Shown piece by piece: positions 1 to 64,000 of a stretch of DNA of 64,000 nt (its first letter is position 1; the number at the start of each line of letters is the position of its first letter). The translations under genes were made by a program, and so were the position numbers. Where the stretch lies: positions 62,001-126,000 of the forward strand of contig CAIZWN010000076.1 of assembly GCA_903936705.1 (NCBI GenBank), written 5' to 3'. The notes under the pieces are model-generated. The model was not told the origin of the DNA. It was given only the letters and a program-made list of their open reading frames with translations, and did no database searches. Source of the DNA: an uncultured Myxococcales bacterium (GTDB taxonomy: Bacteria; Myxococcota_A; UBA9042; DTJE01).

Positions 1-1918
1 CATCGTCAGGAAGTTGTGGCAGGACCCTCAGCAGGAATTGGAATTCGTGATCGATGGTTCGCGGATACGTGATTTCCCGCATGGGGTCGATCGTAGTGAT
101 TGCCACGGCCAGCAGCGCGATCGTTGCCGATAGGGCGGGCCATGCCACAGTCCACTTCCAGAAACTCAAGAGCCACTTGCCGACCCGGGTCAGTCGGTCC
201 AAGCCGTATCCGGCCAGTATTGCGGCGAAGGGCATGGTCAAGGTGTGGTATCGGGCGATTGCGAGGTTCTGATCGACGGCCGAAAGGGATCTAACCGGCC
301 ATGCGATCACAGCAAGCGCCGCCATCGCCCACAGGACCATCCTTTCTCGGCGCAGCAGTCCAATGACCGAGCCGATCACCAGCAGGGCGATCGTGGCGGT
401 TGCCGTGTATTCGGGATTCAGCCAGATCTGTTGTTTCGACAGGAAATCATTGAAACCGACTCTTGTGATCCCGGGAACGTAGCTGCTCCAGAACGACCGA
501 ATCAGAACGAAAAAGTACGGAATCCAGATGGCGCCGACAATGGCATGTGCAGTCACGGCCTCTCGGAAGCGCCTTCCAGATTTTTTGCCTCCGGCCCTCT
601 GGTCGTACAACGACGCCATTGTCATCATCGATGCGATCGGCAGCAGCAGGATGCCTTCCGGACGGGTATGGAAACAGAGGGTTGCCGCAATGGCATACAG
701 GGTCAGATATCTCCGTAATCCATAACGGTGATACTGCGCGAGGGGCAACAAGGCCGCTATGGCCAGCAGAAGCATGTAGGACTGTCGGTTGCCCTCGCCG
801 GAGAACCGGACCATGAGGGGGTGTGCCGCAATCAGGATGCCGGATGCTGCAGCCGCGATGGGGCTCAACCCGATCGTCTTGGCAAGGAGGACCAGCAGTA
901 CGGGAGCCAGCGAACCCAGGACCAGTTGGGTCGCTATCGAGGTTTCGAAGTCGCGCCCTACGAAGCGGGAAACCAGCTGGATGAGTCCGCCAGGGCTGCT
1001 CCCGTGCACCCCGCCACAGAATTCCGGTGGCACAAAGAAGCCCCCCTGATTCCAGACAATCTCGCCCGGCCCCCAAGTCGCCATACTCCAGCGAAGGCCA
1101 AGTGCGGCCGAGAACAGGAAGGCCAGGAAAATCGAGTGGGACAAGGAGCCGTGGCGGAGGCCGTAACGGAGGCCGCGGCAGGCATCCCACGCCCATCCGA
1201 GCAACATCAGCAACCACAATGCTTCCATCGCTCTGACGAGAAGGACGCAACCGTTGAAAGGGGCATTCCCGACTACGAGCCAGCCTGCCGCCATCAACAG
1301 GGTCGATGGCAAGCTTTTGATCCCGGATTCGAGGCGGGTGGAGATTGCCTCTGCGCCAGCCCAATAGGCCGGCTGTGGGTCGTCAGTCATGGGATTCGAA
1401 GTTGCCTTTGTTGCTATGGGATTCGAAGTTGCCTCTGCGACTGCAGAAGGCGTCGGTGCGTAGGATCTAGGATGCCTCCAAACATTGCGAGCGTCTCGAT
1501 CCGCCATCAGGGTCGCGAGCGCGACGAGAACTTGACGAGCCCCGGCAAGCTTCGTGTCGGTCTGCAACTGGAAGTGCGCCGTGCCGATACAGCCCGGACA
1601 AGGCGCATCGCGGGAAAGCAGCCGGACCTGGACCTTGTTGCTGCTGTTTTCGTTGGCATATGTTGCGTCGATCCGATCCTTCCCTATCGACATCCCTGCC
1701 AGGCTGAAGCCCATCATCTCCAGAAGATCTCCGGGACGTGGTTTCAGGATCTGGAACAGGTAGTCCTCGTTCCCCGGTTCCACGATGAATTCTGAGCTTG
1801 ACTCAAGGGCAGCGGTCTCGACAAAGGCCTTTGAAAGGGTGGATTCGTCGGCGACAACGGAACCGGCCGGGCAGGCGACCAGGAGGATGGCGACCAGAAG
1901 CGACCTGGCTCCGTACAT
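1..1918 (-). CDS. GT-C-type multipass membrane protein with periplasmic N-terminal domain (partial)
   Basis: The reading frame is open from ATG at 1918 to the left edge of the window (at least 639 codons), so the C-terminus is missing. Residues 1-24 look like a signal peptide. About 110 soluble residues follow, including a CPGC pair, and then many hydrophobic segments. A short loop reads HTRPEG; an R-P-E-G after a hydrophobic helix is typical of lipid-linked-sugar glycosyltransferases of the GT-C/ArnT/PMT type, so sugar transfer in the inner membrane is the best guess. Between the soluble and membrane parts is a low-complexity linker in which the pentapeptide ATSNP occurs twice. A GGGGA ribosome site lies about 10 bases upstream of the ATG. 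The acceptor cannot be told, and a non-catalytic membrane role is possible. Confidence 0.6.
   Translation of the reverse strand, partial: MYGARSLLVAILLVACPAGSVVADESTLSKAFVETAALESSSEFIVEPGNEDYLFQILKPRPGDLLEMMGFSLAGMSIGKDRIDATYANENSSNKVQVRLLSRDAPCPGCIGTAHFQLQTDTKLAGARQVLVALATLMADRDARNVWRHPRSYAPTPSAVAEATSNPIATKATSNPMTDDPQPAYWAGAEAISTRLESGIKSLPSTLLMAAGWLVVGNAPFNGCVLLVRAMEALWLLMLLGWAWDACRGLRYGLRHGSLSHSIFLAFLFSAALGLRWSMATWGPGEIVWNQGGFFVPPEFCGGVHGSSPGGLIQLVSRFVGRDFETSIATQLVLGSLAPVLLVLLAKTIGLSPIAAAASGILIAAHPLMVRFSGEGNRQSYMLLLAIAALLPLAQYHRYGLRRYLTLYAIAATLCFHTRPEGILLLPIASMMTMASLYDQRAGGKKSGRRFREAVTAHAIVGAIWIPYFFVLIRSFWSSYVPGITRVGFNDFLSKQQIWLNPEYTATATIALLVIGSVIGLLRRERMVLWAMAALAVIAWPVRSLSAVDQNLAIARYHTLTMPFAAILAGYGLDRLTRVGKWLLSFWKWTVAWPALSATIALLAVAITTIDPMREITYPRTIDHEFQFLLRVLPQLPDD
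1389..1434. repeat. 19-bp direct repeat inside the GT-C gene
   Basis: A 19-bp sequence is repeated exactly at 1389-1407 and 1416-1434, with starts 27 bp apart. The spacing is a multiple of three, so the frame is kept and the protein carries ATSNP twice in its linker. It looks like a slippage duplication in a flexible region. Confidence 0.85.
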
Positions 1919-2034
1919 CGTGAAAATGTCCCCAGCCGAAGGGAAATGAACCTAATCTTCGGGGTATCCTGTTGTCAAGAATGGCTCTGGCTGCGACAGA
2001 ACCAACTGCTATGCAGTCCGGCTCCCAAGGCTTC

Positions 2035-3126
2035 CTAGGGTTTCGTATCCAGCCCAAGGCGCGCAGCGATCATGTTTGCAACAGCCTTGTTTCCCGCGAC
2101 CGAGAGGTGAACTCCAGAAAAATATGTCGAAGCGTAGGCTTCGGATCCCAATCGGTCCCCCTCCGCCTCGAAGAAGGCGCTTGTGTCGATACACGACGCG
2201 CCACGGGACGCACAGTAGCTGTTGAAGATCTCCCGGTCGTAGGTTCCGCCACGCTGCGCACCGAATGGCATCAGAATGAACAGGGTATCTGCACCAGCGG
2301 CCCCTGCACTGGTTGCCATCCGATCCATCATCGCATCGGCTGTCGCACGGTCGTCCAGGTCGTCTGGGCTAGCCAATAGCCCAGGATACCGGCTGGTCAG
2401 CCTGTGCAACAGATTTCCCGCCAGGATCAGCACCAGCGGCTTCCCTAATACCTGCAGGCGGATTTCGTCGGGCGACGGAACCGGGGTACCGGTAATCACG
2501 ACACTGCCGTTATCGCGAACCACCTGGGGCTTGGCGCCACAGAAGAAGTCGGATCGGGCGCGTATCCAATCGTCACCGATCATCCCGACAACCACTTGTT
2601 TTGGATGAAAGCGCAGACCCTCCAGTTCCAGCATGAGTGCCGCCTGGTCAAGCCCGTATGCTGGTGTTCCAAGGTTCAGTACCTCGATGTCCTTCCAGCC
2701 GGCCTCCAGTTGGGCCGGGAACGCTCCTGCATCTGGAACCTCCTGGCCGAAGACGTATGAGTCTCCCACGGCGACGATTCGCAACACGCCTGCGGGCGGC
2801 GTATCGGCGTATTCGCGAACGCCCCGCGCCCCTGCCGAGTTCGTGTTCAGGCCATCCGAGAAGGAGTTGTTGCGAAGCCCCGGTGCCAGCCGGTGGCCGA
2901 GTCGTTCATCGAATGGCAGTACCCCGCTGGGCGGAACGCGCTGGATGAATTCGTTGTAGACTCTCGCGGCCTTGCAAAGCTCGTCGCCGGGGCTGCAACA
3001 CCCGAGATCTCCGTGGAAAGACACCCAGGCGGCAAAGCCGATTCGCAGTACCAGTTCGACCAACAGTACCCCCAGGAACATGGCCCCGAGCCCTTGCATC
3101 AAGCGTCTGACTATCTGGACGGACAT
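2035..3126 (-). CDS. Membrane-anchored SGNH/GDSL-family hydrolase
   Basis: This 363-residue protein starts with one hydrophobic helix (about 12-35), so its hydrolase domain probably lies outside the inner membrane. The SGNH block I motif is GDSYVFG, with the nucleophile Ser at about 123. Block III reads GMIGDDW instead of the usual GxND. Block V reads SGVHLS, with His at about 340. The Asp normally three residues before that His is Ser here, so a classical Ser-His-Asp triad is not visible. Related proteins remove or add acetyl groups on polysaccharides, which would fit the neighbouring GT-C gene, but this is inference. A GAGG ribosome site sits 8 bases before the ATG. The next gene on this strand starts at 1918, 116 bases downstream. 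Confidence 0.7.
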   Translation of the reverse strand: MSVQIVRRLMQGLGAMFLGVLLVELVLRIGFAAWVSFHGDLGCCSPGDELCKAARVYNEFIQRVPPSGVLPFDERLGHRLAPGLRNNSFSDGLNTNSAGARGVREYADTPPAGVLRIVAVGDSYVFGQEVPDAGAFPAQLEAGWKDIEVLNLGTPAYGLDQAALMLELEGLRFHPKQVVVGMIGDDWIRARSDFFCGAKPQVVRDNGSVVITGTPVPSPDEIRLQVLGKPLVLILAGNLLHRLTSRYPGLLASPDDLDDRATADAMMDRMATSAGAAGADTLFILMPFGAQRGGTYDREIFNSYCASRGASCIDTSAFFEAEGDRLGSEAYASTYFSGVHLSVAGNKAVANMIAARLGLDTKP

Positions 3127-3231
3127 CTGCCGAACCTCGTGTTGCCGGCCGGTGTCGGGGCTCGTTGTTCCCCGGGTCGCGATCCGCCACCGGGACAGGA
3201 TTATCGAAGGACTCGAGTTCAGCCGTCAATT

Positions 3232-3247
3232 GTGCCGTCGACGGCAC
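3232..3247. terminator. 16-bp perfect palindrome between pyk and the SGNH gene
   Basis: GTGCCGTC is followed directly by its reverse complement, giving a hairpin with a GC-rich stem and a TCGA loop 52 bases past the pyk stop. No good T-run follows on the minus strand, so it may be a weak terminator for pyk or a protein-binding site for the SGNH gene. Confidence 0.4.
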
Positions 3248-3298
3248 GTTTCAGTCTTGGTACAGGACGGGATCAGCCGAGCGCAACCCGTACCGGAC

Positions 3299-4768
3299 TT
3301 ACGCTACCGTCTCGACGCGGATTACGTTGGTAGTGCCGCGCCGGGACAGGGGCAGGCCCGCCAGGAAAACGACGCGGTCGCCGGTCTTCAGGTAGCCCTT
3401 GGCCTGGCAGATGCCCAGCGTCTTGCCCACCAGGGCGTTCAGGCTTTCCTCTGATCCTTCCAGCAGGAAGGAGTAGACGCCCCAGTTCATGGCCAACTGG
3501 TGGAAGACGCGCTCGTCCTTCATGAAGGCGAACACGGGCATGCACGGGCGCAGGCGGGACAGCAACCGCGCCGCGTGTCCCGTCTCGGTCAGGACCACGA
3601 TGGCCGCCGCGTTGCACTGGTGGGCTACCGTCACGGCGTTGTAGGACAGGATATTCGGCAGGTCTCCCACCGCTACTTCCGGCGGGATGTTGTGATGGCA
3701 GGCGGCGTTGTCGTAGGTCGCCTCGACCTCTCGGATGATTGCGACCATCGTTTCCACCACCTTGATCGGGTAGCGGCCGATCGCGGTCTCGCCCGACAGC
3801 ATCACGGCGCTGGTCGAGTCGAAGCAGGCGTTGGCGACGTCGCTGGCCTCGGCGCGGGTCGGCATCGGGCTTTCGATCATCGACTCCAGCATCTGGGTGG
3901 CCGTGATGACAGGTTTCGCAGCCAGGTAGCCCGTGCGGATCAGGCGTTTTTGGGCAATCGGGACCTTCTCGATCGCGACCTCGACACCCAGGTCCCCGCG
4001 CGCCACCATGATGCCGTCGGCCGAGGCCACGATCGAGTCGGCATTGGCCAGGCCCTTGGCGTTCTCGATTTTGGCGATGATGCGGGTCGCCGGTGGGCGT
4101 CCGGAAACCGTCCGGCAGCGCCCAACCAAACGGCGGACTTCCTCGATGTCGGTTGCCTCGCGGACGAACGATAGCGCCAGGTACTCGACCTCGCTTTCCA
4201 CGGCCAGAGTGATGTCGCGGATGTCTTTTTCAGACAGGAAGGGAATTGGGTACTCGACGTTCGGGAGCGTCAGGTGGGCCTTTGGTCGCAGCGATGCCGC
4301 GTTGCCCATGCGGACGGACACGGTACCCGGGGCGATCGCCACCACCTCGCCGGCCAGGCAGCCGTCCATCAGCAGGATACGCTGGCCCATGACGCACAGG
4401 CTGTCCAGTTCGGGAAGGTTCGTGTAGATGCGACCGGGCTCGGGGGATACGAGGACCTCGATGCCCTCGGGAGGGCGCGATTCGATGACCAGCACGTCGC
4501 CGGCCTCGATCGGGAGCACCTGGCTGTAGCCGTAGACGCGGACGGCCGGCCCCTTGATGTCGGCCATGATGGCGACCGGGATGTCGAGTTCCATACGTGC
4601 GGCGCGGATCATGGCGATCAGTTCATTCGCCGCTTCGGCAGTCGAGTGCGAGAAGTTCAGGCGGAACACGCTGACACCGGCTTGCAGCAGGGCGTGCACC
4701 ATCTCGGGGTTGCCCGAGGCCGGGCCCAGGGTAGCCACGATCTTGGTTCGCATCGCAATCCGGTTCAT
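3299..4768 (-). CDS. pyk: Pyruvate kinase
   Basis: This enzyme makes pyruvate and ATP from phosphoenolpyruvate and ADP, the last step of glycolysis, in the cytoplasm. The 489-residue length is normal for the family. The start MNRIAMRTKIVATLGPAS carries the family N-terminal signature, and the active-site stretch (IIAKIENAKGLAN followed by IMVARGDLGVEV) is intact with its Lys, Glu and Asp residues. The open frame continues 58 codons upstream, but ATG at 4768 has a GGAGG seven bases before it and begins at the conserved N-terminus. A promoter-like TTGATT-17-GATACT lies 43 to 71 bases upstream, inside the discarded extension. The gene is probably transcribed alone, since both flanking gaps exceed 170 bases. 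Confidence 0.97.
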   Translation of the reverse strand: MNRIAMRTKIVATLGPASGNPEMVHALLQAGVSVFRLNFSHSTAEAANELIAMIRAARMELDIPVAIMADIKGPAVRVYGYSQVLPIEAGDVLVIESRPPEGIEVLVSPEPGRIYTNLPELDSLCVMGQRILLMDGCLAGEVVAIAPGTVSVRMGNAASLRPKAHLTLPNVEYPIPFLSEKDIRDITLAVESEVEYLALSFVREATDIEEVRRLVGRCRTVSGRPPATRIIAKIENAKGLANADSIVASADGIMVARGDLGVEVAIEKVPIAQKRLIRTGYLAAKPVITATQMLESMIESPMPTRAEASDVANACFDSTSAVMLSGETAIGRYPIKVVETMVAIIREVEATYDNAACHHNIPPEVAVGDLPNILSYNAVTVAHQCNAAAIVVLTETGHAARLLSRLRPCMPVFAFMKDERVFHQLAMNWGVYSFLLEGSEESLNALVGKTLGICQAKGYLKTGDRVVFLAGLPLSRRGTTNVIRVETVA

Positions 4769-4810
4769 GTTTCCTCCAAGTCGGAAGCCGCAATGGGCCT
4801 CGCTGGGCGA

Positions 4811-4839
4811 AGTATCGGGGGCGAGACCCGGGAAATCAA
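4811..4839 (-). promoter_or_regulatory. Candidate sigma70 promoter of pyk
   Basis: On the minus strand TTGATT (4839-4834) and GATACT (4816-4811) are separated by 17 bases. The expected start of transcription is near 4804, 36 bases before the pyk ATG. Called by eye from two boxes. Confidence 0.45.
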
Positions 4840-4954
4840 CGCGGTACCTGGGGAAAAGTGGCTGAAACCAGGGGTCTTTCCAGGTGCTTGCGCGATCACT
4901 ATGCAGCTTGGCCGTACTCCGGGGAGATCGCCTTGTCGTCACCTGCCGGCATTG

Positions 4955-6859
4955 TCACTTCTGGGTCGTCACCGAGTAGTTCAAGCCGCCTGTTTCGACA
5001 AGGATGGTGCCTCTGGTGTCCGTTCCCAGCAGCGTGATGCCCATCGCCAGGATGCTGCTGACGACCGAAGCGCTGGGGTGTCCGTACGAATTTCCAAGAG
5101 CGGCTGAATAGATGGCTACCTCAGGCAGGACGGCATTCAACCATTTCTGGCTGTTGGATGTCGACGATCCATGGTGAGCCAGTTTCAGGATTTGGGCGCG
5201 GGGGGTATAGCCGGCTGCCAGGATTTTCGTTTCTTCGGAGGTGATCGTGTCGCCCGTGAAGTCGAACGCGACGTCGCCATGGGCCATGCGCATGACCAGG
5301 CTGTCGCCGTTGACATCGTTCGTCAGGACCGTGCCTGGATTCATGATCGTGAATCCCAGGATGCCTGCGGTCGCGGTGTTGTTGCGGGTCAGGATCCGGA
5401 CCTTTGCTCCTGCCGTCTCCTGAGCCCGGACCGCAGTCGTGAACTCGGCCCACGTCGTGCCGGTTGCCGTGGCGCCGTTCAGCCAGATTTCCTTGACCGC
5501 GTAGCGGTTCAGGACGTCGATCAGCCCCCGGTAGTGGTCGGTGTGAGGATGGGTGACCACGACCACATCGATGGGACCGTCCACGAACGGCTGGATGTAT
5601 GTCGCCGTCTGGGCACCAGCGTCACCGCCGTCGATCAAGACTTCGGTACCTCCCACGTCCAGCATGATTCCGTCGCCCTGCCCTACGTCGATGAAGTGGA
5701 CGGTCAAAGGCGGCAGGGGCAGCTCGGACTGGTTGCCAGCGGCGCACGTATAGACCGGCCGGGCGTCCGGGGCGGGCACTCGTGCGCCGTAGTTGTAGAA
5801 GGCTGTTCCGAAGGCATGGGTGTCGCAGGTCCCGGCCGTTTCGTCGCACCACATTGCCGGCGCAAAGTCGCCGTCGTCGCCCGCCGACGTGAACCCCAGG
5901 CCGTTTGCGACCCTCGTCAAGGCTGCATCATCCCAGGTCAGCACGACTTCTGGAGGTGTGGCAAAACGCAAGATTCTTGCGCATGCCTGGGAGTGCGTTT
6001 CGGTCGCCGTGATCGCACGGACCCAGCAGTAGCCTGCCTCGAGGACGGCACCCGCAGGACAGTCGATGAGGCAGGTCGAATCGCAGCCATCGCCATCCAC
6101 CAGGTTCAGGTCGTCGCATTCCTCGCCGGGGTCGACCACGCCGTCGCTGCAGCAGGCTTGGGGAGCATGGATGCATCCGTTCGCGGGGTCGCAATTGTCG
6201 GCGGTGCACGGATCGTGGTCGTCGCACTGGTCAGGTGGGCCGGTGACGCATGGATTTTCCTGGCCTGGATCGTTCGTGGAATCGCTTTCGTCAGGGCAGA
6301 TGGCGTTTTCGCAGGCACCGGCGTCGTTTAGTTCGTCGGACGAGTCGGAGGCTTCAGCACAGGCGTCGGAGGCGTCGCTGTAGGTGTCGGCGTCCGGAAT
6401 CTGGAGGTCGTCGCAGACCTCGCCGGCCGAATGGTCCGCCTCGCCAGAGTCAAACGTGCCATCCGCCGCCGCCCCTTCGGCATCACCCGTGTCGCCGGTT
6501 TCAACGTCCGCATCGGCCAGCAGCCCAGCGGCATCGTCGCCGCCCTCGTCTGCTTTGGTCAAATCGGGGACGGCTGCGTCCATGTGCAGCTCCAGGAAGT
6601 CCTCGTCATTTGCCGCGGTGTCACCGCCGACCTCGACCGTCGCGTCGAATGCCGTATCGCCAGGCCCGACGTCGCCCGCATCGCGTTGGCCATCTTCGTG
6701 TGCGGCGTCGGCATGGTCCGTTGCTTCATCAGATGCCTCGAAGGCTCCGTCCCCGTTCCCGGCCCGTCCGCCGCCACTTCCGCATGCCATCGCCATCGAG
6801 CAGGCGCATGCCAGGACCGCGACCTCCAATCGCGGCATCTTCCACACCTGCCGTCGCAC
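4955..6859 (-). CDS. Lipoprotein with cysteine repeats and a ComEC-like metallo-beta-lactamase domain
   Basis: This 634-residue protein starts at GTG 6859 with GGAG seven bases upstream; an ATG at 6838 is a weaker alternative. The signal peptide ends at a lipobox (SMAMAC, Cys 26). Residues 30-200 are a low-complexity Asp/Ala/Glu-rich tether. A cysteine repeat (DQCDDHDPCTADNCD, about 210-224) and a Myxo-disulfide-like repeat (about 240-265) follow. Residues 385-634 form a metallo-beta-lactamase fold with VHFIDVGQGDG, the zinc motif HPHTDH (437-442) and a later LAHHGSS. This arrangement is the one seen in the C-terminal part of ComEC/Rec2 and related phosphodiesterases. The domain is thus likely an extracellular hydrolase held on the outer membrane, possibly acting on nucleic acid or phosphodiesters. 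The ComEC channel itself is absent. Confidence 0.8.
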   Translation of the reverse strand: MRRQVWKMPRLEVAVLACACSMAMACGSGGGRAGNGDGAFEASDEATDHADAAHEDGQRDAGDVGPGDTAFDATVEVGGDTAANDEDFLELHMDAAVPDLTKADEGGDDAAGLLADADVETGDTGDAEGAAADGTFDSGEADHSAGEVCDDLQIPDADTYSDASDACAEASDSSDELNDAGACENAICPDESDSTNDPGQENPCVTGPPDQCDDHDPCTADNCDPANGCIHAPQACCSDGVVDPGEECDDLNLVDGDGCDSTCLIDCPAGAVLEAGYCWVRAITATETHSQACARILRFATPPEVVLTWDDAALTRVANGLGFTSAGDDGDFAPAMWCDETAGTCDTHAFGTAFYNYGARVPAPDARPVYTCAAGNQSELPLPPLTVHFIDVGQGDGIMLDVGGTEVLIDGGDAGAQTATYIQPFVDGPIDVVVVTHPHTDHYRGLIDVLNRYAVKEIWLNGATATGTTWAEFTTAVRAQETAGAKVRILTRNNTATAGILGFTIMNPGTVLTNDVNGDSLVMRMAHGDVAFDFTGDTITSEETKILAAGYTPRAQILKLAHHGSSTSNSQKWLNAVLPEVAIYSAALGNSYGHPSASVVSSILAMGITLLGTDTRGTILVETGGLNYSVTTQK

Positions 6860-6892
6860 GTGGCAACTCCAGTGAAATGAAAAGTAGCCGCT

Positions 6893-7642
6893 CTAGGCTT
6901 TAGGTCGTGCCCATGCGCGACCGCGAATCGTCCGTAAATTCCCAGCCGCGGCCCGGACGCGCTGGTCCAGCGTCGCGGATTCAGACACCTCCTCGAGGTG
7001 CGCGCGCGACAGCAGCGGCAGCATCGCCAGCGCCTGGCGAACAGGGCACCATGGGTTCAGGACCAGCGCTGCCTGCACGCTCTCCCTCACCCCAAACCTC
7101 GCGCTGTCGAGGACTTCCCGGAACGTCGCGGCAACCTGGGGCCGCCGGGACGCCACCCGGATCGCCTCGATCTCGCCCACCAGGGGGTTCTGCAACAGGA
7201 TGCGGATCACCGCGGGATCAGGATCAGCCGACAGCAGGAGTAGCGTGTCTCGCGAACGTTGGCGAGCCCGGGCCTTGCGTAGGCCTGATGCCACATCCTC
7301 GAGGGCGTACTGGTCGCCAATGACCTCCGGGCCGCGCCGCTCGGACGGGTTCGTGGTCAGAAACGCCAGCACCGCGCAAGCCGGGTGCGCCTGAAGGCGG
7401 TGTTCCATCACCGCCGCGACCGTCTTTGGGACCGGCGAATCGGGGGACAGCAGGATCCGCGTCAGTTCCAGCCAGGCCAAGCGGATGTCCTCGTCGATGG
7501 AGTGCAGGACCAGGTAACCCATCCACATGGCCAAGGTCTCGGGATCGGCGTCCTGCAACGCCTCGCGTAGGAACCCTCGGCGGATCGGCGCATCAGCCAG
7601 TCCGCGAAGGCTAAGCACAAGGTCGTGCGGCGCGATTCCCAT
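6893..7642 (-). CDS. Hypothetical helical-repeat-like protein
   Basis: I do not recognise this 249-residue protein. It has no signal peptide or membrane segment. Its sequence is a run of short amphipathic helices rich in Leu, Ala and Arg (for example VIRILLQNPLVGEIEAIRVASRRPQVAATFREVL), which resembles HEAT-like helical-repeat proteins common in this bacterial group. Such proteins usually act as scaffolds, but nothing here shows a partner. It starts at ATG 7642 with a poor ribosome site and ends 33 bases before the metallo-beta-lactamase lipoprotein, so the two may be co-transcribed. The open frame and the amino-acid makeup support a real gene. Confidence 0.55.
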   Translation of the reverse strand: MGIAPHDLVLSLRGLADAPIRRGFLREALQDADPETLAMWMGYLVLHSIDEDIRLAWLELTRILLSPDSPVPKTVAAVMEHRLQAHPACAVLAFLTTNPSERRGPEVIGDQYALEDVASGLRKARARQRSRDTLLLLSADPDPAVIRILLQNPLVGEIEAIRVASRRPQVAATFREVLDSARFGVRESVQAALVLNPWCPVRQALAMLPLLSRAHLEEVSESATLDQRVRAAAGNLRTIRGRAWARPKA

Positions 7643-7748
7643 GATGCCCCGCCTGGAAACGGTCGGATCCTTCGATGAAGTCTACAACGGGGTGGTCGCG
7701 GTTGCCACGGATGCCGAGGCCGCGTCGCCGGTGTGACCCGATTCCGCC

Positions 7749-7765
7749 TGGAAGGTGTCCTTCCA
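7749..7765. promoter_or_regulatory. Palindrome 1 upstream of the ATP-citrate-lyase-like genes
   Basis: TGGAAGG, TGT and CCTTCCA form a perfect 17-bp inverted repeat 129 bases before the first ATP-citrate-lyase-like gene. Its core AAGGTGTCCTT matches palindrome 2, centred 30 bp further downstream. Confidence 0.6.
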
Positions 7766-7779
7766 AGAGTATTACGACT

Positions 7780-7794
7780 CAAAGGTATCCTTTG
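7780..7794. promoter_or_regulatory. Palindrome 2 upstream of the ATP-citrate-lyase-like genes
   Basis: CAAAGG, TAT and CCTTTG form a perfect 15-bp inverted repeat whose core AAGGTATCCTT differs from palindrome 1 at one base. Centre-to-centre distance is 30 bp, close to three helical turns, as expected for two dimers of one regulator bound on the same face. Confidence 0.6.
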
Positions 7795-7893
7795 CGTGTT
7801 CTCTAATAGCCATCCATGTGTCATGTATCGGGACCCGGGACCCCAGGAGGACCGGTGCTCCAGATTTTTTCCAGATTCGATTGAGGGTGGACC

Positions 7894-9171
7894 ATGCAAC
7901 TTTCGGGCTTGCGTTATGGGTCCAAACTGCTGCAACTGGTGGAATTTCCAGTGGCAGACTTCATCGACGGCTCGGCCACAAACCAGGAGATCCAGCAGTT
8001 TCTGGAGCTGCACAAGAGACTGGTGGTGAAGCCGGCATTCAACGGGGGGGTAGGCAAGAAAGGCAAGGCCGGATTGGTGCGTGTGGTGAGCACCTTGCAA
8101 GAGGCGCTTCAGGCGAAGCGCGACCTGTTTTTCGCCCAGCATACCCACGGGAACAAGGTGGTTACGGCCAATGGCGTGACCATGGAAGCCTTCGTGCCAT
8201 CGGATCTGGAGGTCTACTTCAGCATCTGCAGCTCCAGCATCCACCGAGGGCCGGTCTTCACGATCACTCCCTGGGGAGGGGTGGACATAGAGAGCCTGTC
8301 CGACGAGAAGAAGGCTGTGGTGGAGATCGATCCCTTCATCGGCATAAATGCCTTCGAGATCACCAACGCCCTTACGGACACGGGCTGCCCCGAGGCCTTC
8401 ATCTCGGCCCTGGTCCAGCACCTGCCCAAGCTCTGGGAGCTTTATGATGGCTATGGCCTTACCACCATCGAGCTGAATCCCATCCGCGTCCAGTACCGGG
8501 GCAATCAGATCCTGCCCGTGGCGTGCGACGTGAAGGCCAGCTTCGACCAGGACAACCAGGCCTGGAAGCGCATCGGTTTGCCGGATGGGCTGTTCCAGAC
8601 CGAGACCACGCCCTTCGAGGCGGCCATCAACGAGCTGCGGACCTACCAGGGCCAGAGCGATGTGCTGGAGATGAATCCCAAGGGTAGCATCCTGCCATTC
8701 ATGTTCGGTGGCGGCGCCAACAGCGCCGGCACCGAGTCGCTGGGGGAGACGGCCATCTTCTCCTCGGACTTCGGCGGTAATCCGCCCTACGAAAAGATCT
8801 ACGAGATCAGTCGTATCGTCTTCGAGCACTGGTACCAGCAGGCGGACATGCTTTTGCTGATCGGGGGCAAGGCCAACAACACAGACATCTACGTCACTTT
8901 CAAGGGGGTCTTCGATGCGCTGCGGGACCATGTGTCCAAGGCCGGCTGGAAGCCGCTCTACGTAGTGATCGGTCGGGGTGGCCCCAATGTGGTGAAGGGC
9001 ATGTTCTACGCCAAGGACATTCTGGATCGCTTGCGGCTGCCCTACCAGATGTTCGGGCACGACACCTCCATGATTCTTACGTTGGAGCATGCGCGGAAGA
9101 TTGATAAATGGTGGCGTGCCGAGGGCGCCGAAGCCTTCCGCACGCAGATCGAAATCCAGGCGAGGGCCTAG
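7894..9171 (+). CDS. ATP-citrate-lyase-like ATP-grasp subunit
   Basis: This 425-residue protein matches the smaller, ATP-grasp subunit of two-gene ATP-citrate lyase (plant ACLA/bacterial AclB size about 400-425). Visible motifs are LVVKPAFNGGVGKKGKAGL for nucleotide binding and IELNP in the metal-binding region. The C-terminal citrate-binding half has GGGAN, LLIGGKANNTDIYVTFKG, VVIGRGGPN and FGHDTS. The stretch after GGGAN differs from the usual family sequence, so the acid it binds may differ too. In ATP-citrate lyase this subunit activates citrate with ATP and passes phosphate to a His on the partner. Start ATG 7894 has GAGGGTGG upstream. The stop is two bases before the partner gene, so the two form one translational unit. 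Confidence 0.8.
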   Translation: MQLSGLRYGSKLLQLVEFPVADFIDGSATNQEIQQFLELHKRLVVKPAFNGGVGKKGKAGLVRVVSTLQEALQAKRDLFFAQHTHGNKVVTANGVTMEAFVPSDLEVYFSICSSSIHRGPVFTITPWGGVDIESLSDEKKAVVEIDPFIGINAFEITNALTDTGCPEAFISALVQHLPKLWELYDGYGLTTIELNPIRVQYRGNQILPVACDVKASFDQDNQAWKRIGLPDGLFQTETTPFEAAINELRTYQGQSDVLEMNPKGSILPFMFGGGANSAGTESLGETAIFSSDFGGNPPYEKIYEISRIVFEHWYQQADMLLLIGGKANNTDIYVTFKGVFDALRDHVSKAGWKPLYVVIGRGGPNVVKGMFYAKDILDRLRLPYQMFGHDTSMILTLEHARKIDKWWRAEGAEAFRTQIEIQARA

Positions 9172-9173
9172 CC

Positions 9174-11900
9174 ATGCGCAAACTGACAACCCGCCCCTTC
9201 CCCTACTACGTGGGTCTCCACTCCCTGGAGGAGTTGGTTACCAAGGAGAACCGCGTCTGTGTCATGAACATTCTGGGCAGCGAGAGCCGCAAGGTCACGC
9301 CGGTGTCCCACGAGTACAGCGGTGGCAACATCGTGGCCGGTGTCCAGTACGGCCGGAGAGGTGTGCTGGAAACCAAGCTTGGCCCCATTCCCGTACACCG
9401 GAGCATCCGCGAGGTCATGGAGAATGGCATCTCCTTCGACATGGGGGTGGTCTACATTCCGCCTCTTGGCGTGTGCAAGGCCGTGTCGGAGTTGGTGACC
9501 CACAATGAGGCACTAAAGCGCATCGTCATCGTGACGGAGAAGGTGCCTGCCCGGGACTCCCGCAATATCCGGGCACTGTGCCAGGAAGCGGGCGTGGATG
9601 TCATCGGTGCCAACTGTCTGGGCATGGCCAACGCCTGGGATCGCGTCCGCATCGGGGGCAGCCTGGGTGGGGATCATCCCGAGGAAACCCTGGTCAAGGG
9701 CTCCATCGCAATACACTCGAACTCGGGCAATTTCACGTCCACCATGGCCGAGTACCTGCGAACGGCGGGCTTCGGCATCAGCACGGCGGTTTCCAGCGGC
9801 AAGGACGTCTATATCCACTTTGCCCTGCCGGAGTTTCTCTACGCCGCCCAGAATGACCCTCGCACCAAGGCCGTGGTGCTGTACGTTGAGCCAGGTGGCT
9901 ACTACGAGAAGATGGCCCTGGACTGGATCCAGGACAGCACCTTTGGCTTCACGAAGCCCATCATCGTCTGCGTCACGGGCCGCTGGAAGAAAAATATCAC
10001 CCGGTCGTGCGGCCACGCGGGTGCCATGTCCGGCGGTGGTGATGATGCCGAGGCCAAGGAACGCTGGTTCGACGAGTACTTCGGTGTGGACGTCTTCGAT
10101 CCCAAGACCCGCCAGGTCAGCAAGTCCGGTGTCCGGGTGCCCAGCATCCAGTATGTCCCGGATGCGGTTCGGGCCGTTTTCGAGAAGATTGGCGAGAAGC
10201 CTGACTTCGAGACCACCGGGGACCTGTCCCTCAAGCTCTGGCTGGGTGACTCGATGGTGCACCTGCCAGAGGGTCTGAGCCTGCCGCTATCGAAGCCTCC
10301 CGTTCCCTACGATCAGCAGATCATAGAAGTGAACAAACTGGTGGGCGCCCACTACCTCCGCCAGAATATGGCCGACAAGTCGGGCGCCTCCCGCATGAAC
10401 CCCGAGTCCCAGGTTTCGGAGCTCCACGGCAAGACCGTGCTGGATCTTTCCAGGCACTCCATGGAGGAGAACCTTTACTTCTCGCTGGCGAAGGTCATGC
10501 CCGAGAAGGGCGATCTGCCCACCTTGAACCTGATCCTGAACCTCTTCATGAAGATAGATGAGCGCCGCATGGAGCTTATCGACGAGGCAAGGGCCAATGG
10601 CTGCACTCCCAATGCCTACCTGGCCTCGCAGATCGCCCTGGTGGGCGACAAGGACCTGCTGGCCAAGTCCCGGAAGCACTCCCAGTTCATCATCGATCTC
10701 ATTCGCGAGTTCAGCCTGAATGAGTTGAGTCGGACCCTTCCGCCCGAGCTGGACGAGTATGTGATGGAACATCTCCTCAGCTCGGAGCCTTCCAGGAAGA
10801 CCGATGTCTCGAGGCTGCTCCTCAGGGAGGTCAAAAAGTCGAAGAAGTCTTGCGTGGCCCTGAAGGTCTGCCAGCACATCATCGAGCTTGCCGAGAAGCG
10901 GGGGCTGGAGATCCGTGACGCCTACGAGTTCCTGCTGGCCACCATCGCGGTTTGCGTGCTTTGGAACCCAATGCTGGAGAAGCGCATCGGCCGCCAGTTG
11001 GTGGAGGACGCGGTCACGTATTTCTACATCATGTCGCGCATCGTGGCCTACTCGGCGGTGGACCGGGCCCACAACCCGCACTGGAAGAAGCTGGTGAACC
11101 AGAAGCTCTCCAACCTGAACCACAGCTTCACGGAGAACACGTTCAAGGTGCTTTTCGCCCGGGTGCCGGACCCGGGGGAATTGCTCGAGCTTCAGACGCT
11201 GCTGGGCCTCACCATCACCAACGGCCCGGGTACCCTTTCCTCCAAGGGCGCCAAGGAGAGTGTCAGTGCCCGCAATGACATCTCCATGGCCTTCGTGGGC
11301 TTCCTGTCCAATACCGGCCGGGCGCATGGTGGCAACGGTTACGAGGCAGTCGAGTTCCTGGTGGAGCAGTTCAAAGGAGTGACCCTTGCCGATCCCGCTG
11401 ACAAAGCACACGGACTGGATCTAAAGGCGATGGCCAACAAGGCCGCCAAGGCCTATGGGGCCCGCAAGAAGCAAGCCCAGGAAGGGGAGGAAGGCGTCGT
11501 GAGGCCCATCCCCTGCATCAACCACCCGGTTTTCCGGGGGAACAAGATCAACGTGGATCCCCGGGAGCAGTTCGTGTCTGGACTGCTGACCGAGAAGGGC
11601 ATCTACAACGTTTTCTGGGAGTTCTACCGGCACCTGGTCAAGGAGCTTTATGCCGAGGGGGTGACCCGGAATGTCTTTTGTGTAAACGTGGACGCCGTCC
11701 TGGCTGTGATTACCCTCAAGCTGGTTTGGAAGGATCTACAGGCGGGTCGCATAAGCCTTCGTCAGGTCCAGGATCTTGCCTTTACGCTCTTCCTGCTCAG
11801 CCGCACCATCGGCGTCACGGCCGAGATAGCCGACCATCGCGACCGGGGCCAGGACATGGACTGCCGCACGCCCGAGAACGCACTGACCTACGTTCTGTAG
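9174..11900 (+). CDS. ATP-citrate-lyase-like large subunit with about 280-residue insertion
   Basis: This 908-residue protein is the partner of the upstream ATP-grasp subunit. Residues 1-345 form the CoA-binding and ligase domains, with the phospho-His motif GHAGA (His about 281). Residues 670-908 match the citrate-synthase-like lyase domain (GPGTLSS, NVDAVLAV, LLSRTIG, DHRDRG and the C-terminal ENALTYVL). Canonical large subunits have about 608 residues. Here about 280 extra, mostly helical residues (about 390-670) separate the two parts. The His-Gly-Pro of the lyase domain, catalytic in ATP-citrate lyases, reads Asn-Gly-Pro (about 683-685). A second motif His (NHP, about 783) and the Asp of NVDA (about 840) remain. 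Start ATG 9174 is preceded by GCGAGGGCC. Activity towards citrate is therefore uncertain. Confidence 0.78.
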   Translation: MRKLTTRPFPYYVGLHSLEELVTKENRVCVMNILGSESRKVTPVSHEYSGGNIVAGVQYGRRGVLETKLGPIPVHRSIREVMENGISFDMGVVYIPPLGVCKAVSELVTHNEALKRIVIVTEKVPARDSRNIRALCQEAGVDVIGANCLGMANAWDRVRIGGSLGGDHPEETLVKGSIAIHSNSGNFTSTMAEYLRTAGFGISTAVSSGKDVYIHFALPEFLYAAQNDPRTKAVVLYVEPGGYYEKMALDWIQDSTFGFTKPIIVCVTGRWKKNITRSCGHAGAMSGGGDDAEAKERWFDEYFGVDVFDPKTRQVSKSGVRVPSIQYVPDAVRAVFEKIGEKPDFETTGDLSLKLWLGDSMVHLPEGLSLPLSKPPVPYDQQIIEVNKLVGAHYLRQNMADKSGASRMNPESQVSELHGKTVLDLSRHSMEENLYFSLAKVMPEKGDLPTLNLILNLFMKIDERRMELIDEARANGCTPNAYLASQIALVGDKDLLAKSRKHSQFIIDLIREFSLNELSRTLPPELDEYVMEHLLSSEPSRKTDVSRLLLREVKKSKKSCVALKVCQHIIELAEKRGLEIRDAYEFLLATIAVCVLWNPMLEKRIGRQLVEDAVTYFYIMSRIVAYSAVDRAHNPHWKKLVNQKLSNLNHSFTENTFKVLFARVPDPGELLELQTLLGLTITNGPGTLSSKGAKESVSARNDISMAFVGFLSNTGRAHGGNGYEAVEFLVEQFKGVTLADPADKAHGLDLKAMANKAAKAYGARKKQAQEGEEGVVRPIPCINHPVFRGNKINVDPREQFVSGLLTEKGIYNVFWEFYRHLVKELYAEGVTRNVFCVNVDAVLAVITLKLVWKDLQAGRISLRQVQDLAFTLFLLSRTIGVTAEIADHRDRGQDMDCRTPENALTYVL

Positions 11901-11915
11901 GTGTGGCTGCCACAC
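11901..11915 (+). terminator. Hairpin directly after the ATP-citrate-lyase-like operon
   Basis: GTGTGG, CTG and CCACAC form a six-pair stem that begins with the first base after the stop codon. No T-run follows, so termination is only suggested by position. Confidence 0.35.
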
Positions 11916-12028
11916 GACCGGCGTCGAGCTGCAGGACCAGGTCTCATGGTCAGCTGGTCATTGAGACATCGCAGTAGATTCGCTGGTCAGCAGGCGCGTC
12001 GTCGGGGAAGTTGTGCGCCGCGTGGGTT

Positions 12029-12937
12029 TCAGCGAGAAACAGCCCCTTGCAGCCAAACCTGGATCCGGTCGGCCACGGCGCCTGGCTGTTCCAGCGGCAG
12101 CATGTGACTTACGCCCGGGATCTCTATCGCCTCGCCGTTTCGCACAAGGCGCTCGAACTTGCGCAAGGAGGCCCGCGACAGGGCGTTCGAATGTTCGCCG
12201 CGCACCAGCAGTATTGGCACGGTAGAGCGTCGCACGAGGTTCCATGGGCTCGCCGGCGTGGATCGGAAGATCGCCGCCTCCCATTCCTTGGGGTACCTCA
12301 GGCGCAAGCCGCCCTCGGGGGCCTGCTCCAGTCCGGTGTCCAGATAGGCGTCGAAACATTCCTCCCGGAAATCGCGAAACAGTGGCTTGTCACGCCAGGC
12401 TCGACGCGCCTCGGCCCTGGACGGCCAGCGGTCACGTCGACGCATGGCCCCGGCGACGATTGGGGTACGGTCGACCCGGTGCAGCCGCTGCATCGCGCCC
12501 CACAGGATCGACAGGGGGCCGCTGAAGAACGCCGGATCCACCAGAACCAGTGCCCGGAACAGCCCTGGATCGTCGACCGCGGCCCAAAGGCTGCAAATCG
12601 CCCCCAGACTATGGCCCAGCCCAACCGATCCACGGAAGCCGTTTGAATCGACCGCCTTCTTCAGGTCCAGGGCCAGCGGCGACCAGTCGTGCAGTTCCGT
12701 CGGGTCAGATCCCGGCCACATGGGGCGGGATTCGAGGCTTGCCACCCGGTATTCCGGCAGGAAGCAGCGCAAAAAGGGACCGTAGATGCGCGGGGAAAAC
12801 CCGTTGGCATGGCCGAAGTGCATCAGTTGGCCGGTGCCTCCCCAGTCGATCCACGCTGCAGGAGGATTTGCGGCCCCAGGAGGAATCCCGGCCACCGTGG
12901 GAATCCCGTCAGCAGCCTTTCCGCCTTTGGTTTTCAC
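12029..12937 (-). CDS. Alpha/beta-hydrolase-fold protein
   Basis: This 302-residue cytoplasmic protein has the alpha/beta-hydrolase pattern: an oxyanion-hole stretch HANGF (43-47), the nucleophile elbow GLGHSLGA with Ser 110, and a late His in GVSHMLP. The acid usually lies in the strand reading ILLVRGEHS. The substrate cannot be told; related proteins act on esters or lactones. The GTG start at 12937 is preceded by GGGAGG seven bases away and overlaps the stop of the Nudix gene by four bases, so the two are translationally coupled. It is the last gene of the alr-hemL-Nudix-hydrolase operon. Confidence 0.85.
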   Translation of the reverse strand: MKTKGGKAADGIPTVAGIPPGAANPPAAWIDWGGTGQLMHFGHANGFSPRIYGPFLRCFLPEYRVASLESRPMWPGSDPTELHDWSPLALDLKKAVDSNGFRGSVGLGHSLGAICSLWAAVDDPGLFRALVLVDPAFFSGPLSILWGAMQRLHRVDRTPIVAGAMRRRDRWPSRAEARRAWRDKPLFRDFREECFDAYLDTGLEQAPEGGLRLRYPKEWEAAIFRSTPASPWNLVRRSTVPILLVRGEHSNALSRASLRKFERLVRNGEAIEIPGVSHMLPLEQPGAVADRIQVWLQGAVSR

Positions 12938-13503
12938 GACCGCGCCTCCCGGGCAACTACGCGCCTTGCGAATTCCAGCGCGTTGATGACCAGTGCATGA
13001 TCGATCGCGCCAGACGCAATCATGGCGTCCACCTCGTCCCAGGTGGCCTCGAACGACTCGATGGCCTCGCGTTCCTCCAGGCGGGGCGGACCGTCGGGTG
13101 TCGCATCCAGCGCCACGAACGTGTGCAGGAAGTTGCGTTGCAACGCCGGGTTGGGGCGCAACCGGCCCGTCCGGATCATCTTGCGACAGCGGTAGCCGGT
13201 TTCTTCGTCCAGTTCCCGCGAGGCGCTGTCCTGCGGGTCCTCGCCAGGGTCAATGATCCCGCCGGGGACCTCGATGGCGACCTCGTCCGATCCAGCCCGC
13301 CACTGGCGAATCAGGACGACCTTCCCCTGGGGTGTCACCGGAACCACGTTCACCCAGTCGTCTGCCAGGATAACGTAGAACCCGAACTGCCCTGCGCCGT
13401 CTGGCCGCGCGCAAGTCTCCTCCACGATGCGGAAGATTCGGCAGTCGACCACCGGTTTCTGGTCCAGCCGGCGCCACGGGGTCACACCTTTCAAGTCGGC
13501 CAT
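12934..13503 (-). CDS. Nudix hydrolase, ADP-ribose pyrophosphatase-like
   Basis: This 189-residue protein has a complete Nudix box (G-x5-E-x7-R-E-x2-E-E-x-G) in GGIIDPGEDPQDSASRELDE followed by ETG, which binds the metals used to split nucleoside diphosphate-linked substrates. The N-terminal strand (VDCRIFRIVEETC) and the EVPGGI approach to the box resemble ADP-ribose/ADP-sugar pyrophosphatases. ATG 13503 is chosen because AAGGAG lies six bases upstream, although the frame stays open for 25 more codons. It sits 37 bases after hemL and overlaps the alpha/beta hydrolase gene by four bases. Confidence 0.9.
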   Translation of the reverse strand: MADLKGVTPWRRLDQKPVVDCRIFRIVEETCARPDGAGQFGFYVILADDWVNVVPVTPQGKVVLIRQWRAGSDEVAIEVPGGIIDPGEDPQDSASRELDEETGYRCRKMIRTGRLRPNPALQRNFLHTFVALDATPDGPPRLEEREAIESFEATWDEVDAMIASGAIDHALVINALEFARRVVAREARS

Positions 13504-13540
13504 CGTGATCTCCTTGTTCATCAGCGGGGCGCTTCCGGAT

Positions 13541-14842
13541 TCACATCGTTCGGAATGCCTCGCGGGCCGCCTGGACAACGTGGTCGATCTCGGCCGGGCC
13601 GTGGGCCGCGGAAAGGAAGGCCGCCTCGAACTGGGAAGGTGGCAGCGAGACTCCCAGGTTTCGCATACGGTGGAACCAGCGTCCGAACGCCTTGGTGTCG
13701 CTGGTCTTCGCCGATTCCAGGTCGGTGACCGGCGTTCCCGTGAAGAACACCGTGAACATCGATCCGATGCGGTTGATGGTCACCGTTACGCCGGCCGCCG
13801 CCGCCGCCGCTGCCAGCCCGTCGCACAGCGTGGCAGAGTTTCGTTCGATAGCCGGGTAGGGGTCGGTAGCCTGAAGGACCCGCAGGGTCGCCAGGCCCGC
13901 CGCCACAGACAGAGGGTTTCCGGACAAGGTTCCAGCCTGGTAGACCGGCCCCACCGGCGACACCATCTGCATGACTTCGCGCCGGCCTCCGTAGGCGCCG
14001 ACCGGCAACCCGCCACCGATGATCTTGCCCAGGCAGGTCAGGTCGGGCTGCAGCCCCAGCAGCGACTGGGCGCCATGAAGCGCCACGCGGAAGCCCGTCA
14101 TGACCTCGTCGCAGATCAGCAGCGCGCCGTGCCGCCGCGGAATATCGTTCAATGCGGCCACGAACGCCGGGGTCGGCGTCACCACGCCCATGTTACCCAC
14201 GTAGGGTTCGACGATGACCGCCGCAATCTGCCCGCCGGCTTCCTGGAAAGCCTTTTCCAGCGCGGCAGGATCGTTGTACGGCAGCGTGATCGTATGAGCG
14301 GCGAATTCCGCCGGCACGCCTGCGCTGTCGGGTGCGCCGAAGGTCAACGCCCCCGAACCGGCCTTGACCAGCAGGAAGTCCGCGTGTCCGTGATAGCACC
14401 CCTCGAACTTGACCAGCTTGGACCTGCCCGTGAAGCCTCGGGCCACACGAACCGCGCTCATGGTGGCCTCGGTGCCGCTGTTCACCAGCCGTACCTGCTC
14501 CAGACCCGGCATCAGTCGTCGCAGCGTCTCGGCCATTTCGACCTCGCCCTCGGTGGGCGCGCCGTAGGACATGCCGTGGTCCAGCGCCGCACGGATGGCC
14601 GCCACTACCTCCGGGTGCCGGTGTCCCAGCACCAGAGGTCCCCACGACAGGATCAGATCCACGTATCGGTTTCCATCGACATCGACCACCCAGGCCCCAT
14701 CCCCGCCTGCCGCAAAGAATGGACCGCCCCCGACCGACCGCAATGCACGTACCGGGCTGTTCACGCCTCCGGGGATCGATTCCAGCGCTCGGGCCATCAA
14801 GGCCTCCGAGCGGTCCATGCACAGTTCCTTTCCGTCATTCAT
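13541..14842 (-). CDS. hemL: Glutamate-1-semialdehyde 2,1-aminomutase
   Basis: This PLP enzyme moves the amino group of glutamate-1-semialdehyde to give 5-aminolevulinate, the C5-pathway entry to heme. The 433-residue length is normal. Signatures include the N-terminal [11 protein letters not shown], the cofactor-binding stretches [13 protein letters not shown] and [10 protein letters not shown], the strand [12 protein letters not shown], and the Schiff-base Lys in [11 protein letters not shown]. The frame is open 38 codons further upstream, but ATG 14842 has AAGGAGG five to ten bases before it. It lies 41 bases downstream of alr. Its presence means the organism makes heme precursors from glutamate. 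Confidence 0.97.
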
Positions 14843-14883
14843 GGCACCCTCCTTCAGCGGCTTGCGCCTGGTTTCCGGCCGCG

Positions 14884-16029
14884 TCAACAAACAGCCACCC
14901 GAGGCACCGATTCGGCGATTCGCGTCGTTGCCTCGTAGTTGATCGTTCCTGCCCAACCGGCAAACTGTTCGGCGGTCACGGCGTCGTCGCCTGTTCGCCC
15001 AATCAGGACGGCCTCGTCGCCAGCCTCGACGCCGACCACGTCCCCGACATCAATCATCAGCATGTTCATGCACACCCTTCCACGAACCTGGGCCCGCATG
15101 CCTCGTACCAGCACGTACGCCGTGTTGGACATCCCCCGGTCGTATCCGTCGTAATAGCCTATCGGCAACACGGCTATTCGCGTGTCGTGCGTGGTGCGGT
15201 AGGTGCGGCCATACCCGACGTAGGTGCCGGCCGGCACGGTTTTCACCTGGGCGACCCGGGTCTTCCAGGTCAGTGCCGGTTGCAGCACCACGCGGTCCCT
15301 GTGGGCCAGCGTCGCCGACACCAGCGTTTCGGATGACGGCCACATCCCGTAGGCAGAGATTCCCACCCTGACCATGTCGCCATGCGCCTCGGGCCAAAGG
15401 ATTGTTGCCGCCGAGTTGGCGATGTCGCCCTTCAGGTGTGGTAGACCCTCGGCCCGCAGCATGGCGAGTCCTTCATGGAAGGCCGCCAGTTGCCTGCGTG
15501 CAAAGGTGTGGTCCGTGGTGTCCTCGACGTCGGCAAAGTGCGTCGACACGGCGTTGATAGTCACGCCTGCCATGCCCGCCGCGTGCCGGACCAGCAAAAG
15601 CGCCTCGCCAAGGTCCACGCCTTGCCGGTGCGTCCCTGTTTCCAGCTTCAGGTGAACGCGCGCCATCCGACCGGCCCCGCGCGCTGCCTCGTCCAGCGCC
15701 TGCATGACCTGGGCATCGTAGGCGACCAGGCTGACGTCCAGCGTGATCGCTTCGGCGGCCTGTCCTGGTTCCACCCTGCCCAGGACGTGCAGCGGCTGGG
15801 TCAGCCCAGCCCCCCGCAGGACCGACGCTTCCCACAAATCGTTCACACATAGCAGGTCGGCTCCGGCATCGGCAAAAGCCCTCGCAGCCAGCACCAGCCC
15901 GTGTCCGTATGCATTGGACTTGACCACTGGAGCCAGGGCGCACGACGGCCCAACCAGCCGCCGGAACTCGGCCAGGTTCGCCTTCAAGGCACCCAGGGAC
16001 ACCTCGCACCAGGTCAGACGCTGTGGCAT
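14884..16029 (-). CDS. alr: Alanine racemase
   Basis: This PLP enzyme interconverts L- and D-alanine to supply D-alanine for peptidoglycan. The 381-residue length is normal. The Schiff-base Lys lies in [10 protein letters not shown] (Lys 37) and the second catalytic base, Tyr, is in [13 protein letters not shown] fold-type III barrel and a C-terminal beta domain with MLMIDVG are both present. ATG 16029 is the only good start. It heads the operon alr-hemL-Nudix-hydrolase and is divergent from the tandem ThyX gene; a TCGACT-16-TACAAT promoter lies just upstream. Confidence 0.97.
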
Positions 16030-16054
16030 CGACAGACACCGCTCGAGCCGCGCG

Positions 16055-16082
16055 ATTGTATCGCTAAACGGCGTTCAGTCGA
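16055..16082 (-). promoter_or_regulatory. Candidate promoter of the alr operon
   Basis: On the minus strand TCGACT (16082-16077) and TACAAT (16060-16055) are 16 bases apart. The -10 box ends 26 bases before the alr ATG. Confidence 0.45.
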
Positions 16083-16132
16083 GCGCAGTCCCTGAAACTC
16101 GAATGCAAGCGCGTCCGACTTCGAGAGTTCGA

Positions 16133-16161
16133 TTGACCTGAAGCCGTCCCGGGTCTAACTT
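16133..16161 (+). promoter_or_regulatory. Candidate promoter of the tandem ThyX gene
   Basis: TTGACC (16133-16138) and TAACTT (16156-16161) are 17 bases apart. Transcription would begin near 16168, exactly where the hairpin at 16168-16189 starts. Confidence 0.5.
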
Positions 16162-16167
16162 ACCGCC

Positions 16168-16189
16168 AAAGCCGGATGCTTTCGGCTTT
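16168..16189 (+). promoter_or_regulatory. Hairpin at the predicted 5' end of the thyX mRNA
   Basis: AAAGCCG and CGGCTTT form a perfect seven-pair stem with an eight-base loop. It would be the first structure in the leader and ends 23 bases before the ribosome site. It could stabilise the mRNA or serve as an attenuator. Confidence 0.45.
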
Positions 16190-16222
16190 CCTTGTCCGAC
16201 AGTCCCGCGTTTGGAGGCGATG

Positions 16223-17647
16223 GTGGCCCGGGTTGATCTGGCCGGTTTCAACGTCGATGCGGATATTCTCAAGGAGATTTCCGCGTCCCGCCCCGGGTCG
16301 GAAGACCTGACGCCCGAGACGCTGTCCGCCGCGTATGCGCGGATCAGTCGAGATCCGCGTCCCGTCGGCGAGCTGCGCCGCCTGTCGCGCACCGAGGTCG
16401 ACAAGGCTCGCGCGTCCAACGAGCGCATAGTGTTCGGCCTTGGCCATGCCTCCGTTGCCGAGCACGCCGTCTTCAACTTCGACGTTCTGGAAATCTCGCG
16501 CCTGGCGATCGAGGCCCTCGAGGCCCATCGCCTGGCTTCCTACACGGAAAAATCCCAGCGGTACATTCGTCTGGGCGAAGATTTCGCGATTCCCAGCGAG
16601 GTGTCAGCCAGGAACCTGTCCGCTCCGTTTTCCGAGTTTGTCAGCCGTGCCTTCTCGCGCTATGCACTCCTGGTCGCCCGCCTGATGGCTTCGGGCGTCC
16701 CCGACAAGATGGCTGGCGAGGACGCGCGCTATGCGCTGCCCCTGGCCGTTCACGGGCAGCTCGGAATGACGTGCAACGCCCGTTCGCTGGAACACCTGGT
16801 TCTGGGCCTCAAGTCCAGCGCGCTTGCCGAGGTTCGCGAACTGGCGGACAGCTTCCTGGCAGTGGCGCGGCCGATTGCCCCATCGCTGTTGCGGTACATG
16901 ATTCCGGGGCCCTACCACCTTCAGCGCGATGCCGAGGTCGCGACCGCAGTCATGTCCCTTCTGCCCGATCCTCCTGTTGCTTCCGCCGCGGCCGCCAGGA
17001 CCCGGATTCCCGAGGGTGACGTCTGCCTTGTGGACGCTACGCATGACGGGGATGCCAGAATTCTGGCCGCCCTGGCTGTGCCGACGCTGTCCTGTGACTA
17101 TTCGACGGCGCTGGCCTCCATCAGGGGCCTTGATCACGCCGGTCGCTCCCGCCTGCATGCAGCGGTCGTCGCACGTCTTGGGGCGTACGACGCCCTTCCA
17201 AGGGAGTACGAACTGGCGACCATGACCTTCGAGGTGGTGCTTTCAGCCGCCGCATTCGGCCAACTGAAGCGCCACCGTATGTCCAGTCTGACGACCTGGC
17301 CCTATGACCCGACCACAGGCATCACCATCCCTCCTGCCATCGAAAAAGCCGGTCTTGCCGACGTGTTGCGAGAAGGGGCCTTAGAGGCCGAGGCCATGGC
17401 GATGCGCCTGGGTGGCCCCGGCGACCCGGTGGCTTCGTACGCTGTTCTGAACGCTCACAGGCGGCGCTGCCTGTGGACGGTCAACCTGCGCGAGTTCTAC
17501 CACGTCAGCCGTCTTCGGGAAGACGAACATGCCCAGTGGGACATCCGTCTTCTGACCATGGCCATGTCGGACCTGGCGCGAGGCGCCTTTCCTGTCTGTG
17601 CCGGCCACCTTGGGGGCAAGGACATTTTCCAGCCTGCGGAAGGCTAA
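16223..17647 (+). CDS. Tandem-domain ThyX-like flavin-dependent thymidylate synthase
   Basis: ThyX makes dTMP from dUMP using FAD, NADPH and methylene-tetrahydrofolate. Usual ThyX has 220-250 residues; this protein has 474 and holds two ThyX-like units. Unit 1 (about 65-230) has FGLGHASVAEHAVF and the signature AHRLASYTEKSQRY, where the first Arg of RHR is Ala, plus CNARSL. Unit 2 (about 330-470) has RHRMSS but lacks the following Asn-Glu-x-Ser-x-Arg part; it keeps WTVNLREF and HAQWDI. Active-site pieces are thus shared between the two halves. Chosen start: GTG 16223, five bases after GGAGG; ATG 16220 and TTG 16211 are alternatives. It is transcribed away from alr. Confidence 0.82.
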   Translation: MARVDLAGFNVDADILKEISASRPGSEDLTPETLSAAYARISRDPRPVGELRRLSRTEVDKARASNERIVFGLGHASVAEHAVFNFDVLEISRLAIEALEAHRLASYTEKSQRYIRLGEDFAIPSEVSARNLSAPFSEFVSRAFSRYALLVARLMASGVPDKMAGEDARYALPLAVHGQLGMTCNARSLEHLVLGLKSSALAEVRELADSFLAVARPIAPSLLRYMIPGPYHLQRDAEVATAVMSLLPDPPVASAAAARTRIPEGDVCLVDATHDGDARILAALAVPTLSCDYSTALASIRGLDHAGRSRLHAAVVARLGAYDALPREYELATMTFEVVLSAAAFGQLKRHRMSSLTTWPYDPTTGITIPPAIEKAGLADVLREGALEAEAMAMRLGGPGDPVASYAVLNAHRRRCLWTVNLREFYHVSRLREDEHAQWDIRLLTMAMSDLARGAFPVCAGHLGGKDIFQPAEG

Positions 17648-17648
17648 A

Positions 17649-17683
17649 CCCCGATTCGGTCATCGGCTGGCGGCGAATCGGGG
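17649..17683 (+). terminator. Ten-pair hairpin after thyX
   Basis: CCCCGATTCG and CGAATCGGGG form a perfect ten-pair stem with a 15-base loop, two bases past the thyX stop. No T-run follows. Its place and strength suggest a transcription end or mRNA 3' protection. Confidence 0.55.
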
Positions 17684-17696
17684 CAAGGATAACGTC

Positions 17697-17726
17697 TTGA
17701 CCGTGCGCCCATAACTCCGGTAGACT
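17697..17726 (+). promoter_or_regulatory. Candidate promoter of the VWA lipoprotein gene
   Basis: TTGACC (17697-17702) and TAGACT (17721-17726) are 18 bases apart, the same boxes and spacing as in front of the DUF485/symporter genes. Start of transcription is expected near 17733, 24 bases before the ATG. Confidence 0.55.
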
Positions 17727-17756
17727 CCCACCCTGAACGCTTGTTGGGGGATCCGG

Positions 17757-20504
17757 ATGAAGATTCGCGTATTCGCCGCCTTGTTGGCCTGCTCCCTGGC
17801 CGTGGCGGCGTGCAACGACGTACCCGTTCGCAGCCTGACATCAACCTACCAGGTTCAGATCCAGCAGCTACGGGATCGTGGCAAGCCCGCCAAGCTGGAT
17901 GTCCTGTGGGTTGTCGATGATTCTTCGTCCATGGGCGAGGAACAGCAGGGGCTGGCGGCTTCATTCAAGGCATTCCTCGCAGTTTTCCAGCAGTTCACTT
18001 CGATCGACATGCGGCTGGCGGTCACAACGACGAATGTATGCGCGAAGGGCCTGTCTACGGCCAACCGCGGCAAGTTTGTCTACCATCCGTCCAAGGAAGT
18101 GTCTGCCAAGAGCGGAATCCGTAAGATGATCCCATGCAATTCCGACGCCGATTGCCAGAAATTGTCGAACGGTTTGCCCGAACCCGATCGGTGGTTCTGC
18201 AACGCCGTCAGCGTCAAGGATAATTGGACGTGCGACTTCCCGCCCGACATCCAGGCACAGGGGATCCCGGACAGGTATCCCGATGGCGATTACCTGTTCA
18301 ATTTCCAGAATCGATGCGAGTACCGTTGCGATGCCGACGCCGATCCAGCCAGATGCGCTCGTGTATTCGGGCAGCCCACCGGGTGCCTGGTCACGTCCCC
18401 TGGTTCGGATGAATCGTTGATGTGCGGGACCGCTGATGCCTGCGATGCCGAAGCGTGCCTGGCCAATCCCAGCCTTGCCGGGGCCTCCGACTGCGGAGCT
18501 CGATGCCGTGGCCGGGAATGCGCGGATATCTGTGAAGAATTCCTCGCCGACCAGTCGTTGTGCCAGGCAAAATGCTCCGGTTCGAATTCGTGTATCGACG
18601 TGTGCGAGTCCCTGTCGAAGATCAGGCCGTGCGCGAACGTCTGCAAGTCCGACCCGTCCTGCCTGCAGAGGTGCGAGGACACCTTGCTGGACGCCCAGAA
18701 ATGTCAGCTTGCCTGCGAGAAGCCCACGCCCGCCGAATGCGAGGCCACCTGCGGCAGCGGGAATATGTTCTTCGGGCAGGATTTCCTGTGCTTCATGGCT
18801 TGCAACAGCCCGGCGTCGTGTTCCGACAGGTGCCTCGCGCAGTTCGGTCAACCTTCCTACCGGTGCCTCAACGTGGACGACCCGGGTGACGTTTGCGTGC
18901 AGGCTCCGCCGACGGCCGCCTGTCCGCCGCAGGACGCCATCACGGGAGCTGATCCCGTCGAGCCCGGAAGTCTGAGAATGCTGGATAACTCGAAGGCCGA
19001 CCGATGGCTGAAGAAGTGGATTTCGGGAGAATGGACCGGCGCGGCCGATTTCGATCCCGCGTGGAAGACTCTGCCAACGGGTGATTCACCCGAGGAATTT
19101 GCTGCTCGCGAAGTGGCTCGCATGAAGGTCTTCGAGCAGCTCTTCAAGTGCATGGCGACGGTTGGTGCGACCGATCAGGTCAACTGTGGGCTCCAGGAAC
19201 AGGGGCTTCGGGCTGCACAGATGGCGCTGGATCCGAACGGAGAGAACTCCAAGCAGGCCAGGGATTTCATTCGCGATGACGCATACCTCCTGATCGTAGT
19301 GGTCAGCGACGAGGATGACTGTTCGGCTGGCGAGCGTACGGTCACTGGCGGTGCACAGTCGAACCTCATTTCCGGCGAGTGGTCCGGAAACAAGTGCGGG
19401 TGCGCAAGGGACGCCAATGGATGCCCGGCCGTCGGTGAATGCAACCTCTCCGCATGTTCGTTCAATCCCGACGACCTGAACCCGGATCGTTCGTGCTACC
19501 TCTTCCCGGTTTCTCAGGTGGTCAACTCGTTGCGGTCCCTGAAGGACGATCCCGCGCAGGTTGTTTTCGCCGCGATCGTCGGAGGCATCGTCCAGGGGTC
19601 CGTCACGTCTCCTTCGACGGCTGCGGACGATTTGTCCAAGATCCAGTCGCGATTCTACGATTGCCGATGCAACCAGAAGAACGCCGAATCGCGCACCCTG
19701 GTTACATACGCCTGTGCGGGAGAATCCGGGACGGCGGAACTTGGGACCAGGTACGGCGATGTGGCAAAGGCGTTTGGCAGCACCTACGCCAAGACGCTGA
19801 ACATCTGCTCGCCCAATGGCCTCGAGACGTCGCTGAAGGAGATTGCCGATCTGGTCGTCCCGCTGCTGACACAGGTCTGCCTGCCTCGTCCGCTGGAGTG
19901 GTCCTGCCAGGGTAAGTGCGAGGACACGTTTGCTGATCGCGAGAAGTGCGTCCGGTCGTGCAGTGCGTCCGACTGTTTCGGCACCTGCCAGGCCGAGTTC
20001 GCTGGCCTGCCAGGCTGTGCCGATGTCTGTTCGTCGGGCGAGTTCGTCGAGGTCTACAAGTACGACGCGAAGGGCAACTGCGCCAAGCTTGACGAACACG
20101 GGAATTGCCTGCCCCTGACGTTCATGCCAAATCCCTCCGCTGATGGCGACTACTTCCTGGTGCCAGGCTCCCCGTCGTGTCCGTTGTTCGACCCGACCCT
20201 GGGCGAGCGGATGGAAAACGCCCTGCAGTTCCGGGAGGCGCTGGAGTACTCGGACCGTATCGAGATCGTCTACCGGGCTGGCGCCTTCTCGTGCCAGGAT
20301 CGGTGCAACCGGGTGTTCAAGGATCAGGATGCATGCGTGGGCATGTGCGGCGGGACTGAAATTGCCTGCCTTGATACATGCACGAAGACCCCCAGCCGCT
20401 GCTCCTACGTATGCGGTACCTCGACGGATGCTTGTGCCCAGCGCTGCGCCGCCAATAACCCTCCTCCAACCAGCGTCAACTGCGTCGAGAACTGCAAGAA
20501 CTAG
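17757..20504 (+). CDS. Cysteine-rich VWA-domain lipoprotein
   Basis: This 915-residue protein begins with a signal peptide ending at a lipobox (LAVAAC, Cys 19). Residues 45-65 (LDVLWVVDDSSSMGEEQ) carry the DxSxS metal-ion-dependent adhesion motif of a von Willebrand factor A domain. The domain resumes near 510 (LIVVVSDEDDCSAGE), so cysteine-rich segments are inserted within it. Two blocks (about 240-380 and 715-770, plus the C-terminus) are packed with Cys-x3-Cys pairs such as CADICEEF and CIDVCESL, a spacing that suits disulfide-linked helical hairpins. VWA domains bind protein ligands, so a surface adhesion or scaffolding role is likely. The RBS is weak (GGGGGATCCGG before ATG 17757), but a promoter with TTGACC/TAGACT lies upstream. 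Confidence 0.8.
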   Translation: MKIRVFAALLACSLAVAACNDVPVRSLTSTYQVQIQQLRDRGKPAKLDVLWVVDDSSSMGEEQQGLAASFKAFLAVFQQFTSIDMRLAVTTTNVCAKGLSTANRGKFVYHPSKEVSAKSGIRKMIPCNSDADCQKLSNGLPEPDRWFCNAVSVKDNWTCDFPPDIQAQGIPDRYPDGDYLFNFQNRCEYRCDADADPARCARVFGQPTGCLVTSPGSDESLMCGTADACDAEACLANPSLAGASDCGARCRGRECADICEEFLADQSLCQAKCSGSNSCIDVCESLSKIRPCANVCKSDPSCLQRCEDTLLDAQKCQLACEKPTPAECEATCGSGNMFFGQDFLCFMACNSPASCSDRCLAQFGQPSYRCLNVDDPGDVCVQAPPTAACPPQDAITGADPVEPGSLRMLDNSKADRWLKKWISGEWTGAADFDPAWKTLPTGDSPEEFAAREVARMKVFEQLFKCMATVGATDQVNCGLQEQGLRAAQMALDPNGENSKQARDFIRDDAYLLIVVVSDEDDCSAGERTVTGGAQSNLISGEWSGNKCGCARDANGCPAVGECNLSACSFNPDDLNPDRSCYLFPVSQVVNSLRSLKDDPAQVVFAAIVGGIVQGSVTSPSTAADDLSKIQSRFYDCRCNQKNAESRTLVTYACAGESGTAELGTRYGDVAKAFGSTYAKTLNICSPNGLETSLKEIADLVVPLLTQVCLPRPLEWSCQGKCEDTFADREKCVRSCSASDCFGTCQAEFAGLPGCADVCSSGEFVEVYKYDAKGNCAKLDEHGNCLPLTFMPNPSADGDYFLVPGSPSCPLFDPTLGERMENALQFREALEYSDRIEIVYRAGAFSCQDRCNRVFKDQDACVGMCGGTEIACLDTCTKTPSRCSYVCGTSTDACAQRCAANNPPPTSVNCVENCKN

Positions 20505-20612
20505 CTGCTTTTCGTTCTTGACTACGCGTTTCCGGTCTGGCCGTGCGACGATCGCGGCGCAACTGCGAGGTTTCTCCTGAATCTCGGGAGTCGGCAGTTC
20601 GACGGAGGTGTC

Positions 20613-21974
20613 ATGAACCCTCGATACCGGTTTGTCCTGGCGACAGGGCTTGTGCTGATCGGCTTGAGCCGGGTGGCCGTGGCCCAGCAGCCCGGGACGG
20701 CGCCGTCATCCGCCCCGCCTGTTCCTGCAGGCATGATACCCAAGGGTCCGGACAGCCGAGATCTGTTCCAGTCGATTCATGTGGTTGTTGGCCCGACCGC
20801 TCGGGCGCTTGACCCGGTGGCGGTCTCGCCGTTTGCCTGTCCGGAAGCGGCACGGGATGCCTGCAAGGAAATCCTGGAGGTGCTGGAAAGGGATCTGATG
20901 ATTTCCGGCTTCTTCCAGGTGCTGGACAAGGCGGCGTTCCTTGGAGATCCAGCCAAGGCGGATCCGTCGGCTCCACGGTTTGACGACTGGTTCAACGTCG
21001 GCGCGAAATACCTTGTGACCGTGGCCGTTGCAAAGGGCACGTCGGGCCTGGACCTGCGCTTCCGTTTGTTCGGAGTGGGCGATCGCAAGGCCATAACGGT
21101 CAAGGGATCGACCGCTAACGGGGTCCAGTCGAATCGTGTCCGTCGTGCGGTTCATTCGTTCGTCAACGGGGTGATCGAGGCAATCACCGGCAAGGCCGGC
21201 ATCTTCGGGTCGCAGGTCGTGCTGTCGCTGAAACTGCCGGGATTCGAGCGCTCGCTGGTTGCGATGGACATGGACGGAAGCGGCCGGCGGACGCTGGTTG
21301 ACAACGGTTCCTCGAACATGTTTCCGCGTTGGGCGCCCGGAGGTGGAGTCCTGTACACATCGTTCCTGTCGGGTCTTCCCCAGATCTACCATGATGATCG
21401 CAGGATAACGCACGACGAACGCCAGTATCGCGGTGCGGCCTTCTCGTCCGACGGTTCCCGGATTGTGGCGTCGGTCGATATGGACGGCCAGTCGGATCTG
21501 GTTCTGCTGGACCCCAAGACCGGTGAAATCACGAAACGCTTGACCGAATCCGAGTGGGACGAGGTCAGTCCATCGTGGTCGCCTGACGGCCGCACCATAG
21601 CCTATTGTTCAAACAAGACCGGGCGACCGCAGATCTACCTGATCAATGCCGACGGCAGCAGCGAGCGTCGCCTGACAATGCGCGGGTCCTACAACACGTC
21701 GCCCCGCTTCGGGCCTACAGGCCTGGTCGCCTTTCTGGGAATGGATGACTTCGTTTCCGATCTTTTCACGGTCGACATGTCCGGCAACATCAATAGGCTG
21801 ACCCAGCAGCAGGGCAGCAACAAGGACCCGACATGGTCTCCCGACGGCAGGTGGCTGGTTTTCCTGTCCGACAGGGCTGGTGCCTGGCGTGTGTTCCTGA
21901 TGACAGAGGACGGTCGCTACCAGTTCCCGATTACCGGCACCGGGGAACCATGGGGCACTCCAGACTGGCGGTGA
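20613..21974 (+). CDS. tolB: Tol-Pal system protein TolB
   Basis: TolB is the periplasmic beta-propeller of the Tol-Pal system, which ties the outer membrane to the division machinery. The 453-residue length is typical. A signal peptide (about 1-24, ending AVAQQ) precedes the N-terminal alpha/beta domain (about 45-190) with SPFACPEAARDAC and FDDWFNVGAKYLV. The six-bladed propeller follows, with repeats of the type PSWSPDGRTIAYCSNKTGRPQ and DPTWSPDGRWLVFLSDR. A GGAGG lies six bases before ATG 20613. The usual neighbours tolQ, tolR, tolA and pal are not here; the next gene is a BrkB-type membrane protein 37 bases on, possibly co-transcribed. Confidence 0.93.
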   Translation: MNPRYRFVLATGLVLIGLSRVAVAQQPGTAPSSAPPVPAGMIPKGPDSRDLFQSIHVVVGPTARALDPVAVSPFACPEAARDACKEILEVLERDLMISGFFQVLDKAAFLGDPAKADPSAPRFDDWFNVGAKYLVTVAVAKGTSGLDLRFRLFGVGDRKAITVKGSTANGVQSNRVRRAVHSFVNGVIEAITGKAGIFGSQVVLSLKLPGFERSLVAMDMDGSGRRTLVDNGSSNMFPRWAPGGGVLYTSFLSGLPQIYHDDRRITHDERQYRGAAFSSDGSRIVASVDMDGQSDLVLLDPKTGEITKRLTESEWDEVSPSWSPDGRTIAYCSNKTGRPQIYLINADGSSERRLTMRGSYNTSPRFGPTGLVAFLGMDDFVSDLFTVDMSGNINRLTQQQGSNKDPTWSPDGRWLVFLSDRAGAWRVFLMTEDGRYQFPITGTGEPWGTPDWR

Positions 21975-22011
21975 GTCCTGCTTCACGTCCCTCGATGAAT
22001 GGAGTTCGCCG

Positions 22012-23013
22012 GTGTCCGACGAACCGCAGCCGATCGATGAAGGCCAGTCATCAGTGGATGCAACCGAATGCGATCGCCGGTCGGTCACGGGCGATTCGGC
22101 GCCGCCGGCGTCAGCCACAAGGGTTGGTTCGAGGCTGGCACGGGCGCTTGGCACGTCGGCCATCGTGGCCCGCGACGCATTCCGTGTCTATATCGAGGCG
22201 CGGGCTTTCGATCATGCGGCTGCCATGACGTTCTTTGCCCTGCTGTCCGTGGCCCCTTTCCTTATCCTCCTGATATCCGCCGCCGGCTATATCGCCACAC
22301 TTCTTGGTCCCGAGGCGGCGCAGGTCGACTGGCTGGCAGCGCAGGTCACCGAAGGTCTGCGGCATTTCTCGCCTGTGGAAGGCGAGAAGGTTCGTGAGGT
22401 GATAGCAAACCTTGTCGCCAGGCGCGGGTCGTTCGGAATCATTGGCGGCGTGGTGCTGCTGTTCGGTGCGTCCATGGTCTTCGGGGCCTTCGAGCACGCC
22501 CTGGCGGACATTTTCGGGCTGGTTCGTCGGCGCAAATTTCTGGTGTCGCGCGCCGTGTTTTCGGCCCTCCTGGTGGCTTCAGGCGTGATCGTGTTCGCGC
22601 TGCATCACGGCATGACCACCGCCGATTCGCTGCTGCTGGCGTGGCGGGGAGCCACCCTGGACGAACTGCTGCGCGAAAGTCAGGTCCTGGACGTTGTCCT
22701 GACTTTCATGCCCGTCCCATTGGGATTCCTTGCGGCCATCTACCTGCCAGGCATTGTCCGGATCCGGCCGACCGCTGCCCTGACCGGGGCAGCCGTATTT
22801 TTCGTGCTATGGGAAATTGCGCGCGAGGCTTACGCGTTCTACGTCACCCGCATTGCATCCTTCGGCGTCCTGTATGGTTCTGTGGCGGCCCCTCTCCTTG
22901 TCATCTTGTGGACCTTCTACTCGGCGAATATCTTCCTTTATGCCGCGTCGGTGACAGCGGTTATCAAGAAGCGCCACGAAAATCTGCTTGCTTCCGGGGC
23001 GACCCAGGAATAA
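22012..23013 (+). CDS. YihY/BrkB-family inner membrane protein
   Basis: This 333-residue protein has a charged cytoplasmic N-terminus of about 60 residues and then the six-helix core of the YihY/BrkB family. Recognisable elements are DHAAAMTFFALLSVAPFLILL at the first helix, FGIIGGVVLLFGASMVFGAFEHALADIF, and the late FGVLYGSVAAPLLVILWTFYSANIFLYA. The family was once called ribonuclease BN by mistake; its true role is unknown, with transport or envelope roles proposed. GTG 22012 has GGAG seven bases upstream. It follows tolB by 37 bases and ends just before a hairpin with a T-rich tail. Confidence 0.9.
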   Translation: MSDEPQPIDEGQSSVDATECDRRSVTGDSAPPASATRVGSRLARALGTSAIVARDAFRVYIEARAFDHAAAMTFFALLSVAPFLILLISAAGYIATLLGPEAAQVDWLAAQVTEGLRHFSPVEGEKVREVIANLVARRGSFGIIGGVVLLFGASMVFGAFEHALADIFGLVRRRKFLVSRAVFSALLVASGVIVFALHHGMTTADSLLLAWRGATLDELLRESQVLDVVLTFMPVPLGFLAAIYLPGIVRIRPTAALTGAAVFFVLWEIAREAYAFYVTRIASFGVLYGSVAAPLLVILWTFYSANIFLYAASVTAVIKKRHENLLASGATQE

Positions 23014-23021
23014 ACTCCACC

Positions 23022-23051
23022 GACCCGTGTTTCGGGTCAGGTGTCTCTTTT
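23022..23051 (+). terminator. Intrinsic terminator-like hairpin after the BrkB gene
   Basis: GACCCG, TGTTT and CGGGTC form a six-pair stem, followed after six bases by CTCTTTT. It ends 16 bases before the next ATG. Confidence 0.5.
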
Positions 23052-23066
23052 AACGAGGGTGAGCCA

Positions 23067-24662
23067 ATGAAGATCCGGTCGATGCTGGTGGCCTCGGTCG
23101 CGATGTTCGCGGTCGTGGGCTGCAAGGGACAGTCGGGAACGGAAACCGCTGCAAAGTCGGGGACCGAGCCCAAGGAAAGGGTCGAGTTTGTAATGCACGT
23201 CATGTCCCAGTGCCCCTTTGGGGTGCAGGTCGAGAACGGCTTCGCGCCGGTTCTGGCCAAGCTGGGCAAGGCAGTGGACTTCAAGATTCACTTCATCGGC
23301 GACGAACCGACCCCCGGCCAGTTCACGTCGATGCACGGCGACAACGAGGTCAAGGGTGACGTCATCCACCTCTGCGCAATCAAGCACGCGCCGGACAAGT
23401 ACATGGATTTGATCCTGTGCATGAACAAGAACGCTCGTGAAATCCCCGCCAACTTCGACGCGTGCGCCACCGAAACCAAGGTGGATGCTGCAAAGATCAA
23501 GGCGTGCGCGGACGGCGACGACGGGAAGGCTTTGCTGTCGGCGTCCTTCAAGGTCTCGAAGGACAAGGGCGCTCGCGGTTCGCCGACGCTGTTCCTGGCC
23601 GGCGGCAAGTACGAGGGTGGCCGGACCGAGAACGACTTCATTCGCGCAATCTGCGGCAAGTTCCAGACCGACAAGCCCGAAGTCTGCAAGAACATCCCCG
23701 AGCCCAAGAAGATCGCCCTGACGGTCCTGTCCGATGCGCGTTGCAAGGACTGCTTCCCGGACCGCATCCTGGGCCAGTTGAAGAACATGTTCCCCGGCGT
23801 CGAGCCCAAGACGGTTGATTACGGCACCCCCGAAGGCAAGGCGTTGTACGACAAGATGAAGGACAAGGGCGCCAAGCTCCTGCCCGCATTCCTGTTCGCC
23901 CCGATCGTTGCCGAGGACCCGGGCTTCCAGCAGGTCCAGCGGTTCGTGGTTGACGCCGGCGAATACAAACTCCTCCAGATCGGCGCCAAGTTCGACCCGA
24001 CGGCCGAAATTTGTGACAACAAGGCCGACGACGACGGCAACGGCAAGGTCGATTGCGATGACGACACCTGCAAGGGCAAGGTTGTCTGCCGCGAGGCCAA
24101 GGCCAAGCAGCTTGACGTGTTTGTCATGTCCCAGTGCCCCTTCGGTGTGAAGGCCCTGAATGCCATGAAGGAAGTCCTGGAAGCGTTCAAGGACGACCCG
24201 ATCGTGTTCAACGTGAACTTCATCGCCGACGCCAATCCCGACGGCACGTTCAAGGCGCTGCACGGCCAGCCCGAAGTTGACGAGAACATTCGCGAGCTGT
24301 GCGCGATCCAGTACTACCCCAAGAACTACAAGTACATGGATTACATCCTCTGCCGCAACGCCGACATCCGTTCGACCGATTGGCAGAAGTGCGCGGTCGG
24401 CGGCATCGACGTCAAGGTCATCGAGAAGTGCTTCTCGGGCGACCAGGGCAAGAAGCTTCTGACCGAGAACATCAAGTTGTCCAAGGACCTGGGCATCGGC
24501 GCTTCGCCGACGTGGCTGGCCAACAACAAGAACCAGTTCTCGGGCGTTGCCCCCGAACAGATCAAGAAGAGCTTCTGCGCCTATAATGCGGACCTGAAGG
24601 GTTGCGCCAAGACGCTGTCCGGCGACGCCAAGGGCCCGGCCGGTGGCTGCGGCGCGAACTGA
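23067..24662 (+). CDS. Lipoprotein with three thioredoxin-fold modules, two of GILT/DsbA-like type
   Basis: This 531-residue protein has a lipobox (FAVVGC, Cys 19). Modules at about 38-205 and 348-512 are related to each other. Each starts with FVMSQCPFG or HVMSQCPFG, has a HG-x-x-EV segment followed by an LCAI stretch, a Cys-ended helix, and a cis-Pro-like GSPT or ASPT. They resemble GILT/DsbA-like thiol oxidoreductases but keep one active-site Cys (CPFG, not CPxC). The middle module (about 215-310) has a real C-x-x-C in RCKDC. A calcium-type repeat (ICDNKADDDGNGKVDCDDDTC, split by its acidic loop) links modules two and three. Nearly all Lys codons are AAG, unlike its neighbours, which suggests high expression. 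ATG 23067 follows GAGGGTGAGCC. A role in disulfide handling for the Cys-rich envelope proteins is an inference. Confidence 0.78.
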   Translation: MKIRSMLVASVAMFAVVGCKGQSGTETAAKSGTEPKERVEFVMHVMSQCPFGVQVENGFAPVLAKLGKAVDFKIHFIGDEPTPGQFTSMHGDNEVKGDVIHLCAIKHAPDKYMDLILCMNKNAREIPANFDACATETKVDAAKIKACADGDDGKALLSASFKVSKDKGARGSPTLFLAGGKYEGGRTENDFIRAICGKFQTDKPEVCKNIPEPKKIALTVLSDARCKDCFPDRILGQLKNMFPGVEPKTVDYGTPEGKALYDKMKDKGAKLLPAFLFAPIVAEDPGFQQVQRFVVDAGEYKLLQIGAKFDPTAEICDNKADDDGNGKVDCDDDTCKGKVVCREAKAKQLDVFVMSQCPFGVKALNAMKEVLEAFKDDPIVFNVNFIADANPDGTFKALHGQPEVDENIRELCAIQYYPKNYKYMDYILCRNADIRSTDWQKCAVGGIDVKVIEKCFSGDQGKKLLTENIKLSKDLGIGASPTWLANNKNQFSGVAPEQIKKSFCAYNADLKGCAKTLSGDAKGPAGGCGAN

Positions 24663-24896
24663 TCCTCATGCTCCCCCCGCTCTCTTCCCAATGATTGACC
24701 ACGGCAATAGTCGCTGAATACTGACAGTCATCTGTATTGTCGTAGACAAGCCCCCGCATCATCTTGCACATGCCTGTTGTATCGAACGGCTGAACGGCAG
24801 GCCTGCCTGTCGGCCCGAGGGGAGGGCTGCCTCAGGCGGCAACGGAACTGACTGACCGTATGTAGTGGCAGCTAGGTGGGTAAACAGGTTTCCAGG

Positions 24897-25586
24897 CTAC
24901 GCGGCAAGAATGACACCGTCCAGGCCACGGATATCCGGAACGAAGAAGCGCCGACCTTCCCACGACAAAAGACCCTGGCCTCGCAGCCGGTTCAAGGCCC
25001 TGATCGCCGTTTCAAGGGTCGTGCCCGTCAAATCAGCCAGGTCCTGGCGGGTGAGGGCGAGATCCAGGATGACGCCACGGCAGTCGCCAAGGATGCCATA
25101 GCGGCGGCACAGGTCTGCCAGGGCGCGGCACAGGCGGCCCTCGACATTCAACACTGCCAGGGCCGAAAGGTCCTCGGTCGATTCGCGCTGCCGGAAGGCC
25201 AGCAAGCGCAACAGGTTTCCGGCCAGTTGTGGCCATTCAGCCAGCAGGCGACGGAATGCCGGGGCGGGAAGCCGCCAGGCGGTGCCGTCAGACAATGCCC
25301 GGGCCGACAAGGCGTGGACACGGCCTTCGATCACGCTGGCAATATCCAGATCGTCACCCATCGACAATACGTCCAGGATCGTGGAGGCGCCGGTTGCAGC
25401 ATGCCGAACCTGTTTGACGCGTCCGCGCAGAACGACAAAAAGTGCATCCGCGGGGTCGCCCTGTCTGAACAGGTCTTCGCTGCGGGCAAAGGAAACTTCC
25501 GACCCGACTTCCTCGAGGTGGGCAAACTGCGCCTCGGTCAGGCCCTCGAATAACGTCACGCGCTGGAATCTTTGGCTGGTGGTCAT
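24897..25586 (-). CDS. Crp/Fnr-family transcription regulator
   Basis: This 229-residue protein has an N-terminal cyclic-nucleotide-type beta-roll (about 10-130, GDPADALFVVLRGRVKQV) and a C-terminal winged helix (about 165-225, LTRQDLADLTGTTLETAIRALNRLRGQGLL), the Crp/Fnr layout. It has no N-terminal cysteine cluster for an FNR iron-sulfur centre, and the beta-roll lacks the classical cAMP phosphate-binding FGE...PRxA, so its signal is unknown. ATG 25586 is used because GGAGG lies eight bases upstream. It is divergent from tryptophanase, and two palindromes in the shared region are good candidates for its binding sites. Confidence 0.9.
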   Translation of the reverse strand: MTTSQRFQRVTLFEGLTEAQFAHLEEVGSEVSFARSEDLFRQGDPADALFVVLRGRVKQVRHAATGASTILDVLSMGDDLDIASVIEGRVHALSARALSDGTAWRLPAPAFRRLLAEWPQLAGNLLRLLAFRQRESTEDLSALAVLNVEGRLCRALADLCRRYGILGDCRGVILDLALTRQDLADLTGTTLETAIRALNRLRGQGLLSWEGRRFFVPDIRGLDGVILAA

Positions 25587-25642
25587 GGGGTCTTCCTCCA
25601 AAGGAACTGCCTGTCGAGAAGTATTGCAACGGTCGTGCCAGA

Positions 25643-25657
25643 TGACGCGGGGCGTCA
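25643..25657. promoter_or_regulatory. Palindrome between crp-type regulator and tnaA (site A)
   Basis: TGACGC, GGG and GCGTCA form a perfect 15-bp inverted repeat, a size typical for Crp/Fnr-family dimers. It lies 57-71 bases before the regulator gene and 69 bases upstream of the tnaA -35 box. The inner part GACGC-N3-GCGTC recurs in the leader of the symporter operon (40523-40535). Confidence 0.55.
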
Positions 25658-25668
25658 CGGAAATGACT

Positions 25669-25682
25669 ACTTTTCAAAAAGT
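25669..25682. promoter_or_regulatory. Palindrome between crp-type regulator and tnaA (site B)
   Basis: ACTTTT, CA and AAAAGT form a perfect 14-bp inverted repeat in an AT-rich island, 25 bp from site A. It could be a second operator or the upstream element of a promoter. Confidence 0.45.
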
Positions 25683-25725
25683 GCACGTTTCCTCCCGCCA
25701 ATGGCGATTGTCGGCGGGTCTGGTG

Positions 25726-25754
25726 TTGTCAGCGCACTTCTGCGGCGATAGAGT
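25726..25754 (+). promoter_or_regulatory. Candidate promoter of tnaA
   Basis: TTGTCA (25726-25731) and TAGAGT (25749-25754) are 17 bases apart. The predicted leader before ATG 25797 is about 36 bases, too short for a TnaC-type leader peptide. Confidence 0.5.
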
Positions 25755-25796
25755 CCCTGCGGGCCAACAGGTGTTTCGATTCCAGCGGAGACCGGC

Positions 25797-27167
25797 ATGC
25801 GAACAATCATCGAACCCTTTAAAATCAAGATGATAGAGCCGATCAAGATGACCACTCGCCAGCAGCGACAGGCAATTCTTCAGAAGGCGGGCTACAACCC
25901 GTTCCTGATCCTGGCGGAAGATGTCCTGATCGACCTGCTTACCGACTCGGGGACCTCGGCGATGTCATCCGAGCAGTGGGCCGCCATGATGCGTGGCGAC
26001 GAGTCGTACGCCGGGGCCAAATCCTTCGTCAGGTTCGAGAGTGTGGTAAAAAGCCTCACCGACCTGAGGCATATCATCCCGACTCATCAGGGACGGGCGG
26101 CCGAGCGGATCCTCTTTTCCGCCATCGGGGGGCCCGGAACCGTCATCCCGTCGAACACCCACTTCGACACGACGCGGGCGAACATCGAACATTCGGGCGC
26201 CACGGCAACCGATCTGATCGACCCGCGGAATACCGATCCGGTGGTGAAGGGCGATTTCAAGGGCAACATGGACGTCCCGGCCCTGGAGCGCCTGATCGAG
26301 CGCGTAGGCTCAGACCGCATTCCTCTGGTCATGATGACCATCACGAACAACGCCACCGGCGGGCAGCCGGTGTCCATGGGCAACCTGAAGGCGGTGCACC
26401 AGGTTTGCCAACGACACGGTATTCCCATGTTCATCGACGCGGCACGTTTCGCCGAAAATGCCTGGTTCATCAAGCAGCGCGAACCTGGGTACGGCCAGTG
26501 TTCCCTGGCCGAGATCGCACATGAGGCGTTTTCGCTGGCCCAGGGCGTAACGATGTCCTGCAAGAAGGACGCGCTGGTAAACATTGGAGGTTTCCTTGCG
26601 CTGAATGACGACGATCTGGCGATGAAATGTCGCAGTGCGTTGATCCTGACCGAGGGATTTCCGACCTATGGAGGTCTTGCGGGTCGCGACCTGGAGGCCA
26701 TAGCGCAGGGACTGGTCGAGATTCTCGACGAGGACTATATGCACTATCGGATCCGCAGCGTGGAGTTCCTGGGGGAACGGCTGCTGCAGGCCGGTGTCCC
26801 AATCTTCGAGCCGCCAGGCGGGCACGCGATCTACCTGGATGCCAGACGATTCCTGCCACACATCCCGCCACAGCGGTTTCCCGGACAGGCGCTGATGGCA
26901 GAATTGTATATCGAAGGTGGCGTACGCACTTGCGAGATAGGGTCCGTCATGTTCGGTCGGTACGACCCCGACGGGAAATTCGTTGGCGCCGCAAACGAGC
27001 TGGTTCGACTGGCAATCCCCAGGCGCGTCTATACCCAAAGTCACATTGAATACGTGGTCGAGGTTGTCGTCGGGGTATTCGAGCGTCGGGAAGCGATTCG
27101 CGGCCTGAAGTTCGAGTACGAGGCGCCGGTCCTGCGCCATTTCATGTCCACCTTCGCGCCGGAATGA
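25797..27167 (+). CDS. tnaA: Tryptophanase
   Basis: This PLP enzyme splits L-tryptophan into indole, pyruvate and ammonia. The 456-residue length is close to E. coli TnaA (471). Shared signatures are NPFLILAEDVLIDLLTDSG, AAMMRGDESYAG, IPTHQGRAAE, FIDAARFAENAWFIKQRE, the Schiff-base Lys in MSCKKDALV, and EGFPTYGGLAGRD. Tyrosine phenol-lyase is the close alternative, but the C-terminal CEIGSVMFGRYDPDGK matches the tryptophanase version (VEIGS-x-LLGRDPxTGK) and lacks the Arg used by tyrosine phenol-lyase. ATG 25797 has GGAG seven bases upstream. The divergent Crp-type regulator suggests catabolite or redox control. Indole made here could also act as a signal. Confidence 0.92.
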   Translation: MRTIIEPFKIKMIEPIKMTTRQQRQAILQKAGYNPFLILAEDVLIDLLTDSGTSAMSSEQWAAMMRGDESYAGAKSFVRFESVVKSLTDLRHIIPTHQGRAAERILFSAIGGPGTVIPSNTHFDTTRANIEHSGATATDLIDPRNTDPVVKGDFKGNMDVPALERLIERVGSDRIPLVMMTITNNATGGQPVSMGNLKAVHQVCQRHGIPMFIDAARFAENAWFIKQREPGYGQCSLAEIAHEAFSLAQGVTMSCKKDALVNIGGFLALNDDDLAMKCRSALILTEGFPTYGGLAGRDLEAIAQGLVEILDEDYMHYRIRSVEFLGERLLQAGVPIFEPPGGHAIYLDARRFLPHIPPQRFPGQALMAELYIEGGVRTCEIGSVMFGRYDPDGKFVGAANELVRLAIPRRVYTQSHIEYVVEVVVGVFERREAIRGLKFEYEAPVLRHFMSTFAPE

Positions 27168-27220
27168 GAATGGAGTGAGCCGGCGGGAGAGGGCGGGCGT
27201 TGAGTACGGGCGGATTTGCC

Positions 27221-27315
27221 TCCCCCACCGGCTAGGGGGAACTGGAACCCTTGTGGGGTCCGGCACGACCCGGTTTTGGCACCGCTCGGACCGGCAACTA
27301 AGAGGATAATTCCTC
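27221..27315 (+). ncRNA. Structured region between tnaA and the exonuclease gene
   Basis: Four stems can be drawn by eye. Stem 1 is TCCCCC (27221-27226) with GGGGGA (27235-27240). Stem 2 is GGAACCC (27244-27250) with GGGGTCC (27255-27261), one mismatch. Stem 3 is GGTCCG (27257-27262) with CGGACC (27287-27292). Stem 4 is GAGGA (27302-27306) with TCCTC (27311-27315), followed by ACGGTTTT. Stems 2 and 3 share bases and exclude each other, as in a switching leader. It may instead be a complex tnaA terminator. No known riboswitch or tRNA matches. Confidence 0.35.
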
Positions 27316-27404
27316 ACGGTTTTACAGTCAACCATGGGGCCCTGGAATTTTGGGTGGTAAATTCATCGGGGTGCGAGGCGGCGGTCGCAAGGAACGGAGG
27401 ACAT

Positions 27405-28202
27405 GTGGCGGGATGGCGAGATCTTCCACTGGTTGGTCTGGATACCGAAACCACCGGATTGTCGGTCGTGGAGGACAGGATCTTCGAGATTGCAGTTGTG
27501 ACTTTCGAGGGCGGTTGCATTTCCGACCCGTTCTGCGAACTTATGGATCCGACGCGACCACTTTCTGACGCCGCTGCCTTGAAGACAGGCGTGACCGATA
27601 GCGATCTGGCTGGCCGGCCGACATTTGCCCACTTTGCGCCCGAGATCCTTCGGCGCATCGAGGGGAGAATAGTCGTTGGCTATAACCTGATCGGTTACGA
27701 CATGCCTTTGCTGAAGGCTGAACTGGCTCGGGTGGGGCTGGAACTGCCGGACTGCCACATGGTTGACGTGTTGATCTTTGCTCGAGCCCTGATGCCGGGT
27801 GGCCGTCACCGTCTGGAGGAAGCCGTCCGGCATTTTGCCGTTCCCATGGACAACGCGCATCGAGCCAGTGCTGATGCCGAGGCTACGGTGCGGTTGCTGC
27901 TGGCGATGGCGAAGGATCTGCCATCGGAACTGCCCGACCTGCTGCGCCTGCAGGCACAGTGGCAGGCGGAACAGCGGGCCAAGCGGGCGATGTGGCGATC
28001 CAAGCCGTCGCAAGGCTCGCGCGAAGTTCTGCGTGGCGATATGTCCCCCGGTGCCGGACTCCTGGATGACATGGGCAGGCCCAGCCTTGGGCCGTCCTAT
28101 CTCTATGGGAAGGAGATAGACCCGCTGAGGGCCTTCCTGCAGAACTGGTTCAACAGCCTGCCGGCACGCGATGCAGCGAAGGGCGAAGGCGGGATTTCGT
28201 AG
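27405..28202 (+). CDS. DnaQ-like 3'-5' exonuclease
   Basis: This 265-residue protein has the three DEDDh exonuclease motifs: Exo I DTETTGL (about 13-19), Exo II GYNLIGYDMPLL, and Exo III HRASADAEAT with the catalytic His and Asp. Such domains proofread or trim DNA or RNA with two metal ions. The region after about residue 185 is rich in Gln, Arg and Trp and has no recognised domain. GTG 27405 is chosen because GGAGG lies four bases before it and the motif I strand starts ten residues in; the frame remains open upstream, through the structured region. A second, shorter exonuclease of the same superfamily is encoded at 36705-37415. Confidence 0.85.
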   Translation: MAGWRDLPLVGLDTETTGLSVVEDRIFEIAVVTFEGGCISDPFCELMDPTRPLSDAAALKTGVTDSDLAGRPTFAHFAPEILRRIEGRIVVGYNLIGYDMPLLKAELARVGLELPDCHMVDVLIFARALMPGGRHRLEEAVRHFAVPMDNAHRASADAEATVRLLLAMAKDLPSELPDLLRLQAQWQAEQRAKRAMWRSKPSQGSREVLRGDMSPGAGLLDDMGRPSLGPSYLYGKEIDPLRAFLQNWFNSLPARDAAKGEGGIS

Positions 28203-28228
28203 GGCCGTTTCCTGCCGATTTCTGCTTG

Positions 28229-28258
28229 TTGACCGTTGCGTTTCATACGTCCTATGAT
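28229..28258 (+). promoter_or_regulatory. Candidate promoter of the propeller lipoprotein gene
   Basis: TTGACC (28229-28234) and TATGAT (28253-28258) are 18 bases apart. The expected start near 28265 argues against the upstream ATG at 28236 and for 28284 or 28293. Confidence 0.55.
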
Positions 28259-28292
28259 TACCCCCCCTTGTGTATCGCGACGGATGGTCGGC

Positions 28293-29768
28293 ATGAACGA
28301 TTATGTACTGGGCGGTGAGGCTGTGGATCTTGGGCCCGGGGATTGCCGTAAAGATGCCTTCCTGGGCGAACGAAAGTCGAAATCCCGCGCATTCTGTGCA
28401 GGCATCATCGTCCTGGCGACTGTTCCGCTGGGTTGCTATCACAACATCGATGTCCCCAGGTGCGCCACTTTGGCCGATTGCCCCTCTGGCAGCGGTTATT
28501 CAGCCTGTGAGGACGGGTACTGTTTCATGGCGGGCCAGTGCGCGGGGGTCTTGCCGATTGCAGGGGATGGCTGTTGCGCCGTTACCGAAGGCGATCGCAC
28601 GGCAGATACTGACTGCCTGGTTGCCGACCACCTGCTGGGGTGCCAGAAGATTGCAGGGCCGGTGGCCAGCGGTGCAGGCGACCTGTTCGTCACGTGCCGG
28701 TCGATCGACGCAGCAGGGTCGTCAGAGGTTGTCGTGCGCCGGATTGAGGCCGACGGGACTGTTGCCCAGCCCTGGGTTGTCGGCCCTGCAACCAGTCTTC
28801 TGCCTCCGATAATCAGCAGGAATGCCGGCGTTTACGCGGCTTTTCATGGTGGCGTCGTGCGGTATGACGGATCGACCGGGAATGTCGTCAGGACGATTTT
28901 GTCGGACCCGCCTGTTGGCGGGCTGGCGGCGGCGGCGGCCAGCGACGAATCGCACGATGTCGTGGCATGGCCGACGGCGTCCGGAAAGGTTGTCATCTAT
29001 GACGAGAACGAGGGAAGTTCGGCGGTGTTCAGCGCCCCTGCCGAAACCGGGGGCGTCTGGGACGCATTTGCGATGACGGCCTCTGTTCGCGATGTGCCGC
29101 TGCGGCTGCGATTCTACCTGCTGTGGAAGGACGGCACTTTGTGGTCCGTCGAGCCGGTAAACAATCCGATGGGGCCGGTGGCCTCGATCCTTCTGGACAA
29201 GCTGCCGATAGCCCCGCCGCTGGGGCTTGATGGACGGGTCTACGTGGTGGTGGAAGGTGGCAGGCTGGAATGTCTGTCCGAGCGAGGCGCCGTTTTCGAG
29301 CAGCGGTGGACCGTCGATCTGGGCGGGCCGATTTCCGGTGGCCTGCTGGTTGACCCGACAGGGTCGATCGTTGCGGTGCTTCAGTCCGGCAAGGTGGTGG
29401 TGGTGCGGGAGGTGGGTGGCAGCGGATCGGTTGTGGCCAGCGGCGAGATGGGTGGCCCGATTGGCGACATATATCCATTCCTGGGCGATGCCCCTCGGGT
29501 GGCGGCGGTCACTGCCGATGGGCGAGGCTTGCGATCGGTGCTGCGCCAGGAAACTGATGGTGTCGTGACTTTTCAGACGGGTCTTTCATTCGACGTGCCG
29601 GCGCAGATTGCCGGGGCCCCGCTGCTGGCTTGGGGCCAGTTGTGGCTGGCAACCGGTTCCGGTCATCTTGTTGCCTGGAAGTTTCCGGACCAGCACCCGG
29701 CTGGCAGATTCGTGCGATTCGGGGCCGACTTGGGGGGGTCGGGCATGACGTCCGTGGTGACCAAGTAG
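28293..29768 (+). CDS. Lipoprotein with a probable beta-propeller domain
   Basis: This 491-residue protein has an unusually long, charged N-terminus before the hydrophobic stretch AFCAGIIVLATVPLGC, which ends in a lipobox. A cysteine-rich part follows (about 45-110, CATLADCPSGSGYSACEDGYC). The rest consists of repeated beta-strand units of the type GRVYVVVEGGRLECLSERG and GSIVAVLQSGKVVVVREVGG, as in PQQ/WD-like propellers. There is no catalytic motif, so binding or scaffolding on the outer membrane is likely. The start is uncertain: no strong ribosome site lies before ATG 28284 or 28293, but the promoter at 28229-28258 excludes earlier ones. It precedes another lipoprotein on the same strand by 91 bases. 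Confidence 0.65.
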   Translation: MNDYVLGGEAVDLGPGDCRKDAFLGERKSKSRAFCAGIIVLATVPLGCYHNIDVPRCATLADCPSGSGYSACEDGYCFMAGQCAGVLPIAGDGCCAVTEGDRTADTDCLVADHLLGCQKIAGPVASGAGDLFVTCRSIDAAGSSEVVVRRIEADGTVAQPWVVGPATSLLPPIISRNAGVYAAFHGGVVRYDGSTGNVVRTILSDPPVGGLAAAAASDESHDVVAWPTASGKVVIYDENEGSSAVFSAPAETGGVWDAFAMTASVRDVPLRLRFYLLWKDGTLWSVEPVNNPMGPVASILLDKLPIAPPLGLDGRVYVVVEGGRLECLSERGAVFEQRWTVDLGGPISGGLLVDPTGSIVAVLQSGKVVVVREVGGSGSVVASGEMGGPIGDIYPFLGDAPRVAAVTADGRGLRSVLRQETDGVVTFQTGLSFDVPAQIAGAPLLAWGQLWLATGSGHLVAWKFPDQHPAGRFVRFGADLGGSGMTSVVTK

Positions 29769-29788
29769 CATTGCAACCAGTGGTGATT

Positions 29789-29805
29789 CCGGCACGCCGT
29801 GCCGG
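29789..29805 (+). terminator. Hairpin after the propeller lipoprotein gene
   Basis: CCGGCAC, GCC and GTGCCGG form a perfect seven-pair stem 21 bases past the stop. No T-run follows. A short direct repeat (GTGAAGGCGA, twice) lies just beyond. Confidence 0.4.
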
Positions 29806-29859
29806 CGACAGTGAAGGCGACTGTGAAGGCGATCTTGCGACTTTCTGATGGAGGCTGTT

Positions 29860-32172
29860 GTGGATCGGACGTTGATGGTGCCCCTGACCTTGCTTCAAGT
29901 GCTGGTGCTGATTTTCGCGGCGTGCGGGAGTGGTGGTTCGGCAGAACCGACGCCACCCCAGGCTGAATGCCTGCGCGATCTGGATTGCAATGATCTTGTG
30001 GACTGTTCCGACGATGTCTGCGGCCTTACCATCAACGGTGGCCGCAAATGCGAGCATTCCCCCAACAACGCCTTTTGCGATGCCGGAGCCGAGTGCCTGA
30101 TCGATTCCGCGCTGGGGTCCGGTTGCTTCAAGACGGCCGCTTTGTGGTGCGCAAACCGCGAGGAAGGCGCCCCGTGCGTGGCGCAGGATCTTTGCGCCCT
30201 GGGAAATCCGGTCTGCAAGGGTGGCGATTGCACGTTTGAACGCAAGGAATGTGCGCCGTCGGTATGCCTGGATTCACAGGGTTGCGATGCCACGACAGGC
30301 CAATGCCAGACGACCCCGAAACCGGATGGCACCTCGTGCGAAAGCAATGATCTTTCGTGCAGCCAGAACGAGTGCCAGGATGGCAAGTGCGTGGTGGTGA
30401 CCAATTCATGTGAATGCGGCGATGAAAACCCTTGCAAGGCCAGCACCGACCTGTGCGTCAAGGCGCCGTCCTGTGTTGACGGAACGTGTGTGTACTCGCC
30501 GGTTGTGTGCCAGCCGGACGAGGAATGCCGCAAGTTCACCTGCGATCCTGCCGACGGGGCATGTGTTCCAAACCCGATCCGGGAGGGCGAGTCGTGCGAT
30601 GACGGTTTGGCCTGCACCGGGCCTGACAAGTGTACCGCGGGGGTGTGCATTGGCGGGCCGGTAATCGTGTGCCAGCAGGAGCCGTGCAAAACGTCTACCT
30701 GCGTCGAACCGGTCGGCTGCGTCCTGGCCAACATCCCGGACAGCACTTCGTGCAACAACGGCAACCTGTGCGACGGATTGGACCAGTGTTCGGACGGCCA
30801 GTGCCTGGGCGTCGGCCCGATCGTCGAATGCAATGACGGCGATTCCTGCACCCAGGATCAGTGCCGTCCCGCCGACGGGGGGTGCGACCACATCACCATT
30901 CCGAATTGCTGCGGGAACGGCATTCTCGAGGCGGGTGAATTGTGCGACCCGGGGCACATCGACGTGCCTTTGTGTGCAGCCGATTGCAAGTTCATGACTG
31001 GCGACTTGTCCCTGCAAGGACGAAATCCTGCCGTCGTGTGGTGGACCCAGGGAAATTCCGGCCTTGTCGCTCTGCAGGAAGTGGACGAAGGCGGAATGCC
31101 CATCCTGACCGTCCGGAAGGTCGCGGCCAACGGCAGCATCGGGGCTGTGATCGTGGTGCCAGGCGTGAATTCGGACGTCGATGACGTGTTCCGCCCGGCG
31201 CTGGCGGTTCTTCCCGACGGGAAGTTCCTGCTGGCCTTCTACGACCCGCCGGCACTGGGGCTGCGCCTGCTGGACGCGGACGGGGCCGTGCTGGGGACCC
31301 ACTCGATTCCGGATGCCGTAAGTTCGGGCGCCGACGGGCCCGGCGACAATCTGAAGCTGGGCGCACTGGACGGCCTTTTCATGGTCGCATGGACCGTCAA
31401 GCACGTGGTCAGCCCTCGCACCTTCCAGGAGATCAGGGCTACCTGGGTCAACCTGGTCAACGACAAACCCATGTACTCTTTTCCAAAGAGCCTGACCGGC
31501 CACAGCGTGGCCGCCCCCGTGAACAACATCATGGACTCCTTGTGCATGGGGCGCGGCGGCGGCCTTGTCACCATGTTGACCCGGGCCAACAGTCAGGCGC
31601 GCAACCGCTCGGCTTTCCTGGGTACCGATGCAGTCGAGCAACCTGTGATCGATCTGGACCAGAACACCTCGGATTTCACCCTTCCTCCCCACTGCGGTTT
31701 GCGTGGCGAGGAAGGCTTCTGGACCCTAGTCAGCAGCAATATTACGGTCGGGGATAGCCGTGGAGTGCAGTGTTCGACCGTCACGCTTGACCAGATCGGT
31801 CAGGCTCCCGGACCGGCGAACATACTGGCTCAATCGCTTTTCGTTCAAGGCGCGCCCTTCGAAATGATATCGCCTTCGCTTGGCAGATTGGTGCCGTGGG
31901 GCGTCCGGCAGGGGTTCGTTACCCTGTGGACGGTGGTTGGTTCCGATGGGCAGGCCACCGACCTGGTCCTGAAGGCTCATGATTTCAGCGCCGCCGGTAC
32001 CTTGGTCGGAGACCCGCTGCCCGTCGAAGGCGCCACCGCAGGCTTCGCAATGTCCCTTGACGCGACAAACGGACCCGAGGGTGCGATGCTGATTGCCTGG
32101 GATCACCAGGAGGTGATGGCCTCCAGCGTTCTGCCGGGGACCGTCCGGATGCGTTTCCTGGCCCCTCCATGA
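29860..32172 (+). CDS. Cysteine-rich repeat lipoprotein
   Basis: This 770-residue protein has a lipobox (LIFAAC). Residues about 35-370 are a chain of cysteine repeats such as CDDGLACTGPDKCTAGVC and CNDGDSCTQDQC, ending with a Myxo-disulfide-like unit (CCGNGILEAGELCDPGHIDVPLC, split here by its variable loop). Residues 370-770 contain few cysteines and many beta-strands (for example GNSGLVALQEVDEGG and LAVLPDGKFLLAFYDPP), which suggests a propeller-like domain. The arrangement fits an extended, disulfide-stiffened stalk carrying a head on the cell surface. GTG 29860 is chosen because GGAGG lies five bases before it; ATG 29848 overlaps that ribosome site. Function is unknown. Confidence 0.75.
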   Translation: MDRTLMVPLTLLQVLVLIFAACGSGGSAEPTPPQAECLRDLDCNDLVDCSDDVCGLTINGGRKCEHSPNNAFCDAGAECLIDSALGSGCFKTAALWCANREEGAPCVAQDLCALGNPVCKGGDCTFERKECAPSVCLDSQGCDATTGQCQTTPKPDGTSCESNDLSCSQNECQDGKCVVVTNSCECGDENPCKASTDLCVKAPSCVDGTCVYSPVVCQPDEECRKFTCDPADGACVPNPIREGESCDDGLACTGPDKCTAGVCIGGPVIVCQQEPCKTSTCVEPVGCVLANIPDSTSCNNGNLCDGLDQCSDGQCLGVGPIVECNDGDSCTQDQCRPADGGCDHITIPNCCGNGILEAGELCDPGHIDVPLCAADCKFMTGDLSLQGRNPAVVWWTQGNSGLVALQEVDEGGMPILTVRKVAANGSIGAVIVVPGVNSDVDDVFRPALAVLPDGKFLLAFYDPPALGLRLLDADGAVLGTHSIPDAVSSGADGPGDNLKLGALDGLFMVAWTVKHVVSPRTFQEIRATWVNLVNDKPMYSFPKSLTGHSVAAPVNNIMDSLCMGRGGGLVTMLTRANSQARNRSAFLGTDAVEQPVIDLDQNTSDFTLPPHCGLRGEEGFWTLVSSNITVGDSRGVQCSTVTLDQIGQAPGPANILAQSLFVQGAPFEMISPSLGRLVPWGVRQGFVTLWTVVGSDGQATDLVLKAHDFSAAGTLVGDPLPVEGATAGFAMSLDATNGPEGAMLIAWDHQEVMASSVLPGTVRMRFLAPP

Positions 32173-32212
32173 GACCGGACTTGTACCACGTCACCAGGGG
32201 AGGTATCGCTTA

Positions 32213-32887
32213 ATGGAACTGACCTTCATCGGGCACGCATGCTTTCTGCTGGAAAACGACGCGGGCGTGCGAGTCCTGCTTGACCCGTACCAGCCGGGAG
32301 CCTTCGGAGGCAGGATGGGCCTGAAGGCTTTTCTTCGGCCCGTCGATGTCGTTGTATCGAGCCACGACCACCTGGACCACTTTCATATCGACCCGGCGTT
32401 CGGGACCCCGGACGTGGTGCGCAAGGATTGCGTTGCCCGTGGAATCGCCTTCAAGGGTGTTCGGTTGCCGCATGATGCCGAGGATGGCGCCAGCCGCGGT
32501 TGGGTGACGGGATTCAGGTTCGAACTGGACGGGGTGTCGATAGTGCATCCGGGAGACCTGGGGCGGCCTCCAACACCGGATGAGGTGCGGGAACTGGCGC
32601 CGGTGGACGTGCTGCTGCTGCCGGTGGGCGGGACTTTCACCATGGGTCCTGACGAGGCGATGCAGACGATCGCGGCGCTGCATCCGCGACTGGTCATTCC
32701 GATGCACTACCTGTTGCCGTCGGTGGACCTGCCCCTGAGGCCGGTCGAGGACTTCCTGGCCCTTGTGAACCACAAGGGTTGGGCGGTCGAGCGGCGCAGC
32801 CAGCAGCCGATGGCCATACGCAAGGCCGATCTGACGTCATCCACGCAGGTGCTGGTCCTGTCGCCAACCCATTTAAGTGATCAGTGA
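32213..32887 (+). CDS. Metallo-beta-lactamase-fold hydrolase (UPF0173-like)
   Basis: This 224-residue cytoplasmic protein has the metal-binding motif SHDHLDH (about 50-56), a second ligand in HPGD and a late His in PMHY. MELTFIGHACFLLE at the start and IVHPGDLG in the middle are typical of the small UPF0173/UlaG-like metal-dependent hydrolases, whose substrates are mostly unknown. A GGGAGG lies before the ATG, at a distance of nine bases. Its last seven bases overlap the end of the convergent uracil phosphoribosyltransferase-like gene. Confidence 0.87.
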   Translation: MELTFIGHACFLLENDAGVRVLLDPYQPGAFGGRMGLKAFLRPVDVVVSSHDHLDHFHIDPAFGTPDVVRKDCVARGIAFKGVRLPHDAEDGASRGWVTGFRFELDGVSIVHPGDLGRPPTPDEVRELAPVDVLLLPVGGTFTMGPDEAMQTIAALHPRLVIPMHYLLPSVDLPLRPVEDFLALVNHKGWAVERRSQQPMAIRKADLTSSTQVLVLSPTHLSDQ

Positions 32888-33657
32888 AGGGCGTTGTTCA
32901 GCACCTCGCCCAGGCCGCCGGCCCCAGGGATGATGTAGTGGTGGTCGTTCAGGCCGCGCTCGCGATCCCATGCGAGGCCTGGTGGCATGCCCAGGACGTC
33001 GGCCGGGGATAGTCCGCGGTCCACCCGCCAGCAATAGACCTCCAGTTCCGGGGCATCGGCTGCGATCCGGCGCAGGAATTCGGGGGTGACGATCAGGTTA
33101 AGGCTGATCCACCGCACAGGCGCGCCTTCGCCGTGTGCGCGATACCAGCGCACCACCTCGCAAAGCGAGGATCCGGTTGCACCCATCGGGTCGGGGAACA
33201 GCATGATTCGACCCTCGACCGGGCCGCCAATCTTCGTGCCTGAAATTGCCGCGCCGGTAACTTCGCCTGCCGCATTCGTAGTGCGGTTCATGATCACGTG
33301 ATCCTGGCGGACGCCGGTCGGATCAAGGACGGTGGACAGTCGTTCAAAGCAGACCATCGATGGCTGGATGCCGGCGCGTGCGATGTCGACGGTCACAACC
33401 TCGGCGGCAGGGTTCAGCAGGACGTCGCGGTAGTCCACGCCCATTCGGGTACGGACAGACCTAGTGTCCCTGGGGAACAAGTCGTTGATGCAGACGCGCA
33501 GCAGGCCGTCGTAAAGAGATGCCAGCAGCCGGTTCAGCCGGGGCTGAATCGTTTCGGGCCTGCCCAGTTCGGCCAGCAGGGTTCGCATGTATGGGTCGTC
33601 GGGGATGTGAACTTTCGGTCCATAGCGATGGTCGATCTGTCGGTGGAAGTCGCTCAT
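32881..33657 (-). CDS. Uracil phosphoribosyltransferase-like protein
   Basis: This 258-residue protein matches the uracil phosphoribosyltransferase family, which joins uracil and PRPP to UMP in pyrimidine salvage. The PRPP-binding loop reads LFPDPMGATGSS (usual form DPMLATGGS), the N-terminal part has TRMGVDYRDVLL, and the middle has VTVDIARAGIQPS. It is about 50 residues longer than bacterial Upp, and its C-terminus (GLNDHHYIIPGAGGLGEVLNN) differs from the usual uracil-binding end (DIGDAGDR), so the base it uses is not certain. It starts at ATG 33657 and is divergent from the HU gene. Confidence 0.8.
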   Translation of the reverse strand: MSDFHRQIDHRYGPKVHIPDDPYMRTLLAELGRPETIQPRLNRLLASLYDGLLRVCINDLFPRDTRSVRTRMGVDYRDVLLNPAAEVVTVDIARAGIQPSMVCFERLSTVLDPTGVRQDHVIMNRTTNAAGEVTGAAISGTKIGGPVEGRIMLFPDPMGATGSSLCEVVRWYRAHGEGAPVRWISLNLIVTPEFLRRIAADAPELEVYCWRVDRGLSPADVLGMPPGLAWDRERGLNDHHYIIPGAGGLGEVLNNALH

Positions 33658-33777
33658 CGGTTGTACTCCCGGGTTTGGTGCTTGAAAGGCAGCAGCATGA
33701 TCCTTAGGTTCTCCGCGTCAGGTACTGTTCAAGACGGGCCCTGCAAGTCCTAGCAGACGGTCCGGAAAAATTCAATC

Positions 33778-33805
33778 TTGACGAGGCCGGGGATTTGTTT
33801 ATCAT
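33778..33805 (+). promoter_or_regulatory. Candidate promoter of the HU gene
   Basis: TTGACG (33778-33783) and TATCAT (33800-33805) are 16 bases apart. The predicted leader before ATG 33841 is about 29 bases and holds a GGGAGG ribosome site. Confidence 0.5.
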
Positions 33806-33840
33806 TCCGACTCGTTTGAGGAGCCGGGAGGATTCCGACC

Positions 33841-34128
33841 ATGACGAAGTCCGAACTGATCGAAGCGGTTGCAAAGCGCTCCGAGGTAACCCTGGATCGC
33901 GCCGCAATCGTCGTGAATGCTGTTTTCGACCAGATGATTGATGCGATGAAGCGCGGCGAGCGGATCGAGATTCGCAACTTCGGGAACTTCACCGTGAAGG
34001 ACTACGAAGGTTACGAGGGGCGCAACCCCAAGACCGGCGAGAAGGTCACGGTTCCCCCGAAGCGCCTGCCTTTCTTCAAGGCGGGGCTTGGTTTGCGCCA
34101 GACGATCAACGTCCGCGTAAAGAAGTGA
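33841..34128 (+). CDS. hup: HU/IHF-family DNA-binding protein
   Basis: This 95-residue protein is a standard HU/IHF-family subunit. It opens with MTKSELIEAVAKRSEVT, has the dimer core IEIRNFGNFTV, and its DNA-binding arm reads GRNPKTGEKVTVPPKRLPFFKAG. HU dimers bend and compact DNA and help in replication and recombination. A GGGAGG ribosome site lies nine bases before the ATG. It is convergent with coaE, with only 19 bases between the two stops. Confidence 0.96.
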   Translation: MTKSELIEAVAKRSEVTLDRAAIVVNAVFDQMIDAMKRGERIEIRNFGNFTVKDYEGYEGRNPKTGEKVTVPPKRLPFFKAGLGLRQTINVRVKK

Positions 34129-34147
34129 ATCGGCGTGGGGGCCGGAT

Positions 34148-34771
34148 CTAGGCCCTTGTGATCAACACTTCGATCGCCAGCGATCGAGCGCGGCCGCGCA
34201 GGGTCCGGAGATCCCGGTCGTTGTGCAGGACTGCCTTCGACGCCGTCTGGCGGCGTTCATCCCCGACCTGGGCTGACATTCGCGCACGCACCGATGTCTC
34301 ATCCATCCCGTCGCGAACGATGGCGCGTCGAATCCGCTGGTCGATCGGGGCGATGACCACGGCCAACCCATCCATCTGTGTTTCCAGGCCAGTTTCCAGG
34401 ATCAGTGCAGCCTCGACCACAGCCAGGTGACACCCGGTCTGGGCGATGGTGCCAAGCCGTCGTTCGACCTCGCGCAGCACTTCTGCGTGCGTCAGCGCCT
34501 CCAGCCTTCGTCGCCTGTCAGGATCCGCGAACACCAGCGATCCCAGGGCCGCGCGATCGATGGTCTTGTCAGGGGAAAGGACGACATTGCCGAACTCGGC
34601 CGCGACGGCTGCGTATATCGACCCGCCAGGAAGCATCTGTTCGCGGGAGACCTGGTCGGCATCGATTACCGGGATACCCAGGCCGCGCCACACGCGGGCA
34701 ACCTCCGACTTTCCCGCGGCGATTCCCCCGGTAAGCCCGAAAACCCGCAATCCTTCCGGTTTTGCCAGCAT
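34148..34771 (-). CDS. coaE: Dephospho-CoA kinase
   Basis: This enzyme phosphorylates dephospho-CoA, the last step of CoA synthesis. The 207-residue length is typical. The P-loop reads GLTGGIAAGKSEVA, and IPVIDADQVSRE supplies the second catalytic segment. The lid region contains Arg-rich stretches (RRAIVRDGMD). The frame extends 53 codons further upstream, but ATG 34771 begins ten residues before the P-loop strand, as in the family; its ribosome site is weak (GAGG two bases away). Confidence 0.95.
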   Translation of the reverse strand: MLAKPEGLRVFGLTGGIAAGKSEVARVWRGLGIPVIDADQVSREQMLPGGSIYAAVAAEFGNVVLSPDKTIDRAALGSLVFADPDRRRRLEALTHAEVLREVERRLGTIAQTGCHLAVVEAALILETGLETQMDGLAVVIAPIDQRIRRAIVRDGMDETSVRARMSAQVGDERRQTASKAVLHNDRDLRTLRGRARSLAIEVLITRA

Positions 34772-34893
34772 GTCCTCTGATATGCCGGTCGTGGGTCGTG
34801 AAGTCAACCTCGACTGGCAAAGCGACGGCTGGTAATGCGACGGCTCGTTGCCGGGGCCGGCCTGATCTACAATGCGGACGAACGGGAGATGCA

Positions 34894-36717
34894 ATGGATG
34901 AAATAGCCCGCTTTTTGTCCATGCACCCACCCTGGCGCTCGTTGCCGGCGGACCAGGTGCGGGGGGTCGCTGGAGTCCTGGAGATCGAGTATTTCGCGCG
35001 CGGCGCCAGGCTGTTGTCGGCCGGAGGCCGTCCTCCGTCCCGTCTGGCGATCATCCGCAGCGGTTCGGTGGAGGTCGTTCGCCACGGTCGAAAGGGCAGC
35101 GAGCTGGTCGATCGCCTGGAAGAGGGGGACGTCGTCGGGGCGGAATTGTTCCTGATGCACCGGTCGCCCGATGTTGATGCCGTTGCCCGGGAGGACTCGC
35201 TGGTCTACCTGGTGCGGCGGGAGCATCTGGATCCTCTGCTGGAGTTTCCTGCCGTCAGGACCTTCCTGCTGGGTACCTCGGGCCAGCGGGTGAGGGATTT
35301 CGTCAGTAATGCAGCTACTTCGGACAACCGCGGCTTCATGTCATCCCCCATCGGGGACCTTGTGACGCGTCCGCCGCTGGCCTGCGCGCCAGATACGCCA
35401 GTGGACGAGGTTGCTGGTCGAATGCGGGACGGTGGGGTGGGTTCGATGCTGGTCCAGTCGGAACCGCCAGGTATCGTGACCGATCGGGACCTGCGTGACC
35501 GGGTTCTGGCGGTAAAAGGGGACCCGCTTGGGCCGGTCGGGGCGATTGCCAGTCGACTCCTGGGCCAGGTTCCGCATGACGCCAATGTGTTTGATGTCAT
35601 GGCCCTGCTGGTCGAAAGTGGGTTGCGCCACCTGCCTGTGACACGGGAGGGCCGGATCGTCGGGGTGGTGACGGATACCGACATCCTGAGGCGGCAATCC
35701 GGCAGCCCGCTGCTGCTGCACAGCGTGCTGCAACGGGCGCACGATCCGGGCGGGATTGCGTCCTGGGTTCGCTTGGCCGCAGCCGCGATTGTCGGGATGA
35801 ACGATGATGGAATCGGGGCTGTCAACGTCGGCCGGATGTCGTCCCTGGCTGCCGACCTGTTGCTGCGACGTCTGGTGGCCGATGCCACGGCGCGCCTGGG
35901 GGCTGCTCCTGCCGCATGGGCATGGCTTGCCACGGGTGCCGAGGGGCGGCGCGAGGCATTCTGGCCTTCGTCCCGGGCCGGGTTCGTCTTGTTCGAGGAG
36001 GGCGCATCCGCAGGGATGGTCCGGTGGTGTGCCGATCTGGCGGCCCAGGTTTCGGCGGGACTTCTTGCCGCCGGCCTTCGTCCCGCGATTGCAGCCCCGT
36101 GCCCCGCTGATTCGGGTGGCATGGGGCCGGCGTCGGCGGTTTTGATCGATGCCATTGTCCGCGATCATTTTCTTCTGCTGCCGGCCCTGCTGGACGCGCG
36201 GCCGGTGGCCGGGTCCATGAACCCAGGGCCTTTCCTGAAGGAATTGCGTGATGCGGCGCGCGCGGCCGTTTTGACGGGGCGCCAGGTGTTGAAGGGCCTG
36301 CATCGTCCCCCAAAGGGGTTTTTTCACGACGAGGTCCTGGAGGCTGGCGGCACGATTGCCGATCGACTGGACCTGGATGCCCGCTGCCTCAGGTTGCTGG
36401 TCGTGCTGGCCAGGGTGGTGGCGGTCCGCGGAGGCATAGCGGCAACCTCGACACCGGAAAGGCTGGTTGCATCGGCCGATGCCGGAGTCCTGTCGCGCGA
36501 ACTGGCCATGGATCTGGCTGCTTCGTGGGAATTCGTTGCCGGGCTGTGCCTGCGGACGGGTTGGGCTGCCAAGGCGCAGGGCGAATGCCTCCTGGTTCCC
36601 GATTCCCTGTCGCCTACCGATCGTCGTTTGTTGAAGGACGTGTTCTCGGTTATCGGGGAGGGCCTTTCGTCGATTTTCGGGGATCTTTCCGCCGCGGAGG
36701 ACCCGTGGACCAATTGA
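34894..36717 (+). CDS. cNMP-like/CBS-pair/DUF294 protein with degenerate nucleotidyltransferase motif
   Basis: This 607-residue cytoplasmic protein has four parts. First comes a cyclic-nucleotide-type beta-roll (about 15-125); its phosphate-binding segment (VVGAELFLMHRSPDVDAVA) lacks the usual Arg. A CBS pair follows (about 155-265, IVTDRDLRDRV and VVTDTDILRR). Then comes the DUF294 putative nucleotidyltransferase related to GlnD (about 335-470) and the DUF294 C-terminal domain (to 607). In an active domain the motif is GSEGRxEQ...TDQDNA. Here it reads TGAEGRREAFWPSSRAGF, so the metal-binding Asp pair is lost. It may therefore sense or hold a ligand without transferring nucleotides. ATG 34894 follows GGGAG; a TACAAT box lies 21 bases upstream. 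Its end overlaps the exonuclease gene by 13 bases. Confidence 0.85.
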   Translation: MDEIARFLSMHPPWRSLPADQVRGVAGVLEIEYFARGARLLSAGGRPPSRLAIIRSGSVEVVRHGRKGSELVDRLEEGDVVGAELFLMHRSPDVDAVAREDSLVYLVRREHLDPLLEFPAVRTFLLGTSGQRVRDFVSNAATSDNRGFMSSPIGDLVTRPPLACAPDTPVDEVAGRMRDGGVGSMLVQSEPPGIVTDRDLRDRVLAVKGDPLGPVGAIASRLLGQVPHDANVFDVMALLVESGLRHLPVTREGRIVGVVTDTDILRRQSGSPLLLHSVLQRAHDPGGIASWVRLAAAAIVGMNDDGIGAVNVGRMSSLAADLLLRRLVADATARLGAAPAAWAWLATGAEGRREAFWPSSRAGFVLFEEGASAGMVRWCADLAAQVSAGLLAAGLRPAIAAPCPADSGGMGPASAVLIDAIVRDHFLLLPALLDARPVAGSMNPGPFLKELRDAARAAVLTGRQVLKGLHRPPKGFFHDEVLEAGGTIADRLDLDARCLRLLVVLARVVAVRGGIAATSTPERLVASADAGVLSRELAMDLAASWEFVAGLCLRTGWAAKAQGECLLVPDSLSPTDRRLLKDVFSVIGEGLSSIFGDLSAAEDPWTN

Positions 36718-37415
36718 TGCACTGGCGCCGTCGTCGCGCCCTTGGTCTGGCGAACCTGCCGCCAGCGGTCCGTTCCTGGCTGGCCGCGCCATGGCCACCG
36801 TCCGACGGCCTGTGGCGCCAGACTCCATTCACGGCGCTGGATCTTGAAACCAGTGGTCTCGATGTCCGCAAGGACGAAATTCTTGCCATCGGAACGGTGG
36901 ATATCGACGAGGGGCGGATACGGATGGAGACGGCCTGGAGCACGCTGGTCTCCCCGTCCCCGGGGCACGTGGTAGGCGTCCCGTCGATCCGGATCCACGG
37001 CCTGCTGCCCCAGCGCCTTTCGACTGCCCCAAGGTTGCAGGACGTGCTTCCGGCCTTGATTGAACGCCTGGTCGGGAGGGTGCTGGTGGTTCACGTTGCC
37101 GAGGTGGATCGTCCCTTTCTTGACCGGGCGTTCAAGGCGGCCTGGGGTTGCGGCGCCTGGATGCCGGTGCTGGACACGGCCAGGCTGTCTGCCTGGTTCG
37201 ACCACCACCCGCAGTTGAACGGGCGGCGCGGCGCCGAGGCGTCTCCGCTGAGGCGGCTGGGGGACATCGCGAAGGAACTAGGTGTGCCGGTGGGGCGGCA
37301 GCACGACGCCCTCGAGGACGCAATGATCTGTGCCCAAGTGCTGCTGGCGCTGGCTTCGCGGATGGAGTCGATGGGCATGGGGACGCTGGGCGCCCTGCTG
37401 AAGGTTGGGACCTAG
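36705..37415 (+). CDS. DnaQ-type 3'-5' exonuclease coupled to the DUF294 gene
   Basis: This 236-residue protein has all three DEDDh motifs: Exo I DLETSGLD (about 44-51), Exo II VVHVAEVDRPFLDRAF, and Exo III GRQHDALEDAMICAQ. It is a stand-alone exonuclease of the DNA polymerase III epsilon/PolC type without a polymerase-binding tail. GTG 36705 is chosen because GGAGG lies four bases before it; this makes the gene overlap the upstream stop by 13 bases, so translation is coupled. From general knowledge, exonucleases of this kind are often found beside CBS/DUF294 proteins and ActP-type symporters in proteobacteria. The role is unsettled. Confidence 0.87.
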   Translation: MDQLMHWRRRRALGLANLPPAVRSWLAAPWPPSDGLWRQTPFTALDLETSGLDVRKDEILAIGTVDIDEGRIRMETAWSTLVSPSPGHVVGVPSIRIHGLLPQRLSTAPRLQDVLPALIERLVGRVLVVHVAEVDRPFLDRAFKAAWGCGAWMPVLDTARLSAWFDHHPQLNGRRGAEASPLRRLGDIAKELGVPVGRQHDALEDAMICAQVLLALASRMESMGMGTLGALLKVGT

Positions 37416-37460
37416 CGTCGATGTTTCAGGGTCGCAGCAAGGCGACGAACGGGAGATGTC

Positions 37461-40358
37461 ATGCACTGGAAGCGCTTTGTCATCCGGATCATGCTGCCCA
37501 CGGGGCTGGCCGTAGTTCTGTTCATGGCGCTGTTGTTCGTCGTCCTTCTGCCCGAGGTCGAGCGGAACTTCATGGAACGCAAGCGCGAGTTGATTCGCGA
37601 GCTTACACGTTCCGCGTGGTCGGTTCTGAAGGAATACGAGGCCGAGGAGCGTGCCGGCAGGATGTCCCGAGAGGAGGCCCAGGTAGCCGCGGCTGCACGG
37701 ATTCGGGACCTGCGGTACGGCCCCGAGGACAAGGACTACTTCTGGATCACCGACAAGCAGCCCCGGATGATCATGCACCCCTTCAGGACGGAACTGATTG
37801 GCAAGGATGTCTCGGATTTCAAGGATCCGCGCGGCAACCGGGTGTTTGTCGAGTTCGTGAAGCGTGTGCGCGAGGATGGAAGCGGGTACGTCGATTACGT
37901 CTGGCAGTGGAAGGATGACCCGGGTCGCCTGGTTCCCAAGGAGTCCTACGTCCAGGGTTTCGACCCCTGGGGCTGGGTCATAGGAACCGGCATCTACACC
38001 GAGGACGTTCGTGCCGAGATCGAGGCCCTGACGGGGAGGATGGTACGAACCTCGGTGGTCTTCATGTTCGTGGTGTCACTGATCCTGCTGTTCGTGACGC
38101 TGCAAAGCCTGCGCATAGAAAGGGAGCGCGGCGACGCCGAATCCGCCCTGCGGGACTCCCACGAACGTTATCGTGCGCTGGTCGAGGCATCCACCGAGGG
38201 CACGCTGATGGTGCTGGACGGGCGTTGCGCCTACAGCAATCCGGTACTCCAGGAGATGCTTGGCCGGGAGGCCGAAGAAATATCGAACCTTTCCCTTCTG
38301 GATCTGCTGCCCGACCGCGAGGACGACCCCGCGCGACGTTTCCTTCAGGACGTCCTGGAGGACCGTCCGGCGCCATCGCAGTTCGAGGCCCAGTTGCGCC
38401 ATTCGGAAGGGCGCCTGGTGAACGTTCTGCTGACGGCAACCCGCATTGCGGTCAGCGACCGTCCAGGCGTAATCGTCACAGCTCGGGACATCGGTCGGAC
38501 CAAGCAGGTCGAGGAGGAACTGGGGGAAAGTCGCGAGCGCTACAAGGCCCTGCGCGCCGTGATCGGCATCGGTGTGTTCAGGACAATTGCCGGCCGGCGG
38601 GGTCGCCTTATGGAAATGAATCCGGCAGGTCGTCGGCTGTTCGGTTTTCCGGAGGACCAGCCTATTGCGGGCACCGCCCTGATGGACATGTGTTTCGACC
38701 CCGAGGATCGCGACTCGATCGCATCGACGCTTGCTCGCGAGGGGGCGTTGCGTGACCGCGTGCTGCGTGTACGGCGCCTGGACGGATCCTTCCGGACCGT
38801 GCGGGTGTCGGCCGTCATGGTCCGTGACGAGGGCGGCTTCCCCCGCTATTGCGACGGGATGGTCGAGGATGTCACCGAAGCCGAGCGCCACGTGTCGGAA
38901 CGCGAGGCGCTGATCGAGGAACTTCAGACCTCCCTGCGCTTCCTGGACGAACCGGTGTCGCAGCGAGCTGCCGACGTTGTGTCCTGCCCGCTTGATGCAT
39001 CGATCGCATCCGCGGCGGCCCTGATGACCCGGGCTGGACGCGGCGCCATCCTCGTCACGGGCGCGGCAGGTGCGCCGGTTGGAATAATGACCGATCGCGA
39101 CCTTCGCGAACGGGTCGTTTCCGAGGGTTATGACGCCCATCGGCCAGTGTACGAGGTGATGACGGCCCCGATCCAGTCCATCGGCGCCGAGGCCCCGACG
39201 TGGGAAGCCCTGTTGAGAATGAGGGATCGTGGCGCGCGCCATCTGGCGGTTCGCGACGGTTCGGGGCGGGTTGTAGGCATGATTGCATCCGACGACCTCA
39301 TGGCGTTCCACCGCTACTCGTCGGCAGTTCTGGTGCGCGAGGTTTCAACGACCCGGTCCGTTGCCGAAATAGTCGCTGTCCGGTCCCGCCTGCCTGTGCT
39401 GGTGAAGGCGCTTGCGGACTGGGGAGCAAGGCCTCGCACCGTCACGCGCGTGATCACTTCGGTCTCGGATGCCATAGCCTTGCGACTGGTCGATCTTGCG
39501 ATCCAGCAGTACGGGCCGCCACCAGCGCGGTTTGCCTTCCTGGCGCTGGGCAGCGAGGGGCGCGAGGAACAGACACTGGCCACCGACCAGGACAATGCGA
39601 TTGTATTCGAGGACGTCCCTGCGGATCAGAAGGAGGCCTGCATGGCCTGGTTCAACCGCCTGGGAGAACAGGTCTGCAACGGTCTGCACGAGGCCGGGTA
39701 CGCGTTGTGCCAGGGTGACGCGATGGCGCGCAACCCCAAGTGGTGCCAACCCTTGTCGCGATGGAAGGAAATGTTCGGCCGGTGGATACGCACCGGGACG
39801 CCCCAGGACCTGCTGTCCGTGAACATGTTCTTCGATTTTCGTGCCGTTGCCGGCGATCCGGCCCTGGCCGCGGATTTGCGCGGTCATATCGACGGCGAAC
39901 TGCGCGCAAACCCTTCCTTCTTCGTCCAGTTTGCCCAGAACGCCTTGCTGTACAAACCTCCTATCGGCCTTTTCGGGAAGATCGTGACCGGCGCCGAGGG
40001 CCAGGGACCTGGGACTTTCAGCGTCAAGGATGCCATGATGCCCATCGTGAACTTCGCTCGGCTGTATTCCCTGAAAAACGCAGTGGATCGTACGAACACG
40101 CTGGAACGCCTTCACCGTCTGCACGACGTAGGCGTGCTTTCGTCCTCCAGCCATTCCGAGATCGTGGCCGCTTACGATGTCCTGATGGAAATCCGCCTGC
40201 GCCACCAGGCGGCGGCGGCCGTCAGAGGGACGGACCCGGATAACGCGGTCAATCCCAAGGAACTGACGGAACTCGAGGATGTCATGGTTCGCAAGGCACT
40301 AGGTCAGGTTTCCCTGGTCTTGAAGAAGGTCTCGTTCGACTTCTTGGGGTCGGCCTGA
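37461..40358 (+). CDS. Membrane Cache-PAS-PAS-CBS-DUF294 sensor with intact nucleotidyltransferase motif
   Basis: This 965-residue protein has two membrane helices (about 8-30 and 196-214) enclosing a periplasmic single Cache domain (DKDYFWITDKQPRMIMHPFR, 91-110, and GWVIGTGIY). Two PAS domains follow (about 237-348 and 360-475, the first ending VTARDIGRTKQVEEE). A CBS pair lies at about 500-620 (IMTDRDLRERV). The DUF294 nucleotidyltransferase has its motif GSEGREEQTLATDQDNA complete (697-713), and a DUF294 C-terminal domain ends the protein. A small carboxylate is a typical ligand of this kind of Cache domain. The output would be nucleotide transfer by the GlnD-like domain instead of a kinase, which is inference. 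It lies 45 bases after the exonuclease gene, and its last codons form the first unit of a 20-bp tandem repeat. Confidence 0.88.
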   Translation: MHWKRFVIRIMLPTGLAVVLFMALLFVVLLPEVERNFMERKRELIRELTRSAWSVLKEYEAEERAGRMSREEAQVAAAARIRDLRYGPEDKDYFWITDKQPRMIMHPFRTELIGKDVSDFKDPRGNRVFVEFVKRVREDGSGYVDYVWQWKDDPGRLVPKESYVQGFDPWGWVIGTGIYTEDVRAEIEALTGRMVRTSVVFMFVVSLILLFVTLQSLRIERERGDAESALRDSHERYRALVEASTEGTLMVLDGRCAYSNPVLQEMLGREAEEISNLSLLDLLPDREDDPARRFLQDVLEDRPAPSQFEAQLRHSEGRLVNVLLTATRIAVSDRPGVIVTARDIGRTKQVEEELGESRERYKALRAVIGIGVFRTIAGRRGRLMEMNPAGRRLFGFPEDQPIAGTALMDMCFDPEDRDSIASTLAREGALRDRVLRVRRLDGSFRTVRVSAVMVRDEGGFPRYCDGMVEDVTEAERHVSEREALIEELQTSLRFLDEPVSQRAADVVSCPLDASIASAAALMTRAGRGAILVTGAAGAPVGIMTDRDLRERVVSEGYDAHRPVYEVMTAPIQSIGAEAPTWEALLRMRDRGARHLAVRDGSGRVVGMIASDDLMAFHRYSSAVLVREVSTTRSVAEIVAVRSRLPVLVKALADWGARPRTVTRVITSVSDAIALRLVDLAIQQYGPPPARFAFLALGSEGREEQTLATDQDNAIVFEDVPADQKEACMAWFNRLGEQVCNGLHEAGYALCQGDAMARNPKWCQPLSRWKEMFGRWIRTGTPQDLLSVNMFFDFRAVAGDPALAADLRGHIDGELRANPSFFVQFAQNALLYKPPIGLFGKIVTGAEGQGPGTFSVKDAMMPIVNFARLYSLKNAVDRTNTLERLHRLHDVGVLSSSSHSEIVAAYDVLMEIRLRHQAAAAVRGTDPDNAVNPKELTELEDVMVRKALGQVSLVLKKVSFDFLGSA

Positions 40359-40400
40359 AATTCTTGGGGTCGGCCTGAGACTCCTGGGGTCGGCCCAAGA
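40341..40400 (+). repeat. Three 20-bp tandem repeats spanning the end of the sensor gene
   Basis: Units at 40341-40360, 40361-40380 and 40381-40400 share TTGGGGTCGGCC at the same phase, with changes growing towards the third. Unit 1 encodes the sensor's last residues FLGSA and its stop. Unit 2 therefore holds a copy of the stop outside the gene. Confidence 0.9.
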
Positions 40401-40449
40401 CTCTTTGAGTCATCAACCGGGATCATTGGCGCTGTCCGAGGCACAAAGT

Positions 40450-40465
40450 CACGTCAAATGACGTG
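40450..40465. promoter_or_regulatory. Palindrome upstream of the DUF485/symporter promoter
   Basis: CACGTCA, AA and TGACGTG form a perfect 16-bp inverted repeat ending nine bases before the -35 box. That is the usual place for an activator site. Confidence 0.55.
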
Positions 40466-40474
40466 TTTATCGGC

Positions 40475-40504
40475 TTGACCTTGCATCCAAAGCCAAAATA
40501 GACT
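40475..40504 (+). promoter_or_regulatory. Candidate promoter of the DUF485-symporter-porin genes
   Basis: TTGACC (40475-40480) and TAGACT (40499-40504) are 18 bases apart. Transcription would begin near 40511, giving a leader of about 80 bases before ATG 40591. Confidence 0.6.
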
Positions 40505-40514
40505 CGCACCCATC

Positions 40515-40543
40515 AGTACTCAGACGCGCTGCGTCGGAGTACT
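40515..40543 (+). promoter_or_regulatory. 29-base hairpin/palindrome at the start of the symporter mRNA
   Basis: AGTACTC pairs with GAGTACT and, after an A/G mismatch, GACGC pairs with GCGTC around a GCT loop. Twelve of thirteen pairs match. It begins about four bases after the predicted transcription start, so it may be a 5' stabilising hairpin or an operator. Confidence 0.6.
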
Positions 40544-40590
40544 AGCATTTCGGCGGGCGGGAAACAAAAGGTCGACAGGGAGGTGCCTTG

Positions 40591-40878
40591 ATGTTGCATG
40601 AACCGGCGGCAAAGCAGGGGCGGGATCCGGCGTCCCCTTACAAGACCAGGCTGGGTGTCTGGATGTTTCTGGCGTACGGGCTGATTTACGCCGGGTTTGT
40701 CGCGATCAACCTTCTGTGGCCGGGCGCCATGGAGGAGGTTGTTGCGATGGGCCTGAACTTGGCCGTCCTGTACGGCTTTGGATTGATCATTGTCGCCCTC
40801 ATCCTCGCGGTCATCTACAACGCCGCTTGCATGAAGGAAGAGAAGCGGTTGGAAGGTTCCGCCGGCGGGGAGGGCTGA
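40591..40878 (+). CDS. DUF485 small membrane protein
   Basis: This 95-residue protein has two membrane helices (about 22-44 and 56-78) and a charged C-terminus. It matches the DUF485 family (YjcH in E. coli), encoded directly before ActP-type acetate symporters. The exact role is unknown; a helper of the symporter is assumed. ATG 40591 has GGGAGG seven bases upstream. Three bases separate its stop from the symporter ATG, so the two are made together. Confidence 0.9.
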   Translation: MLHEPAAKQGRDPASPYKTRLGVWMFLAYGLIYAGFVAINLLWPGAMEEVVAMGLNLAVLYGFGLIIVALILAVIYNAACMKEEKRLEGSAGGEG

Positions 40879-40881
40879 GTC

Positions 40882-42810
40882 ATGGATTGGATGCCGGTCG
40901 CAATTTTTGTCGCGTTCGTTGGCGCCGTCCTCGGCATGTCATTCTTCTTTGCCCGGAAGGCCAAATCGGCCGCCGGCTACTACGCTGCCGGTGGCAATAT
41001 CCACTGGTCGGTCAATGGCATCGCCTTCGCGGGCGATTACCTGTCAGCCGCCTCGTTCCTGGGCATCTGCGGCATGATTGCCACGGCCGGATACGATGGT
41101 TTCCTTTACTCCATCGGGTATCTTGCCGGCTGGATCGTGGCGCTGTTCGTCGTGGCCGAACCGATGAAACGCCTGGGCAAGTACACCTTCACAGATGCGC
41201 TTGATTCCAAGTTCAACAGCAAGGGAATCCAGTTGGCCGCGGCAATCAGCACGCTGGTCGTATCCATTTTCTACCTGATTCCCCAGATGGTCGGCGCCGG
41301 CGTCCTGGTGACCCCGCTGCTGGGCCTGCCCCATGCGGTGGGCGTCATGATGGTCGGCGGCATAGTCATCGTGATCGTCTCGACCGCTGGCATGACTTCC
41401 ACGACCTATGTCCAGTTCATCAAGGGCGGCCTGCTGGTCGTCTTCTCGTCCATCATTGTAGTGGCCTTGCTGGTTCGTGGCCTTTCGACCGAGCCCGATC
41501 AGGGCGGGAGCGTCCCGTTCTACAAGTACGCCACCATCGCGGCGACGGATCAGAATGGCACCCTGGTGCTGGATGATCCTACCTGGCAGATTGCCGGGAC
41601 GAAGGATGTCGCAGGAACGACGTTCGTAAAGACGCTGAAGGACGGGAAGACCACGTGGTTCAAGAAGTCCGTGAAGGACGGCCACATCAGCCTGTACGAG
41701 TGTCAGTACCAGGCGGTGGCGGCTGATGGCGCAACGGTTGTCAACGGCGCTCCGGCCACGCCCGAGAACAAACTTCGGCAGGTAGGCAACCTGGAAGCCA
41801 TCGAAGGCAAGAAGGGCGCCGAGGCAGCCACCGGTTCCCTTGGGCCGTTTGATTTCCTGGCGAAGATCGGCAGTCCGGACACCGTGGTCAAGACGTGGAA
41901 GTCGGTGAAGTTCGACGCCGACGGCCAGAAACTTACCGTCTTTGCCCCGACATACACACCCGGCAACAAGGTGCTGAAGCCAGGGCAGAAGTTCAAGGTC
42001 GAAGGCACGCCGATCGAGAAGTTCGACTTCATCAGCCTGATGCTGGCGCTGTTCCTGGGCACGGCGGCCCTGCCCCACATCCTGATTCGCTACTACACGG
42101 TCGCGACGCCGGCAGCGGCCCGCAAGTCCACTATCGTCGCCATTGCCGCGATCGGGTTCTTCTATATCCTGACCCTGTTCATGGGCCTCGGCGCGATGTC
42201 CAGCGGCGTCGTAAACCCCATGGACAACAACATGTCAGCGCCACTGCTGGCGCGGTCCTTCGGGACCATCCTGTTCGCGATCATCTCGGCTATCGCTTTT
42301 GCCACGGTCCTTGGCACGGTCAGCGGCCTCATCGTGGCCGCCTCGGGTGCCGTTGCCCACGACCTGATGGACCGGTTCATGGGCATGCAGCTTACCGACC
42401 GCAAGAAGGTCGCAGCCGGCAAGATCGCGGCGCTGGTGGTTGGCGTGGTTGCCATCATCCTGGGCATCCTGTTCCAGGGGGTCAACGTCACCTTCCTGGT
42501 CGGCTTGGCCTTCGCAGTCGCGGCGTCGGCCAACCTGCCTGCCATCCTGATGCTGCTGTTCTGGAAGAAGACCACAGCGAAGGGCATCGTGGCGTCGATC
42601 CTGGTGGGCATCTCGGTGTCCATCGGAATCATCCTGTTCTCGCCTGACATGTACGAACTGTACGGCATGGCGCGCGCTGACGCCCCGATTCCGTTTGCCA
42701 ATCCGGGCCTCTTCAGCATTCCTCTCTCTTTCCTGACGCTGGTCGTGGTATCGCTGATGACCCAGAGCGGGGGCAACGCCGGCAGCAACCCCGGCGGGCA
42801 CGTGGAGTAA
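40882..42810 (+). CDS. actP: ActP-type sodium:solute symporter with large extramembrane insertion
   Basis: This 642-residue inner membrane protein belongs to the sodium:solute symporter family. The N-terminal part (SAAGYYAAGGNI, GIAFAGDYLSAASFLGICG, GYDGFLYSIGYLAGW) matches the acetate/glycolate permease ActP closely. E. coli ActP has 549 residues. The extra length is one soluble insertion at about 202-382 (from LSTEPDQGGSVPF to GTPIEKFDF) between two membrane helices, with possible sensing or lid function. The remaining helices follow in the usual order (TAALPHILIRYYTV, ASGAVAHDLMDRF, AASANLPAILMLLFW). The preceding DUF485 gene supports acetate or another short carboxylate as substrate. Sodium coupling is inferred from the family. 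Confidence 0.9.
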   Translation: MDWMPVAIFVAFVGAVLGMSFFFARKAKSAAGYYAAGGNIHWSVNGIAFAGDYLSAASFLGICGMIATAGYDGFLYSIGYLAGWIVALFVVAEPMKRLGKYTFTDALDSKFNSKGIQLAAAISTLVVSIFYLIPQMVGAGVLVTPLLGLPHAVGVMMVGGIVIVIVSTAGMTSTTYVQFIKGGLLVVFSSIIVVALLVRGLSTEPDQGGSVPFYKYATIAATDQNGTLVLDDPTWQIAGTKDVAGTTFVKTLKDGKTTWFKKSVKDGHISLYECQYQAVAADGATVVNGAPATPENKLRQVGNLEAIEGKKGAEAATGSLGPFDFLAKIGSPDTVVKTWKSVKFDADGQKLTVFAPTYTPGNKVLKPGQKFKVEGTPIEKFDFISLMLALFLGTAALPHILIRYYTVATPAAARKSTIVAIAAIGFFYILTLFMGLGAMSSGVVNPMDNNMSAPLLARSFGTILFAIISAIAFATVLGTVSGLIVAASGAVAHDLMDRFMGMQLTDRKKVAAGKIAALVVGVVAIILGILFQGVNVTFLVGLAFAVAASANLPAILMLLFWKKTTAKGIVASILVGISVSIGIILFSPDMYELYGMARADAPIPFANPGLFSIPLSFLTLVVVSLMTQSGGNAGSNPGGHVE

Positions 42811-42853
42811 GGGACGCCAAGTTGGTGGTCCCAATCGACAGCGAGGTATCGAC

Positions 42854-44095
42854 ATGCGGATCTCGATCAATACGGCACGCGCGGTCGCTGTAGCGCTGGT
42901 TCTGTTCGTGTCGGTTCCGGCGTTTGCGTGGAAGTTCGAACTGGGCGAGAACACCAACCTGAACATCGACTACCTGCTGCAGGTTCAGGCGCAGTTCAAG
43001 GAGAAGTCTGCTCCGAACAAGATCGACTGGAGCAAGGACTTCTTTGTTCGTCGTTCGCGAATTCTGCTGTTTGGCGACGTGTGGAAGGGCATCTCGTTCT
43101 TCATGGAGACCGACCAGGTCAACTTCGGCAAGGGCGGCAACTGGGATGTTTCGTTCTTCGTCCAGGACGCGTTCATGACCTTCAAGGTCGTGGACGAGTT
43201 CATGGTGGACGTCGGAATGATCCTGCTGCCGTTCTCCAGGGCGAATTTCCAGGGCGCCATCGGCCTGAACGCGCTGGACTACCATACCGGGGTCATCAAG
43301 TTCATCGATGGATCCACCAAGGTCTGGCGAGATGCCGGCGTTCAGTTGCGCGGCTATGCGTTCAAGAAGAAGTTCATGTATCGGGTAGGCGTGTTCAACG
43401 GCGCCCAGAACATGAACCTGATGAAGAACGCGAAGGGCGAAGCGATCGTCGATGTGGACAAGAAGGCGGCCCTGGGTTCGAATCCCGAGGACTGGCCGCG
43501 GTTTACCGGCCACGTGCGCTACAGCATCATGGGCACCGAGGCCGACACCTTCCCCAAGGGGATCTACTTCGCGACGTCACCGATCATTTCCATCGGCGCG
43601 GGCTTCGATTATCAAAGCGGCGCCGCGATGAGCCAGCCGTCCGTGCTGGACAAGGACAAGAAGATAACCACGGCAGGCAAGGTGACCTGGGCTGCTGGGG
43701 CCACGGCAGACTTCTTCCTTGATATCCCGTTCGGCAAGGACTTCAACCACGAGATCGTGTTCCAGACGGCCTTCTTCTGGTACAACCACGGCAAGGAATT
43801 GGCGTGGGACAAGGATGGCCTGGTCTCGACGGTGGTTGCGTCGAAGAACTCGGGCTTCGGCGTCATGGGCGAACTGGGCTACCGGTTCATGTTCTTCGAG
43901 CCGGTGATTTCGGTCGATTATTTCGGCAGCAAGCAGGCCAAGCAGGACCTGCTGGCCGTTCGCGGCGGCTTGAATTTCTGGATTCGCAAGCATGCTGCGA
44001 ACATCAAGCTGGAGTTCGGAGCCGAGAAGATCGGAGACCTCGGTGTTGTCCCATGGAGCAAGACCTTCACCACGCAGGCTCAGTTGTTCTTCTAG
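42854..44095 (+). CDS. Phosphate-selective-porin-like outer membrane protein
   Basis: This 413-residue protein has a cleavable signal peptide (about 1-25, ending PAFA) and many alternating strands, ending in the C-terminal Phe typical of outer membrane barrels (QLFF). DFFVRRSRILLFGDVWKGISFFMETD and DVGMILLPFSRAN are typical of the OprO/OprP porin family. Located 43 bases after the symporter and transcribed with it, it probably lets the same solute pass the outer membrane. No phosphate genes are near, so the family name should not be taken as its substrate. Confidence 0.88.
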   Translation: MRISINTARAVAVALVLFVSVPAFAWKFELGENTNLNIDYLLQVQAQFKEKSAPNKIDWSKDFFVRRSRILLFGDVWKGISFFMETDQVNFGKGGNWDVSFFVQDAFMTFKVVDEFMVDVGMILLPFSRANFQGAIGLNALDYHTGVIKFIDGSTKVWRDAGVQLRGYAFKKKFMYRVGVFNGAQNMNLMKNAKGEAIVDVDKKAALGSNPEDWPRFTGHVRYSIMGTEADTFPKGIYFATSPIISIGAGFDYQSGAAMSQPSVLDKDKKITTAGKVTWAAGATADFFLDIPFGKDFNHEIVFQTAFFWYNHGKELAWDKDGLVSTVVASKNSGFGVMGELGYRFMFFEPVISVDYFGSKQAKQDLLAVRGGLNFWIRKHAANIKLEFGAEKIGDLGVVPWSKTFTTQAQLFF

Positions 44096-44191
44096 TCCTT
44101 CCTTTGGTTTCCCGCATGATGTCTTAACGGTACGTGCTGCATCAGAAATCACGATTCGGGCATCAGTTTGCAGCGCGGTCGCGTCGGAGCG

Positions 44192-44875
44192 TCACTCGAT
44201 CGTAGTTTCACGCAAGCACCGCAGGACGACCCCACCTTCAAGGTGCATCGTCGATGAAAATCCCTGCTGGTAGGGAAGAGGCGTCACGCGGACAGCCACG
44301 CCGGGCGTGAGGTCGCCCACGGCAAGCGTTCCATCCTCGGCCCGTACGAAGATGCGCATCGAGAAGTAGAAGCCGCCCCACCATTCGCCGTCGGCAGTCG
44401 TTGTCAGCGTCTCCTGGAGGAACACGAAATCATCGTCGGTGAACGCCACGAGGTCGGCCTCGGTAGGCATCCTCCAGCCTTCGCCCATCTCGCTGCCGCA
44501 GATGTCTACGTCATCGACGAGCTGCGGGATCCAGTAGGGCTTCGCCGTGTGCTTTTCGTAGGAACAGCGAGCCACCAGGTCGAAGTTCGCGTTCAGCTCG
44601 GTAGGCGTCAGCGGCGGGTCTTCGGGACCGGTCAGCACGATGCCAGGGTAGTCCGGTTGGCATTCGACCAGCAGTTCCTCGAAAATCAGCGATGCCTCCT
44701 GTACAAGCGCTAGTTCCTCCTCAGGCGTCGCTGGGAAGTTCGTTCCCTCGTGCTCGTAAAGAACCAGCACCTGCGGAAAAATAGGCGCCGACATGGTTAC
44801 CCATTCATCCGCGCCAGCCAGAGAGGGTGTTCCAAGGATCATCAGTCCAAGAATCGTGTTTTGCAGCTTTTTCAT
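44192..44875 (-). CDS. Secreted DUF1566-like protein
   Basis: This 227-residue protein has a signal peptide (about 1-22, ending LAGA). Its C-terminal half carries the pattern of the DUF1566/Lcl C-terminal domain: GWRMPTEADLVAF, then a WWGG segment, and a Cys-Leu-Arg near the end (VVLRCLRET). Such domains are found in surface or secreted proteins and are thought to bind ligands. The ATG overlaps the stop of the upstream lipoprotein gene by four bases, so the two are translated together. Downstream it is convergent with the porin gene. Confidence 0.7.
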   Translation of the reverse strand: MKKLQNTILGLMILGTPSLAGADEWVTMSAPIFPQVLVLYEHEGTNFPATPEEELALVQEASLIFEELLVECQPDYPGIVLTGPEDPPLTPTELNANFDLVARCSYEKHTAKPYWIPQLVDDVDICGSEMGEGWRMPTEADLVAFTDDDFVFLQETLTTTADGEWWGGFYFSMRIFVRAEDGTLAVGDLTPGVAVRVTPLPYQQGFSSTMHLEGGVVLRCLRETTIE

Positions 44876-45240
44876 TTTGACACCCTCCGGATGTTGATTG
44901 AGCCATCGTACTGCAGCCCAGCAACCGGTCCGGATCCCCCGTTGCCCGGATCCACGATCTGGGGCGGTTCGATCCTTACGTTCGTGGGTCGAAGTTCAGT
45001 TTCCCCTGCAAGGGCCGGCGGCAATGCGGCGACTTGTGGCCACTGGGCTGCCTCGGCAGATCGTGGCCTGTAGAGGGACTGAATCGGTGGCGAGACTGGC
45101 GTCTCGTTCTGTGGCAAGTCGGCTGTTACCACATCAGCCTGGCCCTGGACGGAATTATCCGGACCATTGCCAGTGTCAATTGCTGCACAGCCGCCAAATA
45201 CGACTGCCGCAACTCCCAGTGCCATGCGAATTTTTTTCAT
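44872..45240 (-). CDS. Small lipoprotein
   Basis: I do not recognise this 122-residue protein. It has a signal peptide with a lipobox (AVVFGGC) and a mature part rich in Pro, Asn and Gln without a known domain. ATG 45240 is preferred (GGGGGAG close upstream); an in-frame ATG at 45252 has no ribosome site. It is coupled by a four-base overlap to the DUF1566-like gene, so the pair probably forms a complex on the outer membrane. Confidence 0.65.
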   Translation of the reverse strand: MKKIRMALGVAAVVFGGCAAIDTGNGPDNSVQGQADVVTADLPQNETPVSPPIQSLYRPRSAEAAQWPQVAALPPALAGETELRPTNVRIEPPQIVDPGNGGSGPVAGLQYDGSINIRRVSK

Positions 45241-45340
45241 CTTCTCCCCCATGTCATGAACATTCCAATCCAGGCGCATCGTCATAAGGCGTCTGTGGCA
45301 ATAGTCGGGAAAGTTTCGGGGCGAAAACGATGTCGATTTA

Positions 45341-45955
45341 TCAGGTTGCCGGTCTGCAGAGGACGCCGGCCTGGACCAGATTCATGGCCTCCTGGACCAT
45401 GGTTGCCTCGTCCAGGGGGACCAGGCCGATTGACCAGGCCCACAGCATTCCCCGCAGGCTGCCAATCAGGGCGTGGGCCGTCACCAGGGCATTGCAGGGC
45501 CGGACGATCCCCAGGCGAATCCCGTCTTCCAGGGAAGCACTGACCCACTGGCCCAGGCGATCGTAGAATTCCACCAGATTGACGCTGGCCTCCTCGTCAA
45601 GACCTGCAGCTTCCGCAAATAGGACGCGGACGCTGCCTGGGTCGGACAACATCATCGCGGCCAGGCGCTGGGCGTTGCCGCGTACCTGTTCCACGACGGC
45701 GTTTTCGTCCCATGGGTCGGTTACGCGTACCGAATGAATCTGTTCCAGGATGCGCCCGAAGATATCGACCAGGACGGCGTCAAAGACGGCCCTTTTGCTG
45801 TTGAAGTACAGGTAGAAGGTTCCGCGGGCTATCCCGGATTCCTTGATGATGTCGGCCACACCAGCGCGGTAATAACCCTTCTGGGCAAAGACCTTCCTGG
45901 CCGCCGCAAGAATCTGTCCCTGCCTGTCGGCCCTGGATACGCTGGAACCTGCCAC
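45341..45955 (-). CDS. TetR-family transcription regulator
   Basis: This 204-residue protein has a TetR N-terminal helix-turn-helix (about 12-58, ILAAARKVFAQKGYYRAGVA and GIARGTFYLYFNSKRAVFDAV), with a helical ligand-binding domain behind it. GTG 45955 follows GGAGG at nine bases. It lies 118 bases downstream of the activase gene on the same strand, with an inverted repeat between them. TetR proteins next to acyl-CoA genes commonly respond to acyl-CoA, so control of the activase operon through the palindrome at 50522-50549 is a reasonable guess. Confidence 0.92.
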   Translation of the reverse strand: MAGSSVSRADRQGQILAAARKVFAQKGYYRAGVADIIKESGIARGTFYLYFNSKRAVFDAVLVDIFGRILEQIHSVRVTDPWDENAVVEQVRGNAQRLAAMMLSDPGSVRVLFAEAAGLDEEASVNLVEFYDRLGQWVSASLEDGIRLGIVRPCNALVTAHALIGSLRGMLWAWSIGLVPLDEATMVQEAMNLVQAGVLCRPAT

Positions 45956-45985
45956 GAAAACACCTCCGGATGCCGGCCGGTTGCT

Positions 45986-46000
45986 GCCGCAGCGTGCGGC
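45986..46000 (-). terminator. Hairpin between activase and TetR genes
   Basis: GCCGCA, GCG and TGCGGC form a perfect six-pair stem, with further imperfect pairing of the flanking CCGG segments. It lies 74 bases past the activase stop and 31 before the TetR start. It may be a terminator or a regulator site. Confidence 0.35.
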
Positions 46001-46073
46001 CAGCCGGGTTCGCGATCCGTCCGTACCCCGGTATGGGCGCGGGCGTCAAGGACTTTTCAGGAGTCCAGCCGGG

Positions 46074-49000
46074 TCATTCCCGGGTCGGCAGGGGCGGCAC
46101 CAGCGACAGGATGCCGTGGACCAGTGCCGACCGAGCCCCGCGTGGCAGGCCTTTCGACAGCGAGGGGCGTCCTTTTCCCCCTGTCCGGCGGCGCTGCGCA
46201 GCCCGTTCCAGAACCTCGAACGCGAAATCCTCGACCAGACGGTCATCCATCGGCTCGCCGTTCAGCGCGATGGTCAGTGAGGGCAGGCCGAACTCGGTTT
46301 CGGCGCGCAGGAAGTGGGATTCTGCGATCTTGTTCGGCATGCATTCCAGGGGGCCGACGCTGACGACGCCGTCGATTTCCCCTTCGAGATATTCGTGGAT
46401 CGGGCCGCCCACGGTCAGGATTGCCTCGCCCGTCAACTCCTCGGACACATAGCGCCTGCCCTGGTTCAGTGAGTCCTTCACGCGGGTTCGGTGCGGCCAG
46501 CCCAGCTCGCGGGCCATGTCGGTGTGCAGGCGGTCCAGTACCGCATCCTGGAGGGCCGAACTGACGTGGATCTCCAGGGGGCTTTCCCCCGGCATCAGGC
46601 GGTCGTACCTGATGCGCAGCTTCCTGACCCAGGTCGTGTACTCGATCCACTCGTTGAACGGAGCCAGTCGAGCCCGGACGCCTGCGCGCTCCAGTCGATC
46701 GATTACGAAGTCATTTGCGAACGGGTCAAGGCGGACGTAGATTTCGCCGACCACGGCGACCGTCGGCACGTTCCGCGTACTGTCCTTCAGGCGGCCGTAT
46801 TCCTGTGCCGCACCCCGGACCACGTCGCGAATGCCGAACATGCCGCGTGCCGCCTCCCGCAGGGTCCGGGTCATGCCGGCCTTGCGCGGGATCTGGACCA
46901 GGTCCAGCAGTTCTTTGTAGCGCCTGTCAAAGACCTCGCGTGCCCCGCCAGGAACCTTCTCGACCGGACGGACGTCATGCAGGCCGGCCAGCAGCATGTC
47001 GGCCGCCACCATCGCGAACCACAGGCGCATCTGGAAATCGCCTGGCAGACCGGCGAAATAGTTCGAGTCGTTCGGCGACACGATGCGGATGCGGTCCTTC
47101 CACCCTGCCTTCTCGAAGGCGATCTTGTGCATCAGGTTGTAGACGCCGAACCGGCATGGTCCGCTGGCATTCGGCATCAGCAGGGCGAACGTGTCCTCGG
47201 AGTTGCGGTCTCGTTCGACGCGCTGAAGGACGCTGCCCAGGGTGATCGTCATGGGCACGCATTCCTTGCCAGACGTCCACCTGCGGCCCAGTTCCAGCGC
47301 CTCGCGGTCCGGCTGAGGCAGCACTTCGGCCCGCATTCCCTCGGCCCGCAGCATCGCCGCCGTGACAGGTGCCGCAACTCCCATCGGGTTGATCAGCAGC
47401 AGGTCGCCCCGCTGGCGCGTGAGGGCCAGATCCTGCTTGTCCTGCTCGATGGCGCGGAAGCGGTTCACGCGCCGATCGCTGCGTTCCACGGCCGAGGTCT
47501 TCCGGTCGGCCCGGACGCAGTGCAGGAATGCCTCGATTCGGGTGGCCGTGCCGGCATCGCCCGAGTGTCCGTCGGTCTCGATGATGGCGAACGGTTTGTT
47601 TTCCATGATGTAGGCATAGAAGCCCAGACCAAAGCTGTCCGGCCCGCAGGAGTAGTTCGAACAGTAGATGCTGTAGACGCCGTCGGTGCGGCGAATCTGG
47701 TGGGCGGCGCGCAGGTTCAATTGACCGTAGTGCCAGAACATGTCCTGGAACACCGGGACGTCCGTTTCCAGCGGGTAGCAGTCCACCGGGATGGCCAGCG
47801 CGCCCTGGCGGCGCAGCAGTGCCGGCACGTTGGAATTCAGCACGTCGTTGTACAAGGTGTAGGCGCGTCCCAGCACCACGACCGGGGTCACGTTGTTTGC
47901 GCTTGCCCACGCCACGGCCTTCCGACCGATGTCGAGGCACGCTGCGTCGAAGCGTGCCTGGGTCTGGCGGGCTGCCTGCCAGGCCTGTTCCCAGCCGGCC
48001 TCGGCATCAAGGTCGATTGCCAGCCTGTGACAGCTTTCTACGAAGTCCTCCGAGTCCAGACCGGTCGGCCCCATCAGGATTGTGGGGGCCACAAGGATGG
48101 TGCTGTTGTCATTGCGCAGGAATGCCTCGCGAATGATCCCGGGCGCGCCCTGGACCAGCGGGCATGTAACCGAGGCGCTTTCGTTGCCGGCCCGTGGCAG
48201 CTCGGCCAGCATCGGCACCAGCAGGAAATCGGGATGGCTGTCCAGCATCTCGCGCACGGCCCCGTGGAACAATTGCATGGGGGCGCACCAGGGTACGTTG
48301 GCGTGTTCGATTCCCCTTCGCAGGGTGGCATGATTCGCTTCCCTCAGGACGCGTACATCGAGGCCCAGCTTGTGGACGAAGGTCGCAAAGAACGGCAGCA
48401 GTCCCTTCAGCGAGAACTCGTCGGTCAGGGCAACAACCTGTCGAGGCCTTGGCGTCGATGTTTCCAGGTCGGCCAGGACCTGTACGACCGCCTGCTCGCG
48501 CTCGCGGAACGGGTCGGGCGCCCCGTCGGGAAGCTTGCGGGCGCCCGAACCACGGTCGTACATCGAACAGTTGCCGCCCCACAGGAATCGCCGATGTTCC
48601 GTCGCGATGGCCACGTTCAGACGGTCGATGCGGCAGTGGTTCCCGGACCCGCCACAACCCTTTGTCGACGGGCAGACAAAGGTGTCGCGGGACTCGACGC
48701 GGGCGGTCAGGAAGCGTTCCAGCGGCAGGGCCTCGTTGCCGGCATGCACCCCCTCGCGCATGGCCAGCAGGGCGATGCCAAGAGCGCCGATGGTTCCCGG
48801 GTCCGGTGGCACGACCACGGTGCGGCCCGTGTGGCGGGCAACGGCGGCCGCCAGGGCATCGGACTTGAACGGCATGCCCTGGCAGAAAATCCTCTGGCCC
48901 ACCGAGCGTGTGCCCTTCACGCGTTTCACGTAGTTCTGGACGACGGCGTCGTACAGGCCAGCCAGGATCGCGTCCCGGGACTGGCCAGCCGAAACCGCCT

Positions 49001-50471
49001 GGTCGATCTGTTCGGCCATGAAGACCGAGCAATGCTGGCCCAGGGATACGCCGTGGTCAGATCCCATGGCCAGTCGGCCCAGGGCGGCAACATCCTCGAC
49101 GCCCTCGAACTTCTGTCCCTGTTCCTCGATGAACGATCCGGTTCCGGCGCTGCAGGCCTCGTTCATCGCCGCGTCGCAGATCCGGCCGTTGTCCAGACGG
49201 ATGTATTTCGCGTCCTGGCCACCGATCTCGAAGATGGTGTCGACGGCGGGGTCGTGATGCAGCGCACCCTCGGCGTGGGCTGCAATCTCGTTCATCACGA
49301 ACACGCGTTTCGAATCGAAACAGGCTGACAGCAGCGACCCGACAATCTCGCGCCCCGACCCGGTCGCAGCAACACCCTTGACACGGTGCCGGCCGCCGGT
49401 ATCCGCCATGAATTGCCGGACCAGGCCGCGGGCCGCCTCCACCGGGTCGCCCAGCGTGCGGATCCACGCCTGCCAGGCAGGTTCGCGTGTGGTGACGTCC
49501 AAGGCCACAGCCTTGGAACCGGTGCTGCCGATGTCGAACCCCACGACGACGTCGCGGGCTTTGCGGGTCCTGGTGATCGGCTGGGCCTCCATGCGAATCA
49601 CCTGGGGCATGGCCTCCTTGAACCCCGGGAAGGTCTCGAAGATGCGTTCCTGCCCGTGGGCGAAAAGGCTGCCAACCGGGACGGCATCGCCGGTTCGAGC
49701 GGCATGGACCGCTGCGCCGAAGGCCTCCAGGAAAATGTCGCGTTCGGGATCCCCTTCCACGAATCCCATGCCGTTGCGTTCGGCCAGAGTGCGAAATGCG
49801 CCGCGGATGCGCCGGGAGCGGGTGACCCCGCCGATCAGCAGCATGTTGCGAGGGGCTTCGCCGGGGCGGATCAATGTCTGGACGTTCTCGCAGACTGCGT
49901 CGTACAGGCCGGCCAGGATGCGCTCTTTGCCCTCGCCGCGATTGGCCAGATGGGTCATGTCGGTCTTCAGGATCACGGGGCACCGGCCGGACAAGGGCGC
50001 CGGTTCGGCCACGTCGTCGCACAGAACGTCCGCCTGGGGCAGCGTCAGGTCGAATCGCTCCACCAACTGCCGCAGGAAGTTGCCGGTGCCCTGCGAGCAC
50101 CTAGAGTTTTCGTGCACGCGCCGTACGGTGTTCTGCGCCATTTCGGCGACATAGAAACCATGGCTGCCGATCGACACCACCGTCGCCTCGTTCAGCGACG
50201 GGTGCAGCAGGCGCAGTCCCTCGGCGACGGCTGCCTTGGTCGGAATGCGCGCCAGGGTCAGCGCGGATGCCATGCGCCCCGTTACACAGGCGCCACGCAG
50301 GTCGTCCCAGCCCAGCTGGGGCAAAAGCCTTTTCATCGCGGCGACCGGGTCCTTCCCATGGTCCACCAGCCAGGTCCGTCCAGCTTCCAGTCGTCCGTTC
50401 TGCCGGACGACCTCGGCCACCTTCAGACGTTCGGCTCCTAAATCCAGTCCGATGAAGCGATCCGCGTGCAT
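46074..50471 (-). CDS. Double 2-hydroxyacyl-CoA dehydratase activase with DUF2229 and dehydratase-like domain
   Basis: This 1465-residue protein joins four parts. Two BcrAD/BadFG-type ATPases come first: GLDLGAERLK (about 7-16) with CSQGTGNFL, and GFDIGSTGSK (about 311-320) with CSAGTGSFIEEQ (about 440-451). A cysteine cluster (about Cys 600, 606, 613, 635) and DUF2229 follow. A segment like HgdB (2-hydroxyglutaryl-CoA dehydratase) ends the protein (NPMGVAAPVTAAML, SGKECVPMTITLG, MPNASGPCRFGVYN). Activases use ATP to push one electron at low potential into an iron-sulfur dehydratase or benzoyl-CoA reductase. Such giant fusions are found in anaerobes; their substrates are mostly unknown. ATG 50471 has GGAGG seven bases upstream. 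Confidence 0.87.
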   Translation of the reverse strand: MHADRFIGLDLGAERLKVAEVVRQNGRLEAGRTWLVDHGKDPVAAMKRLLPQLGWDDLRGACVTGRMASALTLARIPTKAAVAEGLRLLHPSLNEATVVSIGSHGFYVAEMAQNTVRRVHENSRCSQGTGNFLRQLVERFDLTLPQADVLCDDVAEPAPLSGRCPVILKTDMTHLANRGEGKERILAGLYDAVCENVQTLIRPGEAPRNMLLIGGVTRSRRIRGAFRTLAERNGMGFVEGDPERDIFLEAFGAAVHAARTGDAVPVGSLFAHGQERIFETFPGFKEAMPQVIRMEAQPITRTRKARDVVVGFDIGSTGSKAVALDVTTREPAWQAWIRTLGDPVEAARGLVRQFMADTGGRHRVKGVAATGSGREIVGSLLSACFDSKRVFVMNEIAAHAEGALHHDPAVDTIFEIGGQDAKYIRLDNGRICDAAMNEACSAGTGSFIEEQGQKFEGVEDVAALGRLAMGSDHGVSLGQHCSVFMAEQIDQAVSAGQSRDAILAGLYDAVVQNYVKRVKGTRSVGQRIFCQGMPFKSDALAAAVARHTGRTVVVPPDPGTIGALGIALLAMREGVHAGNEALPLERFLTARVESRDTFVCPSTKGCGGSGNHCRIDRLNVAIATEHRRFLWGGNCSMYDRGSGARKLPDGAPDPFREREQAVVQVLADLETSTPRPRQVVALTDEFSLKGLLPFFATFVHKLGLDVRVLREANHATLRRGIEHANVPWCAPMQLFHGAVREMLDSHPDFLLVPMLAELPRAGNESASVTCPLVQGAPGIIREAFLRNDNSTILVAPTILMGPTGLDSEDFVESCHRLAIDLDAEAGWEQAWQAARQTQARFDAACLDIGRKAVAWASANNVTPVVVLGRAYTLYNDVLNSNVPALLRRQGALAIPVDCYPLETDVPVFQDMFWHYGQLNLRAAHQIRRTDGVYSIYCSNYSCGPDSFGLGFYAYIMENKPFAIIETDGHSGDAGTATRIEAFLHCVRADRKTSAVERSDRRVNRFRAIEQDKQDLALTRQRGDLLLINPMGVAAPVTAAMLRAEGMRAEVLPQPDREALELGRRWTSGKECVPMTITLGSVLQRVERDRNSEDTFALLMPNASGPCRFGVYNLMHKIAFEKAGWKDRIRIVSPNDSNYFAGLPGDFQMRLWFAMVAADMLLAGLHDVRPVEKVPGGAREVFDRRYKELLDLVQIPRKAGMTRTLREAARGMFGIRDVVRGAAQEYGRLKDSTRNVPTVAVVGEIYVRLDPFANDFVIDRLERAGVRARLAPFNEWIEYTTWVRKLRIRYDRLMPGESPLEIHVSSALQDAVLDRLHTDMARELGWPHRTRVKDSLNQGRRYVSEELTGEAILTVGGPIHEYLEGEIDGVVSVGPLECMPNKIAESHFLRAETEFGLPSLTIALNGEPMDDRLVEDFAFEVLERAAQRRRTGGKGRPSLSKGLPRGARSALVHGILSLVPPLPTRE

Positions 50472-50521
50472 ATGACCCCCTCCCGACGCATCGCGCCACA
50501 TGACGCAGGCACCGGCTTATG

Positions 50522-50549
50522 TGACTAGAATGACATGTCAGTCTAGACA
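50522..50549. promoter_or_regulatory. 28-bp imperfect palindrome overlapping the activase -10 box
   Basis: The core TGACATGTCA is a perfect palindrome; it is flanked by CTAGA on the left and TCTAG on the right (one mismatched pair between), and beyond these by TG/CA. Twelve of fourteen pairs match. Length and position, covering the -10 box of the activase promoter, are typical of a TetR-family repressor site. Confidence 0.7.
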
Positions 50550-50567
50550 GGAACGCCGCAAGGTCAA
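50540..50567 (-). promoter_or_regulatory. Candidate promoter of the activase gene
   Basis: On the minus strand TTGACC (50567-50562) and TAGACT (50545-50540) are 16 bases apart. The -10 box is part of the right arm of the palindrome. A second AGGTCAAG copy lies 20 bp upstream (50581-50588), so an alternative -35 or activator site is possible. Confidence 0.5.
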
Positions 50568-50734
50568 GGTTTGTGCCGGCAGGTCAAGAAAGGTGGCCGC
50601 AAAGTCGATTCCTGGAATTTTCGGCAGACGTCTTCATCCGGTGTCAGCGTGCCGTCCGGATCCCGTGTTCCAATGTTCCCATTCGATGCGACATGTCCGG
50701 TTGTGGCACGCGTAGGATTTCTGGACTTCGTTCG

Positions 50735-53734
50735 TCAGCGCAGCTTCAGGCTGATCACCTGGAAGGGACGATAGTCGATTGGAATTTCCCCTTCGGCAAT
50801 CCTGGCAGGGGCGATCTCGCGCTCCAGCAGATCGACGAAGGTCGCGGTGGTGAAAGACATCCCTGGCACCAGCAGATGGCCGCGGCCGCGAGCCCCGTGC
50901 GCCTCGTACAGGCGAACAATGATGTCATCATCGTCCTCGGCCTTCTTCACGGTGTCGATCACCAGGTTCGGATCGCGAACCGCGAACAGGCTTCCTGGCC
51001 GCAGGTCCGCATCTACCAGACGCAGAGGCTGGTTGAACCGGAAGCCCTCGGCGACAACGCCAGCCTCCTGCCAGCCGTCCTGGTGAGGCATCAGCGCATA
51101 CGCGAACCGGTGCGTGCCGCGGTCGGCCAGGGGATCGGGGAAGGTTGGCGCTCGCAGCAGCGTCATCCGCAGGATGTTCCGGTGGCAACTGAAGCCGTAC
51201 TTGCTGTCCGACAGCAGGGCCACTCCGAAGCCGTGTTCGGACAGATCGGCCCAGCGGTGGCCGGGCACCTCGAACCGTGCCAGGTCGAACATCGTGTTGA
51301 AGTGCGTCGGCCTTTCGGCGACGCCGAACTGCATCTCGTAGGTAGCATTCATGGAGCGAACGGCCAGCGGGAAGGCTACCTTCAGGATCTGGTGGTCCTC
51401 GTGCCAGTCGATTTCCGTATGGAATTCCAGCCGACGCGACCCTGCGTCCAGGCGGACCGTCTGGACCATACGGCTGTGCGCGCCGATCTGTCGCCGGTAC
51501 AGGACGCCGGCCCGCATCGGTCCCAGTTCGAATGGCTCGCATGTCTCGGCCGGCGGGCAGTCGCTTTCGACTTCCAGGTGGACCGGATCGACTTCCCAGG
51601 CGTCGTATTGGGTGGGCTGGTCGCGATGCAGGACCAGCCGGTTGCCTGGGGCGGCCAGCGCCTCGCGTCCGGATGCGCGCTGGACCAGGCCAAGCAGCCG
51701 CCCGCCCTCGTCCAGTTCGGCGCGTAGATGCCCGTTCTGCAGCACTATACGACCGGGATGCACTTCCAGCGAAACCGCGTCGGTCGCCGTCGCGATGCGC
51801 CCGATCCCGCAGGACGGGGCCTGCGCCCATGCCAGCGTGCCGTCGTCCGATTCAACCACGGCACAGTGGTCGAACGACGTCGTGTTGACGACGCTTGGGC
51901 CGGGGGGGCCATCCTGAGGGAACGCGCCAAGGGCGTCGTCGCGCAGTTTCGCACCTTCGGCCGCGATGAAGGCCAGGTCCTGTCGGGCGTCGGCATAAAC
52001 CTCAGCCGATGAGGAACCTGGCAAAATGTCGTGGAACTGCATGGTCAGCAACCGCTGCCACATGCCTTCCAGCGAGGCCTGCGGGTAGGCTGCCCCGGCC
52101 AGCCTGTGCGCCGCTGTCGCCAGCAACTCGATGTCGTGCAGCAGGAATTCGCTGCTACGGTTGCCCCGTTTGATGTCCGCCTGGGAGGTGTAGGTCCCGC
52201 GGTGGTACTCCAGGTACAGCTCGCCCACGACGCGGGTGCGGTCCTGGTAGTCTTGCTCCAGACGATTGAAGAACGCATCGATCGAACGGATTTCGGTGCG
52301 CGGAAGGCCCTGCACGTCGCGCACCCGACGCAGTGTTTCCAGCATGCGTCGCGTCGGTCCCCCGCCACCGTCGCCCAGGCCAAACAGCATCAGGCTTTCG
52401 CGGGAACGGTCATGGTCCTTGAAGTTACTGACGTTGAAGCGCAGCTCATCGACCGTAACCGTGGCTCCATACGTGTTCGCGGGGGGGAAGTGGGTCAGCA
52501 GCTCGGACCCGTCGATGCCTTCCCAGACGAAGGTGTGGTGCAGCGGCTGGGTGAAACGGTTCCACGACAGCTTCTGCGTCACGAAACGATCAATCCCTGC
52601 TTGCGAAAGGATCTGCGGCATCTGGCCGTTGTATCCGAAGATGTCGGGCAGCCAGCCCTCGCGGCAGGTGATGCCGAACTCTTGCTGGAAGAAGCGCTGT
52701 CCGAACAGAAGCTGGCGCACCAGGGACTCGCCCGAGATCAAATTGCAGTCCGGTTCCACCCACATCCCGCCTACGGGGATGAAACGGCCGGCCTTCACCT
52801 GTTCCTTGATGCGCGCGTACAGTTCCGGGTCGCGATCCTTGATCCATGCGTACTGCTGCGCCTGCGAACACGCGAAGCGGTATTCCGGGTATTCCTCCAT
52901 CAGTTTCACGGCGGTGCCGAACGTCCGGATGCACTTGCGCTTTGTTTCGGCGATCGGCCAGACCCAGGCTGTGTCCATGTGGGCGTGGCCGCAGGCGCTG
53001 AGTTCGTGGACGCAGGCATGGGTGCCGTTGGTGCGGGCCAGCAGTCCGGCCAGCAGTGCTCGCGCAGGGCGCCAGGTCGCGCGATCACCTGGGTCGAAGG
53101 TGTTCGCGAAGCGGTTCAGTCCGGCCAGCAACTCGCCAGCCCAGGCCGGGTCCAGACCTCGGGTATGATCGGCTTCCAGGCCCTGCAGAACCATGAAGTC
53201 GTTGAACAGCGCCCATGCATCCGGGTCGAAACGGGCGATGTCGCACTGCTGCAAGGCGAACCGCTGCGGGCCGTACAGCAGATCCTGTTCGCCAAAGACG
53301 TGGTTGCAGGCCATTTCGACCTGGAAGGCGACATCCTCGCCGCCGCGGGCGCAATCGCGGAGGGGGGCTTCGGGCCGGCCGCAAAGCGGGGCGTTGATGG
53401 GAGGCGGGTTCAGACCCTGCATGATCCGCCCATCGATCCACAGCGTGGCCTCGCTGCCAGAATCCCACAGCAGGTCTACGCGGTGGCCGTCCCAGGCTTT
53501 CGGGACGCGTGCATGAACGCGGAACCACCATGTGGCCCAGGTCGGGCCCAGCACCTCCCCGAACCGCGCCGGCGCGAAACCGGACAGCGACTGTGCTTCG
53601 GCAAACGGGATCCGCCCGGTCGGACCGGCGGCCAGGATCTCGTCGCATCGGCATCGTTCCGGGTAGACCAGCGCCTGCATCGAGGCAACCATTTGTCGCA
53701 GGCGTTCGCGGGTGTACTCGGGATAGCGTTCCAT
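50735..53734 (-). CDS. Alpha-mannosidase, glycoside hydrolase family 38
   Basis: This 999-residue protein is a GH38 alpha-mannosidase, which removes alpha-linked mannose from oligosaccharides. The N-terminal catalytic domain has GHAHMDTAWVWPIAETKRK (zinc-binding His and Asp), ACSQAQQYAWIK, GGMWVEPDCN and WLPDIFGYNGQMPQIL, where the Asp of PDIFG is the nucleophile. The C-terminal half has the beta-sandwich domains with FHDILPGSS at their start. No signal peptide is seen, so it is probably cytoplasmic and acts on imported sugars. ATG 53734 is supported by AAGAGG upstream; the frame's 19 earlier codons overlap the symporter gene. It lies ten bases after the symporter gene, so the two form an operon. 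Confidence 0.93.
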   Translation of the reverse strand: MERYPEYTRERLRQMVASMQALVYPERCRCDEILAAGPTGRIPFAEAQSLSGFAPARFGEVLGPTWATWWFRVHARVPKAWDGHRVDLLWDSGSEATLWIDGRIMQGLNPPPINAPLCGRPEAPLRDCARGGEDVAFQVEMACNHVFGEQDLLYGPQRFALQQCDIARFDPDAWALFNDFMVLQGLEADHTRGLDPAWAGELLAGLNRFANTFDPGDRATWRPARALLAGLLARTNGTHACVHELSACGHAHMDTAWVWPIAETKRKCIRTFGTAVKLMEEYPEYRFACSQAQQYAWIKDRDPELYARIKEQVKAGRFIPVGGMWVEPDCNLISGESLVRQLLFGQRFFQQEFGITCREGWLPDIFGYNGQMPQILSQAGIDRFVTQKLSWNRFTQPLHHTFVWEGIDGSELLTHFPPANTYGATVTVDELRFNVSNFKDHDRSRESLMLFGLGDGGGGPTRRMLETLRRVRDVQGLPRTEIRSIDAFFNRLEQDYQDRTRVVGELYLEYHRGTYTSQADIKRGNRSSEFLLHDIELLATAAHRLAGAAYPQASLEGMWQRLLTMQFHDILPGSSSAEVYADARQDLAFIAAEGAKLRDDALGAFPQDGPPGPSVVNTTSFDHCAVVESDDGTLAWAQAPSCGIGRIATATDAVSLEVHPGRIVLQNGHLRAELDEGGRLLGLVQRASGREALAAPGNRLVLHRDQPTQYDAWEVDPVHLEVESDCPPAETCEPFELGPMRAGVLYRRQIGAHSRMVQTVRLDAGSRRLEFHTEIDWHEDHQILKVAFPLAVRSMNATYEMQFGVAERPTHFNTMFDLARFEVPGHRWADLSEHGFGVALLSDSKYGFSCHRNILRMTLLRAPTFPDPLADRGTHRFAYALMPHQDGWQEAGVVAEGFRFNQPLRLVDADLRPGSLFAVRDPNLVIDTVKKAEDDDDIIVRLYEAHGARGRGHLLVPGMSFTTATFVDLLEREIAPARIAEGEIPIDYRPFQVISLKLR

Positions 53735-53744
53735 TCGGGACCTC

Positions 53745-55559
53745 TTAAGTTGGGTCCTGCGGCCCGACGGGGCGGTCAACCAGCGCCCCACGGATCACCC
53801 AGCGCCACAGGCCGTAGAAGCAGGCCGCCGAAACCGCCAGGAGCCCAAGGCCCAGCAATGGCTGCCCTAGGATGACCTTGCCCAGGCCGAACATGGCGCA
53901 GAACACGAATACCACAGCCAGGCCGAACTGGCCCCAGGTGCCCAGGTTGATGCTGCTGGCGTCCCCCTTGCAGGCGCGTGCGGCTATGGGCCCCCAGAAC
54001 ATTGCGGGCGGCCGAACCCGCTCGAAGAATGCCAACAGCTTCTCGTCAGGATCAGGCCGGGTGACCAGCGCGGTAACGATGGTCACCAGGGCCGTGGTGG
54101 CCACCACCAGCAGCAGGCGCAAGGCCGATGCGTCGGCGGTGTCGGCATCGAGTCCGGGAAGGAACTGCACGGTGAGTGCGACCGACACCGAGGTGACCAT
54201 TGCGACCAGTTCGGTGGTCGCGTTGACCCGCCACCAGAACCAGCGAAGCAACGCGACCAGGCCCAGGCCAGACATCAGTTCCATCTTGAAACGGAAGGCT
54301 CCAAGAACGGAAGGCAGGACCAGGGCAAGCGATCCTGCGACGACCGCGACAGCCACGGTGAACCCCCTGGATGCGGTCAGGTAGTGTCGCTGGGATGCCT
54401 TGGGAACAAGGAAGCGCCTGTAGATATCGTTCGACAGGTAGGATGCGCACAGGTTCAGCAGGCCTGTGAAAGTGGACATGAAGGCCGCGAAGAACGACGC
54501 CACCATGATCGCCCGGGGTATGCTGGGCAGCAGATCCACCACCATCCTCGGGTAGGCTGTCTCGCCGTCCTTCAGGGAGGGGTACAGCACCATCGATACC
54601 AGCGCCGCGATGTACCAGGGCCACGATCGTATGATCCACTGCACTGCCATGTTCCAGATCCCGGCCAGCAGGGCATGGCCCTCGTTCTTGCACGACAGAA
54701 ACCGCTGGGCCCGCTGGCCGCTGCCGTCGACGTAGGGTGTCGACCACCACATCACGCCCAGGTAGACGCCCACCGTAAGCGCCGAGAAGGTCTCGCCGGC
54801 CATCGAGGGGAGGAAGTCGAGGACGCCGCTGCCGGTAGCCAGGTTTTCGCTTGCGCCGCCTTGCGGAAGGGCGGCCAGTTTTTCGCGCAGGCCGCTGGCC
54901 CCGCCGACCTTGTACAGGGCGACGCCGGCAAGGAGGATGGCCCCCAGCATGGCCACGGTGAACTCGACCATCTCGGTGAAGACCACTGCCAGCAGGCCGG
55001 AGGTGACACTGTAGGCCAGGCCGATGACGATCAGCGCGGCGACCACCAGCGCGTCCGCGGGCACTGCCAGCCCAAGGAGTTCAACCGTTTCAGGCAGTTC
55101 GATAAGGGTCCGGACGATCTTCGTCATGCCCAGAGTGACCCACGCAAGCGTGATGAGTTCGAGGACCGTGCCGCGGAAAAGGGCCGTGGCCCCGCGAAGC
55201 ACGGCCGCGGGCTTGCCGGCATAGCGGAGTTCGATAAGTTCGGCATCCGTGATCACCGACGATCTGCGCCACAGGCGGGCAAAGAAGAACGCGATCAGCC
55301 CGCCGCCCAGGATGCTGCCCCAGTAGAACCAGGCGCCTGACAGGCCGTGTTCCCGGATCATCCGCGTCGTGTGCAGCGGAGTATCACTGGAAAAGCTGGT
55401 GGCCAGCATGGCCGTTCCAGCCAGCCACCAGGGGAGGGTCCTGCCGGCGGTGAAGAAGCCGTCCATCGAACGGGTCTTCCTGCGCCGCGAAGTCCATAGG
55501 CCAAGGCCCAGGATTCCCAGCAGGTACAGGCCGACGATGACCCAGCCGGTAGCATCCAT
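53745..55559 (-). CDS. Sodium:solute symporter, probably for a sugar
   Basis: This 604-residue inner membrane protein has about 13 hydrophobic helices. The N-terminal region (SMDGFFTAGRTLPWWLAGTA and MLATSFSSDTP) is typical of sodium:solute symporters, with the conserved Ser residues near the sodium site. The helix GLLAVVFTEMVEFTVAMLGA is another family landmark. Located ten bases before the alpha-mannosidase gene, it is probably the uptake system for mannose-containing sugars; the substrate is inferred only from that neighbour. ATG 55559 has GGAG seven bases upstream. It is only distantly like the ActP-type protein at 40882-42810 and lacks a long soluble insertion. Confidence 0.9.
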   Translation of the reverse strand: MDATGWVIVGLYLLGILGLGLWTSRRRKTRSMDGFFTAGRTLPWWLAGTAMLATSFSSDTPLHTTRMIREHGLSGAWFYWGSILGGGLIAFFFARLWRRSSVITDAELIELRYAGKPAAVLRGATALFRGTVLELITLAWVTLGMTKIVRTLIELPETVELLGLAVPADALVVAALIVIGLAYSVTSGLLAVVFTEMVEFTVAMLGAILLAGVALYKVGGASGLREKLAALPQGGASENLATGSGVLDFLPSMAGETFSALTVGVYLGVMWWSTPYVDGSGQRAQRFLSCKNEGHALLAGIWNMAVQWIIRSWPWYIAALVSMVLYPSLKDGETAYPRMVVDLLPSIPRAIMVASFFAAFMSTFTGLLNLCASYLSNDIYRRFLVPKASQRHYLTASRGFTVAVAVVAGSLALVLPSVLGAFRFKMELMSGLGLVALLRWFWWRVNATTELVAMVTSVSVALTVQFLPGLDADTADASALRLLLVVATTALVTIVTALVTRPDPDEKLLAFFERVRPPAMFWGPIAARACKGDASSINLGTWGQFGLAVVFVFCAMFGLGKVILGQPLLGLGLLAVSAACFYGLWRWVIRGALVDRPVGPQDPT

Positions 55560-55630
55560 CAGTCAGCTCCAACATCGGGTTGGTTTCGAAACAATCGTCC
55601 TCGCCGCGAGCCCTTCCAAGGCCTGCGGCT

Positions 55631-56578
55631 TTAGAACTCCACCTCGACGACCACCGGGAAATGGTCCGACGGGTAGACTGCGTCTTCGTGGTCCAGGATC
55701 ACTTCCCCCCGGATTGCCACGACGCCGGGAACATGGAAGACGTTGTCGATTCTTCGTTTCGCTACCCCCGTGAACCCGTGGGAAGTCCCCTGTTCGGGAA
55801 GTCCCAGTTCGACCCACGGGTCGATCAGGTCGCCGCGGACCGCGTTGTATTCAGACACGCCGGCAAGCACGTTCCAGGGCTCAGAGCCCGGGGTGCTGTT
55901 GAAGTCGCCGGACAGGACTGCCGGCAGGCCGGCGCGGATCGATGTTACGCGACTGGCAGTCAGGGCAGCGCTGCGCAGGGGAATGTCATCGACTGATGCT
56001 GTGTCCCAGTGGGTGTTGAAGACCATAAATTCCCGGCCGCTTGCACGCTGGCGCAGGCGGACCCACGTGACGATTCGAGGGTTGCCCTGGTTTTCGCTGA
56101 AGGTGGATCCGATCACGTCCGGCGTGTCGCTAAGCTGGAAGCTGTCGTCCGCCAGCAGTTCGAATCGGTCGGCACGAAAGAAGATGGTGTTGGTTTCGTC
56201 GAACGGGCTGTCTGATCGCAGCCGACCAACGTGGTCGAATCCCGGCAGGCCTGCCGACAGGTCATCGACCTGCGACAGCAGGGCTTCCTGTGTTCCCAGG
56301 ATGTCGGGTGCGGTCGTGTGAATCACCTTCAACGCAAGTTCCCGGCGGTTGTCCCATGCGTTCACCCCGTCGCTACCCCAGGCGGTGCGGACGTTGAAGG
56401 TCATGACGACCAGCCGGATCGGCCCCGATGCGACGTCGGCCGGCGCGTCCGGGAGGTCCTGGGAACTGGCCATGTCAGCCCCGGCATCGAGGGTCGCGTC
56501 GGCCCTGCTCGAATCGGCACCGCAGGCCGCCAGTGACAGGGCAATCCACAGTATCGGAGCGACCCTGAAGAAATTCAT
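55631..56578 (-). CDS. Endonuclease/exonuclease/phosphatase-family lipoprotein
   Basis: This 315-residue protein has a lipobox (LSLAAC) and a short Asp/Ala-rich tether (SSRADATLDAGADMA). The catalytic domain shows the EEP order: MTFNVRTAW, GTQEAL (metal-binding Glu), FNTHWD, LSGDFNSTP and YPSDHFPVVVEVEF (catalytic Asp-His). The family cuts phosphodiester bonds in nucleic acids or lipids. Secretion to the outer membrane suggests use on external DNA or phospholipid. ATG 56578 has GAGG five bases upstream. It ends 71 bases before the symporter gene starts, so it may be transcribed with it or alone. Confidence 0.88.
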   Translation of the reverse strand: MNFFRVAPILWIALSLAACGADSSRADATLDAGADMASSQDLPDAPADVASGPIRLVVMTFNVRTAWGSDGVNAWDNRRELALKVIHTTAPDILGTQEALLSQVDDLSAGLPGFDHVGRLRSDSPFDETNTIFFRADRFELLADDSFQLSDTPDVIGSTFSENQGNPRIVTWVRLRQRASGREFMVFNTHWDTASVDDIPLRSAALTASRVTSIRAGLPAVLSGDFNSTPGSEPWNVLAGVSEYNAVRGDLIDPWVELGLPEQGTSHGFTGVAKRRIDNVFHVPGVVAIRGEVILDHEDAVYPSDHFPVVVEVEF

Positions 56579-56671
56579 CGTTGCCTCACGAGTTGTCAAC
56601 ATGACCAGCTTCGGCGCACGATCAGCCGATGCTGGCAGATGTAGGACGCCCGATCAAGCGTTCAAAACGTC

Positions 56672-56724
56672 GCGATTCAATCGCCATCCCTCGGCAGCCG
56701 TTCTTGAACTCGCGATTCATCGCG
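56672..56724. promoter_or_regulatory. Pair of related palindromes between the EEP and DUF985 genes
   Basis: GCGATT-C-AATCGC (56672-56684) and CGCGAT-TC-ATCGCG (56711-56724) are near-identical inverted repeats with centres about 40 bp apart. They lie in the 264-base region upstream of the EEP gene. A regulator pair is possible. Confidence 0.4.
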
Positions 56725-56842
56725 TCCTTTAGTCACTTGCGATGACAATCCGATTCCTGGTCGATACGTCGTCAGCAGCGCTGGCATTGGCGTTTCACAT
56801 CGTCCGAGACATGGTCTATTGACTGCTGAGGACGCGCGGGTG

Positions 56843-57349
56843 TCACAGGTCCCGCGTCAACTCCACGACGATCTCCTCGCACCCCGGGAACTCCCGTGCC
56901 AGGTCGTCCCGCCGTGCCATGTCGAAATCGGCGAAGTCGAAGCCCGGCGCGACCACGCAGCCGACCAGCACAAAGGCGTCGGGGCTGGCGGGCTGGGCCA
57001 GGCGGGCGGCGAACCATTCCCCCGCCGGAAGAATTGCCTGGGGGCCTGCTGCCGGACCGACGCCCAGGCGGGTCACGAGGTGTCCGCGGCCCGCAACCAG
57101 ATGGTGGATCTCCAGGTCTGCGCCGTCGTGGAAGAACCACAGTTCATCGGAACGCAGCCGGTGAAAGGCGCTGAAGTCCCCGGCCCGCAGCAGGTACAGT
57201 ATGGCCGTGGCCAGGGACCGGTCGCCGCCGAAGGCAGCTGGCAGGGCCGCGCCGGGCACTGTCCCGGCCGACCGCCATGTTTCGCAAAAGAAGCCACCCT
57301 CAGGATGCGGCACCAGCCCCAGTCGGTCGATCCATTCCTGCGCCGTCAC
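56843..57349 (-). CDS. DUF985 cupin-fold protein
   Basis: This 168-residue protein belongs to the DUF985/YML079-like cupin family. It starts with LGLVPHPEGGFFCETWRS and has ILYLLRAGDFSAFHRLRSDE, whose His and Glu are the conserved pocket residues, then ELWFFHDGADLEIH and VVAPGFDFADFDMA. The family folds as a beta-barrel; its ligand is unknown. GTG 57349 is preferred because GGGAG lies five bases before it; an ATG eleven codons upstream has no clear site. Confidence 0.9.
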   Translation of the reverse strand: MTAQEWIDRLGLVPHPEGGFFCETWRSAGTVPGAALPAAFGGDRSLATAILYLLRAGDFSAFHRLRSDELWFFHDGADLEIHHLVAGRGHLVTRLGVGPAAGPQAILPAGEWFAARLAQPASPDAFVLVGCVVAPGFDFADFDMARRDDLAREFPGCEEIVVELTRDL

Positions 57350-57478
57350 GGAATCTCCCGCCCTTTGTGCCGGTCGGATCATAGACTACCGTCACGCAAC
57401 GGTCAGCCTCCCTTCGGGGACAGTGTGTAGGAAGCGGTCCAAACGCTTGCTCTGGCGGATGCACATGTGGTACCAACG

Positions 57479-57494
57479 GACAACAAGAGTTGTC
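57479..57494. promoter_or_regulatory. Inverted repeat upstream of the 56-residue-repeat protein gene
   Basis: GACAAC, AAGA and GTTGTC form a perfect six-base inverted repeat 60-75 bases before ATG 57554. A second one, GGCGC-N6-GCGCC, lies about 30 bases closer to the gene. No clear promoter boxes were found here. Confidence 0.35.
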
Positions 57495-57553
57495 GAAGCG
57501 ATCTGTGACCCGGCGCGACTATGCGCCAGGGGATTCTCCGTGGGAGGTGCGCT

Positions 57554-59626
57554 ATGACATCCAGGGACGTTCTGGTTTCCATGGTCCTGGTTCACGCGTG
57601 GTGCCTTCAGGCGGGTCCTGCTTACGCTGGCGGATTGTGCGACGGAGCGACGGACGGGACTCCGTGCGATGACGGCAACGCCTGCACCTACGGGGAACGA
57701 TGCCTCTCCGGCAGTTGCGCCAACGGCGTTGCCGTTTCGTGCGACGACCACGATGTGTGCACCGACGATCTGTGCGACATCGCCAGCGGATGCATGAATC
57801 TCCCGGCACAAGGTACGATCCAGTGCAGGCCCTCGGCGTGCACGGGGGACGGAGGCCACCTGCTGCCCGCCTTCTGCTTTGCCGGCACCTGCCCGCCGTC
57901 GCAGTCGGAGACGTGCAACGACCAGAACCCCTGCACGGACGACCATTGCGATCCTGACGACGGCTGCGGGCATGCGAACAACCACGCGCAGTGCGCTCCC
58001 AGGATGTGCGCGGACGGCGGCTTGTGCGCTGTTGCCACATGCGTGGACGGGCAGTGTTCGCCGCAGCCGCCACCGGTGGGATGCGGTGGCAGCGGATCGT
58101 GCGCTTGCGAGCCCGTCGGGGGGGGGTGCAATCCCTCCGGTGCGTTCTGCGACGATGGGAATCCTTGCACGATCGACCAGTGTGCAGGCGAGGGATGTGT
58201 TCATACGCCCAAGGACTGCTCGGACGGCGATCTCTGCACTGACGACGTGTGTGACCCGGCCACTGGCAGTTGCTCCCATCCCGTCACGGGATGCACCGAC
58301 GGCGACCCGTGCACCCTCGACTTCTGCAATCCGGCAACTGGCTGCGGACATGCGTACAACTGCGACGATAACGACCCATGCACAATCGACTGGTGCGACC
58401 CCATGTCCGGTTGCGAGCACGCACCCTACCGTTGCGATGATACGAACCTCTGTACGACCGATATGTGCGCGGTCGATCCGGCCTTCCCGGGCCGGCCCGT
58501 CTGCTTCAATACCCAGAACAATGCCTGTGTGGCTCTGGATGCCTGCCACGACGCGGGGACCTGCAACCCGTTGACGGGAATCTGCTCGAATCCAGCGAAG
58601 GCGACGGGCACGTCGTGCGATGACGGGAACGCGTGCAACGGAGTATTCACCTGCCAGTCGGGGACGTGCAACCGGACGATCGCCCCGATCTCCTGCACGG
58701 CGCTGGACTCCTGCCACGCCGCCGGGATCTGCAACCCGTCGACCGGCATCTGCTCCAGTCCAGCAAGGCCGAACGGCACGTCGTGCGACGACGGCAACTG
58801 GTGTAATGGTGTCCGGACGTGCCAGGCAGGGGTGTGTACGCAGACGACGGTCCCGACCACCTGTCAGGCCCTGGATGAATGCCACGAAGCAGGAACCTGC
58901 AGCCCATCGACCGGTTTGTGTTCCCATCCAGCGAAACCGGACAACCAGTCATGCGACGATGGGGACCGGTGCAACGGCGTCTTCACCTGCCAGTCCGGGA
59001 CGTGCGCCTTGACGACGGCTCCGATCACCTGCGCGTCGCCGGACGCATGCCACGACGCCGGGACGTGCAGCCCGTTGACGGGGCTTTGCAATTATCCGGC
59101 TAAGGCGGACGGCGCGTCTTGCGACGACGGGAACCGGTGCAATGGCGTCTTCACCTGCGCATCGGGGAAATGTGTCTTGACGACGGCTCCGGTCACCTGC
59201 ACGGCTCAGAATGGCTGCTACAACACGGGCGTCTGCGACCCTTCGTCGGGCGTCTGCTCGACCCCGGTGAAGCCCAACGCTTGCAACGACAGCAACCCGT
59301 GCACGGATGACTTCTGCAACCTCGGCACCGGCGTTTGCCGGCATGTCCCGGCAAACGAGGGCTCGGCGTGCCATTTGCTGACGGTGTGCAAGGGCTGGAG
59401 CAGCGCATGCAAGGGTGGGAGATGCGTCGTGGGCCCCCGATGGAGCTGCCCGGCCGGAACCTTCAGGCTGTGCAAGGGTTGTAGTTGCAAATGCGTCAGG
59501 CGCCCCATCGATCCCATCCAGAAGGAACCGTGGCCCGTGATCGAGGACCCTCTGAAGAAGGACCCTCGGCCGGCTGGCCCCAGGCCGAAGAACACCGGGC
59601 CCGCCAGCCAGACCCGGCCGCGGTGA
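57554..59626 (+). CDS. Secreted cysteine-rich protein with five 56-residue tandem repeats
   Basis: This 690-residue protein has a signal peptide (about 1-25, ending PAYA) without a lipobox. About 80 cysteines are spread over two repeat types. The first half has units like CDDHDVCTDDLCD and CTDGDPCTLDFCN. From about residue 330, a 56-residue unit (CHDAGTCNPLTG at its start, CDDGNACNGVFTCQSGTC in the middle) is repeated at an exact 168-bp period. The C-terminus is basic and Pro-rich (KKDPRPAGPRPK), perhaps for binding the cell surface. The fold is probably a long disulfide-held rod, suited to adhesion or matrix. ATG 57554 has GGAGG seven bases before it. Confidence 0.8.
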   Translation: MTSRDVLVSMVLVHAWCLQAGPAYAGGLCDGATDGTPCDDGNACTYGERCLSGSCANGVAVSCDDHDVCTDDLCDIASGCMNLPAQGTIQCRPSACTGDGGHLLPAFCFAGTCPPSQSETCNDQNPCTDDHCDPDDGCGHANNHAQCAPRMCADGGLCAVATCVDGQCSPQPPPVGCGGSGSCACEPVGGGCNPSGAFCDDGNPCTIDQCAGEGCVHTPKDCSDGDLCTDDVCDPATGSCSHPVTGCTDGDPCTLDFCNPATGCGHAYNCDDNDPCTIDWCDPMSGCEHAPYRCDDTNLCTTDMCAVDPAFPGRPVCFNTQNNACVALDACHDAGTCNPLTGICSNPAKATGTSCDDGNACNGVFTCQSGTCNRTIAPISCTALDSCHAAGICNPSTGICSSPARPNGTSCDDGNWCNGVRTCQAGVCTQTTVPTTCQALDECHEAGTCSPSTGLCSHPAKPDNQSCDDGDRCNGVFTCQSGTCALTTAPITCASPDACHDAGTCSPLTGLCNYPAKADGASCDDGNRCNGVFTCASGKCVLTTAPVTCTAQNGCYNTGVCDPSSGVCSTPVKPNACNDSNPCTDDFCNLGTGVCRHVPANEGSACHLLTVCKGWSSACKGGRCVVGPRWSCPAGTFRLCKGCSCKCVRRPIDPIQKEPWPVIEDPLKKDPRPAGPRPKNTGPASQTRPR
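58544..59285 (+). repeat. 168-bp tandem coding repeat
   Basis: The codon for the first Cys of each unit lies at 58544, 58712, 58880, 59048 and 59216, exactly 168 bp apart, without an insertion or deletion. Each full unit encodes 56 residues with eight cysteines. Confidence 0.9.
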
Positions 59627-59640
59627 CCCTAACCTGCCGG

Positions 59641-59654
59641 TGTGGCTGGCCACA
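59641..59654 (+). terminator. Hairpin after the 56-residue-repeat protein gene
   Basis: TGTGGC, TG and GCCACA form a six-pair stem 14 bases past the stop. It is similar to the hairpin at 11901-11915. No T-run follows. Confidence 0.35.
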
Positions 59655-59811
59655 AGTGCCGTCCATTGCTCGCGGAAGCCGTTCTGCCATGGACGCCGGA
59701 AGGACGTCTTCTTCGGATTGATGCCCATCCAGCACGGACGGAATATTGGCCAGGGCCAACGTGATCTTCGGGCACAAGTTGCTTTGTCGAGTCCAGGGAG
59801 TTTGTACGACC

Positions 59812-59840
59812 TTGCAAACCCCCATGGTCCAGCCTACTCT
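59812..59840 (+). promoter_or_regulatory. Candidate promoter of the 1216-residue lipoprotein gene
   Basis: TTGCAA (59812-59817) and TACTCT (59835-59840) are 17 bases apart, leaving a leader of about 23 bases that holds an AGGAGG ribosome site. Confidence 0.4.
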
Positions 59841-59869
59841 CGCATCGCGCACGTCTTCAGGAGGCTTTC

Positions 59870-62800
59870 ATGGCGCTTCGTACTGCGGGAATAGTCTTGT
59901 TTGTCGGGATGGTGTTGGCCGTGACGGCCTGCACAGGTGCGTCGGACGATGGTGACACGGGGGGGAAGACCGACAACCTGGACGTCGTCCTGGACGTGGC
60001 TTTAGACGACCTGGGCACGGATGACGTGTCGGACGGCGTGTCCCGGGACGTTCCCGACGTCTGCACGTGCACCACGACCGACGATTGTTGCGACGGGTGC
60101 CTTCCCATCGCCGAACTGGCGGCCTGCGGCCCCGAGGGCGCCTGCCTGGTGCGCGGCGCTTGCCAGGCCGGCACCTGCGTCGGCGCCGGCCCGGTCGTGT
60201 GCGATTCCCCGGAACCTTGCCAGGAACTTTCGGGGACGTGCGATCCCGAGACGAACGCCTGCCAGTATCCGGTCAAGGCGGACGGGGCGACCTGCGAGGC
60301 CATCGCTGGCAAGGACGGCAGCGGATACTGTCTGGCGGCGACATGCCTGGGCTTCGGCATCTGCGATCACCGGACCTACGACCAGCCCGTAGCCTACGCT
60401 TGCAATTTCGACGGCGAGTGCGCCAGTGGCCGTTGCGCGGCCTGGGGGGACGGCTGGATGACGTACTGCACCGCACCCTGCGGTGGCGACCAGCCGGAGT
60501 GTCCCACCGGGACGGCCTGCGCCCGGTCAGGTGCCGAGTTCCTCTGCCGCCCGCTGGCGGCCGAGAGGACCCTGCCGAACGACGCCAGTTACGAGGCATA
60601 CCAGGTTTGCAATCACGACAGCGATTGCGCGGGAAACCTGTGCCTGGGCATCGACGGGAAGAAGTTTTGCACGAAGTCCTGCGACGACGGCAACGGTAAA
60701 GCCTCGGCAGCCCTGTGCGAACCCTGCGGCGAGTGTCGCAGCGGAGGTGAGGCGCTGGGATTCAAGTACGAACTCTACTGCGTGCCATCGGGCATTCTTG
60801 AGGCGGGCCAGCCCTGCGGCATGAGCAGCGACTGTGCCAAGCGCTTCTGCCAGAGCGGCCTTTGCAGTGAGCAGTGCTTCATCCTCGAGGACATCTCGAC
60901 GTGCCCGACGAACATGGACTGCGTGCCCGGGGTCATCGAGAGCGACCTGACGATCCAGGTATGCGTGCCGAAAGGCGAGGCCGGCCACGGGTTCGGCGAA
61001 GATTGCCTGGGGAACTACGCCTGCGCTGACGGCCGGACATGTGTCGATATCCTGGGGACGATGCGCTGCTCGGCCGTGTGCTCGGACGAGGCGCCTTGTG
61101 TCGACGGAACGTGCACGGACACCGCTTCCGGGAAGGTGTGCGTGCCCCCCGACATGATCGGGATCGTTGCGCAGGGCGGAGACTGCAAGGAGCCTTTCCA
61201 GTGCGTGGAAGGCCTGCAGTGTTACATGAGCGCCTGCCTGAAGCCCTGCGAGGCGCCCGCGGACTGCACCGGCGAAAACGCCACTTGCTACCCCGACCTG
61301 ATGATCCAGGCGGCGTACTGCACCACCGGCTGCGTGGCCGGAAGCAGCACGTGCCCGCCCCGCATGGGCTGCTTCCAGGGCGCCTGCGTCCTGACCCGGG
61401 ACGGCCAGTCGTATATCTTCAGCACGTGCCGACAGGATGGCGACTGCGAGACCGGGAACTGCGTCGCCGGCACCTGCACCGACTCCTGCTCCGAGACCAT
61501 CCCCTGCGAGGGATCCGAACCCATAGAGCCGGTGCCATTCGGCGTCTGCCAGTCGTGCGACCCGGCCCTCTACGGGTCCGACTGCGACGCCAGCGGGTAC
61601 GGCCTGAACGAATGCATCCAGGGCAGTGACGGGGTCAACTTCTGCGCCATCTCCTGCATGCTGTCACCGATCTGTCCGCTGGGCACCAGATGCTACAGCA
61701 CGGGCTACAGCGACGTGTGCGCCCCCATAACGGGATCCTGCTCGGCGACCACCGCTTGTTCGTCTAAGGGTGTGTGCATCCGGCCGGTGGCCGACGGCAG
61801 TCCTTGCGGCGAAGACGCTGAGTGCGTGGGGAACAAGTGCGTGGACGGTACCTGCCGGACCGGGACGTGCATACAAGACGAGGATTGCGAGTGCGAGGCG
61901 TTGGCTTGCACAGGCGGCGCGTGTCGTCCGTCGTTGGTCTGGGGCCTGGCCGAGGTCGAGCCCAATAACACGAAGGACAAGGCCCAGATCCTTCAGGGAA
62001 ACGATAGCTTCCGGGTGGCGGCCACCCTGTATTCCCAGGATACGTCCCCCGATGTTGACCTGTACCGCGTGTCCCTGACGGCTGGCCAGGCATTGGACGT
62101 CCGTACGCAGCCGTTCTGCGGATCAGTCATCGACACGAACCTGCGCCTGCTGAATCTGGACGGGGTGGCCCTCGAGGGCTGGGAGAACGACGACCTGGAT
62201 CCCAGCGGCGACTTTTCGTCCCTGTTGCTGGGATACGTCGCCTTCCAGGACCAGCAGATCCTCGTCGAGGTGACCCAGTCCCCCTGGACGACAGGGTTCG
62301 CGAAGTTCTCGTACGTCCTGGATGCGCGCATCTTCTCGGTGGATCAGGCTGACACCTGCGACGGCGCCGAGACCCTGGCCACAGGGTCGCATCACTTCGA
62401 CCTCCAGAACTCGGTGAATACCTACACCGCGCCGTCGTGCACCGGCCAGGCGGCCTTTGGGAAGGACTCTGCGTTTGCGGTGGTGGTGCCGGACAATCAG
62501 GTCCTGCGGGTGTCGTTGGATTCTCCGTTCGACGGCCAGGTCTACGTCGTCACCGACTGCGGGTCGTCCGACACGACGTGCCTCGCAGGCGCGGACTCCA
62601 GTTACGATGGCGGTACCGAGAAGCTGATCTACTGGAACCGCACCGGGTCGGACCAGACGCTGTTCCTGATCGTGGACAGCCTGCTGCCGCAGGACGACAT
62701 GACCTTCGACCTTACGGTGTCGGTGGAGGACAGTTTCGTTCCTGCGAACGACGGGCCCGACGCGGAGGGGATTCCGACACTGGGTTCCGGAGTGCCGACG

Positions 62801-63520
62801 CCCGGCACGCTGGTCGGGGCCAACGGCGACTACGACCCGACTGCGACGGGCTGTGGCGGCAAGGCCCTTCCGGGCCCGGACGTCGTCTACAAGGTGGAGT
62901 TGCCCGGAAACTCCTTCGTGGCGTTCGAGGTCCTTTCCACCGTGGGGTTCACCCCGGCGCTGTGGCTGACGACTGATCTGTCCGATCCGGCAAAGTGCGT
63001 GGCTGCCGGGATCGGGATGACGTCCTGGACCAACAACGGCGTTGACCCGGTCACCGTGTACGTCATCCTGGACATGGAAAAGGTGGACGGCTACGGCGAT
63101 TACGAGATCCAGGCCCTGTACGGCACGGTCGGCCCGATCTTCGGGGCGTGCGACCCGGCGACCTATGTCGACGTTTGCGTGGCCGAGGGCCAGCCGCTGG
63201 TGGCGCGGTGCGATTCGACCCATTCGTACCTGGTCGCGTTCGACTGCGACAACGCTTGCAAGGTGGCTGGGGCGAAGGGCGGCATCTGCCACCTATATAC
63301 GGCGCCGGGCTACGAGCAGAGTTGGTGCATGTGCGACTATGACTGCACGGCCGAGGTCACGACCGGCCACTGCGCCAACGGGTATTTCACGAACTGCTCG
63401 TGTGCGGCCGCGGACCCCTGCGGATGGAAGGCAAACAACAGCTGCGAAGAGATCTGCAGCATCGAGTTCCCGTCGGATTCGTTCGTCGATCCGCCGGAGG
63501 ACTGCCCGCCGCCGACCTGA
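59870..63520 (+). CDS. Giant cysteine-rich lipoprotein with PPC-like domains
   Basis: This 1216-residue protein has a lipobox (LAVTAC, Cys about 21) and an Asp-rich tether (about 25-65). Residues 65-690 are dense in cysteine (CVDGTCTDTASGKVC, CKEPFQCVEGLQC and similar), with irregular spacing. From about 690 a pre-peptidase C-terminal-like beta domain begins (EVEPNNTKDKAQIL, DVDLYRVSLTAGQAL), repeated with less similarity to about 1085. A last cysteine-rich part closes the protein. PPC-like domains occur in secreted enzymes and surface proteins as binding modules. No catalytic domain is visible. ATG 59870 has AGGAGG five bases upstream. Confidence 0.78.
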   Translation: MALRTAGIVLFVGMVLAVTACTGASDDGDTGGKTDNLDVVLDVALDDLGTDDVSDGVSRDVPDVCTCTTTDDCCDGCLPIAELAACGPEGACLVRGACQAGTCVGAGPVVCDSPEPCQELSGTCDPETNACQYPVKADGATCEAIAGKDGSGYCLAATCLGFGICDHRTYDQPVAYACNFDGECASGRCAAWGDGWMTYCTAPCGGDQPECPTGTACARSGAEFLCRPLAAERTLPNDASYEAYQVCNHDSDCAGNLCLGIDGKKFCTKSCDDGNGKASAALCEPCGECRSGGEALGFKYELYCVPSGILEAGQPCGMSSDCAKRFCQSGLCSEQCFILEDISTCPTNMDCVPGVIESDLTIQVCVPKGEAGHGFGEDCLGNYACADGRTCVDILGTMRCSAVCSDEAPCVDGTCTDTASGKVCVPPDMIGIVAQGGDCKEPFQCVEGLQCYMSACLKPCEAPADCTGENATCYPDLMIQAAYCTTGCVAGSSTCPPRMGCFQGACVLTRDGQSYIFSTCRQDGDCETGNCVAGTCTDSCSETIPCEGSEPIEPVPFGVCQSCDPALYGSDCDASGYGLNECIQGSDGVNFCAISCMLSPICPLGTRCYSTGYSDVCAPITGSCSATTACSSKGVCIRPVADGSPCGEDAECVGNKCVDGTCRTGTCIQDEDCECEALACTGGACRPSLVWGLAEVEPNNTKDKAQILQGNDSFRVAATLYSQDTSPDVDLYRVSLTAGQALDVRTQPFCGSVIDTNLRLLNLDGVALEGWENDDLDPSGDFSSLLLGYVAFQDQQILVEVTQSPWTTGFAKFSYVLDARIFSVDQADTCDGAETLATGSHHFDLQNSVNTYTAPSCTGQAAFGKDSAFAVVVPDNQVLRVSLDSPFDGQVYVVTDCGSSDTTCLAGADSSYDGGTEKLIYWNRTGSDQTLFLIVDSLLPQDDMTFDLTVSVEDSFVPANDGPDAEGIPTLGSGVPTPGTLVGANGDYDPTATGCGGKALPGPDVVYKVELPGNSFVAFEVLSTVGFTPALWLTTDLSDPAKCVAAGIGMTSWTNNGVDPVTVYVILDMEKVDGYGDYEIQALYGTVGPIFGACDPATYVDVCVAEGQPLVARCDSTHSYLVAFDCDNACKVAGAKGGICHLYTAPGYEQSWCMCDYDCTAEVTTGHCANGYFTNCSCAAADPCGWKANNSCEEICSIEFPSDSFVDPPEDCPPPT

Positions 63521-63617
63521 GGACCTTCGATAGCTGTGTCTTCAATCGCGGCGCTGACCTGGACCTGGACATGGCCGAAGAAGATTTTGTTCGTTTCGAA
63601 TCCGCTCCCTGGCATCG

Positions 63618-64000
63618 TCAGGGGCAAGCTTCCCACGTACCCGCGACGCTATAGCACTGGCACTGTGGAACGCCGATCGCCAGCAGCGCCGCCGTAACCG
63701 TTGCCGGGTCGTGGGTGACAGGCACCTTCGCGAAGGCGCGAATTTGCATACCGTCAGTGGCGGCGAACAGATCAGCGTCGCACAGGTGTACCACGGCGGG
63801 GCGCGTGGCATCGCGTACGGTCGTGACGCACATCTTCACCGGATCCAGCGTACCGTCGACCAGGTCGAGATCGCTCCGGGTATACCAGACAGCGGTCGTC
63901 GTCTCCAGGTCGGTTGTGGCATCGCCGGTTCCCGTGATTGCGTCGAGCCAGACCGGATCGATGTTGATGGTCGACACCAGAACCTCTGCCGTTTTGGATT
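63618..64000 (-). CDS. C-terminal part of an unknown protein (partial)
   Basis: The frame is open from the right edge to a stop at 63618, so the N-terminus lies outside the window; a GTG at 63977 is the first possible internal start. The 127 visible residues begin before LVSTINIDPVWLDAITGTGD and contain DATRPAVVHLCDADLF and the C-terminal CQCYSVAGTWEACP. I do not recognise a family. Paired cysteines suggest a secreted protein. It is convergent with the preceding lipoprotein gene, 97 bases apart. Confidence 0.5.
   Translation of the reverse strand, partial: SKTAEVLVSTINIDPVWLDAITGTGDATTDLETTTAVWYTRSDLDLVDGTLDPVKMCVTTVRDATRPAVVHLCDADLFAATDGMQIRAFAKVPVTHDPATVTAALLAIGVPQCQCYSVAGTWEACP

Follow-up and report, generated by a model that had tools for sequence, protein, structure and literature searches.

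The window, a 64,000-nucleotide stretch of one contig from an uncultured Myxococcales bacterium, encodes a 965-residue membrane protein, here called S, in which a periplasmic Cache sensor is joined on one polypeptide to a DUF294 nucleotidyltransferase module. A paralogue and an exonuclease gene precede S, and the genes of a symporter follow it. The features of the locus are as follows, each with the evidence for it.

34894–36717, + strand: cNMP-CBS-DUF294-DUF294_C partner, a pseudo-nucleotidyltransferase with its catalytic Asp pair lost, ATGAEGRREAFWPSSRAGF (Pfam, alignment)
36705–37415, + strand: DEDDh (RNase_T/DnaQ-like) 3'-5' exonuclease, candidate antagonist of S (Pfam, residue alignment)
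37461–40358, + strand: S, sensor-nucleotidyltransferase, TM-sCache_2-TM-PAS-PAS-CBS-CBS-DUF294-DUF294_C, 965 aa (open reading frame, Pfam, structure model)
37575–38027, + strand: periplasmic sCache_2 domain, residues 39–189 of S (Pfam E 1.9e-39; fold match 4k08)
38163–38885, + strand: two PAS domains, about residues 235–344 and 358–475 of S (Pfam, model)
38982–39305, + strand: CBS pair, about residues 508–615 of S (Pfam, model)
39387–39806, + strand: DUF294 nucleotidyltransferase domain, residues 643–782 of S (Pfam E 5.4e-48; fold)
39549–39599, + strand: catalytic motif GSEGREEQTLATDQDNA, residues 697–713 of S (translation of the open reading frame, alignment)
39915–40343, + strand: DUF294_C helical domain, HEPN/KNTase_C-like, residues 819–961 of S (Pfam E 1.3e-34; fold)
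40475–40504, + strand: sigma-70-like promoter TTGACC-18-TAGACT, directly before the DUF4212 gene (read by eye)
40588–40878, + strand: DUF4212-type small symporter subunit, 96 aa (size and position beside SSF)
40882–42810, + strand: SSF symporter, ActP/MctC-like, for monocarboxylates, 642 aa (Pfam, NCBIfam-type models)
42854–44095, + strand: porin, Porin_O_P/ExtI-like (Pfam; order kept in Myxococcota relatives)

Every Pfam domain of S lies above its curated cut-off, with DUF294 (PF03445) at 162.8 bits against 21 and DUF294_C (PF10335) at 119.5 bits against 22.5, and the PAS fold and CBS are each found in two stretches (E 4.7e-20 and 7.4e-16, respectively). The Cache-PAS-PAS-CBS-DUF294 membrane protein that the first-pass annotation had proposed at 37461–40358 is recovered by this domain search in all its parts and at exactly those coordinates, as is the symporter that it had placed beside S (SSF, 40882–42810). 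The latter is nearest to MctC and ActP models, yet falls below their equivalog cut-offs, and its small partner takes the name DUF4212 from its size and position, which resemble those of DUF4212-annotated genes beside SSF genes in named genomes. The best start of the exonuclease gene is the GTG at 36705, following GGAGG, so that the first 13 bases of the gene are shared with the tail of the partner gene; the exonuclease gene ends 45 bases before the start of S. S and the symporter genes are probably separate transcripts, because the latter are preceded by their own sigma-70-like promoter, and similar promoter pairs are visible by eye in relatives too. A hairpin before the DUF4212 gene was considered as a conserved operator and rejected, as it is absent from the relatives read.

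A scan of GTDB genomes returned 50 loci, mostly near-full-length relatives of S, from Myxococcota, Chloroflexota, Armatimonadota, Lentisphaerota/Verrucomicrobiota, Fermentibacterota and Wallbacteria. Together with later loci this gave 49 S-like proteins, which were scored with profiles built here. The position next to ActP-type genes, for which the first-pass annotation had proposed a survey, recurs across phyla, with an SSF gene within 1.5 kb in 40/49 relatives. Several contigs are too short for neighbours to show. The neighbouring genes are independent of the selection, since the relatives were found by S peptides. Judged from these recurrences in sequence, the layout of S is not a chance fusion. 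A plasmid search found no copy of the full S architecture, and no plasmid match covers 80% of it.

A carboxylate pocket outside, and no kinase nearby

Seven residues of the Pseudomonas syringae sensor PscD, Tyr90, Trp92, His103, Phe126, Tyr143, Trp145 and Lys156, hold its ligands glycolate, acetate, propionate and pyruvate (PMC5062169). When S is aligned with PscD and the Adeh_3718 domain (crystallised with acetate), the counterparts in S are Y93, W95, H106, F129, Y146, W148 and K160, identical to PscD at 7/7 positions, and these C2/C3-carboxylate contact residues are invariant in 41 relatives. The predicted sCache_2 domain of S superposes on 4k08 with a Z of 24.0 and an rmsd of 1.2 Å over 144 residues. 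Among NCBIfam models those of the MctS kinase and the CtpM chemoreceptor come closest to the Cache domain, at scores well below their cut-offs, and in a profile search of the assembly S is the sole sCache_2 match. The residue-by-residue conservation of the pocket bears out the sensing of an external solute that had been claimed for this protein, and makes it well supported that S would sense short monocarboxylates outside the cell. On the cytoplasmic side, the CBS pair is a possible sensor of adenine nucleotides.

The first-pass annotation had reported no CrbS-type kinase near the symporter, and had named a nearby kinase dedicated to the symporter as a finding that would count against its reading. 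HATPase_c has 64 matches in the 96%-complete assembly, and 0/64 lie on the window's contig; a dedicated histidine kinase was rejected for this reason. Nor was a CrbS-type SSF-kinase fusion found in this assembly, all of its SSF reading frames being 577–643 aa long.

The DUF294 module and its decayed paralogue

The nucleotidyltransferase motif, described as complete in the first-pass annotation, is seen in S as an intact GSEGR...TDQDNA site, a pol-beta type motif (G-S-x-G-R...D-Q-D-N) at residues 697–712. Across 41 relatives G697, S698, G700, R701, E703, D709 and Q710 do not vary, and D711 and N712 are at least 90% conserved in the same alignment. Nearly all S-like proteins across phyla retain the motif, with L035 as the one clear degenerate case.

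We modelled the transferase module alone (347 residues, pLDDT 90.6, pTM 0.89). The predicted model matches GlnE-N with a Z of 27.4 (2.8 Å over 307 residues), GlnE-C with 25.4 and DrrA with 24.5, the matches spanning 300–307 residues. Behind these come a partial DrrA domain (Z 11.9) and then, at 10.3 or less, aminoglycoside nucleotidyltransferases (about 10) and HEPN proteins (about 9–10), and Hailong HalB, which has oligodeoxyadenylate in one entry, reaches a Z of only 6–7. Neither CD-NTases nor tRNA/CCA nucleotidyltransferases are among the structural matches listed for the module. The link to GlnE and DrrA rests on predicted structure, because a search of PDB sequences with a module profile of 14 sequences found no chain at E values up to 1. 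GlnE attaches AMP to glutamine synthetase and also removes it, and a Rab protein is the target of AMPylation by DrrA. The model thereby lends good structural support to protein AMPylation as the proposed activity of the module, a shared fold not being proof of function. A structural model in which the active site cannot bind nucleotide had been named as a possible refutation, and the fold of the isolated module gives no sign of this kind. A search of the open-access literature returned no assay of a DUF294 protein.

The upstream partner at 34894–36717 has the same module with a different fate, showing ATGAEGRREAFWPSSRAGF where the active site has ALGSEGREEQTLATDQDNAI. Alignment shows the Asp pair lost as well in the counterparts of L004, L005, L007, L008, L009 and L016, and the partners of L007 and L009 have lost the CBS region too. 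The set of dead cNMP-DUF294 protein, exonuclease and active DUF294 protein is found again in L113 and probably in L114. The DUF294 pseudo-enzyme is part of the gene set in Myxococcota, and the PHP-fused relatives described below have no cNMP-DUF294 partner. The contrast between an eroded site in the neighbouring paralogue and a preserved one in S points to catalysis being under selection in S. This bears on whether S might be a sensor scaffold in which DUF294 only binds nucleotide and regulates the symporter or the exonuclease by contact. The dead paralogues of the same gene set, which imply that the fold can serve without catalysis, are compatible with such a scaffold, as is the lack of a growth phenotype on deletion of the P. 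putida DUF294 gene (PMC9927547), but we consider it quite unlikely given the retention of the motif in nearly all relatives beside a decaying paralogue.

Exonuclease or PHP domain as the accompanying hydrolase

In most relatives, S has about 240–370 extra N-terminal residues that constitute a PHP domain, which should be cytoplasmic, ahead of the first TM helix. The nine expected PHP metal ligands are kept in 37–38 of 38 sequences, and the solved or curated enzymes closest to the domain are 2yb1, a 3',5'-nucleoside bisphosphate phosphatase, and the RNase 7ug9/RNM. In the window and its nearest kin the PHP domain is missing and the adjacent exonuclease is present instead, its DEDDh residues intact in the window and in all aligned sequences. 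Among the 49 relatives, with the status of L008 counted by hand, the PHP domain is fused in 37 and encoded in an overlapping or adjacent upstream frame in 4, an exonuclease gene is present in 6, and 2 have neither; one or the other hydrolase is therefore found in 47/49 and both together in 0/49. A maximum-likelihood tree places the exonuclease-bearing group (100/99) within the PHP-bearing proteins, with a member of the window's own family that carries PHP as its sister (95/88), so that the exchange of PHP for exonuclease appears as a single event on this tree. The two relatives with neither hydrolase nearby, L074 and L100, form a clade (97/98). Candidates for a hydrolase next to their genes were rejected, the neighbours being radical SAM proteins and a peptidase in L074, and a Cache histidine kinase and a sigma-54 response regulator in L100; DEDDh matches elsewhere in these genomes are not assignable to their S-like genes.

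This pattern of mutual replacement suggests that the S module belongs to a set with a dedicated hydrolase, the point that the first-pass annotation missed. Its interpretation is otherwise supported in part, for external sensing, for the intact nucleotidyltransferase site and for the lack of a nearby kinase, and it overstated the novelty of DUF294 nucleotidyl transfer near acetate transport.

The pairing extends beyond sensor proteins. An exonuclease gene lies close to about half of the strong DUF294 loci in Desulfobacterota and Myxococcota, often touching, and about half of the surveyed non-sensor DUF294 loci have none within 7 kb. Three of the strong loci have as a neighbour a PAS- or HAMP-PAS-RNase_T protein, which mirrors S by joining the sensor to the hydrolase instead. 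From the phylum surveys, weak DUF294 matches about 900 aa long were left out as probable GlnD cross-matches. Exonuclease and DUF294 genes adjoin in Desulfobacterota, Alphaproteobacteria and Bacteroidota: Ruegeria TM1040, Paracoccus denitrificans and Shinella have the order DUF4212-SSF-DUF294-(small genes)-exonuclease, and Hymenobacter has overlapping exonuclease and DUF294 genes in a polysaccharide locus without SSF. Several loci combine DUF294 with SSF and have no exonuclease. The DUF294-exonuclease pairing is common, not universal.

A writer paired with a hydrolase could also be a second-messenger system, in which carboxylate binding leads DUF294 to make a free cyclic or linear (oligo)nucleotide that the exonuclease or PHP domain degrades and the cNMP and CBS domains of the partner read. 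Both hydrolase families act on small nucleotides and RNA, as the proximity of the PHP domain to 2yb1 and 7ug9/RNM and the DEDDh exonuclease illustrate, and a partner with cNMP and CBS domains yet a dead nucleotidyltransferase site is receiver-like. We nevertheless judge a messenger unlikely, as the module matches protein AMPylators over its full length and everything else at a Z of 12 or less (HalB included), and the presumed reader is incomplete in L007 and L009, which lost its CBS region, and missing altogether from the PHP-fused relatives.

The closest published parallel comes from pseudomonads. In P. putida KT2440, PP_0354 (a CBS protein) and PP_0353 (RNase_T) form an operon under MxtR/ErdR; growth on pyruvate is impaired without PP_0353, likewise without actP-I, and is not impaired without PP_0354 (PMC9927547). 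Pflu5625 of P. fluorescens is described as having cAMP-binding, CBS and nucleotidyltransferase domains (PMC5715377); the family membership of both PP_0354 and Pflu5625 is taken here from these published descriptions, not from sequence comparison. The authors of the P. putida study propose that PP_0353 acts in mRNA decay and allow for other mechanisms (PMC9927547). Their suggestion, like the capacity of DEDDh enzymes to trim 3' ends, would suit a form of RNA control in which DUF294 extends the 3' end of a tRNA or mRNA, the DEDDh or PHP enzyme cuts it back, and the translation or stability of transport mRNA is adjusted in this way. Such control strikes us as very unlikely for S, which has no RNA-binding domain in the Pfam scan, whose nearest folds act on proteins and whose output is held at the membrane next to a symporter. 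Under protein nucleotidylation, the reading that we prefer, the P. putida phenotypes would fit a brake (the transferase) and its release (the hydrolase), by analogy only, since the CBS protein there is described without a Cache sensor.

The first-pass annotation presented the signalling route as one not known to be described. This holds for the route through S in the open-access literature; cNMP-CBS-DUF294 proteins had, however, already been predicted to nucleotidylate targets, and they belong to the CrbS/R (MxtR/ErdR) acetate regulon of pseudomonads (PMC5715377, PMC9927547).

A proposed write/erase control of monocarboxylate uptake

From the architecture, the conserved sites, the predicted fold, the gene order and the hydrolase swap, we infer catalysis, the nucleotide, the target and the direction of control as follows. 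S would be a one-protein receptor for short monocarboxylates of the acetate, propionate, pyruvate and glycolate type. Its Cache domain would read the external acid, PAS and CBS would add cytoplasmic redox or energy input, and these inputs together would set the activity of a GlnE-like DUF294-DUF294_C transferase, most likely one that AMPylates a target in or near the adjoining DUF4212/SSF uptake system. A dedicated phosphodiester hydrolase, the DEDDh exonuclease here and a PHP domain fused to the same polypeptide in most relatives, would reverse the mark or destroy the product, and the cNMP-CBS-DUF294 pseudo-enzyme may serve as a regulatory partner. By analogy with P. putida, the transferase would act as a brake on uptake and the hydrolase as its release. 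We favour this reading, a monocarboxylate receptor whose protein-nucleotidylation output regulates the symporter and is reversed by the PHP domain or exonuclease, while holding it tentatively, at somewhat less than an even chance. Exonucleases and PHP enzymes have, to our knowledge, nucleic-acid or nucleotide substrates, and we know of no de-AMPylation by either, so that PHP and DnaQ-type enzymes would, if the proposal is true, be a new kind of de-AMPylase.

The widespread DUF294 proteins would gain from this external acetate-type acids as a suggested input, the protein AMPylators as a fold class, the DUF4212/SSF symporter as a suggested target zone and an exonuclease or PHP domain as a suggested antagonist, and the PHP/exonuclease exchange combined with the P. 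putida mutant phenotypes makes write/erase control of nutrient uptake a testable idea. The open-access literature yielded neither a description of a PHP-Cache-PAS-CBS-DUF294 fusion nor one of transporter control by such a sensor-AMPylator-like enzyme, and a published table of Cache output classes does not include a nucleotidyltransferase (PMC4822843). It is conceivable, though less likely than not, that S represents a receptor class not described before, its extracellular Cache sensor directly controlling a reversible protein nucleotidylation of a nutrient transporter, with DUF294 as the writer and PHP and DEDDh as interchangeable erasers.

S looks like a membrane-receptor form of a GlnE-like write/erase system tied to monocarboxylate uptake, and shares parts with four known kinds of system. 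With GlnE and GlnD it has in common the predicted fold and catalytic motif of the transferase and, in the proposed scheme, the logic of regulation by setting and removing a nucleotide mark on a target; it lacks, however, the tandem transferase pair of GlnE and, in the Pfam scan, the HD hydrolase and ACT domains that follow the transferase in GlnD, and it differs from both in its membrane receptor input and in a presumed eraser that is a PHP domain or an exonuclease. CrbS/MxtR, an SSF-STAC histidine kinase, is comparable in controlling acetate and pyruvate use and in its tie to the SSF family, but S has neither SSF nor kinase domains by Pfam. The MctS histidine kinase and the chemoreceptors McpP, PscD and CtpM have the same type of Cache sensor, and PscD and McpP the same C2/C3-carboxylate pocket, whereas their output is a kinase or chemotaxis domain and that of S a DUF294 transferase. 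The pseudomonad set of PP_0354, PP_0353 and Pflu5625 likewise has a DUF294-type module with a CBS pair and a partner exonuclease gene, and is connected to an ActP-type symporter for acetate and pyruvate; neighbours of this type are present in the window as the exonuclease at 36705–37415 and the SSF gene at 40882–42810. The pseudomonad proteins, in contrast, are under transcriptional control by the CrbS/R (MxtR/ErdR) kinase system and are not described as membrane sensors, whereas in the window the cNMP paralogue is catalytically dead and the active DUF294 module is part of the membrane receptor itself.

PHP fusion in relatives of S

In relatives of the sensor protein S, a PHP phosphoesterase domain is fused ahead of the TM-Cache-TM-PAS-CBS-DUF294 chain (L015, 7158-10889, and 36 other surveyed loci), such that a single polypeptide carries both the putative transferase, the DUF294 module, and the hydrolase presumed to antagonize it.

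Other features of the window

27216-28202 (+), second DnaQ-like exonuclease gene of the window, with no DUF294 linkage
40359-40410, short direct repeats (GGGGTCGGCC) immediately 3' of the S stop codon
40515-40543, near-perfect inverted repeat of 29 bases (AGTACTC..GAGTACT), flanked by the sigma-70-like promoter on one side and the DUF4212 gene on the other
41485-42030, insert of ~170 residues in the SSF symporter, separating its two SSF-profile-matching parts
54195-55457 (-), second SSF symporter gene of the window (605-aa frame)

No such inverted repeat is seen in the relatives whose sequence was read. Judged by topology, the symporter insert is probably periplasmic. SSF symporters in relatives are similar in length to the insert-bearing protein.

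Other neighbourhoods and sensor-exonuclease proteins

The S-like protein of locus L100 (6442-14000) has neither PHP nor an exonuclease nearby; it adjoins a histidine kinase of the double-Cache type as well as a sigma-54 response regulator. At the Hymenobacter locus L125 (5352-7962), overlapping exonuclease and DUF294 genes are surrounded by glycoside hydrolases, without an SSF gene, which suggests that the exonuclease-DUF294 pair may serve other nutrients as well. In three further loci, L102 (9260-11464), L105 (10700-12901) and L107 (8835-12389), an RNase_T exonuclease forms the end of PAS or HAMP-PAS proteins encoded close to DUF294 genes; these proteins are sensors with the nuclease as output, possibly a mirror image of S.
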